Source of the DNA: Chloroflexota bacterium
GTDB taxonomy: Bacteria; Chloroflexota; UBA11872; VXOZ01
DNA: 62,649 nucleotides
Direction of reading: 5' to 3'
Assembly (NCBI GenBank): GCA_028874195.1
Contig: JAPPLM010000078.1
Coordinates: forward strand, 1 to 62,649
Shown here one piece after another: positions 1 to 62,649 of the stretch. The notes beneath the pieces are model-generated. The model ran no database searches, was not told where the DNA came from, and saw only the letters and a program-made list of their open reading frames with translations. The translations under genes were made by a program, and so were the position numbers. Positions within the stretch are counted from its first letter, which is position 1; each line of letters opens with the position of its first letter.

Positions 1-185
1 AAGATATTGTAACAAACCCTCAAGAGGTAGTCAAGTCATATATTACTAATTCCCCCGGTATGCGCTTCAAACCAAAGAATCCACGTCCATGTGGGTAGCA
101 GGATCATGATTAAGAATTACGTTATTGCGAATAATACACCCTCTTTCTTCGAACGCAACTCAGATATCCTGGGCCAATGGTCAAT

Positions 186-2309
186 TCAGACTACTCCTCT
201 ATTGGAAAACAGCGCATTAGACCCCGTTGAAACGCCAATGTTGTGAAGTCTCTGCGGGGGCATACAACTATATCCAATACTGAGCTTACCTTGAGCAGCC
301 AGTGCCTTTAACTCTCCGGGGACATCTGAGGTCAAGAGGACTCTGTCAATATATAATCGCTCTAAGTCTGTGAGCGCACCCAACTCCGCTGGGATCAATC
401 CGCTCAAATCATTGTAACTGAGATCTAGCACTCTCAATCTCGTCAGACTACCCAGCTCTGGCGGAATTGGCCCACTCAAAGCATTCCCTCCGAGCCGTAG
501 GGATTGAATCCCTGTTAGGCTACTTAGTTCGGATGGAATCTCTCCACTCAGGTAGTTGCCATTGAGGTCCAGATCGTTTAGGCCCTTTAGATTGCCCAAT
601 CCTGTCGGGATTTCTCCGCTTAGGTGATTGTACCTAAGGCTCAGATAATTGAGCTTCCCCAGTCTCTCCAGTTCGTTAGGGATGCTTCCATGCAGCCTGT
701 TCAGCATCTTGGGCTGAGAATAGGTTCCAAAGTCCAAAACGCGCAACGCGGACAAATTACCAATTTCCCGGGGCAAGACGCCTGTCAGCCCGCGGTTCCC
801 GAGTTGTAGCCAAGTAACACGCGGAGGATTCCCTTCTACAGTTATGCCTTCCCACTCTGCGATGCGAGTTTCGCTGTTCCAGTTCAAGTCGGCCCGCCCC
901 GCCAAGGCATCCCGAATGCTAAGTAGTGTCTTGCAGTCAGCAACCAATTCCGGATTCGCCTCCGGCTCCTGCACCACAACCCCAGACGAACACTTCACTA
1001 CATCGGGGGCCGTCTGATTCGGAAGAGGAATCCATGGCTCGGAGTTTCGCCAGACCACACCGTGTGGATCTGTCCCATCGCGTGCTAACGTATACGTCTC
1101 ACCAGGGACACCAATGCGCGGACTGCCCGGGTCGTAAATGGCAATGCGCGTCCCGTCCGGCGACCACGCGATAGTACGGCTTGGAACTCGGGAAAGCAGC
1201 TGCGCTTCGCCAAAGGTGTGCAGAATGCTTCCGTCAGGTTGGACTATATAAATGAGGTCATCGCCAACAAGTAGAATGGCTGAACCGTCAGGTGACCAGG
1301 AAGTCTTGTATGCTCTGCCGTCAAACACCTGCCGCAACTCAGTGCCATCAAACCGGGCAGTCTGAACCCCAATAGTTACTCCGTACTCATCGGCCATCAC
1401 GAACGCTAGATACTGGCTATCCGGCGACCACGACGGCACTGCAGGCGCGATGTATTCCCAGCGGCTTTGTGAAAACTTAACCACATTGGCCGTCCTTGCG
1501 ATTCTTGCCAACTCCGATCCATCAACCTTCACCGTATATACGATTCGGCGAAACGGACGCTGCTGACCTTCATCTACCAAGAATGCCAACCTCTCTCCAT
1601 CTGGCGACCACACCGGCGGAGCCAGCACTAGATTTGTGCTGAGGCCGGTCTTAATCGCTTGAACATTCGACCCGTCTGGTGCCATCGTGAATAGCATCCC
1701 GGAGCCATCTTCATCTTCTGAAATGAATGCAATGCGCGTCCCGTCGGGAGACCAGACGGGGAAATGGTCAAGAATCCGGTTCTGAGTAAGTAGGCGCGGC
1801 ACGCCGCTATCTAAATCAACAACAGCAATCTCATATGCATCTGCTGTCGGAACAAGAGTCGACATCAAAGCATTCCCGGCCCTAAAAGCCGTGCTCCGTG
1901 AACCCAAACGGCTATGGCAAGTAGCAAAAGCAATTTGCGATCCATCTGGCGATAGATCAAAATAAAAGCCACCCAAGTAGTAGTGCCCAGGATTCGTGTC
2001 TACCACCATGCTTAGTCGAGTGCCGTCAGAATCTGCAATCCATATTGCTGTTCTGCTATGCCCACCTAAGAACGGCTCACCTAACGGTGCGTGATTGAAT
2101 ATGATTTGGGTGCCGTCCGGTGTCCACTCAACAACATGATCGAAGGGCACTTGTTGTGACCCCCAATAGGGTGCCCCGCATGTGGTCCCATTTCCGTTTG
2201 AAGGCCCGTATCCATCAGGGTGCAATACAGGTTCTTGTTCACAACCGGCTATGCCGAGACAAGCCGATAGGACCAGCATGCCCAGGGAGATTCTTATCGG
2301 CCAATTCAT
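186..2309 (-). CDS. Lipoprotein with PD40/TolB-like beta-propeller and leucine-rich repeats
   Basis: Predicted surface lipoprotein of 707 residues. The ATG at 2309 is chosen because AGGAGG lies 7 bases upstream and it opens a lipoprotein signal ending in the lipobox IAGC. Roughly residues 60-430 carry repeated W-S-P-D-G motifs, typical of PD40 (TolB/WD40-like) propeller blades. Residues about 500-690 hold plant-type leucine-rich repeats of the form LxxLxLxxNxLSGxIPxxL. Both folds usually mediate protein or ligand binding, so an adhesive or sensing role on the cell surface is an inference; no catalytic motif is visible. It stands alone, divergent from the dehydratase gene. The region looks more AT-rich than the genes that follow, which may point to transfer. 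Confidence 0.8.
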   Translation of the reverse strand: MNWPIRISLGMLVLSACLGIAGCEQEPVLHPDGYGPSNGNGTTCGAPYWGSQQVPFDHVVEWTPDGTQIIFNHAPLGEPFLGGHSRTAIWIADSDGTRLSMVVDTNPGHYYLGGFYFDLSPDGSQIAFATCHSRLGSRSTAFRAGNALMSTLVPTADAYEIAVVDLDSGVPRLLTQNRILDHFPVWSPDGTRIAFISEDEDGSGMLFTMAPDGSNVQAIKTGLSTNLVLAPPVWSPDGERLAFLVDEGQQRPFRRIVYTVKVDGSELARIARTANVVKFSQSRWEYIAPAVPSWSPDSQYLAFVMADEYGVTIGVQTARFDGTELRQVFDGRAYKTSWSPDGSAILLVGDDLIYIVQPDGSILHTFGEAQLLSRVPSRTIAWSPDGTRIAIYDPGSPRIGVPGETYTLARDGTDPHGVVWRNSEPWIPLPNQTAPDVVKCSSGVVVQEPEANPELVADCKTLLSIRDALAGRADLNWNSETRIAEWEGITVEGNPPRVTWLQLGNRGLTGVLPREIGNLSALRVLDFGTYSQPKMLNRLHGSIPNELERLGKLNYLSLRYNHLSGEIPTGLGNLKGLNDLDLNGNYLSGEIPSELSSLTGIQSLRLGGNALSGPIPPELGSLTRLRVLDLSYNDLSGLIPAELGALTDLERLYIDRVLLTSDVPGELKALAAQGKLSIGYSCMPPQRLHNIGVSTGSNALFSNRGVV

Positions 2310-2560
2310 CAGATATCCTCCTTGCTTGCAGCACATTGGTCAGAACTGTTGACATTGTGATGGTGGCTGAGAATGAAATGCACGCCAGTGCACAAACTTT
2401 ATCGGTATTTCGTCAAGACAATTAAGATTGCACGCATAGTTGCTGTAATGTACAGTGAATTACAATTGTCAAGCAGATCATTCAAGCCACGCGAAGGCGT
2501 TCACGAGCATTATATTAGGAATTAAGACAAACAGTTGTCCAACGTGCAAGGAAGTAAATC

Positions 2561-2905
2561 ATGACACCGCTGACAGCAGAGAAGTGCGTGGCCTGCCGGG
2601 CCGGCGCGCCGCAGGTGACAGCCGAGGAGATTGCGGAGTTGCAGCCTCAGATTCCGGAGTGGAATCTGCAAGAGCGACGCGGGATCCCACAATTAGAGCG
2701 GGTCTACAAATTTAGGAACTTTGTCCAAGCACTGTCATTCACGAACGCGGTTGGGGAAATAGCGGAAGCAGAAGGGCACCACCCCGCGCTGCTCACTGAA
2801 TGGGGGCGCGTCGCAGTGACGTGGTGGACACACAAGATCAAGGGCCTGCACCGCAATGACTTCATCATGGCGGCCAAGACCGACGCGCTGTATGGGAGTG
2901 GCTAG
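2561..2905 (+). CDS. phhB: Pterin-4a-carbinolamine dehydratase
   Basis: Small cytosolic enzyme (114 aa) that dehydrates 4a-hydroxytetrahydrobiopterin, recycling the pterin cofactor of aromatic amino acid hydroxylases; bacterial members may also serve molybdopterin metabolism. The family signature is clear: EAEGHHPAL around residue 70 (catalytic His pair) followed by [20 protein letters not shown] at the C-terminus. AAGGAAG sits 5 bases before the ATG. Length is normal for the family. No aromatic hydroxylase lies in the window, so its partner is unknown. Confidence 0.93.
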
Positions 2906-3014
2906 ACATTATGTATTCGGCCTCTAGCCGCGAACCGAGCGCCCTACCGTACTAGCTATAGTGCTGTAACGTCGACCACAAACTAGCTGGAGCCACCACA
3001 AAGCCGAGAAAGCA

Positions 3015-3140
3015 GTTCTCCGTTCGTACTGAGGGCTGCGCGAAGCCCTTGTCGAAGTATGAACGGAGAACTGGGCAACGTGAGCACCAAGTTTGCTTCA
3101 TCCCCGCCGTTCACCCTTCGATCTTGCTCAGGGCGAACGG
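3015..3140. repeat. REP-like palindromic repeats (family A, two copies)
   Basis: GTTCTCCGTTC at 3015-3025 pairs perfectly with GAACGGAGAAC at 3061-3071, enclosing a core that resembles 'cttcgacaggctcagcacg'. A second, shorter copy of the same motif lies at about 3107-3140. Related copies occur near 29.2, 30.7, 31.8, 32.6, 46.65, 56.16 and 56.34 kb. Confidence 0.8.
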
Positions 3141-3175
3141 CATACAGCTTGATCCTTCGCAGTGAAGCCTCTCTT

Positions 3176-4606
3176 CTACCCTGCCTCCGCATTGCGCCGC
3201 AGCAGCAGCGGACTCAGCACCGCATAGAGCACAAATGCCACGATAAATGAGGGCAACGAGCCACCGTAGCTGGTTAAGGCGGCAGGCACAACGTCCTGAA
3301 TTTGGGAGACAAATGAACCCATGAACTCAAACCTGTTTAGCAGATTGGTGTTCACCGCATGGTAGACAATCACTCCGGTTGCCCAACAGATCAACGCCAG
3401 CCAATTGACGCCGCCCAGATACCAATACGCTCCCTCGCGCGAAGACAAATCGGCCGTTTCGTACTCTTGCCGCCGTACGACAAAGAAGTCCGCCGCCATC
3501 ACGCCGAAGAGTGAGATGAAGACAGAGCCGATCAGCAGCATGAAAATTTCATAGGTCACCATATTGAGGGACGACGCCAAGACAAGACCGATCAATGCGA
3601 CAATGACGACGAAGACCCGCTGCGGGATTTGCGAGAAGACGTTCTGCGCAGTAACGGCTGCGGAGTATATGTCGGCGAAGGCCTGGTCGGTTTCCACGGC
3701 CAAGGTTGCAAGCAGCGCAAGCCAACCGGCGGTGAAGACAATAATCGCACCCGCTATAGCAACGGCAGGATTGCTCATATCTCCGAGAGTCACGGTAGCT
3801 ACCAGCAAGACGCCGAGCCCGTAGAACCAGGAATTTGCCAGGAAGTAGCCCAACCACGTGCCGGCAAACGCGCCTCTTTCACTCCGACCAAAGCGGCTGT
3901 AGTCCGCAATGAGCGGTATCCAGGAAATCGGCATGGCAATGACGAGGTCTATTCCTATCCAGAAGGGCGCACCATCGGTACTTGTCTGAGCGAGCACGTC
4001 GCCAAGATTGAAACTGCTGACGATGGAATAGGTCAGCCATAGCGACGCCGCCGTCATAACCCAGATGCCGAATTTTTCCATCCACTGGCGTACGACGACA
4101 ATTGGCCCTCCTAAGGCGAATGTAGTACAAATGACGGCAAAAATCAGCAGCCAGAGAATGTACGCGTCAAAGCCAAATAGGGTCTTGGCAACGTGATTGG
4201 CCGCCCACGCCATGGCCCATAGTTCGAAGGCCGTCCAACCCACGAGTTGGAGAAAATTAAGGAAACTTGGGACGTATGAACCGCGAATTCCCAGTACGGG
4301 TCGCAGCAGCACCATAGTCGGCACGTGTACGCGCGCGCCGGCATACGACATAAGAGCCAGCAGGAAGACTCCAATTGCGCTGCCGACAATGACCGCCAGA
4401 AGCGCTTGTCGGGGCGCCATGCCGAGCCCCTCCGGCAGCACCAGAAAAGCTCCAGTGAGGATTACGAGCAAACCGATACCAAGGTTGAACCACAGCACAA
4501 AGTGCTGCCGAAATGACATCTGTTGCTCTGAGGGTGGTACAGGTTCCGGTCCCCTCTCTGGTGGTATTTCAACCCTGGGGAAAACCTTGGCTAGTGATCC
4601 GAGCAT
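3176..4606 (-). CDS. cytX: NCS1-family permease, probable hydroxymethylpyrimidine transporter CytX
   Basis: Membrane transporter of 476 aa with about 12 hydrophobic segments and the NCS1 (cytosine/purine/thiamine permease) pattern, including VVGWTAFELWAMAWAANHV near residue 120. The ATG at 4606 is preferred over upstream starts because GGAGG lies 8 bases before it. A TPP riboswitch followed by a terminator lies just upstream on the same strand. In other bacteria TPP-controlled NCS1 permeases are CytX, which import the thiamine precursor HMP. The substrate is therefore inferred from the riboswitch, not from binding-site residues. No thiamine biosynthesis gene is adjacent. Confidence 0.88.
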   Translation of the reverse strand: MLGSLAKVFPRVEIPPERGPEPVPPSEQQMSFRQHFVLWFNLGIGLLVILTGAFLVLPEGLGMAPRQALLAVIVGSAIGVFLLALMSYAGARVHVPTMVLLRPVLGIRGSYVPSFLNFLQLVGWTAFELWAMAWAANHVAKTLFGFDAYILWLLIFAVICTTFALGGPIVVVRQWMEKFGIWVMTAASLWLTYSIVSSFNLGDVLAQTSTDGAPFWIGIDLVIAMPISWIPLIADYSRFGRSERGAFAGTWLGYFLANSWFYGLGVLLVATVTLGDMSNPAVAIAGAIIVFTAGWLALLATLAVETDQAFADIYSAAVTAQNVFSQIPQRVFVVIVALIGLVLASSLNMVTYEIFMLLIGSVFISLFGVMAADFFVVRRQEYETADLSSREGAYWYLGGVNWLALICWATGVIVYHAVNTNLLNRFEFMGSFVSQIQDVVPAALTSYGGSLPSFIVAFVLYAVLSPLLLRRNAEAG

Positions 4607-4626
4607 TGGAATATACCTCCTGGTGT

Positions 4627-4651
4627 ATTCCGGCTTGCGCCGGAATGACGG
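4627..4651. repeat. Palindromic interspersed repeat (family B)
   Basis: ATTCCGGC-TTGC-GCCGGAAT followed by GACGG lies between the riboswitch terminator and the cytX start. The same hairpin-plus-GACGG pattern with varied stem bases recurs at about 31617-31644, 53468-53492, 54961-54987 and 58419-58445. Confidence 0.75.
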
Positions 4652-4685
4652 CTTCAACGCGCCTGGAGATTCCAGGCAATCAATT

Positions 4686-4720
4686 TAAAGAAAACAGGCG
4701 TGCTGCGGATTCAGCACGCC
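4686..4720 (-). terminator. Riboswitch expression-platform terminator
   Basis: On the minus strand GGCGTGCTG pairs with CAGCACGCC (9 bp, 6-base loop) and is followed by TGTTTTCTTT. It directly follows the TPP aptamer, so TPP binding probably ends cytX transcription early. Confidence 0.85.
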
Positions 4721-4742
4721 CATGCATTCCAGGCTCAGCGGT

Positions 4743-4836
4743 GCATTCCCTCCGCAGGTATTACCCTGATCAGGTTCAAGGGTCTGAGGACGTAGTTGTG
4801 TCTCTCGTCTCAGCCCGGACTCCCGGGCACCCCTAT
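4743..4836 (-). promoter_or_regulatory. TPP riboswitch (THI element)
   Basis: The minus strand shows the THI-box signature: AGGGGTGCC, then GGGCTGAGA, a variable arm, ACCCTTGAACCTGATCAGG, and TAATACCTGCGGAGGGA. These are the conserved pyrimidine- and pyrophosphate-sensing segments of the thiamine pyrophosphate riboswitch. A terminator follows at 4686-4720, upstream of cytX. Confidence 0.95.
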
Positions 4837-4884
4837 CACGCCACTCTTCAGTTGTCTGTCGCCGCTTACTGTATCACTATCGTG

Positions 4885-5631
4885 TCAAACGCGCAAGCAC
4901 TGCTGTTCTCGCTCATATGCTTCAAGCACATGCAGGAAGAGACGTAACGACTCCACGGCAAACTGGTGCTGGTTCGCAGTCCGACCAGCATCAGCGAATT
5001 CGTGGGTGACTGTCCACAGAGACTCCCGGCCGGAATCTAAGGTCGCCATAATTGTGCCGTTGCCGTCTAATTCGTCCACGCTTCTCTCTGTGCCCCCAAG
5101 CTCTTCTGTAGCGCGGGGGCTTGCCCCCCGCTCTTTTGCGGGTGCTCTCCTTCCACTCGAACCAACCACGGCGAGGCAAACCATGCCCACCGGCTTGGCT
5201 GAGCGGCGCCCGGTTTGCGGACCGGCAATGCCGCTCTCCGCCAACGCCCAGTCACACGCGAACGTACGCTTCACCAATTCCGCCAGCGCTGCCGAATACT
5301 CCTCGCTCACCACACCGTGGGCACGCGCCACACTGCGAATGCTCTGCGCGAGCGGAATATCACTCCCGGCGTACAGCACCATGCCGCCAAGAAACCACGA
5401 TTCACTCCTCGGCACGGCGGGGATAAGCGAAGCGAGCGCACCACCAGCGGAAGTCTCTCCCACGGCAAGCGTATGTCCCTGCCTCGCCAGCAGTATGCCA
5501 ATCTGTTCAACAAGCTGCCGCACCTCGTGATCGAGGCTGGGAGCAATCGCTCGCTGCTCCACTCCGGCACCCGGTGGCCTGCTTGAAGAAGATCTTGTGA
5601 GATTACTTTGCAAGGGTGCGTTCATCGCCAT
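4885..5631 (-). CDS. pncC: CinA C-terminal domain / nicotinamide-nucleotide amidase, with repeat-derived insert
   Basis: Protein of 248 aa related to PncC/CinA-C, which deamidates NMN to nicotinic acid mononucleotide in pyridine nucleotide recycling. Family motifs are visible: TLAVGETSAGGALASLI (residues about 55-70), then WFLGGMVLYA, VSEEYSAALAE, and ALAESGIAGP with the expected Ser-Gly. The usual domain is about 160 aa. Here an extra stretch of about 45 residues (PAKERGASPRATEE and beyond) separates GMVCLAVVGS from the last strand. That insert includes the translation of an interspersed palindromic repeat at 5108-5132. The gene start overlaps the selB stop by about 29 bases, so the two are co-transcribed. 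Start could also be ATG 5625. Confidence 0.82.
   Translation of the reverse strand: MAMNAPLQSNLTRSSSSRPPGAGVEQRAIAPSLDHEVRQLVEQIGILLARQGHTLAVGETSAGGALASLIPAVPRSESWFLGGMVLYAGSDIPLAQSIRSVARAHGVVSEEYSAALAELVKRTFACDWALAESGIAGPQTGRRSAKPVGMVCLAVVGSSGRRAPAKERGASPRATEELGGTERSVDELDGNGTIMATLDSGRESLWTVTHEFADAGRTANQHQFAVESLRLFLHVLEAYEREQQCLRV
5108..5132 (-). repeat. Palindromic repeat (family D) inside the pncC reading frame
   Basis: The minus strand reads GCGGGGGGCAAGCCCCCGCG followed by CTAC. An almost identical sequence is intergenic at 11794-11817, and a decayed copy lies at 11831-11855. Here it is translated in frame within pncC. Confidence 0.75.
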
Positions 5632-7474
5632 CACGCAGGGTTATGCCGTCGCGGTCCATCTGCTCCAGGAGCGGCAGCACATACTTCCGGCTCGTGCCAA
5701 AGACGTCGCGGACCTGTGCTACCGTTACCCGCTCTTCGCGGGCCAGGAGTTCCCGCACTTTCTCCACCGCCTGCTCGTATGCCTGGCGCGAGTAGATGAG
5801 ATCGGTGTCCACCTGGATTATCCTGCCCTGCTCCACCAGCACATTCAAGAAGTCGTCGTCCACCGCAAGCTCTTCGCGAATGTCGCTCAAACTCGGTGGC
5901 GCTAGCGGCTCTCGTTCCAGCAATGCGAGCAGTGTCGCTGCGGCCTCCTCTTGCGTCGGGCTCAGTTCAATGCGAAAGTCGAACGCGCGCAAAGCGCCTT
6001 CTCTTTCGGCGATCACTTCATCGGCGCAAAGCCGCTGCACTATCTCGTTGAAAATTCGGCTTTCCAGGCCCAGGCTTCGCCGCACCTCCTCCTTGCCCTG
6101 CCCGTTGCGCAGCGGGTAACGCGCGTGGAACTGCTCGAGCTGAGAGGTTACACGTTCCGTTATGCTGGCCCAGCCTCCAGCGGAGTACAGGCAGCGCCCC
6201 AGATCTATCACCTGCTCCGCTCCCATGAGCCTCGCCAGGACTTCCTCTACCTCCACAACGGTAAGCGGCAGTACTCCAGTGACTTCCTGCTGTGTGCAGG
6301 GTTCCCGTTGCCGGATGGCCTGGAGCACCACGTCTGCCGGCGAGCCGCGCTCCAGGGTCTCCAGCGCCGAAACTACGTCAGCGGCAAAGCGTTTGTGGCG
6401 CGGCGGATAGGGGTCGAGGACCTCGCCCCCGCCAAGCGTCACCGCCGGACTCAGTTGGCGGACAATGAAAAGGTCGCCCTTGATCAAGCTCACCGGCTTA
6501 ATCAGTAACAGTTGCGCCAGCCCTTCTTCACCCGGCGGGATTTCCTCGCGGTCGAGCAGCCGCACGCGGGCAAGCGTCTCCATCGTCCCGCTATGCAGCG
6601 TCACCACCATCCCGTGCTCGAGCGGCCGCGGCGCGGAGGGCAAGAGCCGGATGCGCACGTCGGCAAAGCGGGTCGCCTGCAGCATGCGCGGTAAGCTGAG
6701 CACCTGACCCCGATAGATGTCCTCTACGTCAACCCCGCCAACGTTCACCGCAACACGGTTTCCCGGCAGCGCGGTCTCGATCTTGTGTTTGTGGCTCTGC
6801 AGGCCGCGAATGCGGCCGCTCACGTTACCAGGGACGATTTCCACTTCATTTCCCACGCGAAGTTGGCCGTCGAGCAGGGTGCCTGTGACCACGGTGCCGA
6901 AGCCGGTGAGCGTAAAGGCCCGGTCGATGGGTAGTCGCGGACGCCCCACGTCACGCTTCGCTGCCGTGTCCGCGAGCAATGTGTCGAGCGCCGCGCGTAA
7001 GTCATCCAGACCCTCGCCCCTAAGGGAAGAGACACGCACGAGCGGGCTTTGGGCCAGGACCGTTCCCGCCACAGTTTCCCGTACGTCTTCTTCGACAAGT
7101 TCTAACCAATCCTCATCCTCAACGAGATCGCATCGCGTGAGCACGAGAATGCCCGCCGGAACGCGCAGAAGATCGAGGATATCCAAGTGCTCGCGCGTCT
7201 GCGGCATGACTCCCTCATCCGCCGCAATGACGAGCAGCGCCGCGTCGATGCCGCCAACACCCGCCAGCATGTTCTTGATGAACCGCTCATGGCCGGGCAC
7301 GTCAACAATCGAGATCTCTTTGCCGCTGGGCAAGGTGAGCCACGCAAAGCCGAGATCGATGGTCAGCCCGCGCTCTTTCTCTTCACGCAGCCTGTCCGGA
7401 TCAATGCCGGTGAGCGCCTGAATCAGCGTCGACTTGCCGTGGTCGACGTGCCCAGCGGTGCCAATGGTGTACAT
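5603..7474 (-). CDS. selB: Selenocysteine-specific elongation factor SelB
   Basis: GTPase of 623 aa (E. coli SelB is 614) that carries Sec-tRNA(Sec) to UGA codons marked by a SECIS hairpin. G1 is GHVDHGKST (residues about 8-16), G3 is [12 protein letters not shown], both typical of SelB. EF-Tu-like domains II and III follow ([17 protein letters not shown]). The C-terminal third forms the winged-helix region that binds the SECIS RNA. The ATG at 7474 starts exactly at the family N-terminus ([13 protein letters not shown]); the longer frame is ignored. The pncC gene follows with overlap. It provides context for the two UGA-containing genes at 15.3-16.9 kb. selA, selD and selC were not seen in the window. 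Confidence 0.97.
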
Positions 7475-7683
7475 TCGCAGACCTCTACACAACTGAGGTG
7501 CGGTCTAGAGCGCGCCAGCGCACCTATGCAATCCAATATACCTTGCCCGGCCTGCCACGACGTTAGCCAAAGGGCTATTCGCCGCTACACGGTGACGCAA
7601 ATTCCTTCCAGTCGGACTTACCCTTTCACAGAATGGTGTGCGGATACATCCATTGAAGGAGAAGGGGCTAGAAGAGCGTTTAC

Positions 7684-8736
7684 TTAGGTGGACTTCACCA
7701 CCTTGAACACACTGGCCTTCTTTCCCGATACAAGAATATCGTAGCGCTGTAACACCGTCATTCTGCCCGTGAAGTCACGCAGACAATCCTCAAAGAGTCT
7801 AGGATTGCCCACAAGAATCACCAAGAGGCCGTTTCGGCGCAATACGCGATAGAACTCTTGCAGCATGTTGCGCAGGAATCTCTCAAGGTCAGTCAGTTGA
7901 CTCTGGTAAAAACCCCACGGCGGGTCGGTGATAATCTTGTCCACCGTTTCCGGCGCGAAAGATTGCAAATCCTGGGCATCCCAGCGTCCAATAGTAATGG
8001 TTTGTCGTCGCTTGCGTTGTATCCAGCGCAGTTGCCGCACTTTCGCGCGCAAGCTCTTTACGTGCTTGGCGTCAATGTCTCCGGCCAGCATCGCGCGATA
8101 GGGAAACGACCGCGCTCGTTCCAGCGGGATCGCTCCCGAACCGCAGAACGGGTCCAAGACGACGTCGTCTGCCGAAGGTTCAGAGAGTAGACAGAGCAGG
8201 TGGCAGAGTTCCGGGCGCAATTCGCCGCGTGCCAGAGTCTTCTCATACGCCGTGTGGCGGGTAAGTCGCAAGCCAATAAACCCAAAACCCTCCCGGCGCG
8301 ACAACAACCAGAATTCGATATCGGGATTGCTCGCGTGAGGCGTGAGACGCCGGTCGGCGGCGAGCAGCCGCTCCAAGGCGCGGCGCGTGCGCTGTGGGAT
8401 TGGAACAAAGCGGTTCTCTTGCGAAGCCACAAAGCGGAACGTGAGGCTCTTACGCGGCAAATGCGGCGCAACGCGGCGCAGAAGTTGCCCGTCCGCAAGA
8501 ACGGTCTGGCAGATTTGGGATATGGGATTGCGCCCTAGTCCGTCAAACGACATGAGGCAGACAAAGCTATTGTTGCAGAATCGCAGCGCCTGCACGTCAG
8601 CTACAGCGGAAGAAGACCGGTATACGACAAGGCCGTCGAGCAGGATATCTAACCCCACATCCTGGAGCGACCGCTCCAACGCAGTCGCAACGACCTCTCC
8701 CATGCCGGGAATGAAGGTGGAAGCGTACGTGGTCAT
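7684..8736 (-). CDS. THUMP/Trm14-type RNA N2-guanine methyltransferase
   Basis: Protein of 350 aa with a degenerate N-terminal THUMP-like half and a C-terminal class I SAM methyltransferase. Diagnostic stretches are RLTRHTAYEKTLARGELRPE (linker typical of Trm14/Trm11/RlmL relatives), VVLDPFCGSGAIPLE (SAM motif I, residues about 200-214), and ITDPPWGFY (motif IV, D-P-P-W, residues about 272-280). By family knowledge it should methylate the N2 of a guanosine in tRNA or rRNA; which one cannot be read from sequence. It lies upstream of selB on the same strand with a gap of about 200 bases. Confidence 0.85.
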   Translation of the reverse strand: MTTYASTFIPGMGEVVATALERSLQDVGLDILLDGLVVYRSSSAVADVQALRFCNNSFVCLMSFDGLGRNPISQICQTVLADGQLLRRVAPHLPRKSLTFRFVASQENRFVPIPQRTRRALERLLAADRRLTPHASNPDIEFWLLSRREGFGFIGLRLTRHTAYEKTLARGELRPELCHLLCLLSEPSADDVVLDPFCGSGAIPLERARSFPYRAMLAGDIDAKHVKSLRAKVRQLRWIQRKRRQTITIGRWDAQDLQSFAPETVDKIITDPPWGFYQSQLTDLERFLRNMLQEFYRVLRRNGLLVILVGNPRLFEDCLRDFTGRMTVLQRYDILVSGKKASVFKVVKST

Positions 8737-8933
8737 GGAAGCGATCTTTTCGATTCACAACGGAGGTTCACCGGGCGCAGGCAGTCATGCCCGGCCCTCA
8801 CAGTGTACTACGCCACGCGTCCACTCCGGCTGGCAACTCCGGCAAGCCGTTCTTCGCCGGCCCCTAGTAGTTCAACAACACTGTAATGGTGAGCAATTGC
8901 CCCTAGCGCTCCTGCCCGGCAATGCGGGAAACA

Positions 8934-8959
8934 GGCGCAGGTTGCAAACCTACGCTACC
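8934..8959. repeat. Palindromic interspersed repeat (family C)
   Basis: GGCGCAGGTTGCAAACCTACGC-TACC: an arm of GCAGGTT facing AACCT. Related copies lie at 40457-40483 and 53378-53403. Confidence 0.65.
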
Positions 8960-8995
8960 GGCGCTCCAACCCATCGATGCAAACCTGTCGAACCA

Positions 8996-10006
8996 CTAGA
9001 TTTCACACACGATTCCATCGCGGTCGCCGTCGCGCGGCGGGTTGGCAATGATCTCTATCGGAAAGCCGCGACCCTTGCCCTTGCTACCTTGGACTCGCGC
9101 CACGCCGGCCGCTTCGGCGGCGTCACAGCTTGCATACACGGTTATTGGCGTCGCAGTGGGAGTTGGCGCCGGCGTTGCAGCAGACGTAGGCGTAGGAGTG
9201 GGTGTCGCGGTGGACGACAGTGTCGGAGTTGGCGTTGGCGTCGCCGCGGGGGTTGGTGTCGGCGTAGGCGTAGGTAGAACGATCCGCGGCGTCTCGTCGC
9301 ACTCTTCCAGCATCGTGCGCAGCGCCGTCACCTCGGCATCATCCGCACTGAGACCCCAAAACACTTTCACCGCAATCCAATCCTGTGCATACTGGCACCA
9401 TGCCGAGTCTAAGGGCGGTTTCCATTCTGCAGGATCGCGCGCGCCTTTCGAGCGGTTGCTCGAAGCCGACACCGCAGTCAGTGTCTGCGGTAGAGTCAGA
9501 TCATTTGCGTAGGCATAGCGCCGTGGATAGGACCACCGCCATCCCCCTGACTCGTGCACTTCTGCCAGCGGCACCATGTGATCGATGTCTACCCCTCTCG
9601 CACTGTCAACGGTTTCTCCGTCGTACCACGATAACCACGTACCGTCGGGGACACATGAATCATCATCGTCTGCGAGGGTACTGGCTTCAGCGACGAGCAC
9701 TTCCTCTCGCGTATTGCAGCCGTCGTCATCTATGTCGTCCCAGCCGCTCTGCTCGTACATCCAGCGTCCGTAGGAAAGGCCGCCATCCGATTCCGGCGCG
9801 GTCTTGAGCTGCAGCCCGGCGATGTCTGTCGTGGTTGGGGTCGTTTGCTCAGGAACGCAGTTGGCCTCATAGAATACGTCAACCCCTTGCCAACCCGCTT
9901 GTTTCAAATTCTCCCGCGCCGTATCGAGTTGCGTGCACAATTCGGCAGTAGGTCCGCCATCGATGGTGATGGCAAACCAAACTGCCGCTAAGAATAGCGC
10001 CAACAT
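8996..10006 (-). CDS. Secreted HNH-type nuclease with Excalibur domain
   Basis: Predicted exported protein of 336 aa. A hydrophobic N-terminal segment (residues 1-15) serves as signal or anchor. Residues about 130-240 form an HNH/DUF1524-type nuclease: the DIDHMVPLAEVHESGG motif holds the catalytic Asp-His, followed by NDLTLPQTLTAVSASSNRSK, as in secreted actinobacterial nucleases. A linker of Thr-Pro repeats spans about 245-290. The C-terminus is an Excalibur calcium-binding domain ending DGDRDGIVCE, with the Cys and acidic residues expected. It probably degrades extracellular nucleic acid; this is inference from the architecture. It stands alone. Confidence 0.85.
   Translation of the reverse strand: MLALFLAAVWFAITIDGGPTAELCTQLDTARENLKQAGWQGVDVFYEANCVPEQTTPTTTDIAGLQLKTAPESDGGLSYGRWMYEQSGWDDIDDDGCNTREEVLVAEASTLADDDDSCVPDGTWLSWYDGETVDSARGVDIDHMVPLAEVHESGGWRWSYPRRYAYANDLTLPQTLTAVSASSNRSKGARDPAEWKPPLDSAWCQYAQDWIAVKVFWGLSADDAEVTALRTMLEECDETPRIVLPTPTPTPTPAATPTPTPTLSSTATPTPTPTSAATPAPTPTATPITVYASCDAAEAAGVARVQGSKGKGRGFPIEIIANPPRDGDRDGIVCEI
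9150..9285 (-). repeat. Thr-Pro coding minisatellite
   Basis: Short GTTGGCGTAGGCGT-like units repeat imperfectly and encode the (T-P)n linker of the nuclease gene. Length variation between strains is likely. Confidence 0.75.
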
Positions 10007-10191
10007 ATACCACCCTTTAAACTTTCAGAGCGCGTCCGCACCAACTCGGACGCACAAACACCCACTATCCCCGCGCGCTTCAGTGAGCGCGCCAATACAA
10101 ACCACCCGCAACGAGCGAAGCGGATGCTCCTCGTTGCTCTTTCAACTGCAGATGCTGCAGTTATCCTTTTGAGACCCGCCTGGCAGCAGGC

Positions 10192-11610
10192 CTAGCCATC
10201 AGCGGGATCAGCTACAGCCCAGCGTTCAGCCAGCCTGTAGAGTCCCATTCCGTGCGATCCCTTAATCAAAACGACGTCTTTTGGTTTTACCTCCGTTTCC
10301 AAGAGCGCCTCGGCAGAGTCCAAGGCAGCATTCAGCGCAGCATCGTCGGCACGGTTCGCCGGAATCTCCGTGATGTGCGCCGGGTCCATGCCTGCCGCGC
10401 GGGCGCCCGCCGCGGTTTCGGCGCTATCGTTGCCTATGGTCACCAAGCGGTCGGCGTGGCGTGCCGCGGCCTCGCCAAGCCCGCGATGCTCTGCGGCGGT
10501 ATACTCCCCCAACTCGAGCATGTCGCCGAACACCGCAAACCGCTTTCCCTTGCCGCCCAACTGCGCGAGGGACTCCAAGGCCAGTGTTGCGGAAACGCGA
10601 TTGGCATTATAGGCATCGTCGAGCAAGACCGAGCCATTGCGCCCCTGCCGGACGTGCAGCCGGCCCGGAGCGGGGCGTACCCTTGCCAACCCTGTCGCAA
10701 TATCCTCCAACGTCATCCCACACGCGCGTCCGACAGTGGTAGCGGCAAGCGCCGCGTAAACTCCGGCATGGCCCAGGACTTGGATTCTCAATTGCCCCAC
10801 TTCGGACCCGGCATGCACATCAAACTGGGTCCAGCCGTCAGATAGCACCGTCACATTCTTACCGGATACATCAGCGATGTCCTCGGCGCTGTATGTCAAC
10901 ACATTCGCACGCGTTGCCGCGGACATCTGCCTGACACGCGGGTCGTCTCCATTGAGTACGGCGGTACCGCGGGCCGGCAGCGCCTGGACCAACTCAGCCT
11001 TGGCGTGCTGCACGCGCTCAAGTGAGCCAAAAAGCTCGAGATGAACCGGACCCACTGCCGTTACTACCCCAATGTGCGGCCGAATCCTGCGGCAGTAGCC
11101 GGCAATCTCACCGCGCCACTGGGCTCCCATTTCTAGCACGAGCACATCGTCACCTGGCATACTGCGCGCTACGGTGCGCGGAATGCCGATTTCGTTGTTC
11201 TCGGTACCCAGCGCCCTGCACACCGCAAAGCGCTCCTCAAGCACCGCCGCGATCGCCTCTTTCGTGGTCGTCTTGCCATAGCTGCCCGTGATAGCAACGA
11301 TGCGCATGTTGGAGCGCTGTCGCACCAAGTAACTGGCCAGCTTCCATGCCGCGTCGTTTGGATCCCTAACGCGGATTTGCGGTATGCGAACGCCGGGCAG
11401 CGGTCTTTGGCAGAGAATGGCGGCAGCGCCCTTGGACACAGCATCCGGAATGAAGTCATGTCCGTCGCGCTGATCGGTGCGCAGCGCGAGGAAGACCTCG
11501 CCCGGCTGGAGAATCCGGGTATCGTGGCTCAATCCCGTACACGCGACGCCCGCCACCGCCGGGTCTTGCGGCGGATCGCGTCGCAGCGCGCGGTAGAGGT
11601 CAACGAGCAT
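10192..11610 (-). CDS. murF: UDP-N-acetylmuramoyl-tripeptide--D-alanyl-D-alanine ligase
   Basis: Cytosolic Mur ligase of 472 aa that adds D-Ala-D-Ala to the UDP-MurNAc-tripeptide, the last soluble step of peptidoglycan precursor synthesis. Domain 1 has the MurF-type GLSHDTRILQPGEVFLAL. The ATP loop is AITGSYGKTTTKE (residues about 112-124), followed by TENNEIGIPRTV and LEMGAQWRGEI. ATG 11610 (MLVDLYRALRR) matches the family N-terminus better than the TTG/ATG further upstream. The gene diverges from ddl, whose product makes its substrate. Confidence 0.95.
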   Translation of the reverse strand: MLVDLYRALRRDPPQDPAVAGVACTGLSHDTRILQPGEVFLALRTDQRDGHDFIPDAVSKGAAAILCQRPLPGVRIPQIRVRDPNDAAWKLASYLVRQRSNMRIVAITGSYGKTTTKEAIAAVLEERFAVCRALGTENNEIGIPRTVARSMPGDDVLVLEMGAQWRGEIAGYCRRIRPHIGVVTAVGPVHLELFGSLERVQHAKAELVQALPARGTAVLNGDDPRVRQMSAATRANVLTYSAEDIADVSGKNVTVLSDGWTQFDVHAGSEVGQLRIQVLGHAGVYAALAATTVGRACGMTLEDIATGLARVRPAPGRLHVRQGRNGSVLLDDAYNANRVSATLALESLAQLGGKGKRFAVFGDMLELGEYTAAEHRGLGEAAARHADRLVTIGNDSAETAAGARAAGMDPAHITEIPANRADDAALNAALDSAEALLETEVKPKDVVLIKGSHGMGLYRLAERWAVADPADG

Positions 11611-12051
11611 GAACAACGGGGAAAACGCTCCTTGAATTGCAAGCACCGTGGGTAAATGAGAACCGGACAGCCGTGGTACCTAAGGTGCACATTAGCGCCG
11701 TGAGCAAGATGCGATTCTTCTATCGTCTTGGACAGCGCGTGAGACAGAGTCTCAACAAGTGAACTCACGAGGTGTTCACCTTTTGCCCAAGAAGCGGGGG
11801 ACAAGCCCCCGCGCTACGTTAATGCGACAACATTGGGGACAAGTCCCTGCGCCACACTCTCGCTGTCATCTTTATCAGTACTGTGGTAGAGAGTCTCAGC
11901 TATCCTTCGGAAACTCCCTCCGCATCGCGCGGGACACCGGTACTCGGCACCACACGAACCGTCACCACGCTCTAGGAGAGTCTACGCCAACCTGCTATAA
12001 TGATGCCACCTCTCTTCAGCAAAGCAAACGGACCCCGGTGCTGCTGCAACT
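11611..12051. other. Divergent murF-ddl intergenic region with family D repeats
   Basis: A 441-bp gap. It holds a palindromic repeat at 11794-11817 (GCGGGGGACAAGCCCCCGCG) and a decayed copy at 11831-11855. No convincing gene, RNA or clear promoter was recognised; both divergent genes must be transcribed from here. Confidence 0.6.
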
Positions 12052-13161
12052 ATGAGCAAAAAGCTCCGTGTTGGCCTGCTGTTTGGCGGCCGCTCAGCCG
12101 AACATGATGTATCGGTAGTCTCCGCCCGTTCGGTAATGACGGCGCTTGATGCAAGCAGGTATGAGGTGATTCCAATTGGCATCACACGAGAGGGACGTTG
12201 GCTCTTCAACGTAGACCCGGCACGTGCCTTGGCGGACCAATTGCATCTAGCGATCGATGCCGACTCCTCGCAGCTTGCCATGAAACCGGCAAGCGCATTG
12301 GCTCCCCACAACACGGCTCAGAGTCCCCAAGACCATTTGACGATCGGCGCGCTGGATGTGGTTCTTCCAATTCTTCACGGGCCCAACGGCGAAGACGGCA
12401 GTATTCAGGGGTTGCTCCAACTGGCTGACGTACCCTATGCCGGCTGCGACGTGCTCGGCTCGGCGTTGGGCATGGACAAAATTATCCAAAAGCGGCTCTT
12501 CAGCTATGCGGGTCTACCGGTTGCCGACTTTGTCCCGCTGCGCCGCAAACAATGGCGCGCGCAGCCGGAGGCATGCATTAAGAAAGTCGAGGCCGACCTC
12601 TCCTATCCGGTCTTCGTGAAACCGGCGGCCCTCGGCTCAAGCGTTGGCATTTCGAAGGCTCATAAACGAGACGAGTTGGGGCCCGCCCTCAATCTGGCGG
12701 CGCGCTACGGTACCAAGCTCATCGTCGAGGCCGCGGTGCCCAACGCGCGGGAGATTGAGTTTTCGGTGCTCGGCAATGACAATCCCATGGTCTCAGTCCC
12801 GGGAGAAATTGTGGCTGCGCATGAATTCTACGACTACGCCGCTAAATACGAAGCGGATTCGGCTCTGCACGTTCCGGCGCAAATTCCGGAGGAAACGACT
12901 CAGGAGTTGCAGGCGATGGCCATTCGTGCCTTTCAGGCCTTGGAATGCTGCGGCATGGCGCGCGTGGACTTTCTCATGGATGGTGAAACGAATGAGCCGT
13001 ATGTGAGTGAAATCAACACTATTCCGGGGTTTACGTCCATAAGCATGTATCCGAAACTGTGGGAAGCCTCCGGGCTACCGTATCCCGCGCTCTTGGATGA
13101 ACTGATTCGTCTGGCCCAGGAGCGCTATCGCGAATTCAGCGAACAGGATACCGCGCGCTAA
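12052..13161 (+). CDS. ddl: D-alanine--D-alanine ligase
   Basis: ATP-grasp ligase of 369 aa that joins two D-alanines for peptidoglycan. Motifs: VGLLFGGRSAEHDVSVVSA at the N-terminus, LPILHGPNGEDGSIQGLLQ near residue 105, VFVKPAALGSSVGISKA (ATP-grasp lysine, about 185-201), and the metal site EINTIPGFTSISMYPKLW near the C-terminus. Family length and motifs are complete. The usual HGxxGEDG has a P-N in it. It diverges from murF, giving a small cell-wall cluster, and prs follows 44 bases downstream in the same direction. Confidence 0.96.
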   Translation: MSKKLRVGLLFGGRSAEHDVSVVSARSVMTALDASRYEVIPIGITREGRWLFNVDPARALADQLHLAIDADSSQLAMKPASALAPHNTAQSPQDHLTIGALDVVLPILHGPNGEDGSIQGLLQLADVPYAGCDVLGSALGMDKIIQKRLFSYAGLPVADFVPLRRKQWRAQPEACIKKVEADLSYPVFVKPAALGSSVGISKAHKRDELGPALNLAARYGTKLIVEAAVPNAREIEFSVLGNDNPMVSVPGEIVAAHEFYDYAAKYEADSALHVPAQIPEETTQELQAMAIRAFQALECCGMARVDFLMDGETNEPYVSEINTIPGFTSISMYPKLWEASGLPYPALLDELIRLAQERYREFSEQDTAR

Positions 13162-13205
13162 AGTGCCATAATGGGGTTAACAGGAAAGTAAAGGGGGCAG
13201 CCGTG

Positions 13206-14156
13206 ATGGTTAATGGGGACATCAAGATTTTCTCGGGACTGGCCAATAATCCCTTGGCGGCCGAGATTGCTGATCTTCTTGGCACGGGCCTCGGTGACGT
13301 AAATATCGAAGACGCCCCGGATACTGAGACGCTCGTCAAGGTGAATGAGAGTGTGCGCGGCTGCGACGTGTACGTCGTGCAACCTACCTCGGCGCCGGTG
13401 AACGACAACCTCATGCAACTCCTGCTCATTGTTGACGCGCTGCGCCGGGCCTCTGCTAAACGCATCACCGCCGTCATTCCCTATTTCGGCTATTCCCGCC
13501 AGGAGCGCATGGCGCACGGACGCGAGCCGATTAGTGCCAAAGTCGTTGCCGACATGCTCCAGGCGGTCGGCGTAAACCGCATCATACTCACCGACATTCA
13601 CGCGCCGGCCATGCAGGGCTTTTTTAATATCCCCATGGAGACGCTTTCAGCCGTCCCCCTGATCATTGATTATTTGAAGCAGCAAGACCTTACCGATTCC
13701 GTTATTGTTGCCCCGGACGTCGGCCGCGCCAAACTGGCTGAGCAATACGCGGAACGCTTGGGAGTGCCCCTCGCGCTGATCCACAAAGCGCGCGAGTCTG
13801 CTACCACATCGCGCATCGTTGGCATGATTGGCGACCTGAAGAGCAAGTCTCCCATAATTATCGATGACATTATTACCACCGGCGGCACCATCGTGGAGAC
13901 TGCCCACGCGGTCATAAATGCCGGCGCGAATCCGCGGCTGCGCTTGGCGGCCGTACACGGGCTCCTTGCCGGTTCTGCCTCCGATCGCCTGAGTCACGAC
14001 TTCATCGAAGAGGTGATCCTCACCGATACGGTGCACATCCCCGCGGACAAACACACACCCAACATGACCATCCTCTCGGTGGCACAGCTCTTTGCCGAGG
14101 CCATCCACCGCGTGCACAACGAGACTTCAGTAAGCGGACTGTACCTGCTCACGTAA
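13206..14156 (+). CDS. prs: Ribose-phosphate pyrophosphokinase
   Basis: Cytosolic enzyme (316 aa) making PRPP from ribose 5-phosphate and ATP for nucleotide, His and Trp synthesis. It shows KIFSGLANNPLAAEIADLLG at the N-terminus, YFGYSRQER, the DIHAPAMQGFF flexible-loop motif, and the PRPP-binding IIDDIITTGGTIVETA at residues about 218-233. A GGGGG-rich ribosome site precedes the GTG-ATG pair; the ATG at 13206 is used, and GTG 13203 is possible. It probably shares a transcript with ddl. Confidence 0.96.
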   Translation: MVNGDIKIFSGLANNPLAAEIADLLGTGLGDVNIEDAPDTETLVKVNESVRGCDVYVVQPTSAPVNDNLMQLLLIVDALRRASAKRITAVIPYFGYSRQERMAHGREPISAKVVADMLQAVGVNRIILTDIHAPAMQGFFNIPMETLSAVPLIIDYLKQQDLTDSVIVAPDVGRAKLAEQYAERLGVPLALIHKARESATTSRIVGMIGDLKSKSPIIIDDIITTGGTIVETAHAVINAGANPRLRLAAVHGLLAGSASDRLSHDFIEEVILTDTVHIPADKHTPNMTILSVAQLFAEAIHRVHNETSVSGLYLLT

Positions 14157-14316
14157 GAACATTGAGCGGTGCGTTCGAGCTCCCCCTCGCAGCCGATGCT
14201 CGTCCGGCACTTACAAAATACGGTCAATTGTTGGCGTGGTTACAAAATCCCGTCCTTGGTTTCGGTATACTAGTGATAGCAATGGGGATCTGTGGTGAGT
14301 GGTAAGGGCTTGACCC

Positions 14317-15069
14317 ATGTTGGTTGATGTAGGCATCGCATTTGCCGCCGGCGTTCTATCTTTTCTGTCGCCTTGCTTCCTTCCCTTGATTCCCGCGTAT
14401 CTCGTCTATCTCGGCGGCCGCCACGTAAATGCGGTGCGCAACGAGACCTCCGCCCGGCGTGCGGTCTTCATCAACGCGATCGCCTTCGTTCTCGGCTTTG
14501 GAGTGATCTTCGTCGCTCTCGGCGTTGCCATCACCTTTGTAGGCCTCGCGTTTCAGCAAGGCCTGCCCACAATGCGGCTCGTCGGCGGCGGGTTGCTCGT
14601 CATCTTCGGACTGAGCTTTCTCGGCTTGCTACGCATTCCATGGCTGCAGCAGATATTACAGCGCGAAGTCTCGCTCCGCAACACCCCATTGGGCCGCATC
14701 GACACCGAAAAGACCGGTCCTGTCACCTCATTTCTGATTGGTCTTGTGTTTGGCACTGGCTGGACTCCGTGTGTAGGGCCCATTCTTGGCGCCATATTGT
14801 TGCAGGCTTCCGGCTCTGACACTGTGGTTCGTGGTGGCATTCTCCTGGCGATCTACGCGTTGGGTATGGGAATTCCATTTCTCGCGATGGCCGCCGCTGT
14901 CGAACGTGCCGCCTCCCTCTTGAACTGGCTTAAGGCCCACATGCTGGTTGTGGAACGCACGAGTGGCGTCTTCTTGATTTTGATGGGTATTGCCGTAGCC
15001 ACGAATTTCCTGGCGATGATTTCCGGCGTGCTTGGCTTCTTCTCATTGGAGATATTGGCGTTCGAATGA
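14317..15069 (+). CDS. ccdA: CcdA/DsbD-family transmembrane thiol electron carrier
   Basis: Polytopic membrane protein of 250 aa with about six helices. CcdA proteins pass electrons from cytosolic thioredoxin to extracytoplasmic thiol proteins through two membrane cysteines. Both are present: SFLSPCFLPLIPAYLVYLGG in helix 1 and GLVFGTGWTPCVGPILGAIL in helix 4. The first selenothioredoxin gene begins 209 bases downstream on the same strand, so CcdA is the obvious electron donor for both anchored UxxC proteins; that link is inference from position and known CcdA-TlpA/ResA partnerships. Confidence 0.93.
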   Translation: MLVDVGIAFAAGVLSFLSPCFLPLIPAYLVYLGGRHVNAVRNETSARRAVFINAIAFVLGFGVIFVALGVAITFVGLAFQQGLPTMRLVGGGLLVIFGLSFLGLLRIPWLQQILQREVSLRNTPLGRIDTEKTGPVTSFLIGLVFGTGWTPCVGPILGAILLQASGSDTVVRGGILLAIYALGMGIPFLAMAAAVERAASLLNWLKAHMLVVERTSGVFLILMGIAVATNFLAMISGVLGFFSLEILAFE

Positions 15070-15278
15070 TAGGAGCCAAGGTTGCAAAGAAAAGGCCGCC
15101 TTTGCAGTTCGTTAACAGTTGTCCGCTAAGCTGGCTCGCGAGGATTATTCGGCATAGTCCGATCTGAAGGAATCGTTAGGACTCGATATCAGTCATGGTT
15201 TGGCGCTGGCGAATTTAGAGCTAGGCAAGACTAAGAGCTGTGGGGATTGTGTGAAACAACAGTAAGGAGAAGAGCACG

Positions 15279-15944
15279 ATGCGACGTCGATCTGTTTGTA
15301 CGCTGCTGCTAAGCGGCGCGTCCATGGCCGCGCTCGCGGCCTGTGGTGGTGGCTCGACGCTGATCGATACGAAGGAGGAGCCCGCGCCCGCAAAGGAAGA
15401 GGCGAAGGCGGAACCAACCGCCGCCCCCAAGGAAGCCCAGCCGACGGCTGAGCCTGAAGCGAAGGCAGAACCTGAGCCGACGGCAGCACCCGAGCTCGAC
15501 CTGCCCAACCTTGGCAAGGCGCCGGAGATTACGCTTACGGAGTGGCTCAACTCGGAGCCCATCACCCTGGCGAGCCTGGAGGGCAAGGCCTCTGCGCTCA
15601 TCGTCTTCTGGACCTACACCTGACCGGTGTGCCGCGGCGAAGTCCCCAGTTGGGTGGACATCCAGAACACGCTCGTTGACGACAGCTTCAAGCTCATCAG
15701 CATCCACTTTCCGGCCTTGGGCGCGTCCACGGACGTGAGCGTCATTGCCGAGAAGTCTGCGGAACTCAGTGTCAATTTCCCGGTCGCGATTGACAACGAC
15801 CTGTCAGCCTGGAACGACTACGGCAACAATGCCTGGCCGGTTGCCTATGCAGTCGATAAAGAAGGGAACATCCGCTTCAAGCAAGTTGGTGCCGGAATCG
15901 ATTCTATCCTCGAAGTGATCGGAAAACTCAAGGCTGCGGGCTAG
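15279..15944 (+). CDS. Lipoprotein thioredoxin, selenocysteine-containing (UxxC)
   Basis: Full-length product 221 aa if the UGA at 15621-15623 is read as selenocysteine. Residues 1-22 are a lipoprotein signal (MRRRSVC...LAAC). About 50 residues of Ala/Glu/Lys/Pro linker follow. A TlpA/ResA-like thioredoxin domain then shows FWTYT-U-PVCRGEVPSW, i.e. Sec115 and Cys118 in place of CxxC, and the cis-proline NAWPVAYAVDKEGNIRF. The frame stays open and conserved for 107 codons after the UGA, ends in TAG, and aligns along its length with the paralogue at 16231-16902. GGAG lies 9 bases before the ATG. selB is in the window. Expected location is outside the membrane; likely a disulfide or peroxide reductase fed by CcdA. 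Confidence 0.9.
15642..15659 (+). promoter_or_regulatory. Candidate bacterial SECIS hairpin, selenoprotein 1
   Basis: GTCCCCAGTTGGGTGGAC begins 18 bases after the UGA. It folds as GUCC/GGAC, a bulged U, CC/GG, and a five-base loop AGUUG containing GU. Position and size fit bacterial SECIS elements. The copy at 16519-16536 has the same fold with the outer G-C pair changed to A-U. Confidence 0.7.
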
Positions 15945-15982
15945 CATACCTGCCGGCGTTGAGACATCGGTCGAGAAAATTG

Positions 15983-16023
15983 AACCGTCTGCGGTGTGCA
16001 CGTTGCATCGCAGACGGTTTTCC
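15983..16023 (+). terminator. Terminator of selenoprotein 1
   Basis: AACCGTCTGCG pairs perfectly with CGCAGACGGTT (11 bp, 15-base loop) followed by TTCCTTT, starting 39 bases after the stop codon. Confidence 0.85.
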
Positions 16024-16128
16024 TTTGATGTGTTCTAGCCCGCTAACCAAAACGCTGCCGACGGCTTCTGGAAACGATGGCTTGCGCCCGCATGAGGCGT
16101 CCTCCAACGGCCAGAAAGTATCTGTAGC

Positions 16129-16164
16129 AAAAAAGCAGTCCGTGATGTCCGCATGGACATCACG
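16129..16164 (-). terminator. Terminator of selenoprotein 2
   Basis: On the minus strand CGTGATGTCC pairs perfectly with GGACATCACG around a four-base loop and is followed, after GACTGC, by six T. It lies about 70 bases after the stop of the second selenoprotein gene. Confidence 0.85.
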
Positions 16165-16230
16165 CACTGAATTCGTGTCTCTACGACAGCGTCGCCGAAA
16201 ACTAGGTCAAGCGGTCAGCGACCCTCTCGT

Positions 16231-16902
16231 TTAGCCCAATTCCTTGAGCTGCTTCACGGCTTCGACCACTAGCTCAAAACTGCCGCCGCCGAACTTTGCA
16301 AAGCGGATATTGCCCTGTCGATCAATGCCGTAAAAGGCCGGCCACGTGCGGGTGCCGTAGGCATTCCAGAGCAACAAATCGTTGTCTACAACCACCGGAT
16401 AGTTTACACCGAGTGCGTCGGCACGCTCCTGGATTCCACTGATGTCTCTGGAAGAACCGGCATGCGGAAAGTGCACGCTAATCAACTTGAATCGATCATC
16501 GTGGTACGTATTGAAGAGATCCACCAAACTGGGGATTTCGCTACGGCAAACCGGTCAGGTGTACGTCCAGAAGACAATGAGAGCAGAGGCCTTGCCCTCC
16601 AGGCTCGCCATGGTGATGGGCTCAGAGTTGAACCAACCGGTGAGCGTAATCTCGGGTGCCTTGCCGAGATTTGGCATATCGAGCTCGGGTGCCGCCGTGG
16701 GTTCAGCCTCTGCCTTCTTTTCAGGCTCAGCCGTCGGTTCGGCCTCCTTCGGAGCGGCGGTTGGTTCGGCCTTCGCCTCTTCCTTCGCGGGTGCGGGCTC
16801 CTCTTTCTCAGTTTCAATCAGCGTCGAACCACCGCCGCACGCTGCGAGCGCGGCTGCGGACGTGCCGCTGAGCAGAAGGGAACAAACAGATCGTCGTCGC
16901 AT
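16231..16902 (-). CDS. Lipoprotein thioredoxin, selenocysteine-containing (UxxC), paralogue
   Basis: Product of 223 aa with UGA at 16555-16557 read as Sec116; Cys119 completes the UxxC motif in FWTYT-U-PVCRSEIPSL. It has the same plan as the preceding gene: signal MRRRSVC...LAAC, acidic/basic Ala-Pro linker, then a TlpA-like domain with TRTWPAFYGIDRQGNIRF carrying the cis-proline. The ATG at 16902 has GGAG nine bases upstream, exactly as in the paralogue; a TTG at 16917 is less likely. The two genes face each other tail to tail, each with its own terminator, which suggests an inverted duplication. The downstream halves have diverged more than the N-terminal halves but both stay open, arguing against decay at the UGA. 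Confidence 0.9.
16519..16536 (-). promoter_or_regulatory. Candidate bacterial SECIS hairpin, selenoprotein 2
   Basis: Minus-strand ATCCCCAGTTTGGTGGAT begins 18 bases after the UGA and forms AUCC/GGAU, a bulged U, CC/GG and a loop AGUUU. Compared with the first copy the outer pair covaries (G-C to A-U) while the loop AGUU is unchanged. Confidence 0.7.
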
Positions 16903-17145
16903 AGTCTTCTTCTCCAATCTCCTTTGTGCGGGTTTGCTGCGGGTACTTTAATTCACTGATTGACTCGGTGAGCCGTTCTACCCAACCTGCCGCGCAGGGC
17001 AGTGTGGCTTGCATCCTCCGTTAGGTTTTATCGTAGCGTGAATCGTCGGCGTGTTCCAGTCGCCTTGACATCTCACGCGGCAACTACGTCATGGTACCTA
17101 TGATAGGCTTGTCGGAAGAACGACTACAGCACTCAAGGAGTCGTA

Positions 17146-18447
17146 ATGATGAGCGATCCCTCTCTTCCGCAACCGGCGCCGACGCCGGGTAACACGGCCT
17201 GGTGGACCCACGACCGTTTCGGCCTCTTCATCCACTGGGGTATCTATGCCCTGGCCGCCCGGCACGAGTGGGTGAAGAAATACGAGCAGATCAGCGATGC
17301 GGACTACCAGCCCTATTTCGACCACTTCGACCCCGACCTTTACGACCCGAAAGAGTGGGCCCGCATCGCGCGCGAGGCCGGCATGCGCTACGTGGTTCTC
17401 ACCAGCAAGCACCATGACGGCTTCTGCCTGTGGGACAGCCAACTCACCGACTATAAAGCCACCAATACTCCCGCCCAGCGCGATCTCCTAAAGCCGTTTG
17501 TCGAGGCTTTCCGCGCCGAAGGACTCAAGGTCGGCTTCTACTACTCGCTGATTGACTGGCACCATCCCGAATTCCCCGTGGACGGCGTGCATCCTCAAGC
17601 GAACGATCTCGCGTTCCGGGAAGCCACGCAAGACCGCGACGTGGGCAAGTACGCTGAGTACCTCCACGGCCAGGTGCGCGAAATCCTCACCATGTTCGGC
17701 AAAATCGACCTACTCTGGCTCGATTTCTCGTATTCGCAACGCGACGACGGCTGGAGCAAAGGCAAGGGCAAGGACGACTGGCAGAGCGAGAAACTGATCG
17801 AGATGGTGCGCGAGATAAACCCCGACATCATCATCAATAACCGCAGCGAAATCGAGCAGGACTTCCACACGCCGGAGCAGTTTATCCCGCCAAGCTGGCT
17901 ACACATCGACGGCAAGCCCGTGAATTGGGAATCCTGCCAGACCCCCAACGGCTCCTGGGGCTACCACCGCGACAATCTGGACTGGAAGTCACCGCAATTG
18001 CTCGTGGAGATGCTCATCGATTGCGTCTCCAAGGGCGGCAATATGCTGATGAACGTGGGGCCGACCGGCCGCGGCGAGTTCGATCCGCGTGCGCAAGCGA
18101 CTCTGGCGGAAGTCGGTGGGTGGATGCGACAGCACGGCCGCGCGATCTACGGCTGCACGCAAGCGCCGTTCACGCCTCCCAGTGACTGTCGGTACACCTA
18201 TAATCCCAAGACGAAGCAGCTCTATCTGCACGTGTTCGCCTGGCCGCTCAAGTACCTGCACCTGCCCGGCCTGCGCAACCGCGTGCGCTACGCCCAACTC
18301 CTGCACGACGGCTCCGAGGTGAAGACGTTCGATTTCACCCGCCACCATCAATACCCCACCAGCGGCGCAGACCTGCTCACGCTGGAATTGCCCATCCAAA
18401 AGCCCGACGTGCTCACGCCTGTGGTTGAGCTGTTCTTGAATGACTAG
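17146..18447 (+). CDS. Alpha-L-fucosidase (GH29)
   Basis: Glycosidase of 433 aa. The N-terminus WWTHDRFGLFIHWGIYALAA and VVLTSKHHDGFCLWDS are hallmark GH29 stretches; IDLLWLDFSYS (about residues 187-197) holds the expected nucleophile Asp. A beta-sandwich C-terminus follows. No signal peptide is visible, so it is probably cytosolic and acts on imported fucosides. AGGAG lies just before the ATG. No fucose transporter or fucose pathway gene adjoins it; it stands alone between the selenoprotein pair and a decayed region. Confidence 0.92.
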   Translation: MMSDPSLPQPAPTPGNTAWWTHDRFGLFIHWGIYALAARHEWVKKYEQISDADYQPYFDHFDPDLYDPKEWARIAREAGMRYVVLTSKHHDGFCLWDSQLTDYKATNTPAQRDLLKPFVEAFRAEGLKVGFYYSLIDWHHPEFPVDGVHPQANDLAFREATQDRDVGKYAEYLHGQVREILTMFGKIDLLWLDFSYSQRDDGWSKGKGKDDWQSEKLIEMVREINPDIIINNRSEIEQDFHTPEQFIPPSWLHIDGKPVNWESCQTPNGSWGYHRDNLDWKSPQLLVEMLIDCVSKGGNMLMNVGPTGRGEFDPRAQATLAEVGGWMRQHGRAIYGCTQAPFTPPSDCRYTYNPKTKQLYLHVFAWPLKYLHLPGLRNRVRYAQLLHDGSEVKTFDFTRHHQYPTSGADLLTLELPIQKPDVLTPVVELFLND

Positions 18448-18509
18448 GGAAGCCAGTAAACATAGAGGCTAAGGCTGCAGGACGCACTCTAGCGCGAGCC
18501 TTGAGATGG

Positions 18510-18659
18510 TCACTTTGACTTAGAAGAGTTGGGCTTTGCTTTGGGAATTGAACTGCCGCCTGGTGGCTTGGGCGGAGGTTGATATCCTGAAGGCACTTGC
18601 TTCGGCCCCTTACCCCTCTTTGTGACTACTGTCCCTTTGTTTTTTTGATTGCCTTCCAT
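18510..18659 (-). CDS. Small basic Lys/Pro-rich protein (49 aa)
   Basis: Short frame MEGNQKNKG...PNSSKSK with a good ribosome site (AAGGAG six bases before ATG). It is rich in Lys, Pro, Gly and Ser and has no hydrophobic core, so it should be disordered. It resembles in style the 49-aa basic peptide inside the IS element at 20936-21085, though I see no clear alignment. Function unknown; nucleic-acid binding is only a guess. Confidence 0.45.
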   Translation of the reverse strand: MEGNQKNKGTVVTKRGKGPKQVPSGYQPPPKPPGGSSIPKAKPNSSKSK

Positions 18660-18746
18660 CTCGCTCTCCTTAGCTAGCTCCTCTTTCCTTATTCCTTAAT
18701 TGTATCAAGTACTGTTGTGGCGCCCCACCCTTCGGCGGCCCGATCA

Positions 18747-19027
18747 CCTTGCATATGGCTTGAGTTGTAGAAATATGTGTAGCCGAAATGAAACCTCGTG
18801 CGTTATCGTCAGGTGCGGCTCGGATTCTCGGAAGACCTGCCACTTGTAGGCGGCGAAGATCCCGCCCAGGATCACCGCCAACGCGGTCACCCCGCCTGCG
18901 TGCTCCACAGCACGTTCTTCACCTACGTCGCGTCGGGCGCGAAAAGATACGCCGCCAGGAAAATGAGGCACAGCCCGACCACGACCGCGAGGACTATGGC
19001 TATGAGGCCAACGTTCAGCTTGCCCAT
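18747..19027 (-). pseudogene. Decayed small membrane-protein gene(s)
   Basis: On the minus strand, ATG 19027 opens a 34-residue hydrophobic peptide (MGKLNVGLIAIVLAVVVG...) ending in TAG. Just after it, GTG-AAG-AAC-GTG begins a second frame that breaks after about ten codons. A one-base shift continues it as VTALAVILGGIFAAYKWQVF and PHLTITHEVSF, a membrane segment plus strand pattern that looks like real protein. I read this as a frameshifted remnant of an unidentified membrane protein. Confidence 0.45.
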
Positions 19028-19137
19028 GCAAATGCCGCTTCTCTCAAAACGTGGCTCCTCTTGGCCTGAGCACACTCCTACATGGTAGCGTAGAAAGTGG
19101 ATAGAAAACTCAAGTCAAGGCTAGTTGGATAGAATAC

Positions 19138-20346
19138 ATGGGTACTCTCCAAGAAACGCTGAATTCTGTACTGGATGACACTTGCGAACCTCAAGAATTG
19201 TTGTCAATCTGGATTATCCCTCAACTGCGAGAGTGGGGGATTCAGTTGAGCGACTCCGAAAGAGTTCAACTCGAAGATGAATTCCAGAAGTTCACTCTCG
19301 AGGCAGCAACCTTGAGTTTAATGAATTACAGGTTCTTGGATTCGACCGGCCCTAGGTATGTTACGGCTGAGAATCGCATGTCTATCGCCAAGAGAACTCT
19401 CAAGTATGCACTGGGGCTATTCATGGCCGAGAAAACCAGGAATCTGGTCGAGGGCTTGGAGGGGCACGCTACCTCAATCCTCAGAGACGAGCGTGAAGAA
19501 CAGCGGCGACTCGAGCAAGGAGTGAGTGAAGAGTGGCAGGAACCGCTCGACCTCCTTACTGTGTTTGTCGCACTGACCAAAGGGGTTAGATCACTCTTCG
19601 ACGATCAATTCCTCAATGAAGCTACTCTTTCAGGCGGAATCACATTCGCAACTCTTGCAGTTCTACATGCGAGGGCATGCCAAGTGTCATCTGAGATTCT
19701 CGTTCTCTTGCGCTGCGGCTTTGCCGATGGAGCATACGCGCGCTGGCGTACGCTCTACGAGCTATCGGCCGTTAGCCTCTTTATCGAGAAGAACGGAAAG
19801 GAAGTAGCAGAAAGATACCTGTTCCATGAAACCTTAGAGCGCAGCAGACTTGCCCGCCAATACCAACAAGGTAGATATCCGGGTGTTTCGAGCCGACTAT
19901 CGCAAGAGTGGATCGATAACCTTGCGTCACTCCAAGACTACCTATTGAAGGCATATGGCAAGCAATTCAAAGAAAACTACGGTTGGGCGGCATCTGTACT
20001 TTCCGGCAATCCTACGCTCCAAAGAATCGCGGAGAGTGTTGGCCTGGGTGATTCGTACCCTGCTTACAGACTAGCGAGTACCAGTGTACATGCAAGTGCG
20101 CTTAGCACATTCCGACTCTCAGTACCTGAAGCTCCTTTGGGAAGAGCAGTTCACGCCAGCCCAAACGCTATTGGCCTGAAGTCTCCTGGCTACTACTGTG
20201 CAAGATCCTTAGAGGTGATTACCACGGCTCTGCTCAAGTGTCAGCCGGGGCTTGACGATCATGCCGTTCTCAAGCGCGGGACCATTCTGAGATCTCTGCG
20301 TGTGCTGGTGAGTAGGGTTTTGAAAGGGAATTATATACGAAAGTAA
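19138..20346 (+). pseudogene. DUF5677-like protein, 3' end replaced by IS insertion
   Basis: Open frame of 402 aa, mostly helical, with a DUF5677-like core: HARACQVSSEILVLLRCGFA, DGAYARWRTLYELSAVSLFI and AERYLFHETLERS. The function of this family is unknown; members are often scattered in variable regions. The last codons (GNYIRK and the TAA) are not native: they come from the left end of the IS element at 20326. Removing the element and one target duplication restores the frame as VLKAFDEAEGKIGS followed by TAA at 22929-22931. Only about 11 native residues are lost, so the protein may still work. Confidence 0.75.
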
Positions 20347-20350
20347 ACGC
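20326..20350 (+). repeat. Left terminal inverted repeat of the IS
   Basis: Begins GGGAATTATATACG and ends GTAAACGC; exact reverse complement of 22863-22887. Confidence 0.97.
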
Positions 20351-20503
20351 ATGTGGTAGCCTTGTAGGTGCCACAGTCTGAACAGCGTGTGGGTCTCATG
20401 GGACTCACTGTAGATTTGACTTTGCATGTCTCCTTGCGGCCCGCGCGCTAGGCTTCAGGCTGTGGCAAGTCGAACCCTACAGTGTGTCGCAAGGAGGCAC
20501 CCC

Positions 20504-20776
20504 ATGTCCGAGAAGTCCGAGACCCAACGCAAGTCCGCCCTGGCAAATCACATTGCCCAAGAAGTTCCCAAAGGCTGGCGCGTGGAATCACAAGGGGACT
20601 TCCAGGCGGTGATGGTCAAGGGCAAAAGACCAAACCACCTGCTTCACGTTATCCTGAGCGTGCTTACCGCTGGATTCTGGCTCATCGTGTGGTTATGCGT
20701 GGTGGTATTCGGCGGCGAGAAGCGGCAAATGCTAACCGTCGATGAGTTCGGCAACGTGACAAAGCAAGGCGTATAA
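20504..20776 (+). CDS. IS passenger: conserved small membrane protein
   Basis: Protein of 90 aa starting at the ATG that follows AAGGAGG by six bases. The N-terminal half is soluble (LANHIAQEVPKGWRVESQ). One or two membrane segments follow (LLHVILSVLTAGFWLIVWLC), then GGEKRQMLTVDEFGNV. The pattern of a basic head, membrane hairpin and VDEFGNV tail is one I associate with small phage or actinobacterial hypothetical proteins. Function unknown. It lies 150 bases inside the left IS end and points inward, opposite to the transposase. Confidence 0.7.
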   Translation: MSEKSETQRKSALANHIAQEVPKGWRVESQGDFQAVMVKGKRPNHLLHVILSVLTAGFWLIVWLCVVVFGGEKRQMLTVDEFGNVTKQGV

Positions 20777-20780
20777 GGCA

Positions 20781-20891
20781 ATGCGCCTGCTGCCTAGCCG
20801 GTGGGAAATAGCCGCCGTGGTGATTGCGGTGATCGTCTTCAAGCTGATCGAGCCACATCTAAAGACGATTGGACGGTGGGGACGAAAGTAA
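20781..20891 (+). CDS. IS passenger: 36-aa single-span membrane peptide
   Basis: Starts 4 bases after the preceding stop codon. The product MRLLPSRWEI... has one hydrophobic segment (AAVVIAVIVFKLIE) and a basic tail (GRWGRK). Close spacing suggests translation coupled to the 90-aa gene. Too short to classify. Confidence 0.5.
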   Translation: MRLLPSRWEIAAVVIAVIVFKLIEPHLKTIGRWGRK

Positions 20892-20904
20892 TCCGGCCAA
20901 TAAG

Positions 20905-20934
20905 AGAATCCTCCGCTTAGGTGCGGGGGATTCT
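20905..20934. terminator. Terminator between convergent IS passenger genes
   Basis: AGAATCCTCCGC faces GCGGGGGATTCT (12 bp with one G-U) around a TTAGGT loop, followed on the plus strand by a T-rich stretch. It separates plus- and minus-strand passengers. Confidence 0.7.
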
Positions 20935-20935
20935 T

Positions 20936-21085
20936 CTACTTCTTCTTTGGCGGCTTAGTCTTGAGCACAGCGCGGGCAACATCTTTGACCGGCGCATCTA
21001 TGCGTTGCGGCATGGTCTTGGAGACTGGTCTGCCCACCTTACCCTTGCTAGATGACTTGACCGTTTTGGGCTTGGGATTGTCCAT
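20936..21085 (-). CDS. IS passenger: 49-aa basic peptide
   Basis: Frame MDNPKPKTVKSSSKGKVGRP...PPKKK, strongly basic and Pro-rich, without hydrophobic core. It follows the HicA-like gene on the same strand by 23 bases. Likely disordered; a DNA- or RNA-binding role is possible but not shown. Confidence 0.5.
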   Translation of the reverse strand: MDNPKPKTVKSSSKGKVGRPVSKTMPQRIDAPVKDVARAVLKTKPPKKK

Positions 21086-21108
21086 GGCTACTGTCTTTCT
21101 CGTTGCCG

Positions 21109-21372
21109 CTAGTTTAGATGCATATTGAAGCTGGAAGCGCTAATGCAAAGCCGGGCGCAGATACTCCTAACTTCAGAGGGTGGCAGTCTTTCGTTGTCGC
21201 CATAGGTAAATGCACACCATAGCGTGGTGCCATCGACATCACGCTCAATCCGGGCAAGCGAAGTGCCATTCACACGCACTCGTCCATCAACCACATAACG
21301 ACAGTTATACTCCCTCTCTAGTCGCTCCCTGAACTCTTTGAACGTAGGCCATTGCGCCATTGGATACGCCAT
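21109..21372 (-). CDS. IS passenger: HicA-like small protein (possible toxin)
   Basis: About 87 aa from ATG 21372 (MAYPMAQWPTFKEF); a longer frame begins at 21411. The order helix (FKEFRERLEREY), strands (YVVDGRVRVNG, TTLWCAFTYG), then LPPSEVRSICARL resembles the HicA double-stranded-RNA-binding fold, whose end is LPxGTLRSILxQ. The hallmark GSH loop of HicA is not evident, so the call is tentative. It follows a HicB-like gene on the same strand, as in hicBA antitoxin-toxin pairs. Confidence 0.45.
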   Translation of the reverse strand: MAYPMAQWPTFKEFRERLEREYNCRYVVDGRVRVNGTSLARIERDVDGTTLWCAFTYGDNERLPPSEVRSICARLCISASSFNMHLN

Positions 21373-21400
21373 TTCATGAGATTCCTTCTTGTGCGGATGA

Positions 21401-21721
21401 TTACACGGCAATCCAGCTTTCAGCTAGAGACTTCTGTGCGGGATCAAACATGAAGTTCGGAGGAATCTCATCCGCATCGGGGGCTGTAATTGGCGCAGCA
21501 AGGCGTAGTGAGTTCTCTAGCATTTCCCAGTATTGCTGGGGTGCCTTGCCGATTTTTGCCAACGGTTCTTCGCCAAGATGGAAAGCCATAACGACTTGGG
21601 AAACAAAAGCAAGCGCATATGCTTCCTGGGCATCCGTAACAGTCTCTCCGTGGGCGGCAATATCGTATTCAAGGCACTGCGCAACCCACATGTCTTCTTC
21701 TTGGAACAATAATACTCGCAT
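21401..21721 (-). CDS. IS passenger: HicB-like protein (possible antitoxin)
   Basis: Protein of 106 aa. MRVLLFQEEDMWVAQCLEYD-IAAHGETVTDAQEAYALAF matches the HicB partial RNase H fold (a strand pair, then G-x-T-x-x-E-A). The C-terminal half (LAKIGKAPQQYWEMLENSL...) is less typical and lacks an obvious DNA-binding helix-turn-helix or ribbon-helix-helix. It lies directly upstream of the HicA-like gene. As an IS passenger the pair could stabilise the element. Confidence 0.6.
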   Translation of the reverse strand: MRVLLFQEEDMWVAQCLEYDIAAHGETVTDAQEAYALAFVSQVVMAFHLGEEPLAKIGKAPQQYWEMLENSLRLAAPITAPDADEIPPNFMFDPAQKSLAESWIAV

Positions 21722-21842
21722 GATTGACTCCCTTGTTTTTCGCTACCTGATACATCCATTATGTCATTAATGACCATTGCCGCAGACCTATGCTGCGGTT
21801 TTTGGCCCCCAATGCCAACGCCCTGATTGTAGATGCTATTGA

Positions 21843-22781
21843 CTAGGCAATCAAGTCTCGGTAGCGAAGCCTCTTACCCTGCATGTTTCGCGCCATGTGA
21901 CCCAATTGGTCTATCGTGTCGCGGGGCCGGTCGTTGTGCCGTCCGGAGAACTCATCCACGTAGCGGTCTAGGTGCTTCACGCTCATATGGTGATACGTTC
22001 CCACATAACCACGCTTGAGCATCGACCAGAATGACTCGATCCCGTTCGTATGAATCTGTTCACGCACGTACTCTTTGGCGGAATGCCGGACGGTCTCATG
22101 ATCCACGTTCCCCAAGCCCCGATAGCCGCCGTGGTCGTCGGTAATGACTTTGGAGCCAGGCTTCACCTTCTCATTGACAAAGCCCTCTAGCGTCTCGCTA
22201 TCCGTACCCTGTACCGCTTTAGCGGAGACCTGGTTGGCTTCCCGCTCTTTGGCTCCGACTACGGGAACCTTGCCGACGGGGCCGCGCCCGGCCCGCAGCT
22301 TCTTGGAAGCGTGTTTATTCCGTTCCTTCCCGCCCATGTACGTCTCGTCGATCTCCACTGTGCCAGTGAACGGATCTATGTCGTTATCCCACGCCTTGCG
22401 GATTCGGTGCGCCATGTGCCACGCCGTCTTTTGAGTCACGTTGATATCGCGGTGCAGCTTCATGGACGACGTGCCCTTGACGTTGGTGGTCATAAGGTAC
22501 ATCGCCATCGCCCACTTGCGGTAGCCGATTTTGCTTGACTGCATCACCGTGCCGGTCTTGACCGAGAAGAATTTGCGGCAGTCCGCACAGTGGAACGGCA
22601 TGGACGGGTGATTGCCTTTGGCTCCCACGCGCTCGCCGTTGCAGTAAGCGCAACGCAGGCCGTCCGGCCAACGCTCACTGACAAACCAAGCCTCTGCGGC
22701 TTCATCAGTGGGGAACATCTCGTACAGTTCCAGCAGAGAGATACCCTTGCGATAGTGCTTGCCGGGAGCCTTCTTAGCCAT
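21843..22781 (-). CDS. IS1595-family transposase (ISXO2-like)
   Basis: Transposase of 312 aa. The N-terminus carries a zinc ribbon (CAYC...CADC, residues about 44-73). The DDE-type ISXO2 core shows VEIDETYMGGKERNKH (first Asp), VITDDHGGYRGL (second Asp) and TNGIESFWSMLKRGYVGTYH (third acidic/Asn region), ending FSGRHNDRPRDTIDQL. The frame is intact and the element has exact ends, so it may be active. It reads inward from the right inverted repeat. Confidence 0.96.
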   Translation of the reverse strand: MAKKAPGKHYRKGISLLELYEMFPTDEAAEAWFVSERWPDGLRCAYCNGERVGAKGNHPSMPFHCADCRKFFSVKTGTVMQSSKIGYRKWAMAMYLMTTNVKGTSSMKLHRDINVTQKTAWHMAHRIRKAWDNDIDPFTGTVEIDETYMGGKERNKHASKKLRAGRGPVGKVPVVGAKEREANQVSAKAVQGTDSETLEGFVNEKVKPGSKVITDDHGGYRGLGNVDHETVRHSAKEYVREQIHTNGIESFWSMLKRGYVGTYHHMSVKHLDRYVDEFSGRHNDRPRDTIDQLGHMARNMQGKRLRYRDLIA

Positions 22782-22862
22782 CGTTACCCTCGTGTTCTGT
22801 GCGTTTCTTACTCTCTAATTATAGCAGAAAAGTAAACAGCGGTCAAGGGATTCTAGGCAAAA

Positions 22863-22887
22863 GCGTTTACTTTCGTATATAATTCCC
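22863..22887 (-). repeat. Right terminal inverted repeat of the IS
   Basis: Exact reverse complement of 20326-20350; followed at once by the TTTTGAAA target duplication. Confidence 0.97.
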
Positions 22888-22892
22888 TTTTG

Positions 22893-22931
22893 AAAGCGTT
22901 TGATGAAGCTGAAGGCAAGATCGGGTCCTAA
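22893..22931 (+). pseudogene. Severed 3' tail of the DUF5677 gene
   Basis: Codons AAA-GCG-TTT-GAT-GAA... to TAA at 22929-22931 continue the frame of the gene at 19138 when the IS and one 8-bp duplication are removed. Confidence 0.85.
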
Positions 22932-23023
22932 TTCTGAGCCCAAGTGCTGCCCTTAAGGTGGCAAACATAGGTGACCTTGATACGTATGGCATTTTCACAC
23001 TCCTAAAACTTGAGTTGGTCTAG

Positions 23024-26000
23024 CTACTTCTCTAGCAACCTGGCTATTACATCCTCTACGGCCCTGCCTTCTGGGGAGGTGCGGAGCCAGGCGCGGAGTT
23101 CGCGGCGGGCGAGCTTGACATTGAAACGGGGGCGAGAAGCACGAAGCTCAGCGAGTTGCTGCGCCGCGCCGGTGGCGGCAGCTTGACCGACGTTAGCGAT
23201 ATCTCCATGAAACGATGTGCCTGTATCGAATTCGGGTATCCGCAGCTTCCAGAGGTGTTTGTGTAAATCGCGTGCTCCGAACTGGCCCTTCGGCATTAGG
23301 GGCTTTACTGCCTCATAGAGGGCATCGCTGTTTATGATTGCAAGCAAGTATGAGGCCTCTTGCTCACTTTTGCAGGTGATCCAATAGAGCGTGGTGTCAA
23401 CTAGGGCTTCTTGATCCTCCACTAGTGCCGCCGTCGGGACTCCGGCCTTGCCATATACAATCCGAAACGGACGCTTCCCGGAATCCTGCCACCAGTCCAG
23501 TTGCGCCGATAGCTCCCGGTGGTAGTTCAATCGACCCAATAGGTTAAACTTACTAGCTGCTGTCTTATTCTCTTCCCACAGACGGCTCATAGTTGACCAG
23601 CGTTCACGCATCCGCCGCTCCAGTTCGCCAATGCGGACACCGCCTATTCCTTCAAGGTCTTCAGGTAGCACTCTTTCGTCGCGATGTATGGGCAGCATAG
23701 CCTTCCGGGGTTCAAGCGCCACGTAGGGCGTTACCGTTTCACCCAAATGCACGGGAAAGAGGTGATCGGATTCTATGGTTTGGCCCATCAGTTCGGATAG
23801 GTCTACATTACGCCACGGCGCTTTATCGTTTGTTCCCCGACGGGGATTGACCGTGACGGTTTGGCCAGTTTGGAGAGTAGCCGGATTTTCTATCTCGTCC
23901 ACAAGGTATAGACAGCGCGGCCAGATGTCAGCCCCCCGCCGCGAATGGGCAGCGTACGGAGATTCTTCTCTGGCAGAGACGCTGGCGATTGGAATCTCAG
24001 TCCGCTGGATTCTGGGCGCGCCGGCCTTGCCGCGCCATTGCTCCACCGACCCTCGCAGGGCGTTTGCAACTCCGCTGTTACCATTGCTCAGCGCGAAGAC
24101 GACGCAGGAAGGAACCGGAAAGAAGGAATTTGGCTCCAACCGCTCCAAGTCCCAGGCTGGCTTGTAATCGAACTCCACCGAAACGGTAAACTCGGGGGTG
24201 CGTTTGCGACCCCGGCCCTTGCGCTTGGAACGCCACAAGCCGGTGCGCCACTTTTCATATTGACCCGATTGGAGCGCGCTGTGGGGCATGACCATGCCGA
24301 TCACGCCACCGTCTCTCAGATACAAGTCAACGCAACGGGTGAAGAACAAACCCGCCACGTCCTGATTCGCCGCGTGTTTGCCGCCAACCCATATCCCGTA
24401 GCGGTCCTTGCTCTGGTCTTCCAATGCGGTACGCAGCGTGCGTACAGTCCGGTTGAAGGTCAGCCACGGTGGGTTGCCAATGATGACGTCTACTTTCTCG
24501 CGGCTGAGGACGACCGGGCGCACGAGGTTGCGGGTGTAGTAGGCCCAGATATGGTCGCGGCCGGCGGCATGGAGGCGCTGCATGATGGCAATAGTCTTCT
24601 CTAGCGTCTCCCGTTCGGCGGGATCAGAAATGTCATTGTCGTCCAAGGCAATGAGCGGGTCAGTGTCTTGCTCGATAGCATTGGCAATGTCGCTCATTAG
24701 CGGATCAAATGTCTCGCCGCGCGCGACCAGACTCACCGGAAAGACCAACGTGGTGTTTCTCTCGTCTTCTACCTCGACCCGCACTTCACTCTTGGCAACG
24801 AGGTCTCCAGTGTGATAACGCAGTTGCAGCGTGTCGCCGAGGTAGACGGGTACAGAGATGGGGCTACTGTAACCGGCGTCGGCGGCAGACATGATTGCCG
24901 GGCGCGCGGCTAGCGTCCAGGCCGCGCGAGCCAGGTGCACGGCTACCGGGTGCACGTCGATGCCGGTCACGGCCAGCCGCAAGTTTTCGATTACCGCAGT
25001 GGGAGTCAGTTCTGCCTGTTGGGCCGCTTCCAAGAAATGCGCTACCGCCTCCACGATAAAGGTGCCGGAACCGCAGGCGGGATCGAGCACGCGCTGGTTC
25101 AGTGGATCTGCGACCAACTCGCGCACCATCACGCGCGCGAGCCAGTCCGGCGTGTAGTACTCGCCAAGCTGGCGGCGTTCATTGGGCGGGATCACGGTCT
25201 CGTAAAGGATTGCGCCCACGTCCGCTGGGGCGTTGCTCCACACAAACCGCGCGACGCGGCGAGCCAGGGTCTTGACCAACGACAACCCGCCCTCCACCTC
25301 GGTAGGCCAGGCAAAGAAATCCGACTCGACGATGCCGTGCAAGCCGGTGGCATTGTGAAAGCGGCGACCGTTGAGTAGGGCCGACGGTTCGCTCTCGGCA
25401 ACCTCGGCTATGTCTATGCCAAACGAGGCCTGCACCACCATGCCGATGGTCATGCTGAGGTAGGTGTGGCGGACGAAGAGATCGTCCATCTGCTTTCGAC
25501 CGCGGGCGATTTCTCCAAGTGCGGCCATGAGCAAGTTGTGCCAGAGCCGCCGCTTGACGGCGATGGTCTCGCTGTCGGCAGTGGCTTGGTAGAGCTGGCG
25601 CAGCGTGTCGATGTCGCGTTGGTACAAGAGACTGTCCGGCCCGAAACGCGCCTGGATGCTCTGCCGGTCGGGTTCGGTCTGCTGCGTCGCGGCCAGGGCC
25701 TCGTCCCGCAGCCACTTAAAGAGATCCGGACCGTTCTCTGGCGATTCAAGAATGAAGGCGTAGGGGCGTGTAGTTCTGACCGCGCCCGCGCCCGGCCAGC
25801 GCAGCACCCAGTGCTTGCCGTCCGTCAGGATGCCCATGCGCACACCTCTGCCCTGGGAAGCGGATTGCTGCAAATACTCGTCGAGTTGCTCCACGAAAGC
25901 GGGGTTGGGCATAATGCCGCTCGGCCCGATGCGGCGTTTGAACTCAATGAAGGTGTCGAGCGCCCGCAGATCGACCGCCTGGCGAGAGCCTTGCGCGGGC

Positions 26001-26161
26001 GGGTTTTCCTCCTGGATGTCTTCGTCGCGCACAAGCCCCGTATCGGTCAGAAATCGGCGCACTGCGCTCGTGATGTTCGCCTCCGGCTCGCGGTTGTCGT
26101 GCCGCCTCAGAATGTCATGCGCTAAGTCACTTAGTTGCGCTGTATTGTCTTCATTGCTCAT
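23024..26161 (-). CDS. Type IIG-like restriction-modification protein (N6-adenine methyltransferase)
   Basis: Single-chain protein of 1045 aa. The N-terminus (about 30-130) resembles a PD-(D/E)xK nuclease of the HsdR_N type: VDLRALDTFIEFKRR supplies D...ExK. A helical spacer follows. The methyltransferase region has LGEYYTPDWLARVMV (motif X), VLDPACGSGTFIVEA (SAM motif I, about residue 350) and VDVIIGNPPWLTFNR (catalytic NPPW, about 557). The C-terminal third is probably the target-recognition domain. Such proteins cut and methylate using one polypeptide. No separate specificity subunit is nearby, and it sits beside the IS element, as expected of a defence locus in a variable region. It could be methylase-only if the nuclease part is degenerate. 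Confidence 0.85.
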   Translation of the reverse strand: MSNEDNTAQLSDLAHDILRRHDNREPEANITSAVRRFLTDTGLVRDEDIQEENPPAQGSRQAVDLRALDTFIEFKRRIGPSGIMPNPAFVEQLDEYLQQSASQGRGVRMGILTDGKHWVLRWPGAGAVRTTRPYAFILESPENGPDLFKWLRDEALAATQQTEPDRQSIQARFGPDSLLYQRDIDTLRQLYQATADSETIAVKRRLWHNLLMAALGEIARGRKQMDDLFVRHTYLSMTIGMVVQASFGIDIAEVAESEPSALLNGRRFHNATGLHGIVESDFFAWPTEVEGGLSLVKTLARRVARFVWSNAPADVGAILYETVIPPNERRQLGEYYTPDWLARVMVRELVADPLNQRVLDPACGSGTFIVEAVAHFLEAAQQAELTPTAVIENLRLAVTGIDVHPVAVHLARAAWTLAARPAIMSAADAGYSSPISVPVYLGDTLQLRYHTGDLVAKSEVRVEVEDERNTTLVFPVSLVARGETFDPLMSDIANAIEQDTDPLIALDDNDISDPAERETLEKTIAIMQRLHAAGRDHIWAYYTRNLVRPVVLSREKVDVIIGNPPWLTFNRTVRTLRTALEDQSKDRYGIWVGGKHAANQDVAGLFFTRCVDLYLRDGGVIGMVMPHSALQSGQYEKWRTGLWRSKRKGRGRKRTPEFTVSVEFDYKPAWDLERLEPNSFFPVPSCVVFALSNGNSGVANALRGSVEQWRGKAGAPRIQRTEIPIASVSAREESPYAAHSRRGADIWPRCLYLVDEIENPATLQTGQTVTVNPRRGTNDKAPWRNVDLSELMGQTIESDHLFPVHLGETVTPYVALEPRKAMLPIHRDERVLPEDLEGIGGVRIGELERRMRERWSTMSRLWEENKTAASKFNLLGRLNYHRELSAQLDWWQDSGKRPFRIVYGKAGVPTAALVEDQEALVDTTLYWITCKSEQEASYLLAIINSDALYEAVKPLMPKGQFGARDLHKHLWKLRIPEFDTGTSFHGDIANVGQAAATGAAQQLAELRASRPRFNVKLARRELRAWLRTSPEGRAVEDVIARLLEK

Positions 26162-26326
26162 GAGTCTGTAACCATCACCAAGCTTGATTGACTATTGCAG
26201 AAATAGACTGGCTACCACTTTATCCCAAGCGCGTAGTAGGGTCGAATTGGGAAGAATACCAGCACTGAGTACTTTTCACTCTTTTTAAACGTCTGGACTG
26301 ATGCTCACCTACGTCAACAGAACCCA

Positions 26327-27115
26327 CTAGCTACTCGCGCTGGAGTATTTCGTCAGCGCCAGTTGCCAGAAGAGGTGGGAGATGGTGAGGAGCCCCGCGG
26401 TCATGGCGACAGCGGCAAAGGCGAAGGTGGGGCTGAGGAGGCCCAGGAGCGCTTGGCTGGGGACCGTGGCGATGAAGGCTACCGGCAGTAGGAACGTCAG
26501 GCCCAGGCGGAGCGCGCCGCGAAAGACGTCGGTGGGCACGCGGGAAGCCTCGATGAGGTTGTAGTAGAGGTTGCCCACGTTGTTGAGGCGCCCCACGAAA
26601 AACGTCGCCGAAATGATGATAAACCACAGCGAATAGGCAATGAGGCACGCGCACACCACCATCCCCAGGTAGAGGAGTGCGCCGTACCACGGCACCGGCT
26701 CCGCCAGCAGGCTGACCGCGTACCACAACACGCCGCCGCCGAGCACCACCTGCACCAGCGGGTCCCAATCAAACTTGCGGGTAGAAACGTAGAAACGTGT
26801 ATTCACCGGCTTGCTGAGCACAAAGTCCAACTCCCCGCGATTGATCAGACCGGAAAGCGCGCTCATGTTCTCGCCAAAGATCGACTCCACGATGCCGTCC
26901 ACGATCATAACCGTAGCCGCCAGCACGAGCATATGCTCCACGCGCCAGCCGCCAATCGTCTGCACGTGGTTGAAGATGATCTGGATTGAGGCCACGTAGA
27001 CTGCGGTATAGCAGATGGTCGCGATGCTCCAAACCGTGAAGCTCAGCCGGTATTCCAGCGCATTGAGAAACGAGTTCTTGGCAAAAGCCAGGTAGAGTCG
27101 CACGTAGCGTTGCAT
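26327..27115 (-). CDS. ABC-2 family transporter permease (second subunit)
   Basis: Membrane protein of 262 aa with about six helices, related to the COG3694-type ABC-2 permeases (N-terminus MQRYVRLYLAFAKNSFLNALEYRLSF is typical). It follows the first permease by only 3 bases and completes an exporter with the ATPase upstream. Substrate unknown; these systems are linked to export of drugs, lipids or polymers. Confidence 0.88.
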   Translation of the reverse strand: MQRYVRLYLAFAKNSFLNALEYRLSFTVWSIATICYTAVYVASIQIIFNHVQTIGGWRVEHMLVLAATVMIVDGIVESIFGENMSALSGLINRGELDFVLSKPVNTRFYVSTRKFDWDPLVQVVLGGGVLWYAVSLLAEPVPWYGALLYLGMVVCACLIAYSLWFIIISATFFVGRLNNVGNLYYNLIEASRVPTDVFRGALRLGLTFLLPVAFIATVPSQALLGLLSPTFAFAAVAMTAGLLTISHLFWQLALTKYSSASS

Positions 27116-27118
27116 CGG

Positions 27119-27931
27119 CTAGCCTCCGTAAGCGCCGTAGCGGCGCACGCCGGCGGCAAACACCCACTGCACGAGCAGGTAGCACACCAGCAGCCATCCC
27201 GCCTGTATGGCCAGCCCCGCAAGAGCAGCCGAGAAGTCTAGCCGGCCCTGCAGCAACTGCACTGGGAAGAAGTAAAGGTAGCGCCACGGTAGGAAGTGCG
27301 TCATGCGTTCCACCGCCGCCGGCATGAGATCCAAGGGGATGATGCTCCCGGCAAGGAACATCGTGACTACCGCGTATGATTCGATGATCCCGTCCGTCTG
27401 GCCTACCCAGAACGCCAAGAGTCCCAGGCACAGCTTGAGACAGTAGTTCAGCAAGAACGATAAGACCATGCTGGCCAGTAGAATCGGCGCGATTTCCCAC
27501 CTGAGCGCAAAGCCGCCGAGCATCTCCTGCCCAAACAGCAGAATGAAGAGCAGCAGCATTGGCACAAGAAAGGCCACCCGCACGCCCTTGAACGCGACCT
27601 CTACCGCAAGCTGCCACAGTTGATAGGGAAACGGGCGCACAAGATGCGCGGAAAAGGCGCCGCTGCGGATAAATCCGCCCGTGTTCCACTCCAGATGCGG
27701 CGTCAGCAAGTTGCTCAACACCAGGAACATGACGTAGTAGTTCACCATGTCCTGCACGGTGTACTCGCCGACACGGTCTACGTTGCGGTACGCCGCCAGC
27801 CAAAGGGCGATCATGATGAGCGGGATGATCGCCTCGCCGATGAACCAGACGAGACTCTCGGCGCGATATATCAAGGACTCTTGCCAGGAGGCCAGGAAGA
27901 CCGCGCGTAGCTTACGAAGCGACTTCAGCAT
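27119..27931 (-). CDS. ABC-2 family transporter permease (first subunit)
   Basis: Membrane protein of 270 aa from ATG 27931, related to COG4587-type permeases. The N-terminus LRKLRAVFLASWQESLIYRAE is followed by about six hydrophobic segments. Its start overlaps the 3' end of the ATPase gene by 20 bases, indicating coupled translation. Confidence 0.88.
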   Translation of the reverse strand: MLKSLRKLRAVFLASWQESLIYRAESLVWFIGEAIIPLIMIALWLAAYRNVDRVGEYTVQDMVNYYVMFLVLSNLLTPHLEWNTGGFIRSGAFSAHLVRPFPYQLWQLAVEVAFKGVRVAFLVPMLLLFILLFGQEMLGGFALRWEIAPILLASMVLSFLLNYCLKLCLGLLAFWVGQTDGIIESYAVVTMFLAGSIIPLDLMPAAVERMTHFLPWRYLYFFPVQLLQGRLDFSAALAGLAIQAGWLLVCYLLVQWVFAAGVRRYGAYGG

Positions 27932-28913
27932 GCGCGGGCCGCCCACCGGAGAAGAACTGGCGCACCACCTCGTCTACCTCGGGTTCGACGATGTTGAGGT
28001 CGAGCACCGGGTAGTCCTGTAGCAGTTGGGCGGAAACCTGCGGCACAACGTCGCGGGCGATGCGCAAGGTGGTGGTGCGCGGCCGGTAGGAGACCACGGC
28101 GCCGAATTCCGCCAACGCCGCCTCAGCAACTGGAGTTTCAAACGTCACGGTGAGGAACTTGTAGTCCGCGTAGCGGCGCACCACCGTGTCCAGGTCGCCG
28201 TCGAATACTAGATGCCCGCGGTCGACGATGAGCACCCGGTCGCAGAGCGCCTCCACGTCCCGCATGTAGTGGCTCGTAAGAATGACCGTCGCGCCGTAGC
28301 GCGCGTTGTATTCGCGCACGAAATTGCGGATGTTTTGCTGCGCCACCACGTCAAGACCAATGGTCGGCTCATCGAGAAAGAGCACCTGCGGCCGGTGCAG
28401 CAAGGCGGCCAGCAATTCGCACTTCATGCGTTCGCCTAAAGAGAGCTTGCGCGCCTGCACGTTGATGACATCTTCAAGCTCAAGGATCTGCACAAGCTCG
28501 TCGAGGGTTTCCCGAAAGCGGGCGTCCGGCACCTCGTAAATCTCCTTGTTGATGAGAAAGGTCTCCATGGGCGGCAGGTCCCACCAGACCTGGCTCTTCT
28601 GGCCCATCACCAGAGCAAAGCGCCGCTGAAAGTCGGCCTGGCGCTGCCACGGCGTGAATCCCAGGACGGAGACCTCACCGCCGGTGGGATAAAGCAGGCC
28701 TGATAGCACCTTCAGCGTGGTGGTCTTGCCCGCGCCGTTGGGACCCAGGAAACCCACCAACTCACCGCTCTCGATGGAGAACGAGATATCGTCCACCGCC
28801 TTCACGTCGTACGACTTGCGTAGCACAAACGACTTCAGCGACCCTACCAGACCCGGTTCCTTCTGGTGGACTTCATAGAATTTTGAGAGGTTTTGTACGG
28901 AGATTGCGGGCAT
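27912..28913 (-). CDS. ABC-2 transporter ATP-binding protein
   Basis: ATPase of 333 aa, COG4586-like. Walker A is FLGPNGAGKTTTLKVLSG (residues about 55-72), signature LSLGERMKCELLAALLHRP, Walker B LFLDEPTIGLD, and switch His in ILTSHYMRD. ATG 28913 (MPAISVQNLSKFYEVH) fits the family N-terminus; the upstream frame is not expected to be translated. First gene of a three-gene minus-strand operon. The C-terminal extension of about 90 residues is normal for this class. Confidence 0.93.
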   Translation of the reverse strand: MPAISVQNLSKFYEVHQKEPGLVGSLKSFVLRKSYDVKAVDDISFSIESGELVGFLGPNGAGKTTTLKVLSGLLYPTGGEVSVLGFTPWQRQADFQRRFALVMGQKSQVWWDLPPMETFLINKEIYEVPDARFRETLDELVQILELEDVINVQARKLSLGERMKCELLAALLHRPQVLFLDEPTIGLDVVAQQNIRNFVREYNARYGATVILTSHYMRDVEALCDRVLIVDRGHLVFDGDLDTVVRRYADYKFLTVTFETPVAEAALAEFGAVVSYRPRTTTLRIARDVVPQVSAQLLQDYPVLDLNIVEPEVDEVVRQFFSGGRPAHAEVAS

Positions 28914-29345
28914 TGGTAAAGCGATTGAAGACTGAGATTGACTCGACTGAAGGGTTGATCCTGCAAGGCGGTTCAGAGTTTGCCGTGCTTTGAAACCATG
29001 CGGCCCACTAGCCAAAGAGATCGCGCACGTTGAGAATCAACCGCTGCTTGGAGTCTATGGAGGGTCCCTATGTGATATTCTAGCACGTACCCTCTGCCCC
29101 TCAGACGAAGAATTGACCAAGGAAGACCCGCAAGGCTGGTCTTTTGAGTCGTAGCAGAGCGAGAGCGACAAGCAGTCCGCTGCGGCACGGTAGCCGCTCG
29201 TAATTCGACCCTTCGACAAGCCTGTGCTGAGCTAGTCGAAGTGCTCAGGACAAGCAGGCTCAGCACGAACGGCAGGGAGATTGCTTTGCGTGAATGGTTA
29301 GCGGTTCTCTCTTGGCAGGACCGTCTAGAGACGGGTTAATTTCAG
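28914..29345. other. Intergenic region with REP-like repeats
   Basis: A 432-bp divergent gap between the ABC operon and the acetyltransferase array. A REP-like family A cluster lies at about 29208-29275 (CCCTTCGACAAGCCTGTGCT and an inverted partner ending GCACGAACGG). No gene or RNA was recognised in the rest. Confidence 0.6.
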
Positions 29346-29984
29346 TTGAGTGAAAGAACACAAGAATCTTCATACGATGATACGCCACCGATCTTCAACA
29401 TCGTGGGAGAAAAGGTTGCGCTCGGACCTTTGCGCAAAGATCTGGTCCCAACCTACACCCGGTGGTACAACAACTTCCATACCCTGCGCACGCTCGGTAC
29501 GACGCCCGTGCCGCTTACCTTGGAGCAGGACGAAAAGCAGCATGAGCGTTTGGTTGCCAATAGTGCGACTGAGATCTCGTTTACGGTCTACGAACGGAGC
29601 AGCAGCCGTCCCATTGGCAATGCCGGCCTCTTCGATGTCGACTATCGCAATCGCACGGCCGAGCTGGGCCTTATCATTGCTGAACCGGACACCCGCGGCC
29701 AAGGCTATGGCACGGAAACAACTCAACTCGTGGTCGACTACGCCTTTACCGCCTTGGGCTTGCACAACGTGTTGCTTACGGTGTTCGAGTACAATCTGGC
29801 CGGCATTCGAGTCTATAACAAGGCCGGCTTTAATGAGATCGGCCGGCGACGGGCAAGCAATTTCATGGGGGGCAAGCTCTGGGACATCATCTATATGGAG
29901 TGCTTGTCGACAGAGTGGGGAACAAGCCCGGTACTGGTCGAGACGTTCAAACCGGATGAGCCGAGACCGGCTGCATCACTGTAG
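29346..29984 (+). CDS. GNAT acetyltransferase 1 of a four-gene array
   Basis: RimJ/RimL-type acetyltransferase of 212 aa, likely starting at TTG. It shows IFNIVGEKVALGPLRKDLVP, then YRNRTAELGLIIAEPDTRGQGYGTE: the acetyl-CoA pyrophosphate loop (R/Q-G-x-G-Y/A) is RGQGYGTE at about residues 117-124. ALGLHNVLLTVFEYNLAGIRVYNKAGFNEIG is the standard C-terminal half. Substrate unknown; relatives modify protein N-termini, antibiotics or polyamines. First of four paralogues transcribed in the same direction. Confidence 0.9.
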   Translation: MSERTQESSYDDTPPIFNIVGEKVALGPLRKDLVPTYTRWYNNFHTLRTLGTTPVPLTLEQDEKQHERLVANSATEISFTVYERSSSRPIGNAGLFDVDYRNRTAELGLIIAEPDTRGQGYGTETTQLVVDYAFTALGLHNVLLTVFEYNLAGIRVYNKAGFNEIGRRRASNFMGGKLWDIIYMECLSTEWGTSPVLVETFKPDEPRPAASL

Positions 29985-30018
29985 AGTCCACTGACTTTGG
30001 AAACCCAGATGGATTGAG

Positions 30019-30642
30019 ATGGATAAGAAACAACAAGACAAGACACCTGAAGTCTCCCAAACGATCTTCAACATCGTCGGCGAGAAGGTTGCTCTTGGCC
30101 CTATGCGGAAAGACCTGGTCCCTCACTACAATCGCTTGTATAACGACTTACGCACCCTGAGTAGGCTGGGAGATTCACCCCTCCCATGGACCTTGGAGCA
30201 AGAGGAGCAACGGTACGAGAAGCTGATCGCGCGCCAAGAGACTGAGATAGTCTTCCTAATATATGAGCGCTCAAGCGGGCATCCGATCGGCGTTACCGGT
30301 CTTGACGAAGTGGACAAGCGCAATCGTACTGCCGAGTTTGGCATCAGCATTGGTGAGCCGGACGCCCGCGGCAAGGGCTACGGCACAGAAACAACCCGGC
30401 TCGTGCTCGACTATGCGTTCACCGGAATGGGCTTGCACAACGTGTTGCTTACGGTATTCGAGTACAATCTCCCCGCCATCCGCGCGTACACGAAAGCGGG
30501 GTTTAAGGAATTTGGCCGCCGTCGCGAGAGCATATTCATGGGGGGCAAGCTGTGGGACAATATCTTTATGGAGTGCTTGTCAACGGAGTGGGGTCCCAGC
30601 CCGGTGCTGGCCGAGGTCTTCAAGCCCGATGAGCCACGATAA
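30019..30642 (+). CDS. GNAT acetyltransferase 2 of the array
   Basis: Paralogue of 207 aa, 34 bases after the first gene. Same plan: IFNIVGEKVALGPMRKDLVP, RNRTAEFGISIGEPDARGKGYGTETTRLVLDYAF with the acetyl-CoA loop RGKGYGTE, and C-terminal MECLSTEWGPSPVLAEVFKPDEPR. The N-terminal substrate region (RLYNDLRTLSRLGDSPLPW) differs most from its neighbours, which suggests a different substrate or partner. Confidence 0.9.
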   Translation: MDKKQQDKTPEVSQTIFNIVGEKVALGPMRKDLVPHYNRLYNDLRTLSRLGDSPLPWTLEQEEQRYEKLIARQETEIVFLIYERSSGHPIGVTGLDEVDKRNRTAEFGISIGEPDARGKGYGTETTRLVLDYAFTGMGLHNVLLTVFEYNLPAIRAYTKAGFKEFGRRRESIFMGGKLWDNIFMECLSTEWGPSPVLAEVFKPDEPR

Positions 30643-30649
30643 TGACTCC

Positions 30650-30795
30650 TAATGACGACATCCGTTCGCTCTGAGCACGTCGACAAGCGCAGTACAGGCC
30701 CGTCGAAGGGCGAACCATAGCAAGGAGGAGTTCGCCTAGCCGTCCGTGGTCGTTCACGCTTCGACCATTCGGCAGGCTCAGAATGAGCAAGCTTA
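30650..30795. repeat. REP-like repeats (family A)
   Basis: Several copies of the CGTTCG...CTGAGC...GTCGAAG motif in both orientations fill the gap between the second and third acetyltransferase genes. Confidence 0.7.
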
Positions 30796-30880
30796 GAACT
30801 AATGGGGTTAGTGCGAACTCAACGAGAAAACTATGCCGGAAAAGAAAACCAGTTTAGATTGAGACTCAGGAATTTCAAGA

Positions 30881-31504
30881 ATGAACACGAAGCCACAAAG
30901 AGAATCACTCGAAGCCGCATCGCCAATCTTCAATATCGTCGGTGAGAAAGTCGCTCTCGGCCCTCTGCGCAAAGACTTGGTGCCTACTTATTTGCGCTGG
31001 TTCAATGACTTCGGCACCCTCCGCACGCTGGGCGCAATGCCTGTGCCGCTGACGTTGGAACAAGAAGAAAAGTGGTACGAGCGTGCGACTTCGCGCGGCG
31101 ATACCGACATAGCCTTCACGATCTACGAGAAGGCTTCTGAGCGGCCCATTGGTACCACCGGCCTCCACGGGATTGACCACCGCAATCGCACGGCGCTCTT
31201 CGGCATCACAATCGGCGAGCCCGACGCCCGCGGCCAGGGCTACGGCACGGAAGCGACCCAACTCATGCTCGACTTCGCCTTCACGGTGCAGGGCCTGCAC
31301 AACGTGATGCTCCACGTGCACGAGTACAACCTCGCCGGCATCCGCGCCTACACGAAGGCCGGTTTCAAGGAGTTTGGCCGCCGCCGCGAATGCCACTTCA
31401 TGGGCGGCAAGTATTGGGACCTGATCCACATGGAATGCCTGGCCTCGGAGTGGGGCCCCAGCCCGGTGCTGGCCGAGGTATTTAGGCCCGACGAGCCGCG
31501 GTAA
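30881..31504 (+). CDS. GNAT acetyltransferase 3 of the array
   Basis: Paralogue of 207 aa. It keeps IFNIVGEKVALGPLRKDLVP, RNRTALFGITIGEPDARGQGYGTEATQLMLDFAF (acetyl-CoA loop RGQGYGTE) and the C-terminal ECLASEWGPSPVLAEVFRPDEPR. It differs in HGIDH and HVHEYNL, where neighbours have VDKRN and TVFEYNL. Separated from gene 2 by a repeat-filled gap of about 240 bases, so it may have its own promoter. Confidence 0.9.
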   Translation: MNTKPQRESLEAASPIFNIVGEKVALGPLRKDLVPTYLRWFNDFGTLRTLGAMPVPLTLEQEEKWYERATSRGDTDIAFTIYEKASERPIGTTGLHGIDHRNRTALFGITIGEPDARGQGYGTEATQLMLDFAFTVQGLHNVMLHVHEYNLAGIRAYTKAGFKEFGRRRECHFMGGKYWDLIHMECLASEWGPSPVLAEVFRPDEPR

Positions 31505-31914
31505 TTCTGCCCGGCAACATCTCCCTTGAACCTTGAGCCAAGAATTAGCCGAGCAGCCAAGGTCGGCACCATCCGTCCCTCCGGCGGAAACCAGAGTCCA
31601 GGGTCAGCAGAGAGGATGGATTCCCGCGTGCGCGGGAATGACGGAGTCCGTCATGCTACCTTCATGGCAAGAACGAGAACTCGGGAAAGGCAAAGAATAC
31701 CTCCCTACCGGATCTGGGTGTGCTCTGTCGAGAGAATTGCGATGCCTCAAATGTTGCAGGTTGCGGAAAAAGGACGGTCATTTAGCACTTATAGGCAAAG
31801 GCAGTTCCGAACCCTTCGCGACCCTTCGACAAGCTCAGGACAGGCAAGCTCAGAGCCTGTCCCATACTCGATACAGTGCTTCAACTCGTTACGGGGCTAA
31901 CGATTACAACTCAG
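31505..31914. other. Repeat-rich gap inside the acetyltransferase array
   Basis: A 410-bp gap with a family B palindrome at 31617-31644 (ATTCCCGCG-TGCGCGGGAAT then GACGG) and a family A REP cluster at 31817-31862. No gene was recognised. Confidence 0.65.
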
Positions 31915-32484
31915 ATGAATACGAACGTGCAAGCAGATCAACCGGCATCGCAGCCATTGGTAAACGTCGTGGGCGAGAGAGTGGCGCTCGGTCCCATGCG
32001 CAAGGACCTAGTTCCTGCCTACGTACGTTGGTATAACAATCTGCACATGCTGCGCTCGCTCGGCGACATGCCACAGCCGCTAACCCCATCACAGAAAGAA
32101 CGGTGGTACGAAAACGCAAATACGAGCAGCGGCTCGAATATAACTTTCACGATATTCGAGCGTGACCCCGAACGCCCAATTGGGATAACCGGCCTCTACG
32201 GTGTTGACTTCCGCAACCGCACCGCCGAGTTCGCGATCACGATTGCTGAACCGAACGCGCGCGGCCGGGGCTACGGCACGGAAGCAACGCGACTGATGCT
32301 CGACTACGCGTTCACCGCGCTGGGTCTGCACAACGTGATGTTGCGGGTCTTCTCCTTCAATATTGCCGGCATCCGCACGTACATGAAAGCCGGCTTCAGG
32401 GAGTTTGGCCGCCGCCGTGAGTGCTACTTGATGGGCGGCACGACCTGGGACGTGATCTACATGGAGTGCTTGGCGTCGGAGTAG
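31915..32484 (+). CDS. GNAT acetyltransferase 4, C-terminus cut by amber codon
   Basis: Paralogue of 189 aa from ATG 31915 (MNTNVQADQPASQP). LVNVVGERVALGPMRKDLVP and NARGRGYGTEATRLMLDYAF are intact. It ends at TAG where the other three genes have TGG (SEW). The sequence beyond the stop, read in frame, is still GPSPALVEVFKPD, matching their tails (GPSPVLAEVFKPDEPR). A single G-to-A change therefore removed about 18 residues that lie outside the GNAT core, so activity may be kept. Confidence 0.85.
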   Translation: MNTNVQADQPASQPLVNVVGERVALGPMRKDLVPAYVRWYNNLHMLRSLGDMPQPLTPSQKERWYENANTSSGSNITFTIFERDPERPIGITGLYGVDFRNRTAEFAITIAEPNARGRGYGTEATRLMLDYAFTALGLHNVMLRVFSFNIAGIRTYMKAGFREFGRRRECYLMGGTTWDVIYMECLASE

Positions 32485-32554
32485 GGACCAAGCCCGGCGC
32501 TGGTAGAAGTCTTCAAACCGGACATACAGCGTCAACCTCGCCAGCAATAGCCTC

Positions 32555-32695
32555 CGTTCGCCCCCGTATCGAGTACGGGGCAGGCTCTGAGCATGTCGAA
32601 GGGTGGAAACGTGGGGTGACTATGTCCTCAACCGCTAACGCCCGTTCATGCTTCGACAGGGGCTTCGCGCAGCCCTCAGCACGAACGGGCTATTG
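32555..32695. repeat. REP-like repeats (family A)
   Basis: Two inverted copies: CGTTCGCCCCC...CTCTGAGCATGTCGAAG and CGTTCATGCTTCGACAGGG...CAGCACGAACGG, after the last acetyltransferase gene. Confidence 0.7.
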
Positions 32696-32727
32696 TGGTA
32701 GCGACTAAGTGCGCTCTTGCCAGGCCT

Positions 32728-33513
32728 TTACACCAGTCCCAGACGCTGCTCCAAGAACTCGCGGTTGTACACTGCCGAAGCGCGGGCATCATCTCCCGTA
32801 GCGGTTTCCAGCACCAGCCAGCCGTCGTAGCCGATGGCCTCGATTGCAGCGAAGATGGCGTCCCAGTCCAGCGGGCCGGTACCCATGAGCGGGATGCGGT
32901 CCGGTTCCTTGGTGTGGATCTGGCTGACCAGACCGCCGAGGGTCTGCAGATCAGCGGCAGGATCGAACCCCTGCGTGTGCGCATTGCCAACATCGAAGTA
33001 GACGCCAATCTGCGGTGAATCAACGGCGGCGACCAAGCGGCGGAATCGCTCCACGGATTGCGGGTGCGTGCGACCGACGCTCTCCGGCGCCATTACCACG
33101 CCTGAGTCTTCTGCCGCAGGCATGAACTCGCTAAAGCCATCCACCCAGCGGGCAAACGACTCGTCGTAGGGCAGCTCCGGCGGGGCGTCCATAGCACAAA
33201 GAATCAGGCGTGCATCAAGAAAGTCGGCGGCCGCAATGGCATCAGTGGCCACGCGAATGCCCTGCGCTCGCGCCGCGGCGTCTCCTGTCAGCATCACGCC
33301 CAGATTGCCTACGCACAATGAACAGACCGCCACGCCCGTCTCCGCCGACTGGCGCTTTAGAACGTCCCACCCGGCCTGATCGGCAAGTACGTTCCCCGCC
33401 GGTTCGCGGGCGCTGATGGAGAACTCCACGCCCGCAAAGCCCAGTTCCGCCGCCAACGGCAGGGCATCCCCGCCGTCAGCGCCGATTGAACCCGTTCGTG
33501 TGCCGATTTTCAT
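32728..33513 (-). CDS. Sugar phosphate isomerase/epimerase (AP endonuclease-2 TIM barrel)
   Basis: TIM-barrel protein of 261 aa. GFAGVEFSISA at the N-terminus, APESVGRTHPQS with a metal-binding Glu, IGVYFDVGNAHTQGF and IHTKEPDRI with Asp/His ligands are typical of xylose-isomerase-like epimerases. Its ATG overlaps the TGA of the oxidoreductase gene by four bases (ATGA), so the two are coupled. The pair probably processes an imported sugar or inositol derivative; the exact substrate is not readable. Confidence 0.88.
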   Translation of the reverse strand: MKIGTRTGSIGADGGDALPLAAELGFAGVEFSISAREPAGNVLADQAGWDVLKRQSAETGVAVCSLCVGNLGVMLTGDAAARAQGIRVATDAIAAADFLDARLILCAMDAPPELPYDESFARWVDGFSEFMPAAEDSGVVMAPESVGRTHPQSVERFRRLVAAVDSPQIGVYFDVGNAHTQGFDPAADLQTLGGLVSQIHTKEPDRIPLMGTGPLDWDAIFAAIEAIGYDGWLVLETATGDDARASAVYNREFLEQRLGLV

Positions 33514-34547
33514 TGCGCCACCACTTCCAGGTCGTCGGTGAGGCGCACTTCCCGCCGCAACTCCGCCGACTTCTGGGCGGCATAGGTGAAAGCGAACGAC
33601 CGCAGCGAGTCGCTGTACGGCGACAGGATGCCGTCCTGCGTGTTATTGGCAACCGCGTTCACAAATGCCTGGTTGAGCAGGAGGTTGGAATCCTGATCGG
33701 ACGCGATTGTCTCCGGCTCCTGGCCCGTACGCCATACCGTCGTGCTGTCGAACCCCGCAGTCACGGTCAGGTCTTTAGCGAGAATGTGGACTACGTTGGT
33801 GATGTTCGGCGGTGTGCCGGCATGTGCCGCGGGCGAGTTGCCAATCATGCCCACGGCGCGATTCTTGAAGCGCACTGTCACCGCATTCACGTCAAAGATG
33901 TTCAGGTTCGGCACGTCCGTGAGCAACACAGTATCGCCGGCGGCGTAGAAGGTATCCGGTTCACCTACGAAGTAGCGCACCAGGTCGATACCGTGTGTGT
34001 GCTGTTCGATGAGCATGCCGCCGGACTGCTCCTGCACCCGCCACCACGGCGTGCCCGGCAACTGGCCCCAGCGCACGGCAATGACCATGCCAATAGTCAC
34101 CCCTTCCAGCAGTGCGCGCGTTTGACCGACGGACGGCGCATACCGCATCTGATAGCCGACCGAGTTCACAATCCCTTTTTCTGCAATGTGGGCCGCAATC
34201 TCCTTAGCTACGGAAAGCTCGAGAGCAATGGGCTTTTCGATCAACACCGCCTTGCCGGCCGCAATCACGTCATGATCGATCTGGCCGTGCGCAAACGTGG
34301 GCAATGAAATATAGACCGCATCCAACTCCACGGCGTCGAGCATCGCCCGGTGATCGGAAAAGAGTTCTGGCTGAATCGGATTGGCCCCCTCCGGTAAAGA
34401 GCCATTGATCGTGTCCACGGCCGCCGTGCACCGCGGCTCATCGATATCGCATAAGCCTACAATTTCTGCTTCGGGAATCTGAACCAGGTCGTGCATCTCG
34501 CGCACGGACCTCCCGCCAACGCCTATGATGCCAATTCTCACTGTCAC
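33510..34547 (-). CDS. Gfo/Idh/MocA family oxidoreductase
   Basis: NAD(P)-dependent dehydrogenase of 345 aa starting at GTG. The Rossmann loop is IGIIGVGGRSVREMHDL. The family signature EKPIALELSVAKEIA (Glu-Lys-Pro, about residues 95-110) is clear. The catalytic region has GGMLIEQHTHGIDLVRYFVG, with the active-site Asp-x-x-x-His variant. It lies upstream of and overlaps the isomerase gene. It is divergent from a DapA-like aldolase, suggesting a shared sugar-acid pathway. Confidence 0.9.
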   Translation of the reverse strand: MTVRIGIIGVGGRSVREMHDLVQIPEAEIVGLCDIDEPRCTAAVDTINGSLPEGANPIQPELFSDHRAMLDAVELDAVYISLPTFAHGQIDHDVIAAGKAVLIEKPIALELSVAKEIAAHIAEKGIVNSVGYQMRYAPSVGQTRALLEGVTIGMVIAVRWGQLPGTPWWRVQEQSGGMLIEQHTHGIDLVRYFVGEPDTFYAAGDTVLLTDVPNLNIFDVNAVTVRFKNRAVGMIGNSPAAHAGTPPNITNVVHILAKDLTVTAGFDSTTVWRTGQEPETIASDQDSNLLLNQAFVNAVANNTQDGILSPYSDSLRSFAFTYAAQKSAELRREVRLTDDLEVVAQ

Positions 34548-34809
34548 AACATCTCGCTCCCTTCTTTACTTGACTTGCCCAAGTCTTCTTGTATTGCATC
34601 TGCCGGGGCCGCGACGGCCTCCGGCTTCTCCGCCTATTGTACGTGCCGCAAGATGAAACACAAAACTCCCGCACTCTCCAAGACAAACATCGTCCCCAGT
34701 CCAAGGCGGCAACAGGCCGAACCGCGTTAGGCAGGGGCATACTTTGTCTGCGGGTTCTCCGGAGACTATACTTGGCGGTGAACGGCCCGCTTCGACAGGA
34801 GTAATTCCC

Positions 34810-35745
34810 ATGCAACTGACCGGCATCTATCCACCACTTGCCACGCCTTTTGTTAACCAGGAACTCGCATTGGACCTCCTTGCGGAGAACGTCAGGAAAC
34901 TCGCGCCAACCGGTCTCACGGGCTTTGTTGCCCTTGGCTCCAATGGGGAGTTGCCTGCGCTCACGGAAGCAGAGAAACTGCACGTGCTCGAAACAGTCGT
35001 TACAAATTCCCCTGGGGACGCACAGGTGATCGTGGGCGTGGGCTACGAATCGACAAAGCAAGCGCTGGCCTTCATTTCGCAAGCCGCCGGGCGCGGCGCC
35101 CAGGCTGCTCTCGTGCTGCCGCCTTCCTACTATACGTCCGCTCTTACACCCGATGTTCTGCGCGACTACTACATCGCACTGGCGGATGAAGCTGACCTAC
35201 CGCTTCTGATCTACAACATGCCTGCCAACACCGGCATCAACCTGGGGCCGGACGTGGCCGTGCCGCTGGCCCAACACCCGCGCATCATTGGCATGAAGGA
35301 TAGCTCGGGCAACATCGTGCAGATCACCGACGTAATCCGGCAGACGCAAGACGAGGATTTTGCGGTCATGGCGGGATCCGCAAGTTTTCTCTTCACATCT
35401 CTCTGCGTGGGCGCCACCGGCGGGGTGGCTGCATTGGCAAACCTCGCACCACGAGAATGCGTGCAGCTCTTTGAGTACTTCAAGCGCGATGAAATCAGTC
35501 AAGCACGTGAGATGCAGTACCGGCTCATGGCCCCAAACGCCGCCGTGACGACGCGCTTCGGCGTTGCCGGCCTCAAGGCGGCCATGACCCTTTGCAGCTA
35601 CCACGGCGGTGAGCCCCGCCATCCGCTCGCGCCGCTGCCTCCTGATCAGCACGAAACAGTGCGCGCAATTCTTGCCGAGGCTCATTTGCTGCCTGCAGGC
35701 GAGCATCCCTCTGTAGTTGCCGCCAGCGCTTCTGCAGAACGCTAG
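34810..35745 (+). CDS. DapA/NanA-family lyase (aldolase)
   Basis: Class I aldolase-fold protein of 311 aa; AGGAG precedes ATG 34810. GIYPPLATPF is the family start; LPLLIYNMPANTGINLGPD holds the catalytic Tyr, and IIGMKDSSGNI the Schiff-base Lys (about residue 163). The family includes dihydrodipicolinate synthase, N-acetylneuraminate lyase and keto-deoxy sugar-acid aldolases. Given the divergent sugar dehydrogenase/isomerase pair, a catabolic keto-sugar-acid aldolase is as likely as lysine synthesis. Confidence 0.88.
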   Translation: MQLTGIYPPLATPFVNQELALDLLAENVRKLAPTGLTGFVALGSNGELPALTEAEKLHVLETVVTNSPGDAQVIVGVGYESTKQALAFISQAAGRGAQAALVLPPSYYTSALTPDVLRDYYIALADEADLPLLIYNMPANTGINLGPDVAVPLAQHPRIIGMKDSSGNIVQITDVIRQTQDEDFAVMAGSASFLFTSLCVGATGGVAALANLAPRECVQLFEYFKRDEISQAREMQYRLMAPNAAVTTRFGVAGLKAAMTLCSYHGGEPRHPLAPLPPDQHETVRAILAEAHLLPAGEHPSVVAASASAER

Positions 35746-36059
35746 AGCCGCTCTTTCCGACTTGACCGTAACGGGCAGGAGCCTTCTGCTTTGAAGTAGC
35801 AGCCGTCTACTAAAAAGTAGCAGCCATCTACGAAGGAGAAAGAGGCGAACCAAGCGTGGTGAAAACGTCTATTTAAAAGTCCAACAGCCCGTGCATTCGT
35901 TCAAGGGGAGATGCTGTTTCTGTATCTGCCGTATTAGATTGTGACAAAAGAAACCGAAATATGCTACTTTCTTCTTTAAATTACTTGACTAATTCCGAGA
36001 AAGAGTTTTATAATCGTAAAGAGTATGTTTAGACTTGACGTACCGAGGAGGAGTGAGCA
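35746..36059 (+). other. Upstream region of the PspC gene
   Basis: A 314-bp AT-rich gap. AAGTAGCAGCC(G/A)TCTAC occurs twice in tandem (35794-35811, 35815-35832). A strong promoter follows at 35985-36014, then GAGGAGGAG before the ATG. No gene was recognised. Confidence 0.7.
35985..36014 (+). promoter_or_regulatory. Sigma-70-type promoter for the PspC gene
   Basis: TTGACT at 35985-35990 and TATAAT at 36009-36014 with an 18-base spacer, 46 bases before the start codon. Confidence 0.75.
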
Positions 36060-37211
36060 ATGGCAGAGACGGTAGAACCCGCCGTGCGGCGCCTCATGCG
36101 GAGCCGGACCGACCGCACGTGCGCCGGTGTCTGTGGAGGCTTAGCGGAATACATCGATTGGGACCCCACCATCGTGCGTCTGCTCTGGATTCTCGCGCTC
36201 TTTCTCTCCGGCGGCATGGCACTCTTCGCATACCTTGTCTTCTGGATCGTTATGCCGGAAGCGCCCGCATACGCGCATGCGGATGCTGGCTTTGCGTGCG
36301 ACAACCGCCTCACACGCAGCCGCGACGAGCGCATGCTCGCCGGTGTGTGCGGCGGCCTGGCCGAATTCCTTGGCATGGATACGACATTGATGCGTGTGCT
36401 CTGGGTCGTTGCCACCTTCATCAGCGGCGGCGTAACGCTGATCGCCTATCCCATCTTCTGGCTGGTCATGCCCGAGAGCGGGCGGTTGACGTCGGCTGCG
36501 GACGATACCTTTCGTGACGTAGCGGACCGTGTTGACCCCATGGTGGAACGCATTGGTGACCGCGTGCGCGAGACGTTTAACAGAGAGCCGCGCACTGCCG
36601 ATCCCGCTGCCGCCAAGCGTAGCCAGGAACAGGAATTGGAGAATGAAATACTCGGCATCAGCGAGGAGGACCTCCAAGGAGAGCAGCAACAAGAGGCCGC
36701 AGCGCCCAAGGTCAAAGCGCAGCAACGCTGGCTGCCCTTGCTTGGGGCCGGACTGATCACTGTCGGCCTCATCGTTCTTGCGGGTAACGTGGACTGGCTG
36801 TGGTTCTCTCCTGAGAGTCTTGTAATCCTCGTCATTGGCGCGCTCTTGCTCTTCTACCGCAGCGGTGAGGAACCGCGACCGGCGTGGCGCACCTGGGTCG
36901 GCGGTGGCTTGGTCCTCCTCAGCACACTTACCTTGTTGGAGAGCCTGAGCCTCTTTTGGTTTTCCGATAGCATAATCCCCGTCGTCCTCATGATGGGAAT
37001 CGGCGGGGCGATGCTGGTGCATAGAAATCGTGTGGCGCCGCGACCGGCGTGGCGCACCTGGATCGGCGGTGGGTTGGTCGGCTTCGGCGCACTCATTCTG
37101 ATTGACGAACTCCTGCCCTCGTTTGTGTCTGATCTCACCTGGCCGCTCGCAATAATCGGCTTTGGCGCGCTGCTGCTCTGGCAATGGAGCCGCCGCAAGG
37201 CAGCAGGCTAA
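36060..37211 (+). CDS. Membrane protein with two PspC domains and LiaF-like tail
   Basis: Protein of 383 aa. Two PspC domains (residues about 8-65 and 82-140) each read R-S-R-x-[DE]-R-x-x-AGVCGGLAEY/F followed by a membrane hairpin ending FW-[IL]-VMPE. A charged linker (about 145-220) leads to a C-terminal half with about six short hydrophobic segments, as in LiaI/LiaF-like proteins. Within it the unit PRPAWRTW-[VI]-GGGLV occurs twice. PspC proteins sense envelope stress; this one has no PspA neighbour. It has a strong promoter and ribosome site, so it is probably well expressed. Confidence 0.88.
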   Translation: MAETVEPAVRRLMRSRTDRTCAGVCGGLAEYIDWDPTIVRLLWILALFLSGGMALFAYLVFWIVMPEAPAYAHADAGFACDNRLTRSRDERMLAGVCGGLAEFLGMDTTLMRVLWVVATFISGGVTLIAYPIFWLVMPESGRLTSAADDTFRDVADRVDPMVERIGDRVRETFNREPRTADPAAAKRSQEQELENEILGISEEDLQGEQQQEAAAPKVKAQQRWLPLLGAGLITVGLIVLAGNVDWLWFSPESLVILVIGALLLFYRSGEEPRPAWRTWVGGGLVLLSTLTLLESLSLFWFSDSIIPVVLMMGIGGAMLVHRNRVAPRPAWRTWIGGGLVGFGALILIDELLPSFVSDLTWPLAIIGFGALLLWQWSRRKAAG

Positions 37212-37250
37212 GTCACTTCTCGTCAATTGCGTTCTCTTTCGCGAAAACGT

Positions 37251-37278
37251 CAAGAGGGGTGTGACCACACCCCTCTTG
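37251..37278. terminator. Hairpin terminator after the PspC gene
   Basis: CAAGAGGGGTGTG pairs perfectly with CACACCCCTCTTG (13 bp, 2-base loop) about 40 bases after the stop. It lacks a long T run, so it may be bidirectional or act as a processing site. Confidence 0.65.
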
Positions 37279-37473
37279 CTATCTAACATGCACTCGTTCG
37301 TCTGTGAGCAGCCTTATGCAGGGTCACATCGTCGCACACGTGAAAGGTTGATGAGTGGCGGCACAATTCCCGTCATTAGCCCTGCCCAAATACCCTCCAA
37401 CCCAGTAATGCTTGCGGGGATCGGGGTGGCATTACCCGCACTCCGCATATGTTCAGCCGCTGCCAAACTCGCG

Positions 37474-38877
37474 TTAGCGCCACTCCTCCGGGCGACGGCT
37501 GTAGAGCTCATTCAGTTCTTCTGCGGCCAGGCGCATCGCCTCAGCAGCATCCATTTCACCCCTCAACGCCGCAAGAATATGCCCCCGACGCAGAATCTGC
37601 CAGGCTTCGCTCGTCTCCGGCGTCACCAGGCGGTCGTGACCGTCCGTCTCCCAGACGTGGGCCACTTCTAGCACCTTCGTCCCCTCAAAGCGCTGCAGCC
37701 ACTTGGGGTGCTTGCTCGCCCAGACCGTCGGCGGCCATGCAATCGCACCGAACTGGGGCGTTTCGACCAGCCCCTCTTCCGAATGGAACCACATGAGAAA
37801 GTCCCATGCCAGGTCCGGCACCTCCGAAAAGGTAAGAATGGAGTAGGCGTTGCCGCCCAGACTGGCCGTCTGCCGCACTCCGCGCGGCGGCGGCGCAAAG
37901 TCGAGTTTCTCCACCAGGGGAATATGCGCCTTGATGGTGTTGTGGCGGAAGATGCCGTTGAACTCCATCGCAACCATCTCCGCTTCCATGGGACGTATAC
38001 CGGTGGGAAGCGCCTGCCGGGCCTCGTCGGTTGGTGTAACTCGATGCTTGATGTGCAAGTCCACGTCAAAGCGGAAGCCACGAATCGCATTTTGGTCTTC
38101 CCCGAACACCGCGCGTGAACGGTCCTCGTTGACCAGTAGGCCGCCAAAATTGTAGACAAACGTGCCTGCCATGTAATGCAGACCGTTTTGTCCGATGAAT
38201 GCTGCCCACTTCTGGTCGTCAGCGTTGGTGAGCTTGACGCAGGCGTCCAGGAACTCGTCATAGGTCCAGTCTTTGTGCGGATAGGGTATACCCTTCTGGT
38301 CGAAGAGGTGCTTGTTGTACATCACCGCCTCGCCGCCTGACTGGAAGGGCAGCGCATAGAGCTTGCCCCGCCAAGACCAAGACTCGATGTCCGCCGCGAA
38401 GTAGGTCTCTACCGGCACGTTGCTGGACTTGAGAAGCTGGAACTTCTCTACGAACATGCCGTTGAGGCCGCCGGACAGCGCCCAGTTGTTCTGGTTATAG
38501 GTGATGTCCACCGTCGTCGTGCCGGCAGCGAATTCAGTGGTGCGCTTCTGCCACACTTCCCGGAATTCTTGCGGTGTTTCTATCGTGATACCCAGCGCCT
38601 CCGCTCCCGCCGCGAATGTCTGCGATAGCGCGGTCCAGCGCGCATCCTCCGGACTGTGATAGTTGGAGATGCGTAACACTTGGGGCTCGGCCTTGGGAGC
38701 CGTTTCCGCTTTAGCCTCCGCGTCCTTCTCCGCTGGCGCTGTCTCCTCAGCGGGTGTTGCGGCCACTGCGCCGCAAGCCGCGAGCAAGATGCCGGTCCCA
38801 CTGACCGCCGCGCCGCCGAGTAACACCCGTCGCGGAAGCCGTATCGGCTTTCCGCTCTGCCGTGTCTGTATGTCCAT
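37474..38877 (-). CDS. ABC transporter solute-binding lipoprotein (sugar type)
   Basis: Extracellular binding protein of 467 aa. The twin-arginine-like PRRVLLGGAAVSG is followed by the lipobox LAAC at residues about 31-34, then an Ala/Glu/Lys linker. The body matches family 1 sugar-binding proteins (NGLHYMAGTFVYNFGGLLVNED, LAWDFLMWFHSEEGL). AAGGAGG lies 8 bases before ATG 38877. No permease or ATPase adjoins it, so it is an orphan here. It is transcribed from an overlapping divergent promoter shared with the DegT gene. Confidence 0.9.
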   Translation of the reverse strand: MDIQTRQSGKPIRLPRRVLLGGAAVSGTGILLAACGAVAATPAEETAPAEKDAEAKAETAPKAEPQVLRISNYHSPEDARWTALSQTFAAGAEALGITIETPQEFREVWQKRTTEFAAGTTTVDITYNQNNWALSGGLNGMFVEKFQLLKSSNVPVETYFAADIESWSWRGKLYALPFQSGGEAVMYNKHLFDQKGIPYPHKDWTYDEFLDACVKLTNADDQKWAAFIGQNGLHYMAGTFVYNFGGLLVNEDRSRAVFGEDQNAIRGFRFDVDLHIKHRVTPTDEARQALPTGIRPMEAEMVAMEFNGIFRHNTIKAHIPLVEKLDFAPPPRGVRQTASLGGNAYSILTFSEVPDLAWDFLMWFHSEEGLVETPQFGAIAWPPTVWASKHPKWLQRFEGTKVLEVAHVWETDGHDRLVTPETSEAWQILRRGHILAALRGEMDAAEAMRLAAEELNELYSRRPEEWR

Positions 38878-38929
38878 CACGGTATCCTCCTTCTGGGATT
38901 CCGTACTTACACCGGGCAATGTCAATCGC

Positions 38930-38969
38930 TTGACAATGACATTCTATTATGCATAATAGTGTTAGTCAA
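38930..38969. promoter_or_regulatory. Overlapping divergent promoters with palindromic operator
   Basis: Plus strand: TTGACA at 38930-38935 and CATAAT at 38952-38957 (16-base spacer). Minus strand: TTGACT at 38969-38964 and TAGAAT at 38946-38941 (17-base spacer). The perfect palindrome CTATTATGCATAATAG (38944-38959) covers parts of both -10 regions, so one regulator bound there could block both genes. Confidence 0.6.
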
Positions 38970-39000
38970 GCGTTTAAGACAACTTTGAAAGAGGAATTTC

Positions 39001-40293
39001 ATGGCAAAGACCCTTAGTCCGGCGTCCGTTTTGGCCATTGACGGCGGGCCCAAAGCAGTTACCGCTCCGATTGACGACCGCTGGGAGCGGGTGACCGACC
39101 TGGAAAAGGAATTTGTGCTGCGGGTGATGGATGACTTTGGCGACGCCTACGCCGAACTGGACCGGTTTGAGCAAGAGTGGCGGGAGTTCATCGGCACCAA
39201 GCATGCCCTCGTCATGTGCAACGGCACGGCCACCATCCACTCCGCGATCTTTGCGGCGGGCGCGCATGCCGGCAAAGAGGTGATTGTGCCTTCTGTGACG
39301 TGGCACGCAAGTATCAGCCCCATCTTGCATTGCGGCGCCACACCGGTGTTCTGCGATGCTGATCCCGACACCTTCTGTGCCGACCCGGACGACGTCAGAC
39401 GCAAGATTACCGACCGCACCTGCGCTATCGTCGTTACGCACGTCTACGGCAACCCGGCGGACCTCGACGCCTTCCGGGACATCGTCGACGGCACTGACAT
39501 CATCCTCATCGAGGACGCCTCTCACGCCCACGGCGCGACCTGGGACGGCAAACCGGTCGGCTCGTTCGGCCACATCGGCTGCTTCAGCCTGCAGAAGGGC
39601 AAAGCCATGACCGGCATCGAAGCCGGCGTCGCCGTGACCGATGATGACGCGCTCTACGACCGCATGCTGGCGCTCGGCCAGTACGGGCGCTGCGGCAAGC
39701 TCTGGTCAACGGCCGAGTTCGCGGACCTGCGCAACATGGGGCTGGGGGTCAAGTACCGAGCCAATCCGCTCGCCATCGGCATGGTGCGCGCCCAGTTCCG
39801 GCGGCTGCCGGAAATGAACGAAAAGCGCCGGGCGTGGTTCGACCGGCTCGACTCTCTGCTGAGCGCCATTCCCGGTGTGAACCCTCAAAAGGTCTATCCC
39901 CAAGCGGTGCGCGGCGGATTGGTGCACTACGCCGGGACCCTCGACACTGAGGCCATCGGCGTCCCCGCAGATACCCTTCTCACGGCGTTGGTCGCTGAAG
40001 GCGTGCAAACGAAGCCGGAAATCACGCCGTTCGGCTATGGCGTCATGCACCTGGAACCGCTCTTCAACGACTATGCCCTTGACGGCGTGGGCGGGCCGTG
40101 GAAAGACATACCGGCCAGCGAACGCTCGCGCAGGCAGCGCGGCTACTTGCCCGTGAGCGAACGCATCCACGGTTCGGCCTTCTGGATCAGGACCCCCGTG
40201 GACCCGAATCCGGAGTGGGTAGAGCAGGTCGGTGACGCGTTTCGCAAGGTGATCGCCAACGCCGACCGCCTGGCAGAGCTTGCACCGGCGTGA
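39001..40293 (+). CDS. DegT/DnrJ/EryC1/StrS-family aminotransferase
   Basis: PLP enzyme of 430 aa. ALVMCNGTATIHSAIFAAG, VIVPSVTWHASISPILHCGA and LIEDASHAHGA (PLP Asp) are typical. The Schiff-base Lys is in GCFSLQKGKAMTGIEAG (about residue 200). Members usually transaminate keto-sugars; the close relatives with a WHA motif include glutamine:scyllo-inosose-type enzymes. GAGG precedes the ATG. It is divergent from the sugar-binding protein with shared control, which favours a role in sugar or inositol metabolism. Confidence 0.92.
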   Translation: MAKTLSPASVLAIDGGPKAVTAPIDDRWERVTDLEKEFVLRVMDDFGDAYAELDRFEQEWREFIGTKHALVMCNGTATIHSAIFAAGAHAGKEVIVPSVTWHASISPILHCGATPVFCDADPDTFCADPDDVRRKITDRTCAIVVTHVYGNPADLDAFRDIVDGTDIILIEDASHAHGATWDGKPVGSFGHIGCFSLQKGKAMTGIEAGVAVTDDDALYDRMLALGQYGRCGKLWSTAEFADLRNMGLGVKYRANPLAIGMVRAQFRRLPEMNEKRRAWFDRLDSLLSAIPGVNPQKVYPQAVRGGLVHYAGTLDTEAIGVPADTLLTALVAEGVQTKPEITPFGYGVMHLEPLFNDYALDGVGGPWKDIPASERSRRQRGYLPVSERIHGSAFWIRTPVDPNPEWVEQVGDAFRKVIANADRLAELAPA

Positions 40294-40605
40294 ACCTATG
40301 AAGTGCGCTGATAAGGGTCACATTGCTGGAGGGAAGTAGGGGCGAGAGCGCGAACCGTGCCATCTAGTCACTTGGACCCGGTTAGCATAACCGGGTCCAA
40401 GGAATCGCTTAGTCTGCAAGCAGCGGACGAAGGTATAGGTGGAGTTGCCAGTATCCGGTAGCGCAGGTTTGAAACCTGCGCCAGCGTCACTGCAGCATTT
40501 GGCAATCGCGCCAACGTGGCTGAAAAAGCGGGACAAGGATGTTCGACTGCTAGCAATGGCAGCGACGATACTTTCCTAACCTGACCGCCCTAAACGACCT
40601 CACAA
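40294..40605. other. Intergenic region with strong hairpin and family C repeat
   Basis: A 312-bp gap between convergent genes. A 14-bp perfect stem lies at 40371-40401 (CTTGGACCCGGTTA, loop GCA), without a T tail, followed by a family C repeat at 40457-40483. No gene was recognised. Confidence 0.65.
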
Positions 40606-42324
40606 TCAGCCACTTACTGCTCGGCAGCGTTCCGTGGCTTCCCGGTCCAATTCACCCGCAGCCGTCACCACGACCCCGTAGACCTCCCGGGCGCGCTCAG
40701 GCGACACCTTCTCATTGCGCACGTCTTCCAGCACCAACTGCGCATCTCGTTCGAGAGGGTCCCCCCAACCACCAGCCCCTGAGACCATGTGCCGGAATAG
40801 GTCGTCTTCATAGATCGTCTCGGTTGCTTTACTCGTCAGCACGCGCGCTTCTGTGTCAGGATTGAGGATGTTCCGTGACGGCGCGCCAGGCTGACCGCCC
40901 GCCAAGCCGTAGGCATGCTTCTTATGTCGATCTGAACGCAGTTGTAGCGTGGCGCGGCGCTCCCGCAGGCGATAATCACGCACCAATGCCAGACCGCCGC
41001 GATACTTCCCGGCCCCTTCCGAATCCGGTACATAGCCGTAGCGCTCGATGCGCAAAGGCAGCTCCGCTTCCACGACCTCGACCGGGTTATTTGAAAAATT
41101 CACGACGATGCTCGCCATGGCGTCGGTACCGTCGCTCCAGGGCTTGCCGCCCCACGAGCCAAAGAGGAATTCGAGGTAGACAAACGGGTTGCCGTCATCG
41201 TCGTAGCCGCCGATACTCACGCCGGTATCGCCGCCCACCTCGCACGCCGGTATGCGCTCCGGCGCCAGCTTGGCAAGCGCGCCCATCACCGCATTGGCGG
41301 TGCGGTAGCCGGTGAGGCCGCGCGCCGCCACCGGCGCGGGCATGCTGGGATTGATGACCGAACTCTCCGGCGCGATCACCTCTATGGGGCGGAAATACCC
41401 CTCGTTATTCGGGATTTCTTCACCCATGAGGCTGCGCACACAGGCGTAGACCGCCGAGCGCGTGAACGGAATCGGGGAATTGATGCCGCCGCGCACCTGG
41501 GGCGACGTGCCGGCAAAGTCTACCGTCATCGAATCGCCGTGCACCTTCACCGTGACGGCAATGGGGATGGGTCCCGGGTCGAAACCGTCATCGTCAATGT
41601 AGTCGGTGAACGCGTATTCACCGTCGGGCAGATCAGCAATGGCCTGCCGCGCCAGCCGTTCCGTGTAGTCCAGCAGTGCCGAGAAACGGGACTGTAGCTC
41701 CTCCTGTCCGTACCGGGCAAAGAGGGACTTCACGCGCCGTTCGCCCACGTGACAGGCGGAGAGTTGCGCGCGTAAGTCACCCAACACTAGCCGCGGCACG
41801 CGCACATTCGCCCGCATCAGTTCAAAGACCGCTTCGTTCGGTTCACCGGCGGCATAGAGCTTGAGCGGCGGAATGCGGATGCCTTCCTGGAAGATTTCGG
41901 TAGCGTCACAGCCGTTGCCGCCTGCCACCATGCCGCCCACGTCGGCGTGATGCGCAATTGAAACCAAGAAACAGGCAAGTTCGCCTTCCAAATGAATCGG
42001 CTTGAAGATGTAGATATCAGGCAAATGCGTGCCACCGGCGTACGGATCGTTGAGCATATAGACGTCGCCTGGCTGCACGTCGCCGCCAAACGTCGCGAAA
42101 ATGCTCTCCATGGCATGGGGCACTGAACCGAGATGCAGCGGGAGAGTCAGTCCCTGGGCAATGAGCTCGCCGCTGGGCTGGCAGAGCGCGGTGGAAAAGT
42201 CCATGCTGTTCTTGAGGTTGTTCGAATACGCCGTGCGCAGCACGGTCATCGCCATCTCATCCACCAGCGATTCCAGCGCATTCTTGAGGATTTCCGTTTC
42301 AACCGGGTCGAACTCTCGGTTCAC
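40606..42324 (-). CDS. Hydantoinase B / oxoprolinase-family subunit HyuB
   Basis: Protein of 572 aa of the hydantoinase B family. FDPVETEILKNALESLVDEM is the standard start; ALCQPSGELIAQGLTLPLHLG, DVYMLNDPYAGGTHLPD and IAHHADVGG with metal-binding residues follow. The GTG start overlaps the TGA of hyuA as GTGA, with GAGGAG five bases upstream; the longer frame is rejected. With HyuA it forms an ATP-dependent enzyme opening hydantoin, oxoproline or acetone-like substrates. Substrate unknown. Confidence 0.93.
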   Translation of the reverse strand: MNREFDPVETEILKNALESLVDEMAMTVLRTAYSNNLKNSMDFSTALCQPSGELIAQGLTLPLHLGSVPHAMESIFATFGGDVQPGDVYMLNDPYAGGTHLPDIYIFKPIHLEGELACFLVSIAHHADVGGMVAGGNGCDATEIFQEGIRIPPLKLYAAGEPNEAVFELMRANVRVPRLVLGDLRAQLSACHVGERRVKSLFARYGQEELQSRFSALLDYTERLARQAIADLPDGEYAFTDYIDDDGFDPGPIPIAVTVKVHGDSMTVDFAGTSPQVRGGINSPIPFTRSAVYACVRSLMGEEIPNNEGYFRPIEVIAPESSVINPSMPAPVAARGLTGYRTANAVMGALAKLAPERIPACEVGGDTGVSIGGYDDDGNPFVYLEFLFGSWGGKPWSDGTDAMASIVVNFSNNPVEVVEAELPLRIERYGYVPDSEGAGKYRGGLALVRDYRLRERRATLQLRSDRHKKHAYGLAGGQPGAPSRNILNPDTEARVLTSKATETIYEDDLFRHMVSGAGGWGDPLERDAQLVLEDVRNEKVSPERAREVYGVVVTAAGELDREATERCRAVSG

Positions 42325-44414
42325 GTCCGCTCCTCTCCCACGGTGATCACCACATTGTCCCAGGCGTCTCGTCTGGCTGTACAATTGGGCGGCACCAGAA
42401 TAGTCGTGTCGTATTCTTCGACGATCAGTGGGCCAGGTCGGTCACTCGTCGCCAACTCATGGCGCGCAAGCAGGGGTACCGTCCTCTGCCCAATTGCGGC
42501 GCCGAAATATGCCGCCCGCTCTCTCGGTCCTTCCAGTTCGCCTTTCGCGACTGCTGTGCTGCCCCAGCGGTGGGCTCCCTCCCGCGGCAGCGTCACCTCA
42601 ACTCGCAGGTTGACGAGTTCCACGGGGTCGTCAGGAGCCTTGTGTCCATAGGTGCGCTCATGTTCGCGCTCGAATGCCTTCCGCATCACCGCCGGCTTCG
42701 ATTCTTCGAAAGGAATCGTCAGTTCAAAAGACTGTCCGGTATAGCGCAGGTCCGCAAAGCGCTGCCAATTGCCTTCTCGCCGCGCCGCGCCGCTCGCTCC
42801 TAATTCGGCAGACAAGCGGGACTCCAGCGCCTGATACTGGCCATCAAGTTCCTCTTCGCTCACTCTATCTAAAGGCAGTAATACCGTCTGCACCGCATGC
42901 TGTGCCACGTCCACGCAAAGCAGACCCAGCGAACTGAAGAGACCGGGAAACGGCGGCACCACGACCTGCCCCACGCCAAGCTCCTGCGCCATTTCGGCGG
43001 CGTGCAACGGCCCGCTGCCGCCAAACGCGAACAGCACGAAGTCCGCAGGCGAACGTCCACGCTCCACCGTAACGGCTCGGACGGCGCGGCTCATGTGCGA
43101 CACCGCAATGCGATGGATACCGAGAGCCGCATCCTCGACACTGAGGTCAAGCGGAGCAGCCAGTTTATCTTTCAGCGTAGATCGCGCGTGTGCAGCGTCT
43201 ATAGGCAACTCACCGCCCAGGAAGTGCGTCGGGTTCAAGTAGCCGAGTGCAACATTGGCATCGGTAAGCGTCGGCTCTTCACCGCCTTGGGCGTAGCAGA
43301 CGGGGCCGGGTTCGGCGCCCGCGCTGTGAGGCCCAACACGCAAGCCGCCGGCCGGGTCGATCCACGCGATGCTGCCGCCGCCTGCACCAACTTCCGCGAT
43401 ATCGATGGCCGGCACGCGCAGCGCGTAGCCCGCGCCCCGTTGCAGCCGTGCGCTGAGGCTAATGCCACCGCCAACCTCGTAGTCGTTTGTGCGTGTAATG
43501 CGGCCGTCCTCGACCACCGAGGCCTTGGCCGTCGTGCCCCCCATGTCAAGCGTAATCACGTTCCCGGCTTCCATCGCATTTGCCAGCGAAAGCGCGCCCA
43601 TCACACCGGCGGCAGGACCAGACTCAATCACATGAATTGGCTGCTCCGCGGCCTTGGCGGCGCCCATCATGCCTCCAGCGGACTGCATCATGTACACCGG
43701 CGCCGTGATGCGCCGCTCGTTGAGAGAGTCGTGGAGACGTTTGAGGTACGAGCGCATGACCGGCGCGATGTATGCATTGATCACCGTTGTGCTCGTGCGC
43801 TCGTATTCGCGGATTTCGGGCAGCACCTGGGATGAAAGGGAAACAAAAACGTCAGGCGCCGCCGCGTGAAGGAGCTCGCCAATGCGTTCTTCGTGAGCGG
43901 AGTTGCGGTAGGCGTTTATGAGGCACACCGCAATCGAATGCACGTCCGCGTCGAGCAAGCGTGCTATCGCTTCATGGACGCTGCCCTCATCGAGTTCGCG
44001 CACAACGTCGCCGTGGGTATCGACACGCTCGCCGACCTCGCGCCGCAGCGCGCGCGGGACCAGCGGCTGCGGCGGCTCCCAGTGCAGGTCGTAGAGGCGC
44101 GGCATGCGCAAGCGCCGGATTTCCAACACGTCGCGAAAGCCCGCCGTCGTGATGAGGGCGGTCAGCGCGCCTTTGCCTTCCAGGATCGCGTTGGTTGCCA
44201 CTGTCGTAGCGTGGATAACTTCGTGGATATCCGCACTCCGGGAATCCGTCTCACGAATGAGGGAGTCCAGTCCCTGGACAATGCCTTGGGCAAAATCATC
44301 GGCGGTGGAAGATACCTTGGTCCATGCCCGCAGACCCTGGGAATCCATGAAGACGAGGTCGGTGAAGGTACCGCCGATATCGACACCGACGCGCAGAGAT
44401 GATTCCACAGGCAT
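42321..44414 (-). CDS. Hydantoinase A / oxoprolinase-family subunit HyuA
   Basis: ATPase-fold subunit of 697 aa. RVGVDIGGTFTDLVFMD is the phosphate loop; VIHATTVATNAILEGKGA, YMMQSAGGMMGAA, VIESGPAAGVMGALSLA, ITLDMGGTTAKASVVEDGR and FAFGGSGPLHAAEMAQELG follow in family order. Full length. It starts 3 bases after the racemase stop and overlaps hyuB, so all three genes form one operon. Confidence 0.95.
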   Translation of the reverse strand: MPVESSLRVGVDIGGTFTDLVFMDSQGLRAWTKVSSTADDFAQGIVQGLDSLIRETDSRSADIHEVIHATTVATNAILEGKGALTALITTAGFRDVLEIRRLRMPRLYDLHWEPPQPLVPRALRREVGERVDTHGDVVRELDEGSVHEAIARLLDADVHSIAVCLINAYRNSAHEERIGELLHAAAPDVFVSLSSQVLPEIREYERTSTTVINAYIAPVMRSYLKRLHDSLNERRITAPVYMMQSAGGMMGAAKAAEQPIHVIESGPAAGVMGALSLANAMEAGNVITLDMGGTTAKASVVEDGRITRTNDYEVGGGISLSARLQRGAGYALRVPAIDIAEVGAGGGSIAWIDPAGGLRVGPHSAGAEPGPVCYAQGGEEPTLTDANVALGYLNPTHFLGGELPIDAAHARSTLKDKLAAPLDLSVEDAALGIHRIAVSHMSRAVRAVTVERGRSPADFVLFAFGGSGPLHAAEMAQELGVGQVVVPPFPGLFSSLGLLCVDVAQHAVQTVLLPLDRVSEEELDGQYQALESRLSAELGASGAARREGNWQRFADLRYTGQSFELTIPFEESKPAVMRKAFEREHERTYGHKAPDDPVELVNLRVEVTLPREGAHRWGSTAVAKGELEGPRERAAYFGAAIGQRTVPLLARHELATSDRPGPLIVEEYDTTILVPPNCTARRDAWDNVVITVGEERT

Positions 44415-44417
44415 TGC

Positions 44418-45161
44418 CTAGACGGTCACAGGCACGGGCCGCGCCGCGGGGGACAACTCGAACAGCCTGCCGTAGCCGGGTATCGGGGCGGTATGGCCGA
44501 GCGCACGCAGGCACTGCCAGTACGTGGCTTGATTGCTCGTCACCACCGGAATGCCCAGGTCTTCTTCGAGCGCCTGAATGACATCCATGGTGCGGAGGTT
44601 GGTGCAGCTAATGAAGAGCGCATCGGCATCTGCGGCCGCGTGCTCGCGGGCAAACCGATAGGTTTCCTCAAGCGGAACGACACCGATGTCGAACGCGGTG
44701 AGAATGCTCATGCCGGCCTGGCTCACCACGTCAAAGCCCCAATCCTGCAGGAACTTGACCTCAAGGTCGTTGAGCTCCGGAATGTAGGGAGTCACCATGG
44801 CTACACGTTGGGCATCCAGCGCGCGCAAGGCACTGGCAACCGCTCCGGCAGTGGTCACTGCCTCGATCTGGCTGCCGCCCCGCAACCGCTCGCGCAGTGC
44901 CTCCTCGCCATCAGCGCCTTCAAAGAAACTGCCCGCGGTACAGGCAAAAGCGATAGCATCCACGTTCGCGCTGAGAAGCTCATCTACGCCGCGATCCACG
45001 TGCGCGCACATCTGCGCCATGTCGTCGGCGTCCGAACGGGAATTGCGCATGCGGGTAGCATAAACGGCATAGCCATCCGGCAGCAGCGCGCAGCCTTCCG
45101 GCTCTACCACAGTATTCACCGAGGGTACGAGCAAACCGATGCGTCCGCGCCAACCAAACAT
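44418..45161 (-). CDS. Asp/Glu racemase superfamily: maleate isomerase / arylmalonate decarboxylase-like
   Basis: Protein of 247 aa. IGLLVPSVNTVVEPEG is the AMDase/maleate isomerase start. Two cysteine sites are seen: AFACTAGSFFEG (about residue 75) and FISCTNLRTMDVI (about 190), the expected catalytic pair. First gene of the operon with HyuA and HyuB; a hydantoin racemase acting before ring opening is a sensible alternative from context. Confidence 0.85.
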   Translation of the reverse strand: MFGWRGRIGLLVPSVNTVVEPEGCALLPDGYAVYATRMRNSRSDADDMAQMCAHVDRGVDELLSANVDAIAFACTAGSFFEGADGEEALRERLRGGSQIEAVTTAGAVASALRALDAQRVAMVTPYIPELNDLEVKFLQDWGFDVVSQAGMSILTAFDIGVVPLEETYRFAREHAAADADALFISCTNLRTMDVIQALEEDLGIPVVTSNQATYWQCLRALGHTAPIPGYGRLFELSPAARPVPVTV

Positions 45162-45569
45162 GCCAACACCTCCAAACTCAACGTCCCTAAGACTTTCAAG
45201 AATTCAAAGCACTATCAGACATTGGAATCAACGTGCGCCCAGCCACACGTTGCGAGGTCTTGCGACGTGCGGGCCGATGCTTGCATGTCCAACGCCGCTC
45301 CCCAATGCAATTCAGTGCGTCAACTAGAATGATGATAGCGTAGCAACCAAGGCAAAAACAACCTTAGTTGTCGCAGGGGCAATTGCACCATACAATACGT
45401 CTCGGATGCCAGGCTGCGGCGGTGCGCTAACAGGCCGCACAGCCGCGTAAGAGGTCGGCCGCACTCTCCTGGCACCCACTTACTTACCTGCGTCTGGCGC
45501 TCGTGTTACACGGGGCGCATCGTCGCTGCGCAAGCCTCAAGCACACGCTGCGATCCGCGAGGTGCACGA
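45162..45569. other. Divergent intergenic region, nothing recognised
   Basis: A 408-bp gap between the racemase operon and the YchF-like gene. It must contain promoters for both sides; I saw no clear conserved element, repeat or RNA. Confidence 0.5.
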
Positions 45570-46634
45570 ATGCAAATTGGCATCGTCGGGCTGCCGTTCT
45601 CCGGCAAGACTACCGTCTTCAACGCCCTTGCCGGTGAGGCTGCGGAACATCATCAACAGTCCCACGGCCTGGATCCAACCCTCGCCACCGTACGCCTTCC
45701 CGATGCGCGCCTCGAAGCGCTCTGCACACTGTTCGCGACCGAATTGTGCATCCCGACAGAAGTGCAGTACTTGGACTTTCCCGGCGCCGGATTCGGCAGG
45801 CAAGAAAAGGAAGCCGCTTGGGTGGGCACGCTTCGCACCGTGGATGCGCTGCTCATTGTGATCGGGGCCTTTAGTGGTACCCAAGACCCCGCCGCCGAAC
45901 TGGAGAGCATTCACTTAGACCTTGTCTTTCCCGACTTGCAAATCGTGGAGAGCCGTCTGCAGCGGATTGAGGTGCAGTGGCGTACGGCCCCGTCAGCGGA
46001 ACGTCTGGTCCTCGAGCGTGAGCAGAGTCTTCTGCGTCGGATTCAAAGCTCACTGGAAGAGGGAATTCCTGTACGCGCAATGGAGCTGTCCGCGGACGAA
46101 GAGCAGGCCATCCGAGGGTTTCAGTTCCTTACAATGAAGCCCGCTCTGGTTGTCCTCAATCTCTCCGAAGAGCAGATAGTAACGGCAGATGAGTTGGTTG
46201 CAAACGTCCGCGCCGCGTACACATACGCGCAAACTACGGTCATTAGCCTCTGCGCGCAACTGGAAATGGAGATCGCGCAACTGCCGCCGGCAGAAGCCGA
46301 CCTCTTTCGCGAGGACTTAGGCCTTGATGAAGCGGGCGCAACCCAAGTAGTGCACGAGTCGCACGCACTATTGGGTTTGATCCACTTCTTCACGTTGAAC
46401 GATCAAGAGGTGCGCGCGTGGGCGATTCCGCTGGGCACCAGGGCACAGGACGCTGCCGGCAAGATCCACACCGACATGGCGCGCGGCTTCGCGCGAGCGG
46501 AAGTGATTCCCTGGGATCAGCTGGTCGAGAATGACGGGTACGGCGACGCGCGCAAACTCGGCCTTGTGCGTCAAGAGGGCCGCGACTACACGGTGCAGGA
46601 CGGCGACGTACTCTACATCTTGTTTACGCGGTGA
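45570..46634 (+). CDS. YchF/OBG-like GTPase or ATPase with TGS domain
   Basis: Protein of 354 aa. The P-loop is GLPFSGKTTVFNAL, where YchF normally has GLPNVGKST. DFPGAGFGR stands in the G3 position and VVLNLSEEQ in G4 (YchF uses NxxE, favouring ATP). The C-terminal TGS domain (LIHFFTLNDQEVRAWAIPLGT ... DGDVLYILF) is complete. YchF binds ribosomes and affects stress translation. The altered P-loop and G3 mark it as a divergent relative rather than the canonical housekeeping gene. Confidence 0.85.
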   Translation: MQIGIVGLPFSGKTTVFNALAGEAAEHHQQSHGLDPTLATVRLPDARLEALCTLFATELCIPTEVQYLDFPGAGFGRQEKEAAWVGTLRTVDALLIVIGAFSGTQDPAAELESIHLDLVFPDLQIVESRLQRIEVQWRTAPSAERLVLEREQSLLRRIQSSLEEGIPVRAMELSADEEQAIRGFQFLTMKPALVVLNLSEEQIVTADELVANVRAAYTYAQTTVISLCAQLEMEIAQLPPAEADLFREDLGLDEAGATQVVHESHALLGLIHFFTLNDQEVRAWAIPLGTRAQDAAGKIHTDMARGFARAEVIPWDQLVENDGYGDARKLGLVRQEGRDYTVQDGDVLYILFTR

Positions 46635-46648
46635 AAGAGCCGTGCCTC

Positions 46649-46684
46649 TAACCGTTCGCGCTGAGCCTGTCGAAGCGCAAGGCT
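46649..46684. repeat. REP-like repeat (family A)
   Basis: CCGTTCGCGCTGAGCCTGTC followed by GAAG, between ychF-like and aminotransferase genes. Confidence 0.65.
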
Positions 46685-46812
46685 CTCGTGACGCCGCAAA
46701 CGAAGCCCTTTCCAGGTTCAAACAGCAACTCATCGTTGTAGATGCGGAACAGTGTTTATATAATCACCAATGAGTACAATTCCATCTGGGAGCATCTGGA
46801 GGCAATCCGCTC

Positions 46813-47976
46813 GTGGTACCCCCTAGCACCGCGCAGGCCGTCGCCGACCGTATTCTAAATCTGACACCTTCGCCGACGATGGCGATGGACGCCAAGGCCA
46901 AAGCCATGGTGCGGTCGGGCATTGACGTAATAAATCTCTCCGTCGGCGAGCCGGACTTCGATACGCCGGCCCATATCAAAGAAGCTGCCATTGCCGCGAT
47001 TCAGGAAGGCTTCAACAAGTACACGCCGGCCGGCGGCATTCCTGAGCTCAAAGAGGCCATTGCGGAGAAGCTCACCCGCGAGAACGGTGTTGACTACAGC
47101 GCAAACGAAGTTGTGGCGTGCGTTGGGGGCAAGCAGGCCGTCTGCAACGTCTTTCTCGCGATCTGTGATCCCGGTGATGAAGTGATCGTGCACGCGCCGA
47201 CGTGGCCGACCTTCCTCGAACAAATCAAGCTCGCTCAGGGTGAGCCCGTCACCGTGCCGCTCGACTCACCGTTCTCGATTACGGCCGACCCTTTACTGGA
47301 GCGCATCACCCCCAAGACCCGCGCAATTCTTCTCAATTCGCCGTGTAACCCCACCGGCGAGGTGGCCGATCCTGCGGAAATCCGCAAACTGGCGCGGGCG
47401 TGCGTGGAGCGCGGCATTTACTTCATCGCCGACGAGACTTATGAGCACTTTCTTTACGGCGATACCGAACACCTGTCGCCCGCTTCTATGGGTGCGGATG
47501 AGAAGGCCTACGTGATTACGGTCAATACCGTGTCCAAGACCTACGCCATGACCGGCTGGCGCCTGGGCTACGTGGCCGGACCGGAACCCGTGATCAAGGC
47601 CATCAACGACCTCATGACGCAAATCACCAGCAACCCAACTGCGGCGGCGCAAAAGGCGGCCATTGCCGCCCTCACCGGCCCGCAGGACTGCGTGCGGGAG
47701 ATGGTGGCCGAGTTCAGTGCGCGACGCGCGCTGCTTGTCGATGGGCTGCGTTCAATTGGCTATACCTGCGCCCTGCCGGGCGGCGCATTCTACGCATTTC
47801 CGCAGGTCAAGGGGAATGAGCAGGACATGGCGGTTGCCGATCGTCTGCTGGAAGAGGCCCACATTGCCACCGTGCCGGGTTCGTCGTTCCTGGCCGACGG
47901 TTTCCTCCGCATGTCTTACGCCACCAGCCGCGAAAAGCTGCAAGAAGCGCTTGAGCGGCTTGGCGATATGTCGTAG
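46813..47976 (+). CDS. Aspartate aminotransferase family (class I/II)
   Basis: PLP enzyme of 387 aa, probably starting at GTG. VINLSVGEPDFDTPAHIKEAA, KYTPAGGIPELKEAI, LNSPCNPTGEV and the Schiff-base Lys in NTVSKTYAMTGWRLGYVAGP (about residue 237) are typical of AspC-type Igamma aminotransferases. It links aspartate/2-oxoglutarate with oxaloacetate/glutamate; related substrates are possible. Stands alone in orientation with the next two genes. Confidence 0.93.
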   Translation: MVPPSTAQAVADRILNLTPSPTMAMDAKAKAMVRSGIDVINLSVGEPDFDTPAHIKEAAIAAIQEGFNKYTPAGGIPELKEAIAEKLTRENGVDYSANEVVACVGGKQAVCNVFLAICDPGDEVIVHAPTWPTFLEQIKLAQGEPVTVPLDSPFSITADPLLERITPKTRAILLNSPCNPTGEVADPAEIRKLARACVERGIYFIADETYEHFLYGDTEHLSPASMGADEKAYVITVNTVSKTYAMTGWRLGYVAGPEPVIKAINDLMTQITSNPTAAAQKAAIAALTGPQDCVREMVAEFSARRALLVDGLRSIGYTCALPGGAFYAFPQVKGNEQDMAVADRLLEEAHIATVPGSSFLADGFLRMSYATSREKLQEALERLGDMS

Positions 47977-48083
47977 AAGCACTCAGCAGTCCTGTAATTC
48001 TGTGAGCGCAGTCAACTGAAATAGGCCAGCGCAACAAGCTAACGCTCATATACGGCCAGAGTTTGAAGGGTACACATTTAGGT

Positions 48084-49034
48084 ATGGCACGCATCGTCTC
48101 GCTCCTGCCCAGCGCCACGGAGATTGTCTGCGCGCTTGGCGCGGGAGATGACCTCGTGGGACGCTCGCATGAGTGTGACTTCCCGCCCGGCGTCGAGCGC
48201 CTGCCCGCGCTCACCCGACCGCGCTTCTTTCCCGCCGCCAGCAGCAGGGAAATCGACCGTCAAGTGCGCGCGCTCACGCGCGAGGCCCGCGCCCAGGACG
48301 CGCTGGGTGTTTACGCTATCGATATCGAGCTCTTGCAGCGCCTGCGGCCAACGCACATCATCACGCAGACCCAGTGTGAAGTGTGCGCTGTGAGTTTGCG
48401 GGACGTTGAGAGCGCGGTGTCCCAATTGACCGGCCTAGATACCAAGTTAGTCCCGCTGGAGCCAAATTGCCTCGACGACATTTGGAACGACATTCGCCGG
48501 ACTGCGCAGGCGCTTGATATCAGTGAGCGGGGCGAGGCACTCGTCGCCGAACTTCAGAAACGAATCAACGAGGTATCGGTTACTGAAGAACCTCCCAGAG
48601 CAGCCGTAATCGAGTGGGCCGATCCCCTCATGACTGCCGGCCATTGGACGATGGAATTGATAGAGCGGGCCGGCGGCATACCGCTCATTGGGACCCCGGT
48701 GGGCCCTTCACTGCACTTTACGCTGGACGACTTGAGCAACGCCGATCCGGACATCATCATAATCGCCCCTTGCGGCTATGACCTCGAGCGCACGCGCGTT
48801 GATGCCGATCTCTTGTTTGAAAGTGATGATTGGAAGAGCCTGCGGGCCGTGCGTGCAGGCCGCGTTGCGCTCATTGATGGCAACCAGTTCGTAAACCGGC
48901 CCGGCCCGCGTGTCGTCGAGACTTTGGAAATCATCGCCGAAATCTTGTCCGACCGTGAGGTCTCATTTGGCCACGAAGGACTGCATTGGCAACCATACTT
49001 TGCAAAGTCACTGAGCACTGGAGGAGCACGATGA
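48084..49034 (+). CDS. BtuF-like cobalamin/metal-chelate binding protein, no signal peptide
   Basis: Protein of 316 aa from ATG 48084 (MARIVSLLPSATEIVCALG), the family start; a TTG frame upstream adds nothing plausible. SHECDFPP, TQTQCEVCAVS and DPDIIIIAPCGYDLERT match the cytosolic 'cobalamin-binding' branch of the BtuF/FhuD fold. No export signal or lipobox is visible, as is usual for this branch. The enolase-superfamily gene overlaps its stop (ATGA). A direct link between the two is not obvious. Confidence 0.85.
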   Translation: MARIVSLLPSATEIVCALGAGDDLVGRSHECDFPPGVERLPALTRPRFFPAASSREIDRQVRALTREARAQDALGVYAIDIELLQRLRPTHIITQTQCEVCAVSLRDVESAVSQLTGLDTKLVPLEPNCLDDIWNDIRRTAQALDISERGEALVAELQKRINEVSVTEEPPRAAVIEWADPLMTAGHWTMELIERAGGIPLIGTPVGPSLHFTLDDLSNADPDIIIIAPCGYDLERTRVDADLLFESDDWKSLRAVRAGRVALIDGNQFVNRPGPRVVETLEIIAEILSDREVSFGHEGLHWQPYFAKSLSTGGAR

Positions 49035-50164
49035 AGATTAGCGATGTCCAGACCCATATCGTCAACAACGGCTCGCGCAACTACACATTTGTCACCATTA
49101 CCGAGGAAAACGGTCTCTACGGCATTGGCGAGTCCGGCTGCTCCGGTAAAGACTTGGCGGTCGCGGCCGCCGTGGAGCACTATCGTCCCATGCTCATCGG
49201 CCAGGATCCCGCGCGTATCGAGCATATCTGGCAGGACCACTTTCGCGGCAACTTCTGGCGGGCGGGACCGGTGCTCACGGCCACGATTTCCGCGCTCGAT
49301 ATCGCTCTTTGGGACTTGCTGGGCAAGGCCCTCGAAGTACCCACCTATCAACTGCTCGGCGGCAGGACCCGCGACAAGGTGCGTTGCTACGCCCACTTCA
49401 GCGGAGACAGCCCGGAAGCCTATGCGCAAGCCGCGCAGGCGCGCGTGGATGAAGGCTTTGAAGTCGTGCGCTTTGGTCTGCCCAACGATCCGGGCGGAAT
49501 TTTGGAACCGGCGCGAGCCGTGTGTAACGCTGAGGAAGCGTTTCAAGCGGTGCGCGAGACCGTGGGGCATGAGATCGAAATCGCCCTCGACGTGCACACC
49601 CGCCTAAATCCGACATGGGCCATCCAGTTATGCAAACGACTCGAGCCGCTGCGCCCCTTCTTCATCGAAGACCCCATTCGTTCGGAGAACCCGCAGTCGT
49701 TCGCCAACCTGCGCCATCACACGAGCGTGCCCATCGCCACCGGCGAGCAGCTCATCACGAAGTGGCAGTTCCGCGAGCTCATCGAGAACGAGTTGATCGA
49801 CTACATGCGCGCCGACCTGGGCCTGGTTGGCGGCATTACGGAAGGCAAGAAGATCTTAGCCATGAGTGAGGTGCACTACATTGACTCGGCCTTGCACAAC
49901 CCGCTGGGCCCAGTGAATACCGCCGCCAGCGTGCAACTCGACCTGTGCATTCCCAATTTCGGCATTCAGGAACTCTCGATGATCCCGCCCGCCATGACCG
50001 ACATCTTTCCCACGCAGTGCCGCGTGGAGGCCGGACACCTCTATCCCGCCGATGTGCCCGGCATCGGCATCGAGTTCAACGCCGAGGCGGCAAAGCAATA
50101 CCCGTATCAGTACTCGGAACACGCCCGCCTGCACCGCGACGACGGGTCGCTGACGGATTGGTAG
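49031..50164 (+). CDS. Enolase-superfamily dehydratase (mandelate racemase/galactonate dehydratase type)
   Basis: Enzyme of 377 aa; ATG 49031 overlaps the preceding TGA and has GGAGG upstream. Metal ligands appear as ALDVHTRLNPTWA (Asp), FFIEDPIRSENP (Glu) and IATGEQLITKWQF (Glu), with HNPLGPVNTAASVQ near the C-terminus as in sugar-acid dehydratases. It likely dehydrates a sugar acid to a 2-keto-3-deoxy acid, which a DapA-like aldolase such as that at 34.8 kb could split; that connection is inference. Confidence 0.9.
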   Translation: MKISDVQTHIVNNGSRNYTFVTITEENGLYGIGESGCSGKDLAVAAAVEHYRPMLIGQDPARIEHIWQDHFRGNFWRAGPVLTATISALDIALWDLLGKALEVPTYQLLGGRTRDKVRCYAHFSGDSPEAYAQAAQARVDEGFEVVRFGLPNDPGGILEPARAVCNAEEAFQAVRETVGHEIEIALDVHTRLNPTWAIQLCKRLEPLRPFFIEDPIRSENPQSFANLRHHTSVPIATGEQLITKWQFRELIENELIDYMRADLGLVGGITEGKKILAMSEVHYIDSALHNPLGPVNTAASVQLDLCIPNFGIQELSMIPPAMTDIFPTQCRVEAGHLYPADVPGIGIEFNAEAAKQYPYQYSEHARLHRDDGSLTDW

Positions 50165-50661
50165 ATTCGCATTCCTCTAGCAGCGTGCTTAAGAACGTCG
50201 TCATTCCTGCAAGTGTTGAGTAATTCGTTGACAGAATCTCTTGTCCACTGGGCAGTGTCGACCGTGCATGTCATTCCCTGTAGATGTCAGGTAATTCGTT
50301 GACAGATTTGGTGAAAGCAATCGGTGGCTTTCGCATGGCTTTTGACTACATAACATGTCATTCCGAACGGAGCGTAGCGGAGTGTCGCTAAGAGCGCGGA
50401 ATCTAGTGTTGATCCCATTAGGCTGCGTACAGCATGGCCCTAGATTTCTCGCTGCGCTCGAAATGACATGAACTGTCCCACTGTCCGATGAAAGGGAGAT
50501 TCTGTCAACGAATTACCTGGCATTTACAATTTCGGCGGAAGCCGGAATCCAAACAGGGTGAGATGCCCCCATTTCAAGCTGACATGGCGTCCTTCACCCA
50601 TCCCCACCCACGCCTGTCTAGAAGTAAGGAACCGAAAGAGGCGCCCTCATTCGGAACAAGC
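50165..50661. other. Repeat cluster, possible MITE
   Basis: A 497-bp gap. The motif GTAATTCGTTGACAGA occurs at 50213-50240 and 50284-50311 in one orientation and inverted at 50496-50525 (CTGTCAACGAATTACCTGGC). The outer pair could be the ends of a roughly 310-bp element; its interior holds a GTCATTCC...GAATCTAG palindromic repeat. Another copy is at 62610-62637. Confidence 0.65.
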
Positions 50662-51216
50662 CTACGGCTGAGGACACGACAGCAGCCGCTCGGCTATTCT
50701 GACCACGATGTCCCAGTCCTGTTGGTTGGCCTTGAACTTGCCGCTGACCTGCACCGTCCAGCCCTGAAACTCTCCGGCGTGGCTTTCAATTTCCATGTCG
50801 CCGGTCTGCTTAACAAAAGACTTGACCATCGGATCATTGGCGAAGGCGCTGAGCAATCGGGTGGCGTGGTCCTCGCCCTGCCACGTCACGTCCACCACCT
50901 TGCCAAAGAGGGGAATCGACTTCTTACGCACCGTCTTGATCTTCACGGCCCGCTGCTCCGAAAACCTCCGCTCGTCCGGGATGCCGAAAACCGCCCACCA
51001 TTGCGGCGGACTGTACTGCGAGCCGTCTTGTTTCAGGCAATTGATCCACCGGACCGGCCCCGTCGGCAAATCGATGATGCCTTGCGAACGATTCCCAAAG
51101 CCATCCTGAAACTTCTCCTCAGGCCGTCCGCGCTCAGCCATGGTGGCGGCAATGCCCAACTCATTGAGCGCGCGGGCGAGTTCATCGCGCGTCTTGTCTC
51201 GGAAGCGTTCCTTAAT
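50662..51216 (-). CDS. Hypothetical protein, apparent AUU start
   Basis: Protein of 184 aa with no recognised family. The frame has no ATG, GTG or TTG near a ribosome site. ATT at 51216-51214 follows AGGAGAG by five bases and gives M-KERFRDKTRDELARALNEL, a helix that continues the visible fold. The only canonical alternatives are TTG 51159 and an ATG further in, neither with a ribosome site. A globular domain follows (VRWINCLKQDG, QYSPPQWWAVFGIPDE), then a C-terminal domain with WTVQVSGKFKANQQDWDIVV. It lies 23 bases after the band-7 gene stop, in the same direction. Confidence 0.7.
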   Translation of the reverse strand: MKERFRDKTRDELARALNELGIAATMAERGRPEEKFQDGFGNRSQGIIDLPTGPVRWINCLKQDGSQYSPPQWWAVFGIPDERRFSEQRAVKIKTVRKKSIPLFGKVVDVTWQGEDHATRLLSAFANDPMVKSFVKQTGDMEIESHAGEFQGWTVQVSGKFKANQQDWDIVVRIAERLLSCPQP

Positions 51217-51239
51217 GTGAACTCTCCTACGTGCCGCCG

Positions 51240-52103
51240 TTACTGGTTGGAAGCGGAAGTATTGACAACGGGCTGTATTGCATTCTCGCTGGTGAGCACG
51301 ACAAGCAAATTGCTCACTAAGGCCGCCCGGTTCTCCGCGTCAAATTCGATTACCTCACGCTCGGCCAACATGCCCAGCGCATTCTCCACCATCCCTACGG
51401 CACCCTCCACAATCTTCTGACGGGCGGCGATCACGGCATCGGCCTGCTGTCTACGCAACATAGCCGCGGCGATCTCCGGCGCGTACGCCAGGTGGCTGAC
51501 CCGCGCCTCCCGCACATCCACGCCGGCCTGCGCCAGCCGCTCTTGAATCTCGGACTTGAGCTGTTCGGAGACCTCCGCGGTATGGGTGGTCAGGCTGATC
51601 TCGTCTTCCCCATGGGCGTCGTAAGCGTATCCGGTGGCGAGATTACGCACTGCAGCTTCGCTCTGCACGTGGACGTAGTTCTCATAGTCATCCACTTGAA
51701 AAGTGGCCTCAGCAGTATCGACCACCTGCCACACGACCACGGCCGCGATCTCAATCGGATTGCCCCGCTGGTCGTTGACCTTGACCCGGCCGGTCTCGAA
51801 GTTCCGCACACGCAACGAGATGCGCGCCTTGCTATAGAACGGATTGGTGTAGCGCAAGCCGGGTTGGCGGGCCGTGCCGCGATAGGCGCCAAAGAGCTGC
51901 AGGACCTTGCCCTCGTTGGGCGCGACTTTGAAGAACCCAAATACGCCTACCATGAGCGCCACGAAAATGATGATTGGCAAGAATATCAGCCAAGGCACCA
52001 CCGCTATCAAGACAATGAAGATCAGAATATTCACCAAGAGCAGGAAAATCCACAGAACAAGTAATCCCACTCCGGGAAAGCCGTCACGACGATATTCTTG
52101 CAT
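51240..52103 (-). CDS. SPFH/band-7 membrane protein
   Basis: Protein of 287 aa. Two adjacent hydrophobic segments (residues about 10-52) anchor it, followed by VAPNEGKVLQLFGAYRGTARQPGL, LRVRNFETGRVKVNDQRGNPIEIAAVVVW and a helical tail RRQQADAVIAARQKIVEGAV, all characteristic of SPFH proteins similar to stomatin. These form membrane scaffolds. The hypothetical AUU-start gene is directly downstream and probably co-expressed. Confidence 0.92.
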   Translation of the reverse strand: MQEYRRDGFPGVGLLVLWIFLLLVNILIFIVLIAVVPWLIFLPIIIFVALMVGVFGFFKVAPNEGKVLQLFGAYRGTARQPGLRYTNPFYSKARISLRVRNFETGRVKVNDQRGNPIEIAAVVVWQVVDTAEATFQVDDYENYVHVQSEAAVRNLATGYAYDAHGEDEISLTTHTAEVSEQLKSEIQERLAQAGVDVREARVSHLAYAPEIAAAMLRRQQADAVIAARQKIVEGAVGMVENALGMLAEREVIEFDAENRAALVSNLLVVLTSENAIQPVVNTSASNQ

Positions 52104-52242
52104 CGTTCAATCACCCTTTCGACACTGCGAATGTAGCCCGCACTCTCAGGCTAGCACAGTTGACGCAGCCGCCAACCACAGTACGCTTGCGGCCGCGGTC
52201 ACTCGGTTCAGTGGCGAAAGAGTGAGGCGGGGCAACGAAAGA

Positions 52243-53262
52243 CTAAGCGCCACTCACCGTAATCACGGCGCCGGGAAATACCCGGCACGTGAAGCGGATA
52301 CGGCGCTCTCCGGCCGCAACGACGTTCGCCGTACCCTCCGGCCCAAGCACCTCAAGGGACCCTGCATCATCGGCAAGAGTGACAACAAAAGTGAGATCGC
52401 CTTCCTTGATCTGCGGAGGTAGCTGCGGGAAGTCTACCTTTACAGTGGCGCGGGTACCAGACTCCTGCTCGATAACGGGCGTGCAGTGTCGCCGCAGGTA
52501 GCGGTAGCGCACCACGTCGTCCGGATTAGCCGCCCACATGCTGTCGCCAAAATGTGTGCGCATCTGGTCGAACCGACCTTCCAGCGCGTAGGGCGAGATG
52601 CACTTGTGTCCTTGCGGCGTCTTGTACATCACCAAGTGCGTGACGTCTACGAGCCATTTGCCCGCCACGCGCGCAGGCTTGAAGCCCTGGCGCGAGAGCC
52701 ACGGCGGCAGAAAGTCAATCTCGTCGTCCTCGGAGAGGCGGTTGCGCCAGATGCTGAGGGGATCGAAGTCCGGCGCATTGATGTGTTCGGCATCGTTCGA
52801 GGCGTGGGTAAGACCGAGATAGCCCGGTGTGCGCTCCACCCATGCTCGCACCGTGTCGTAGACCTCAAAGCTATTCCATGAGGAGAAGATCGGCACCGGC
52901 TGACCGAGGGCATTCTCAAGGGTGTGGTACGACTCTACGATCTCCTGCTGAAAGTCAATGTGACTGGGATCGCGCAAGGGTGGATGTGAATAGCTGTGAT
53001 TGCTGACGCTCCAGCCCTGGGAGAGGAGAAACTTCAAGTGCTCCGGCCCCATGTGGAAGTAGTCGTTGAGCGAACTGCGTTCGACGTGGCGCTTCTCGCC
53101 GAGTTGTCCGGCTACAACCGCGACGTCGCCCAGGATACCGTACTGCTGACTGAGGGGAAAGGCATTCGCCAGGCAATCTATGGTGCCTTCGTCAAAGACC
53201 ACCGAGTAGACGAACGAGGCGTCGTCTTTCCACGGGGCTACCTCTACGGATGTGATACGCAT
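52243..53262 (-). CDS. Polysaccharide deacetylase-like protein with altered metal motif
   Basis: Protein of 339 aa from ATG 53262 (MRITSVEVAPWKDDA). It resembles the NodB fold: SVVFDEGTIDCLANAFPLSQQ in the place of TFDDG, and WSVSNHSYSHPPL with the two zinc histidines. The second Asp of the usual DD motif is Glu. The C-terminal 100 residues form a beta-rich domain. No signal peptide is seen, so it is either cytosolic or not a classical cell-wall deacetylase. Part of a long minus-strand run of catabolic or peptidase genes. Confidence 0.7.
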   Translation of the reverse strand: MRITSVEVAPWKDDASFVYSVVFDEGTIDCLANAFPLSQQYGILGDVAVVAGQLGEKRHVERSSLNDYFHMGPEHLKFLLSQGWSVSNHSYSHPPLRDPSHIDFQQEIVESYHTLENALGQPVPIFSSWNSFEVYDTVRAWVERTPGYLGLTHASNDAEHINAPDFDPLSIWRNRLSEDDEIDFLPPWLSRQGFKPARVAGKWLVDVTHLVMYKTPQGHKCISPYALEGRFDQMRTHFGDSMWAANPDDVVRYRYLRRHCTPVIEQESGTRATVKVDFPQLPPQIKEGDLTFVVTLADDAGSLEVLGPEGTANVVAAGERRIRFTCRVFPGAVITVSGA

Positions 53263-53377
53263 AAACTTCCATTCACCCCATGAACTACGAGTCACCTATC
53301 AGCAAGCCGCAAGTGGGAGCCCTACAGAGCTTCTCTGCATATTCCATGCGATAGGCAAGTCTAGATGGGATCACTCC

Positions 53378-53492
53378 GGTAGTGCAGGTTTGCAACCTGC
53401 ACCCACTGCCACAATACCGACCTCATACTTGAAACGGGATAGGGATCCCATCGGCCCACACCCCCGGACTCCGGCTTTCGCCGGAGTGACGG
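53378..53492. repeat. Family C and family B repeats
   Basis: GGTAGTGCAGGTTTGCAACC-TGCACC at 53378-53403 and ACTCCGGCTTTCGCCGGAGT followed by GACGG at 53468-53492. Confidence 0.7.
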
Positions 53493-53542
53493 ACAGCAAC
53501 CAACTCGCTTTGAAACTTTAATCTGCTTTACTTCTCACAGAC

Positions 53543-54883
53543 TTAGAATATCCGCGCCGAGTCGTAGACGCCCGCCATGCCGAGGTCCAGCGGGTTTACC
53601 TGCACCCAAACTTCATCAGTCTGTGCATCACCGTCCAACTCTAAGGACACGTGTACCCGCTCAAGTCCCGTCGCTGCCGCAATGCAATGTCCGATCTGCC
53701 GCCGGATAAGGATGTTCGCTTCCTCACGCGTGCCGCCGGAATCGGGGGCAGTTTTCGGATCGCCATTGAAGGCAACCGTTAGCATGCGGGAAACATCGTA
53801 GACGCCGGTGTTCTCTACAACAATCTCCGCCACTAGCTGTCCGTTTTCGTGCCGCACCTGCGAAGCTTCCCGATCGATGTGTAGGCCGGGCGAAAGCTCC
53901 TCCGGCTTTAGCGAAACCGCCCGGTAGGCGTCAAAAATGCCGTGGCCGAGCAACGGATCCCAGCCGGTTCCCTGGGACGTATTGCGCAGAATCTGACGGA
54001 TTTCGCGATTTGAGAGGTGTGGGTACTGGGAGAACGCCAGCGCCGCGACGCCGCCGCCAAAGGCCGACGCCATGCAACCGCCTTGAAAAGGAATATAGTC
54101 GTGGTCGCCACCGGTGCCCCAAATCGAATCGACAGGGTCATCCGTATGGCGTTCGCCGCCGGGGGTAGCCGCCTCCGCGTAGTCGGCCGACGCCGCGATG
54201 TTCGCCGCCCGGCCATGCCGGTTCGTCGAGCCGACGGCGAAGACACTATCCAGGCCGGCGTTCACGGTGGCCACCCGCCGCCCGCGATTGTCCGCCGTCC
54301 CTTTGAACACTAGGCAACCGGACTGATACGCGTAGTCAAGCGCCTCGATCAAGCCGATGTTGTCGTAGGGATAGTTGAAGTCCGTACCCTTGTAGAACAA
54401 CGGCACACCGTCGGTGTGGTCCAGAGTAATGTACCCGTGGGGCAGGACCAGCACCTTGGCCCCGTGGTCGACCGCGTAGCGCACAGCCCGCGGCCAACTC
54501 TTCTGGTGGTGGGGCTCATAGCCGACGCGCAGGACCATAATTGGGCACTTGGGCGCCGTGACAGCGACTTCCCCCACCACAAAGGCATGGTGTCCGCGCT
54601 GGTACATGGTGTCCGAGCGCGCGCCTTCGTACTCGAGCGTGGCGTCTTCTTCCGCGAAGTCCCACCCATGCACGTCGCCCCGTGTGGGGCGTGGATTGAC
54701 CCACAAATGCCCTTCATGATCGGGATGGTAGCGATAGCCCAGGTCGATTACGGCAACAATGACGTCAGGACTGCCCTGCGTGATGGCATGGGCCTCTTGT
54801 ACCCGCATCTGATCGAGCGCCCAATCATAGGGCTCGCGCACGCCCTCCGGCAGCACGCCGGTTTGCTTCTCGGCAATGGCCAT
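53543..54883 (-). CDS. Subtilase-family (S8) protein with Cys at the nucleophile position
   Basis: Protein of 446 aa. Asp47 in VIVAVIDLGYRYHPDH and His98 in RGHHAFVVGEVA fit the subtilisin triad; Asn199 in TADNRG fits the oxyanion site. The nucleophile motif GTSMASP reads GGCMASAFGGGVAAL, i.e. Cys270 (TGC) where Ser is expected. The C-terminal 100 residues form a beta domain. No signal peptide or propeptide is obvious, so it is probably intracellular. AGGAG lies close before the ATG. Either a thiol-subtilase or an inactive relative; both are possible. Confidence 0.85.
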   Translation of the reverse strand: MAIAEKQTGVLPEGVREPYDWALDQMRVQEAHAITQGSPDVIVAVIDLGYRYHPDHEGHLWVNPRPTRGDVHGWDFAEEDATLEYEGARSDTMYQRGHHAFVVGEVAVTAPKCPIMVLRVGYEPHHQKSWPRAVRYAVDHGAKVLVLPHGYITLDHTDGVPLFYKGTDFNYPYDNIGLIEALDYAYQSGCLVFKGTADNRGRRVATVNAGLDSVFAVGSTNRHGRAANIAASADYAEAATPGGERHTDDPVDSIWGTGGDHDYIPFQGGCMASAFGGGVAALAFSQYPHLSNREIRQILRNTSQGTGWDPLLGHGIFDAYRAVSLKPEELSPGLHIDREASQVRHENGQLVAEIVVENTGVYDVSRMLTVAFNGDPKTAPDSGGTREEANILIRRQIGHCIAAATGLERVHVSLELDGDAQTDEVWVQVNPLDLGMAGVYDSARIF

Positions 54884-54960
54884 TGGATACTCCTTTTGTG
54901 CTTTGCCACACAGTTGCCATTTTGGTGAAATCCGTCGCGTACCGTGTGGTTAAGGTTGAC

Positions 54961-54987
54961 CGTCATTCCCGCGAAAGCGGGAATCTA
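54961..54987. repeat. Palindromic interspersed repeat (family B)
   Basis: CGTCATTCCCGCGAAAGCGG followed by GAATC. Confidence 0.75.
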
Positions 54988-54996
54988 TCCGCTTGG

Positions 54997-56106
54997 TTAC
55001 ACAATAGCCACTTCCTGAGGAACTGTCCCCAAGCGCTCAAATCCATCACTTCTCAGCACGTACATGTCCTCCTCAAGCCAGGACGACTCCAGCGAGACTA
55101 CATTGCCTTCCGCAAATGTGATTTCCGGCCGAACGTCGACAGCCGCAGGCAACAAACTTCCGATCAGCGGTTCCTCATGTTTGTCCATGCCGACGCCGTG
55201 GATCCACCACGCGTACTCAGCGGTATCCTTGAACTCACGCTGGCACGCTTCAAACACTTCCCGCTTCGTCTTACCCGGACGTACGTATTCTTCCATAAAG
55301 AGCTGCCGCTCCCGGTGTTCCTGCCACACGGCCAAGCTCTCTTTGCGTGGCGTGCCCACGCTGAAATTGAACTTCTGATCGGAAAAATATCCGGCGGATA
55401 TGGCGGCCAGATCGACGCGGTACACGAGGCCAGCTTCCACTATGCCCGGTCCGCGAATGACCGCCGCATTGGGCTGGTCGCGCAGGCTGGTGCCGCCGTG
55501 GGGCAGCATCCACGACACCGGCGACGTGTTGATCGGCAAGGCGCCATTGTCCAGGACCGCTCTTGCCCACACCGTCACGAGGTCTTGGAACGAGATGCCT
55601 ACCCGTACTTCCTTGAGCATCTCTCGGTAGCCGGCTTCAGAAGCCGCAATCGCTTTGCGGAGCCATTGGATCTCCTGAGGTGTCTTGGACGCCCGCGCTT
55701 TTGCGAGCAAAAGGTCAGCGGAAACAAATGTCGCCTCCGGTAAAAGTTCTTGCAGCCGCTCCAGGTCGCTCGCCGACGCAAAGTCCATGTCCAAGCCAAT
55801 ACGCGCCCCTGCCAAGCCTCGTTGGCGCATCTGGTTTGCAAGTTCTATTAGGCGTGCCGCCCGTGTGTGATCGGGAGCGAAACCCTCAACCGGCATGTCA
55901 GCTTCTTTGGGAAGACCACCGAATGCAAACGATCGATCTGGGGGAATGAGGCACGTCATCCACGGCGCGAGTCCCTGCGGTTCGTTGAGCCACGGCCCCT
56001 CACTGATGGTCCCAGCTAGGTAGGCGCAGTTGCGCATGCCGAGGGTGACCAGGGCGTCGAGCCGCTGCTCGGCCATGGATTGCGTTATGCGTGCAAAGTC
56101 AGCCAT
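54997..56106 (-). CDS. M24-family metallopeptidase (Xaa-Pro aminopeptidase type)
   Basis: Protein of 369 aa with a creatinase-like N-terminal domain and a pita-bread catalytic domain. Metal ligands: VDLAAISAGYFSD (two Asp), WIHGVGMDKHEEP (His), and Glu residues in SLESSW and EEDMYVL. It may cleave X-Pro peptides or act on a creatine-like amide; the family does not decide. Between a subtilase and two DUF3604 genes on the same strand. Confidence 0.88.
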   Translation of the reverse strand: MADFARITQSMAEQRLDALVTLGMRNCAYLAGTISEGPWLNEPQGLAPWMTCLIPPDRSFAFGGLPKEADMPVEGFAPDHTRAARLIELANQMRQRGLAGARIGLDMDFASASDLERLQELLPEATFVSADLLLAKARASKTPQEIQWLRKAIAASEAGYREMLKEVRVGISFQDLVTVWARAVLDNGALPINTSPVSWMLPHGGTSLRDQPNAAVIRGPGIVEAGLVYRVDLAAISAGYFSDQKFNFSVGTPRKESLAVWQEHRERQLFMEEYVRPGKTKREVFEACQREFKDTAEYAWWIHGVGMDKHEEPLIGSLLPAAVDVRPEITFAEGNVVSLESSWLEEDMYVLRSDGFERLGTVPQEVAIV

Positions 56107-56411
56107 ATGCTAGTTGTCCAGAACGAATCTCATGATTATCCATTGGCCAAGAGTTCACCCTTCGACAGGCTCAGGGCGAACGGTATTGCACATCTCTGCT
56201 TCAACATGATTGCCACTCTCACAAAGGCTCTTGATTCTCGTTCGTCCTGAGACTATCGACTTTCGCTCAAGTTGAGACTACCCACTACCATTTGGTGCCA
56301 ATTCCGGTTAATCCCTAAAGGCTGCAACTGCCCATTTCCGTTCGTGCCGAGCCTGCCTGCTCCCGTTCGTGCTGAGCCTGTCGAAGCATGGACGGAAACC
56401 TGGAGACGACC
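56107..56411. other. Gap with two REP-like repeats
   Basis: A 305-bp gap. REP copies at 56155-56192 (TTCACCCTTCGACAGGCTCA then GGGCGAACGG) and 56335-56395 (CCGTTCGTGCTGAGCCTGTC then GAAG). No gene recognised. Confidence 0.65.
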
Positions 56412-58223
56412 TTACTTTGTCGGCTCCAGCCAGATTGGACTCGTCCACGCGCGGTTGCCGTCCACTTGCCGCACGCGCAGGTAGCAGTAGTTGGCGCCTA
56501 CCGGAGAGAACCGCACCGGCACGTCGGCTTCCAGTAGTGCGTGTTGTTCGTTCGGTGTATAACTCTTGGCCGTGTCGCCATTGACCACGAGATCAATTTG
56601 CTCAATCTCCGCCGTGCCCACCACGTCAGCGGTAAAGGCAAAGCGCTCGGCCTGCACCGTCGCACCCACCCACGCACTGTTCACGCGGAAGTCCACGATG
56701 ATGCGCACGCCGGTGGTGGCGTAGCAGCGCCGGTTGAAGAAGGCATCAAAGATCGCGGGGCGGTCCAGCCGCTCCGCCCAGACGGCGGTCAGCCCAGCGG
56801 GACCGGACGGTCCCGGCTCCTTGTAAGGGTTAGCGGGCCGGTTATCGTGCGTGTCGCTGCCGCTCACGATGCCGAGTTTCGCGCCCCGCATCAGGAACTG
56901 ATTGATCTTCTCTTCTTCGATAATCCCGTCGGTCTGTTGCTTTTGGTAGATCTCAGCCAGGTGCTCTTGCACGTAGAAGTGGGTGTGGTGGTGTCCGTGA
57001 ATCAGCGCGCCGCGGCGCTTCATCTCGCGATAAAACTCCTGGTAGTCGTTGCAGTAAACGGTGTCGGGATGGTACCGTGCGTGGAGCTTGGGATCGTTGG
57101 CGCCGGGCCTATCCTCGCAAAAGACCGGTGGCTGGCCTTCCGGCGCTGGAAAAAACCCGTGTCGGTGGCTGCCGTCGGGGCCGGTGGCAAACTCCGCCGA
57201 CGGCAAGGCGACAAACTCGCCCGGCAGGTCGTATTGCGCCCACGCTTCCTGCAACTCTTGCCAGATTTCGCTGATGCAGATGCTGTACGAAAAGAGCTGC
57301 CCGCCGGCAAAGTCGAGGGCGTTCACGTCCTTGCCCCAGGCAAAGTGCTCGACGATGGGACGCTGGTTGAAGAGCATGCCGTGGGGATCGCCCCAATAGA
57401 GCGTGTACGGTGACGAATCCGCCTCGACTCGCACCGGATTGCTCGTGCTCTCAATCTCCCCAAATGAAACCCTCACACAATCAGCGGGACCCTCTACCGG
57501 CACCGTTCCTGCCGCGCTGAACGAGTTGAGAGCGGCCGTAGTCTCTCCACTTTTCGTCCGCAGCGTCACTTCGCCCTCGGCATCGTGAATTGGATTGCCG
57601 AATCTATCGGTCACAACTACCCGCGTTGTCGCTGATCCGGTTGAGTGGGATGGCGTCGTAACTTGCAACGCGGCGGGCTCGGCGGCAGCGATCATGAGCG
57701 AGTTGCTCTCTAACACAGAAAGCTCCACCTCGCGCGGCAGGAAGTAGTGGTACTTGTCGCGTTCAGGATGGTAGAGCGTTAACTCTCCTGTGGGGTCTTC
57801 CACCAGCCAAAATCGGAAGGAGTCGATGGCGTTCACCGGCAGCACAAAGCCGTCGGGGGCGGTACGAATCTGAATGGAAATGTGATCTTCTCCTGCCAAT
57901 GCGCCGCCAACGCACTTCACGTGCATGGCGTGCAGGAATTCCGGCGCGGGAGGATGAATGTCGAACGTGCGCACCTGGCGGCCTTGCATCAACCCCTCAG
58001 CCTGCCAGGCAGTGCCCTCCGGGCCGCTCACGGTAATGCCGTCTGGCCCATACGTGTGCTTGCGGTCGCCAAACTGCCGGATGTCGTAGAAGATCCAGAG
58101 ATTCCCACCGGCCTGCATCCCCTCAGCCGGCGGCGAATACTGGAATTCCAGCGGCACCGTCCTACCAACCTGCAAGGGCCCCTTCGCGTTCACTTGAAAA
58201 CGTCCGTTGGCAATTGCAGACAT
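56412..58223 (-). CDS. DUF3604/PHP-like metal-dependent hydrolase (first of pair)
   Basis: Protein of 603 aa. An N-terminal beta domain (residues 1-270) precedes the PHP-like part starting LYWGDPHGMLFN. Metal-site motifs are LIHGHHHTHFY and VSGSDTHDNRP. A C-terminal beta domain ends NYCYLRVRQVDGNRAWTSPIWLE. No signal peptide. DUF3604 enzymes are poorly characterised; relation to PHP phosphoesterases is known, the substrate is not. A paralogue lies directly upstream. Confidence 0.8.
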   Translation of the reverse strand: MSAIANGRFQVNAKGPLQVGRTVPLEFQYSPPAEGMQAGGNLWIFYDIRQFGDRKHTYGPDGITVSGPEGTAWQAEGLMQGRQVRTFDIHPPAPEFLHAMHVKCVGGALAGEDHISIQIRTAPDGFVLPVNAIDSFRFWLVEDPTGELTLYHPERDKYHYFLPREVELSVLESNSLMIAAAEPAALQVTTPSHSTGSATTRVVVTDRFGNPIHDAEGEVTLRTKSGETTAALNSFSAAGTVPVEGPADCVRVSFGEIESTSNPVRVEADSSPYTLYWGDPHGMLFNQRPIVEHFAWGKDVNALDFAGGQLFSYSICISEIWQELQEAWAQYDLPGEFVALPSAEFATGPDGSHRHGFFPAPEGQPPVFCEDRPGANDPKLHARYHPDTVYCNDYQEFYREMKRRGALIHGHHHTHFYVQEHLAEIYQKQQTDGIIEEEKINQFLMRGAKLGIVSGSDTHDNRPANPYKEPGPSGPAGLTAVWAERLDRPAIFDAFFNRRCYATTGVRIIVDFRVNSAWVGATVQAERFAFTADVVGTAEIEQIDLVVNGDTAKSYTPNEQHALLEADVPVRFSPVGANYCYLRVRQVDGNRAWTSPIWLEPTK

Positions 58224-58503
58224 AGCAAGGTGTCACCTTTCGTCCTACCACTTGAACTGCCGCAATCTTGGCATCACACTCCTGCGGTATCGTATCACAG
58301 CATGCGGCAGAGCATTCTTGCCTATTGAGAGACGTAAGGGCGGTTCGCGAACCGCCCCTACAGTACTTTTCGCACCCACACCTGCCAATATTCTAGTAAG
58401 GCATGAAACCAAAAAGATGGATTCCCGTTTTCACGGGAATGACGGAAATCCGGCCGACCTGCCGGGCAGGTGCGGGGAAGTGAACCAGTGCTAGGCACGT
58501 TCC
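58224..58503. repeat. Repeat-bearing gap
   Basis: GGGCGGTTCGCGAACCGCCC at about 58339-58358 is a perfect palindrome; a family B repeat (GATTCCCGTTTTCACGGGAA then TGACGG) is at 58419-58445. Confidence 0.7.
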
Positions 58504-60054
58504 CTAGAACACGCGGCGCGCATCTTCAATCCAGATAGGACTCGACCACGCCATCTCGCCGTCTTCCTGCGTAACGCGCACGTAGTACCAGTTTGTGCGG
58601 TCTTGAGGCATCTCAATCTCATTCAGCGAAAAGACGCACTCCCAGCCGGGGTGCTCAACCACGTGCCAGTCCTCGTTATTCTTGACTATTGTCACCGTAG
58701 CAATCGGGGCCGTGCCGTGAACGCGCACGCGCATCTGCTTGGGAGGAGTTTGCACGCTTATGGTCTCACCCATAGGCTGGTTGTCGATGTCGAAGTCGAG
58801 GAAAATGCGCACGCCGGTGGTGCCGATGGTGCGGCGGTTCCAGAGTGCGCTGAACATGGCGTCGCGCTCGCGGCGGCGCGACCAGATGCCCGTCATGCCG
58901 GCGTGGTGGTTGAATGTCGTCTGCTTGATGGGAAGATGCGCGATTTGCACACTGCTTGCCGCCCGCCCGTCATGACTCTCGCTGCCGCCCACAAATCCAA
59001 AGCGAATTCCCTGTCGCAACCCGTCCTGCAGGAAGTGGCCGGTGGCCTCATAGGGTGGGTATTCCGCATGGGGCCTTTCCCACTGGGTGCGTTCATTGCG
59101 AGCCTTGAGCGCATAGGGCTCGCCCTCGTGCTCGCTGCTTCCCCAATGACTGTATACCTCCATGAGACGTTCGAACTCCGGGTCCATGGATTCCCAGTTG
59201 TGCCAAATGCGGTTCCCCAGGCGCGCCGGGTGGTGTGGGATGGAAAGGATATCTTTGCCCGTGCGAGAGATGCTGCGAAAGATGTTGAAGAGGTCCTGCG
59301 GCGTGTTCGAACCCTTCCAGTTGCTGGAGACAAGCGGCATGTCGCCGCGGCGAAAGATGATGTTGCGGTGGCCGCAGTCGGCGTCCGGACCCTGGTTCCA
59401 CGCCCACTCGTAGCCCAACAAGGTAACAAACCGTTCCGGCTGGTTGTAGTATTCCGCACCCTCCTGTATCTCACGCCACTCTTCCGTGCTCAGCGCGTAG
59501 TCGTGGTCGGTGAGCGCAGTAAAGTCCAAGTGCACCACGTCGCGGGCAAAGCGGTACACCTCGTGGACGGTAGCCGGCCCATAGCTCCACAAAAGCGGAT
59601 CGGTGCGCTTGCGGCTGGGATTCTCCAAGCGGTGACAGTGCAGATCGCCCCAATACAGCTTGTGATCGCCTTTGTACATAAAGCCCGGGGCCCAGGCTGG
59701 ATTGCTTATCGCCTCGATGCCAGTCTCGCGGTCGCGCGCCCGCACGCGAAAGATGCGGTCTTTCTCTGTTACACGACCCCGTACGGCGTGGTGGCTGTCA
59801 TACTCCGGCAGCATGGGAACGGCTGCCGGCACCTCACCGTCGGCTCCTTCTAAGGACAACTCCAATAGAGCGCCCTGCCTAGGCAGATGAAAGCCCCACT
59901 TGTCTCGCAATTCAAGGCCGATACCGAACTGGCCATCGGCGACATACGGCGGCACAATGCTGGGCACGGAAACGCGGATTTCCGCCAGTTCCGGCGTTCC
60001 CTGGTAGTCCAGCGGCAGCCGAATGAGGTTGGTGTCGAACTCCGCAGCGCTCAC
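58504..60054 (-). CDS. DUF3604/PHP-like metal-dependent hydrolase (second of pair)
   Basis: Protein of 516 aa related to the preceding gene. KLYWGDLHCHRLENPSRKR, LDFTALTDHDYALS, LSIPHHPARLGNRIWH and GFVGGSESHDGRAA give the ordered His/Asp metal sites of this family. A C-terminal domain ends NWYYVRVTQEDGEMAWSSPIW, like the neighbour. It follows the solute-binding protein gene by about 200 bases on the same strand, so it may act on whatever that protein imports. Confidence 0.85.
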   Translation of the reverse strand: MSAAEFDTNLIRLPLDYQGTPELAEIRVSVPSIVPPYVADGQFGIGLELRDKWGFHLPRQGALLELSLEGADGEVPAAVPMLPEYDSHHAVRGRVTEKDRIFRVRARDRETGIEAISNPAWAPGFMYKGDHKLYWGDLHCHRLENPSRKRTDPLLWSYGPATVHEVYRFARDVVHLDFTALTDHDYALSTEEWREIQEGAEYYNQPERFVTLLGYEWAWNQGPDADCGHRNIIFRRGDMPLVSSNWKGSNTPQDLFNIFRSISRTGKDILSIPHHPARLGNRIWHNWESMDPEFERLMEVYSHWGSSEHEGEPYALKARNERTQWERPHAEYPPYEATGHFLQDGLRQGIRFGFVGGSESHDGRAASSVQIAHLPIKQTTFNHHAGMTGIWSRRRERDAMFSALWNRRTIGTTGVRIFLDFDIDNQPMGETISVQTPPKQMRVRVHGTAPIATVTIVKNNEDWHVVEHPGWECVFSLNEIEMPQDRTNWYYVRVTQEDGEMAWSSPIWIEDARRVF

Positions 60055-60253
60055 CGCTCCGCTCCTCAGTTGGCCTACAGACCGTTATTGGGATCGAGTC
60101 TGGGATAGATTCTCTTATTCAAGCTGCAATCAAGAATAACAGAGCACCCAGCACTCCCACCGTAAGGCGAGAGTCTGGGTGCTCCAATAATTCCGTCAGA
60201 GCGGGCGCGCCAGCGCTCCAAAACCAGCGCACGAACCCACTTAGCAAAGTACT

Positions 60254-61618
60254 CTATTCACGCGCCAGCCACTCATCGAGCACCACCTGCGCTTGCGCCT
60301 CAGTATTGCGCAGTCCTTCCTCGATGGTGGTCTTGCCGGTGAGCATATCGGGCACGCCGCCGCTCATGATGCCGAGCATCTCGTTGGCGCCGGGGGCCGA
60401 GACCACAAAGCGACGCCCTTCCATGACGTCAACCTGGTGGATGACGAACGGATCGCCGCCGTGGTAGGCCTCACTGTACGACGTGTCGACGCGGATCGGC
60501 AGACGGTCGAAGTGCTTGGCCCAGCGAATGTTGACGTCCTCAACGCCAAAATGCTCCATGAACGTCCAGCCAACGTCCTTGTGGGTAGCGCCAACCGGCA
60601 AGACCCACGTGTGGCAACCGCCGTAGGTGCGGTTGACGCCGTCGGCAGGCTTGGGCCAGTGACCCCAGTGGTACGCCAGGTCCGGCGCTTCCTTGGCAAT
60701 GCTCTCAAAGCGAATGGAGCCTGTGTCGTAGAGGTTGGCCAGACGGCTGGCGTAGAAGTGGGCGCGGGCGTTCTCATCGCCTTTGAATTGCTGCAACGCG
60801 TCGTAGCCGCCCTGCATGTCGTGCACTTTCTTTAGCCACGCCATTCCCTCGCGGCCTTCCTCAGTATTGAGCGTAATCTTGGTGCGTTCATCGTTGATGT
60901 TCTCGCCGCCAAGCTGCCACATGGGCACCATCCACACGTGGCGGTTGGCCCACAACGGCCCCCACGCTACCTGCTCGATGGTATTGCCGCCCTTGAATGA
61001 CTTTGATATCACATCTTCCAGGTCCGTCCACGTTACCGGCGGGTTTTCCGGATCAAGCCCCGCGTCCAGATAGAGATTGTCGTGGATATAGAAGAAGCGC
61101 ACGTCGGGACCAAAGGGCATGCTCCACACCTGGCCCTTGTGGTCCATGTCGATGCGCAAAGACGGCCAGATGTCGTCCTTGTTGATGACCGGCGACTGAG
61201 CATAGTACTGCTCCAGGCTGTCGACGATACCGCCGGCCGCCACTTGCTGGTTCTGCCAGACACCCACTTGGCCAATGTCCGGTGAGGTGCCGGCCGCTTG
61301 CGCCGCAATCAGGATGGTGAAGCGGTTGCCCTCCGGAATGAGGTCCTTGACGGTAAGGCCCTCCACCAGAGCCTCGATCTCTTGCTTGACCTCTAGGCCC
61401 AAGCCCTGTGAGAGGTCCCAGCGTCTGGTAGTCCACACTTCAAGCTCAACAGCCTCTGCCGGCGCCGGCTTGGCTTCCTCTTCTTTCGGCGCTTCCTCTT
61501 CCTTTGGCGCGTCAGCGGACTCCATTGGCAACGCCTAGCCACAGGCTACGAAGAGGGCGCCCGCAGCGGTAGCGCCAACGCCTCCCAGGAACGTCCTTCG
61601 CAAGATGCGGTCTTTCAT
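60254..61618 (-). pseudogene. ABC solute-binding lipoprotein with in-frame amber at codon 28
   Basis: ATG 61618 opens a clear Tat/lipoprotein signal (LRRTFLGGVGATAAG...VAC, Cys26) followed by Gly27 and TAG at 61535-61537. The same frame then continues for 426 codons as a sugar-type binding protein (LEVWTTRRWDLSQGLGLEVK, GGCHTWVLPVGATHKDVGWT) with an Ala/Glu/Lys/Pro linker. A TTG at 61531 could restart translation but would lose the export signal. Readthrough, recent inactivation or a sequence error are all possible; the body shows no other damage. No ABC permease is adjacent. Divergent from the creatininase gene. Confidence 0.8.
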
Positions 61619-61769
61619 CACGCTCACCTTTCGGTTTGTTTAAAGGGGAACAAACTCTCGCGCAAACTAATAAGACTCTTCTTCTTTCTTTGCAACCACA
61701 TCTATGTTCGCTGCAATATACTAAAGCAGACAGCCAGTCCCCAAGAAGCCGCTCGAGACAGAGGAAGCC

Positions 61770-62567
61770 ATGTCGGAATGGCGCTATGCAAAGCTCACGT
61801 GGCCGGAGGTGCGGCAGGCGGCTAAGGAGAACAAGGCCATCCTGCTGCCGGTGGCAGCCATTGAGCAGCACGGCCCGCACCTGCCGATTGACACAGACAA
61901 TGTGGCGGCCCTAGCAGTGTGCGAGCGCGCCGCGCAAGCCGCGCCGGAAAGAATCCTCTGCGCCCCGCCCATCCATTACGGCTTTAACGAGCACAATATG
62001 GACTTTCCCGGCACTATCTCAGTGCAGGCGCAGCACTTCATTGACTACTGCTACGACGTGGCCGTGAGCTTTGCGCACCACGGGTTCCCGATCGTCCTGT
62101 TCGTAAACGGTCACGCCTCCAACGACCCGCTGCTGCAGGTGTCCGCGCGCCTCGCTACCCTGCACTCGGATGCTGCGTGCGCCCTCGTTTCGTATTGGGA
62201 CTTGGCGAAGGAGGAAGTTGAAGAATGGCGGGAATCTGAGTATCCCGGCGGCATGGACCACGCCGGGGAATTCGAGACTTCCATTTACCTGGCGCTCGAT
62301 CCAACCCGGGTGCAGATGAACAAGGCGCAGGCCGACTACCGCGTGCGCACCAAGTGGCACTACCGCGATTTGATGGGTGGCTCGCCGGTGAAATACGTCG
62401 ACCACCTCAGCAAGATGTCGCCAGACGGCACGGGCGGCGATCCCACGCTTGGCGCGGCTTGGAAAGGCGTACGCGTTTTGGAGGTGGTGAGCAAAGCGAT
62501 CGTTGAGGTCGTGGATGACCTGCGCAACCTGCCGTATGGCCCTCGAATAGACCACCATGACAAATAG
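61770..62567 (+). CDS. Creatininase-family amidohydrolase
   Basis: Enzyme of 265 aa. PVAAIEQHGPHLPIDTDNVAA carries the metal-binding Glu/His/Asp set, VNGHASNDPLLQ the second His, and DHAGEFETSIYLALDP the last Glu. The family hydrolyses cyclic amides (creatinine, formamidopyrimidines such as in riboflavin or folate routes). Divergent from the amber-containing binding protein and near an M24 peptidase, a family that includes creatinase; a creatinine-type pathway is conceivable but not shown. Confidence 0.92.
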   Translation: MSEWRYAKLTWPEVRQAAKENKAILLPVAAIEQHGPHLPIDTDNVAALAVCERAAQAAPERILCAPPIHYGFNEHNMDFPGTISVQAQHFIDYCYDVAVSFAHHGFPIVLFVNGHASNDPLLQVSARLATLHSDAACALVSYWDLAKEEVEEWRESEYPGGMDHAGEFETSIYLALDPTRVQMNKAQADYRVRTKWHYRDLMGGSPVKYVDHLSKMSPDGTGGDPTLGAAWKGVRVLEVVSKAIVEVVDDLRNLPYGPRIDHHDK

Positions 62568-62609
62568 CAGCCAAGATGAAGCAGGGCGTCTTCCTGTCAT
62601 TCCTGTAAG

Positions 62610-62637
62610 TGTCAGGTAATTCGTTGACAGATTTGGG
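62610..62637 (+). repeat. Copy of the GTAATTCGTTGACAGA repeat
   Basis: GTGTCAGGTAATTCGTTGAC followed by AGATTTGG at the window edge; same unit as in the 50.2-50.5 kb cluster. Confidence 0.75.
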
Positions 62638-62649
62638 AGAATGAGCACA

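Follow-up and report, generated by a model that had tools for sequence, protein, structure and literature searches.

A selenocysteine codon predicted at the active site of a DipZ-type thioredoxin lipoprotein encoded beside ccdA in a Chloroflexota bacterium

The gene at positions 15279–15944 (+ strand) of the analysed window, the whole 62,649-nucleotide stretch of contig JAPPLM010000078.1 from a Chloroflexota bacterium, raises two questions: is the UGA in its frame a stop or a selenocysteine (Sec) codon, and what would the full-length protein do? This frame, gene A, has a Shine-Dalgarno sequence AAGGAG (15264–15269, +), begins with ATG and ends with TAG. Our re-reading agrees with a preliminary description of the locus that its sole internal stop is the UGA at 15621–15623 (+). 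Read through this codon, gene A encodes 221 residues, comprising an n-region MRRRS, a hydrophobic part, a lipobox LAAC, an Ala/Glu/Pro-rich linker of about 50 residues and a thioredoxin-fold domain. The UGA is codon 115 in the motif FWTYT-U-PV-C and falls in the alignment column of the leading Cys of CxxC. On the 3' side, the preliminary description had seen a proper terminator. Folding supports it with a 38-nt terminator-like hairpin (15982–16019, +; −26.5 kcal/mol) followed by a short T run, although a consensus terminator scan does not list this hairpin.

Two related copies accompany gene A. Gene B (16231–16902, − strand; 223 residues), absent from that description, is a tail-to-tail paralogue on the opposite strand. 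About 0.9 kb from the UGA of gene A, it has the same in-frame UGA (16555–16557, −) at the same active-site position and the same motif FWTYT-U-PV-C. A third copy, with the motif FWTYG-U-IN-C, lies at 6389–6787 of L084 on another contig of the genome (C30, G000:C30), and its UGA is kept in six of six genomes of the genus searched.

We searched for the family in the source genome and in 400 genomes from the phylum, the near relatives being Chloroflexi/Chloroflexota metagenome-assembled genomes. We inspected 84 distinct family domains at codon level, leaving out three places: G168, G319 and the second copy in G092. The preliminary description had placed the UGA at the attacking Cys of thioredoxins and proposed looking for Cys or UGA at codon 115 of homologues, naming homologues without Cys there as a refutation; exactly Cys or UGA is found, with Cys in 61 domains, UGA in 23 and no other codon in any of the 84. 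Each UGA-bearing domain contains exactly one UGA, always in this column, and within the genus the UGA is kept in all copies found. At least eight switches between Sec and Cys are needed on the tree, in which many forks are unresolved; its starred branches alone force four. Family f10 contains natural Sec and Cys versions that are close relatives, and with them one can ask why selenium is retained outside the membrane.

A true stop, be it through a pseudogene, a sequencing error or two separate proteins, would be a rival reading of the UGA, and a GTG at 15627, just past it, could begin an ORF of 105 residues. Yet other genomes of the genus retain the UGA, both in orthologues and in two more paralogues, and the same-genus orthologues carrying it lead us to reject pseudogene formation and sequencing error. 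Comparison of the same-genus orthologues also shows coding-type conservation on both sides. Upstream of the UGA, 32–44 of 113–114 codons differ at the third position and 3–4 at the second; downstream, the figures are 18–42 and 2–13 of 106 codons. Third-position changes dominate on both sides, which indicates that translation continues past the UGA in the frame of the upstream half. In addition, a split would, judging from the structural model, break the thioredoxin fold right where the active site lies. A true stop is therefore extremely improbable. Standard gene calling nevertheless truncates gene A at the UGA, so that the active site is lost from the gene A/gene B pair; by the same rule, relatives in the genus would lose theirs, as would the third copy.

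For decoding UGA as Sec, the bacterium has the complete pathway. Absence of selA, selD or selC would have spoken against Sec according to the preliminary description, and all three are present together with selB. SelB, the Sec-specific elongation factor, is encoded in the window itself (5603–7492, − strand; 629 residues) and scores 376.9 bits against a profile cut-off of 242.25. SelA (570.6 bits, cut-off 267.9), SelD (380.6 bits, cut-off 125) and a tRNA-Sec with anticodon TCA (score 67.1, cut-off 47) are found in the genome. The selD gene (L021, G000:C63) has its own in-frame UGA in the motif SCAGUAGKLG, which we take to be the usual Sec position of SelD; a second UGA near the end of that frame is presumably its stop. 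Across the phylum, selA accompanies the UGA form in 13 of 13 genomes. This co-occurrence is weak evidence, because 50 of the 61 Cys-form genomes have selA too. A different genetic code is ruled out. Of the 37 long ORFs in the window, 11 have UGA as their ordinary stop, among them ccdA next to gene A, and the recoding must therefore be local, as the preliminary description had argued. Two ORFs that stay open beyond their UGA stop (26769–27803 and 48063–49034) were translated through; their continuations were judged by eye to be chance.

A SECIS-like hairpin follows the UGA of gene A at 15642–15659 (+). It begins after 18 intervening nucleotides, spans +21 to +38 and has the form GUCCCC-AGUUG-GG(U)GGAC, with six pairs and one bulged U. 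Its apical loop AGUUG has G at position 2. The hairpin thus lies close after the UGA and has a G at the beginning of its apical loop, as we ask of a bacterial SECIS element. Gene B has the hairpin AUCCCC...GGUGGAU (16519–16536, −), and the third copy has the same one. All six pairs form in 16 of 16 same-genus Sec sequences, with loops AGUUG or GGUCU and one compensatory pair (A-U in 14, G-C in 2). Five distant Sec members have a second type at the same location, a different hairpin of eight pairs with a G first in its loop (GUU or GGU) and one further compensatory pair. In Cys relatives, 32% of cells at the hairpin position are paired, and of the four Cys forms closest to the distant Sec group, three have a broken hairpin. 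Against synonymous shuffling, Sec forms have a mean z of −1.62 and Cys forms one of 0.03 (Mann-Whitney p = 4e-9, a value too optimistic since it ignores shared ancestry). By itself, the gene A hairpin is moderately stable (−8.7 kcal/mol) and not significant (z = −1.21, p = 0.125). An Rfam scan around the locus with E up to 5 gave chance matches only. One Cys form related to the distant Sec group (L050, 1504–1899, −) keeps the SECIS-like stem with the loop G changed. This is what a recent replacement of Sec by Cys predicts, and from its sequence it looks like one.

These data bear on another reading, in which an unusual tRNA translates the UGA as Cys or another amino acid and selenium plays no part. 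Some bacteria do have Cys tRNAs that read UGA, and the insignificance of the gene A hairpin taken alone would fit with this. The tRNA-Sec and complete Sec pathway, the contrast between Sec forms and close Cys relatives in the hairpin and the normal use of UGA as a stop elsewhere in the window all argue against this reading, which we regard as very unlikely. The in-frame UGA is real, and the bacterium most likely places selenocysteine in the reactive sites of the gene A and gene B products, a decoding predicted here.

The protein read through the UGA belongs to the redoxins. Its best Pfam match is AhpC-TSA (PF00578; 43.6 bits, cut-off 26), followed by the Redoxin group (PF08534; 41.4 bits, cut-off 26.6). 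For PF13905 (cut-off 27), the gene A protein scores 18.3 bits and the gene B protein 28.4 bits. AlphaFold predicts the domain of gene A with pLDDT of about 88–98 in most blocks and a disordered N-terminus, and places U115 between a strand (105–111) and a helix (116–119). A redoxin profile above cut-off combined with UxxC after the first central strand assigns it to the TlpA/ResA/DipZ type. Among solved structures, the thioredoxin domain of Mycobacterium tuberculosis DipZ is nearest both by sequence (2HYX, E 2.6e-21) and by predicted fold (E 2.2e-14). The gene A protein stays below the cut-offs of the ResA subfamily NF002854 (42.3 bits versus 170) and of the ResA-like WAxxUGC family NF041054 (33.7 versus 300). 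As for the lipid anchor, the lipobox LAAC (residues 19–22; 15333–15344, +) was matched by eye in the translation to the pattern [LVI][ASTVI][GAS]C, with residue 22 as the predicted lipidated Cys. It is kept in same-genus A and B copies, and the third copy has LSAC. From this motif the gene A product is predicted to be a lipid-anchored exported protein.

Directly upstream of gene A lies ccdA (14317–15069, +; DsbD_TM, PF02683), a gene that the preliminary description did not mention. Its product has Cys in SPC and TPC motifs. It adjoins gene A upstream in five of five same-genus genomes examined, four of them by tblastn. Beside the third copy and the more remotely related Sec copies, no ccdA was found. 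The source genome has one other DsbD_TM gene only. In DipZ, a CcdA-type membrane domain, a thioredoxin domain and a further C-terminal domain are fused. The M. tuberculosis protein (PDB 2HYX, 5CYY) and the present pair share the thioredoxin domain, the FW-x-Y-x-C-x-x-C column and the CcdA partner. Whereas DipZ is one fusion with Cys, here ccdA is a separate gene, the thioredoxin is a lipoprotein that stops after its thioredoxin domain, and the first Cys is Sec. The pneumococcal Etrx lipoproteins are reportedly linked to CcdA. They are described as thioredoxin lipoproteins of the cell surface whose redox partner is MsrAB2 (PMC3914529). As lipid-anchored TlpA-like thioredoxins with CcdA and extracytoplasmic MsrAB partners, Etrx1 and Etrx2 (PDB 2YP6, 4HQZ) are functional analogues, but they have Cys instead of Sec and are only about 20% identical to the gene A protein in a fold comparison. 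No msrAB was noticed among the ORFs around gene A.

The nearest structure DipZ and the likeness to the Etrx lipoproteins suggest CcdA as the electron carrier to the U115–C118 pair, and the ccdA product is likely the membrane electron donor of the gene A protein. By analogy, the likely role of the latter would be that of an extracytoplasmic thiol reductant fed by CcdA; what points to a reductase is its relation to CcdA and DipZ. A Sec-containing protein could instead be an extracellular oxidase or isomerase (DsbA/DsbC-like) or a Sec peroxidase-type enzyme, with no CcdA-fed reductant involved. DsbA-like and DsbG-like families include UxxC Sec proteins as well (PMC13188914), UPVC has a Pro after the nucleophile while the DipZ-like relatives have CINC/CVNC, and AhpC-TSA is the top Pfam match. 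Set against these points are the ccdA neighbour in every same-genus locus examined and a nearest structure with a CcdA-type membrane half of its own, and we consider an oxidase, isomerase or peroxidase unlikely.

We thus favour, with good confidence, a CcdA-fed reductant of extracytoplasmic thiols: an exported lipoprotein with a Sec UxxC decoded through SECIS and SelB, of which gene B encodes a diverged twin. In the proposed mechanism, SelB carrying Sec-tRNA would bind the hairpin just 3' of the UGA, and the ribosome would put in Sec instead of stopping, giving a thioredoxin-fold lipoprotein with selenocysteine first in the active site U115-P-V-C118. CcdA would then move cytoplasmic electrons across the membrane to the U115–C118 pair. 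The Sec selenolate would attack its extracytoplasmic targets at disulfides or at thiols oxidised in another way, C118 would resolve the mixed selenosulfide, and Sec may speed the reduction of these targets. The gene B protein would probably serve other targets with the same donor. More tentatively, and with considerable doubt, the extracytoplasmic reductive branch of the genus may be largely run on selenium, one CcdA feeding no fewer than two Sec thioredoxin lipoproteins, and perhaps three, whose substrate-facing halves have diverged while the Sec-bearing N-terminal half is shared. If true, this would be a selenium-dependent outer redox relay undescribed before.

The preliminary description had called Sec in a lipid-anchored TlpA-like thioredoxin unusual. 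This is overstated, because such proteins are already catalogued. UxxC thiol-disulfide isomerase/TlpA-like selenoproteins appear in the 2005 Sargasso Sea set (PMC1088965) and in a 2026 inventory (PMC13188914). Like the gene A protein, members of this group (PF13905 or cd02966) have UxxC, a thioredoxin fold and a bacterial SECIS (PMC1088965, PMC13188914, PMC9312934); unlike here, the catalogues of these marine-metagenome proteins mention neither a DipZ-type branch nor CcdA pairing nor a lipoprotein. NCBIfam also holds NF041057, the Rcas_1661 "thioredoxin-like (seleno)lipoprotein". It too is a thioredoxin-like lipoprotein with Sec but a different family, for which the gene A protein scores 15.8 bits against a cut-off of 190 and of which no member was found in the genome. 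In the open-access literature we found no paper joining Sec with DipZ, with TlpA and Chloroflexi, or with CcdA. UxxC Sec itself is known; new here are the DipZ-type branch and the CcdA pairing, which genes A and B add to the list of Sec thioredoxin-fold proteins.

The genome likely encodes another selenoprotein, apparently without a signal peptide, in which a redoxin domain with WASW-U-RC is followed by TPR-like repeats (L085, G000:C25; L030:1489–2436).

Genes A and B are unevenly similar along their length. Through the UGA region (15279–15650 versus 16902–16530) they are 91% identical in amino acids and 85% in nucleotides, and after the UGA 50% and 59%, respectively. In this genome the two N-terminal halves resemble each other more closely than gene B resembles A copies from most of the other genomes, a pattern that suggests gene conversion between the two genes, ending near the Sec codon.
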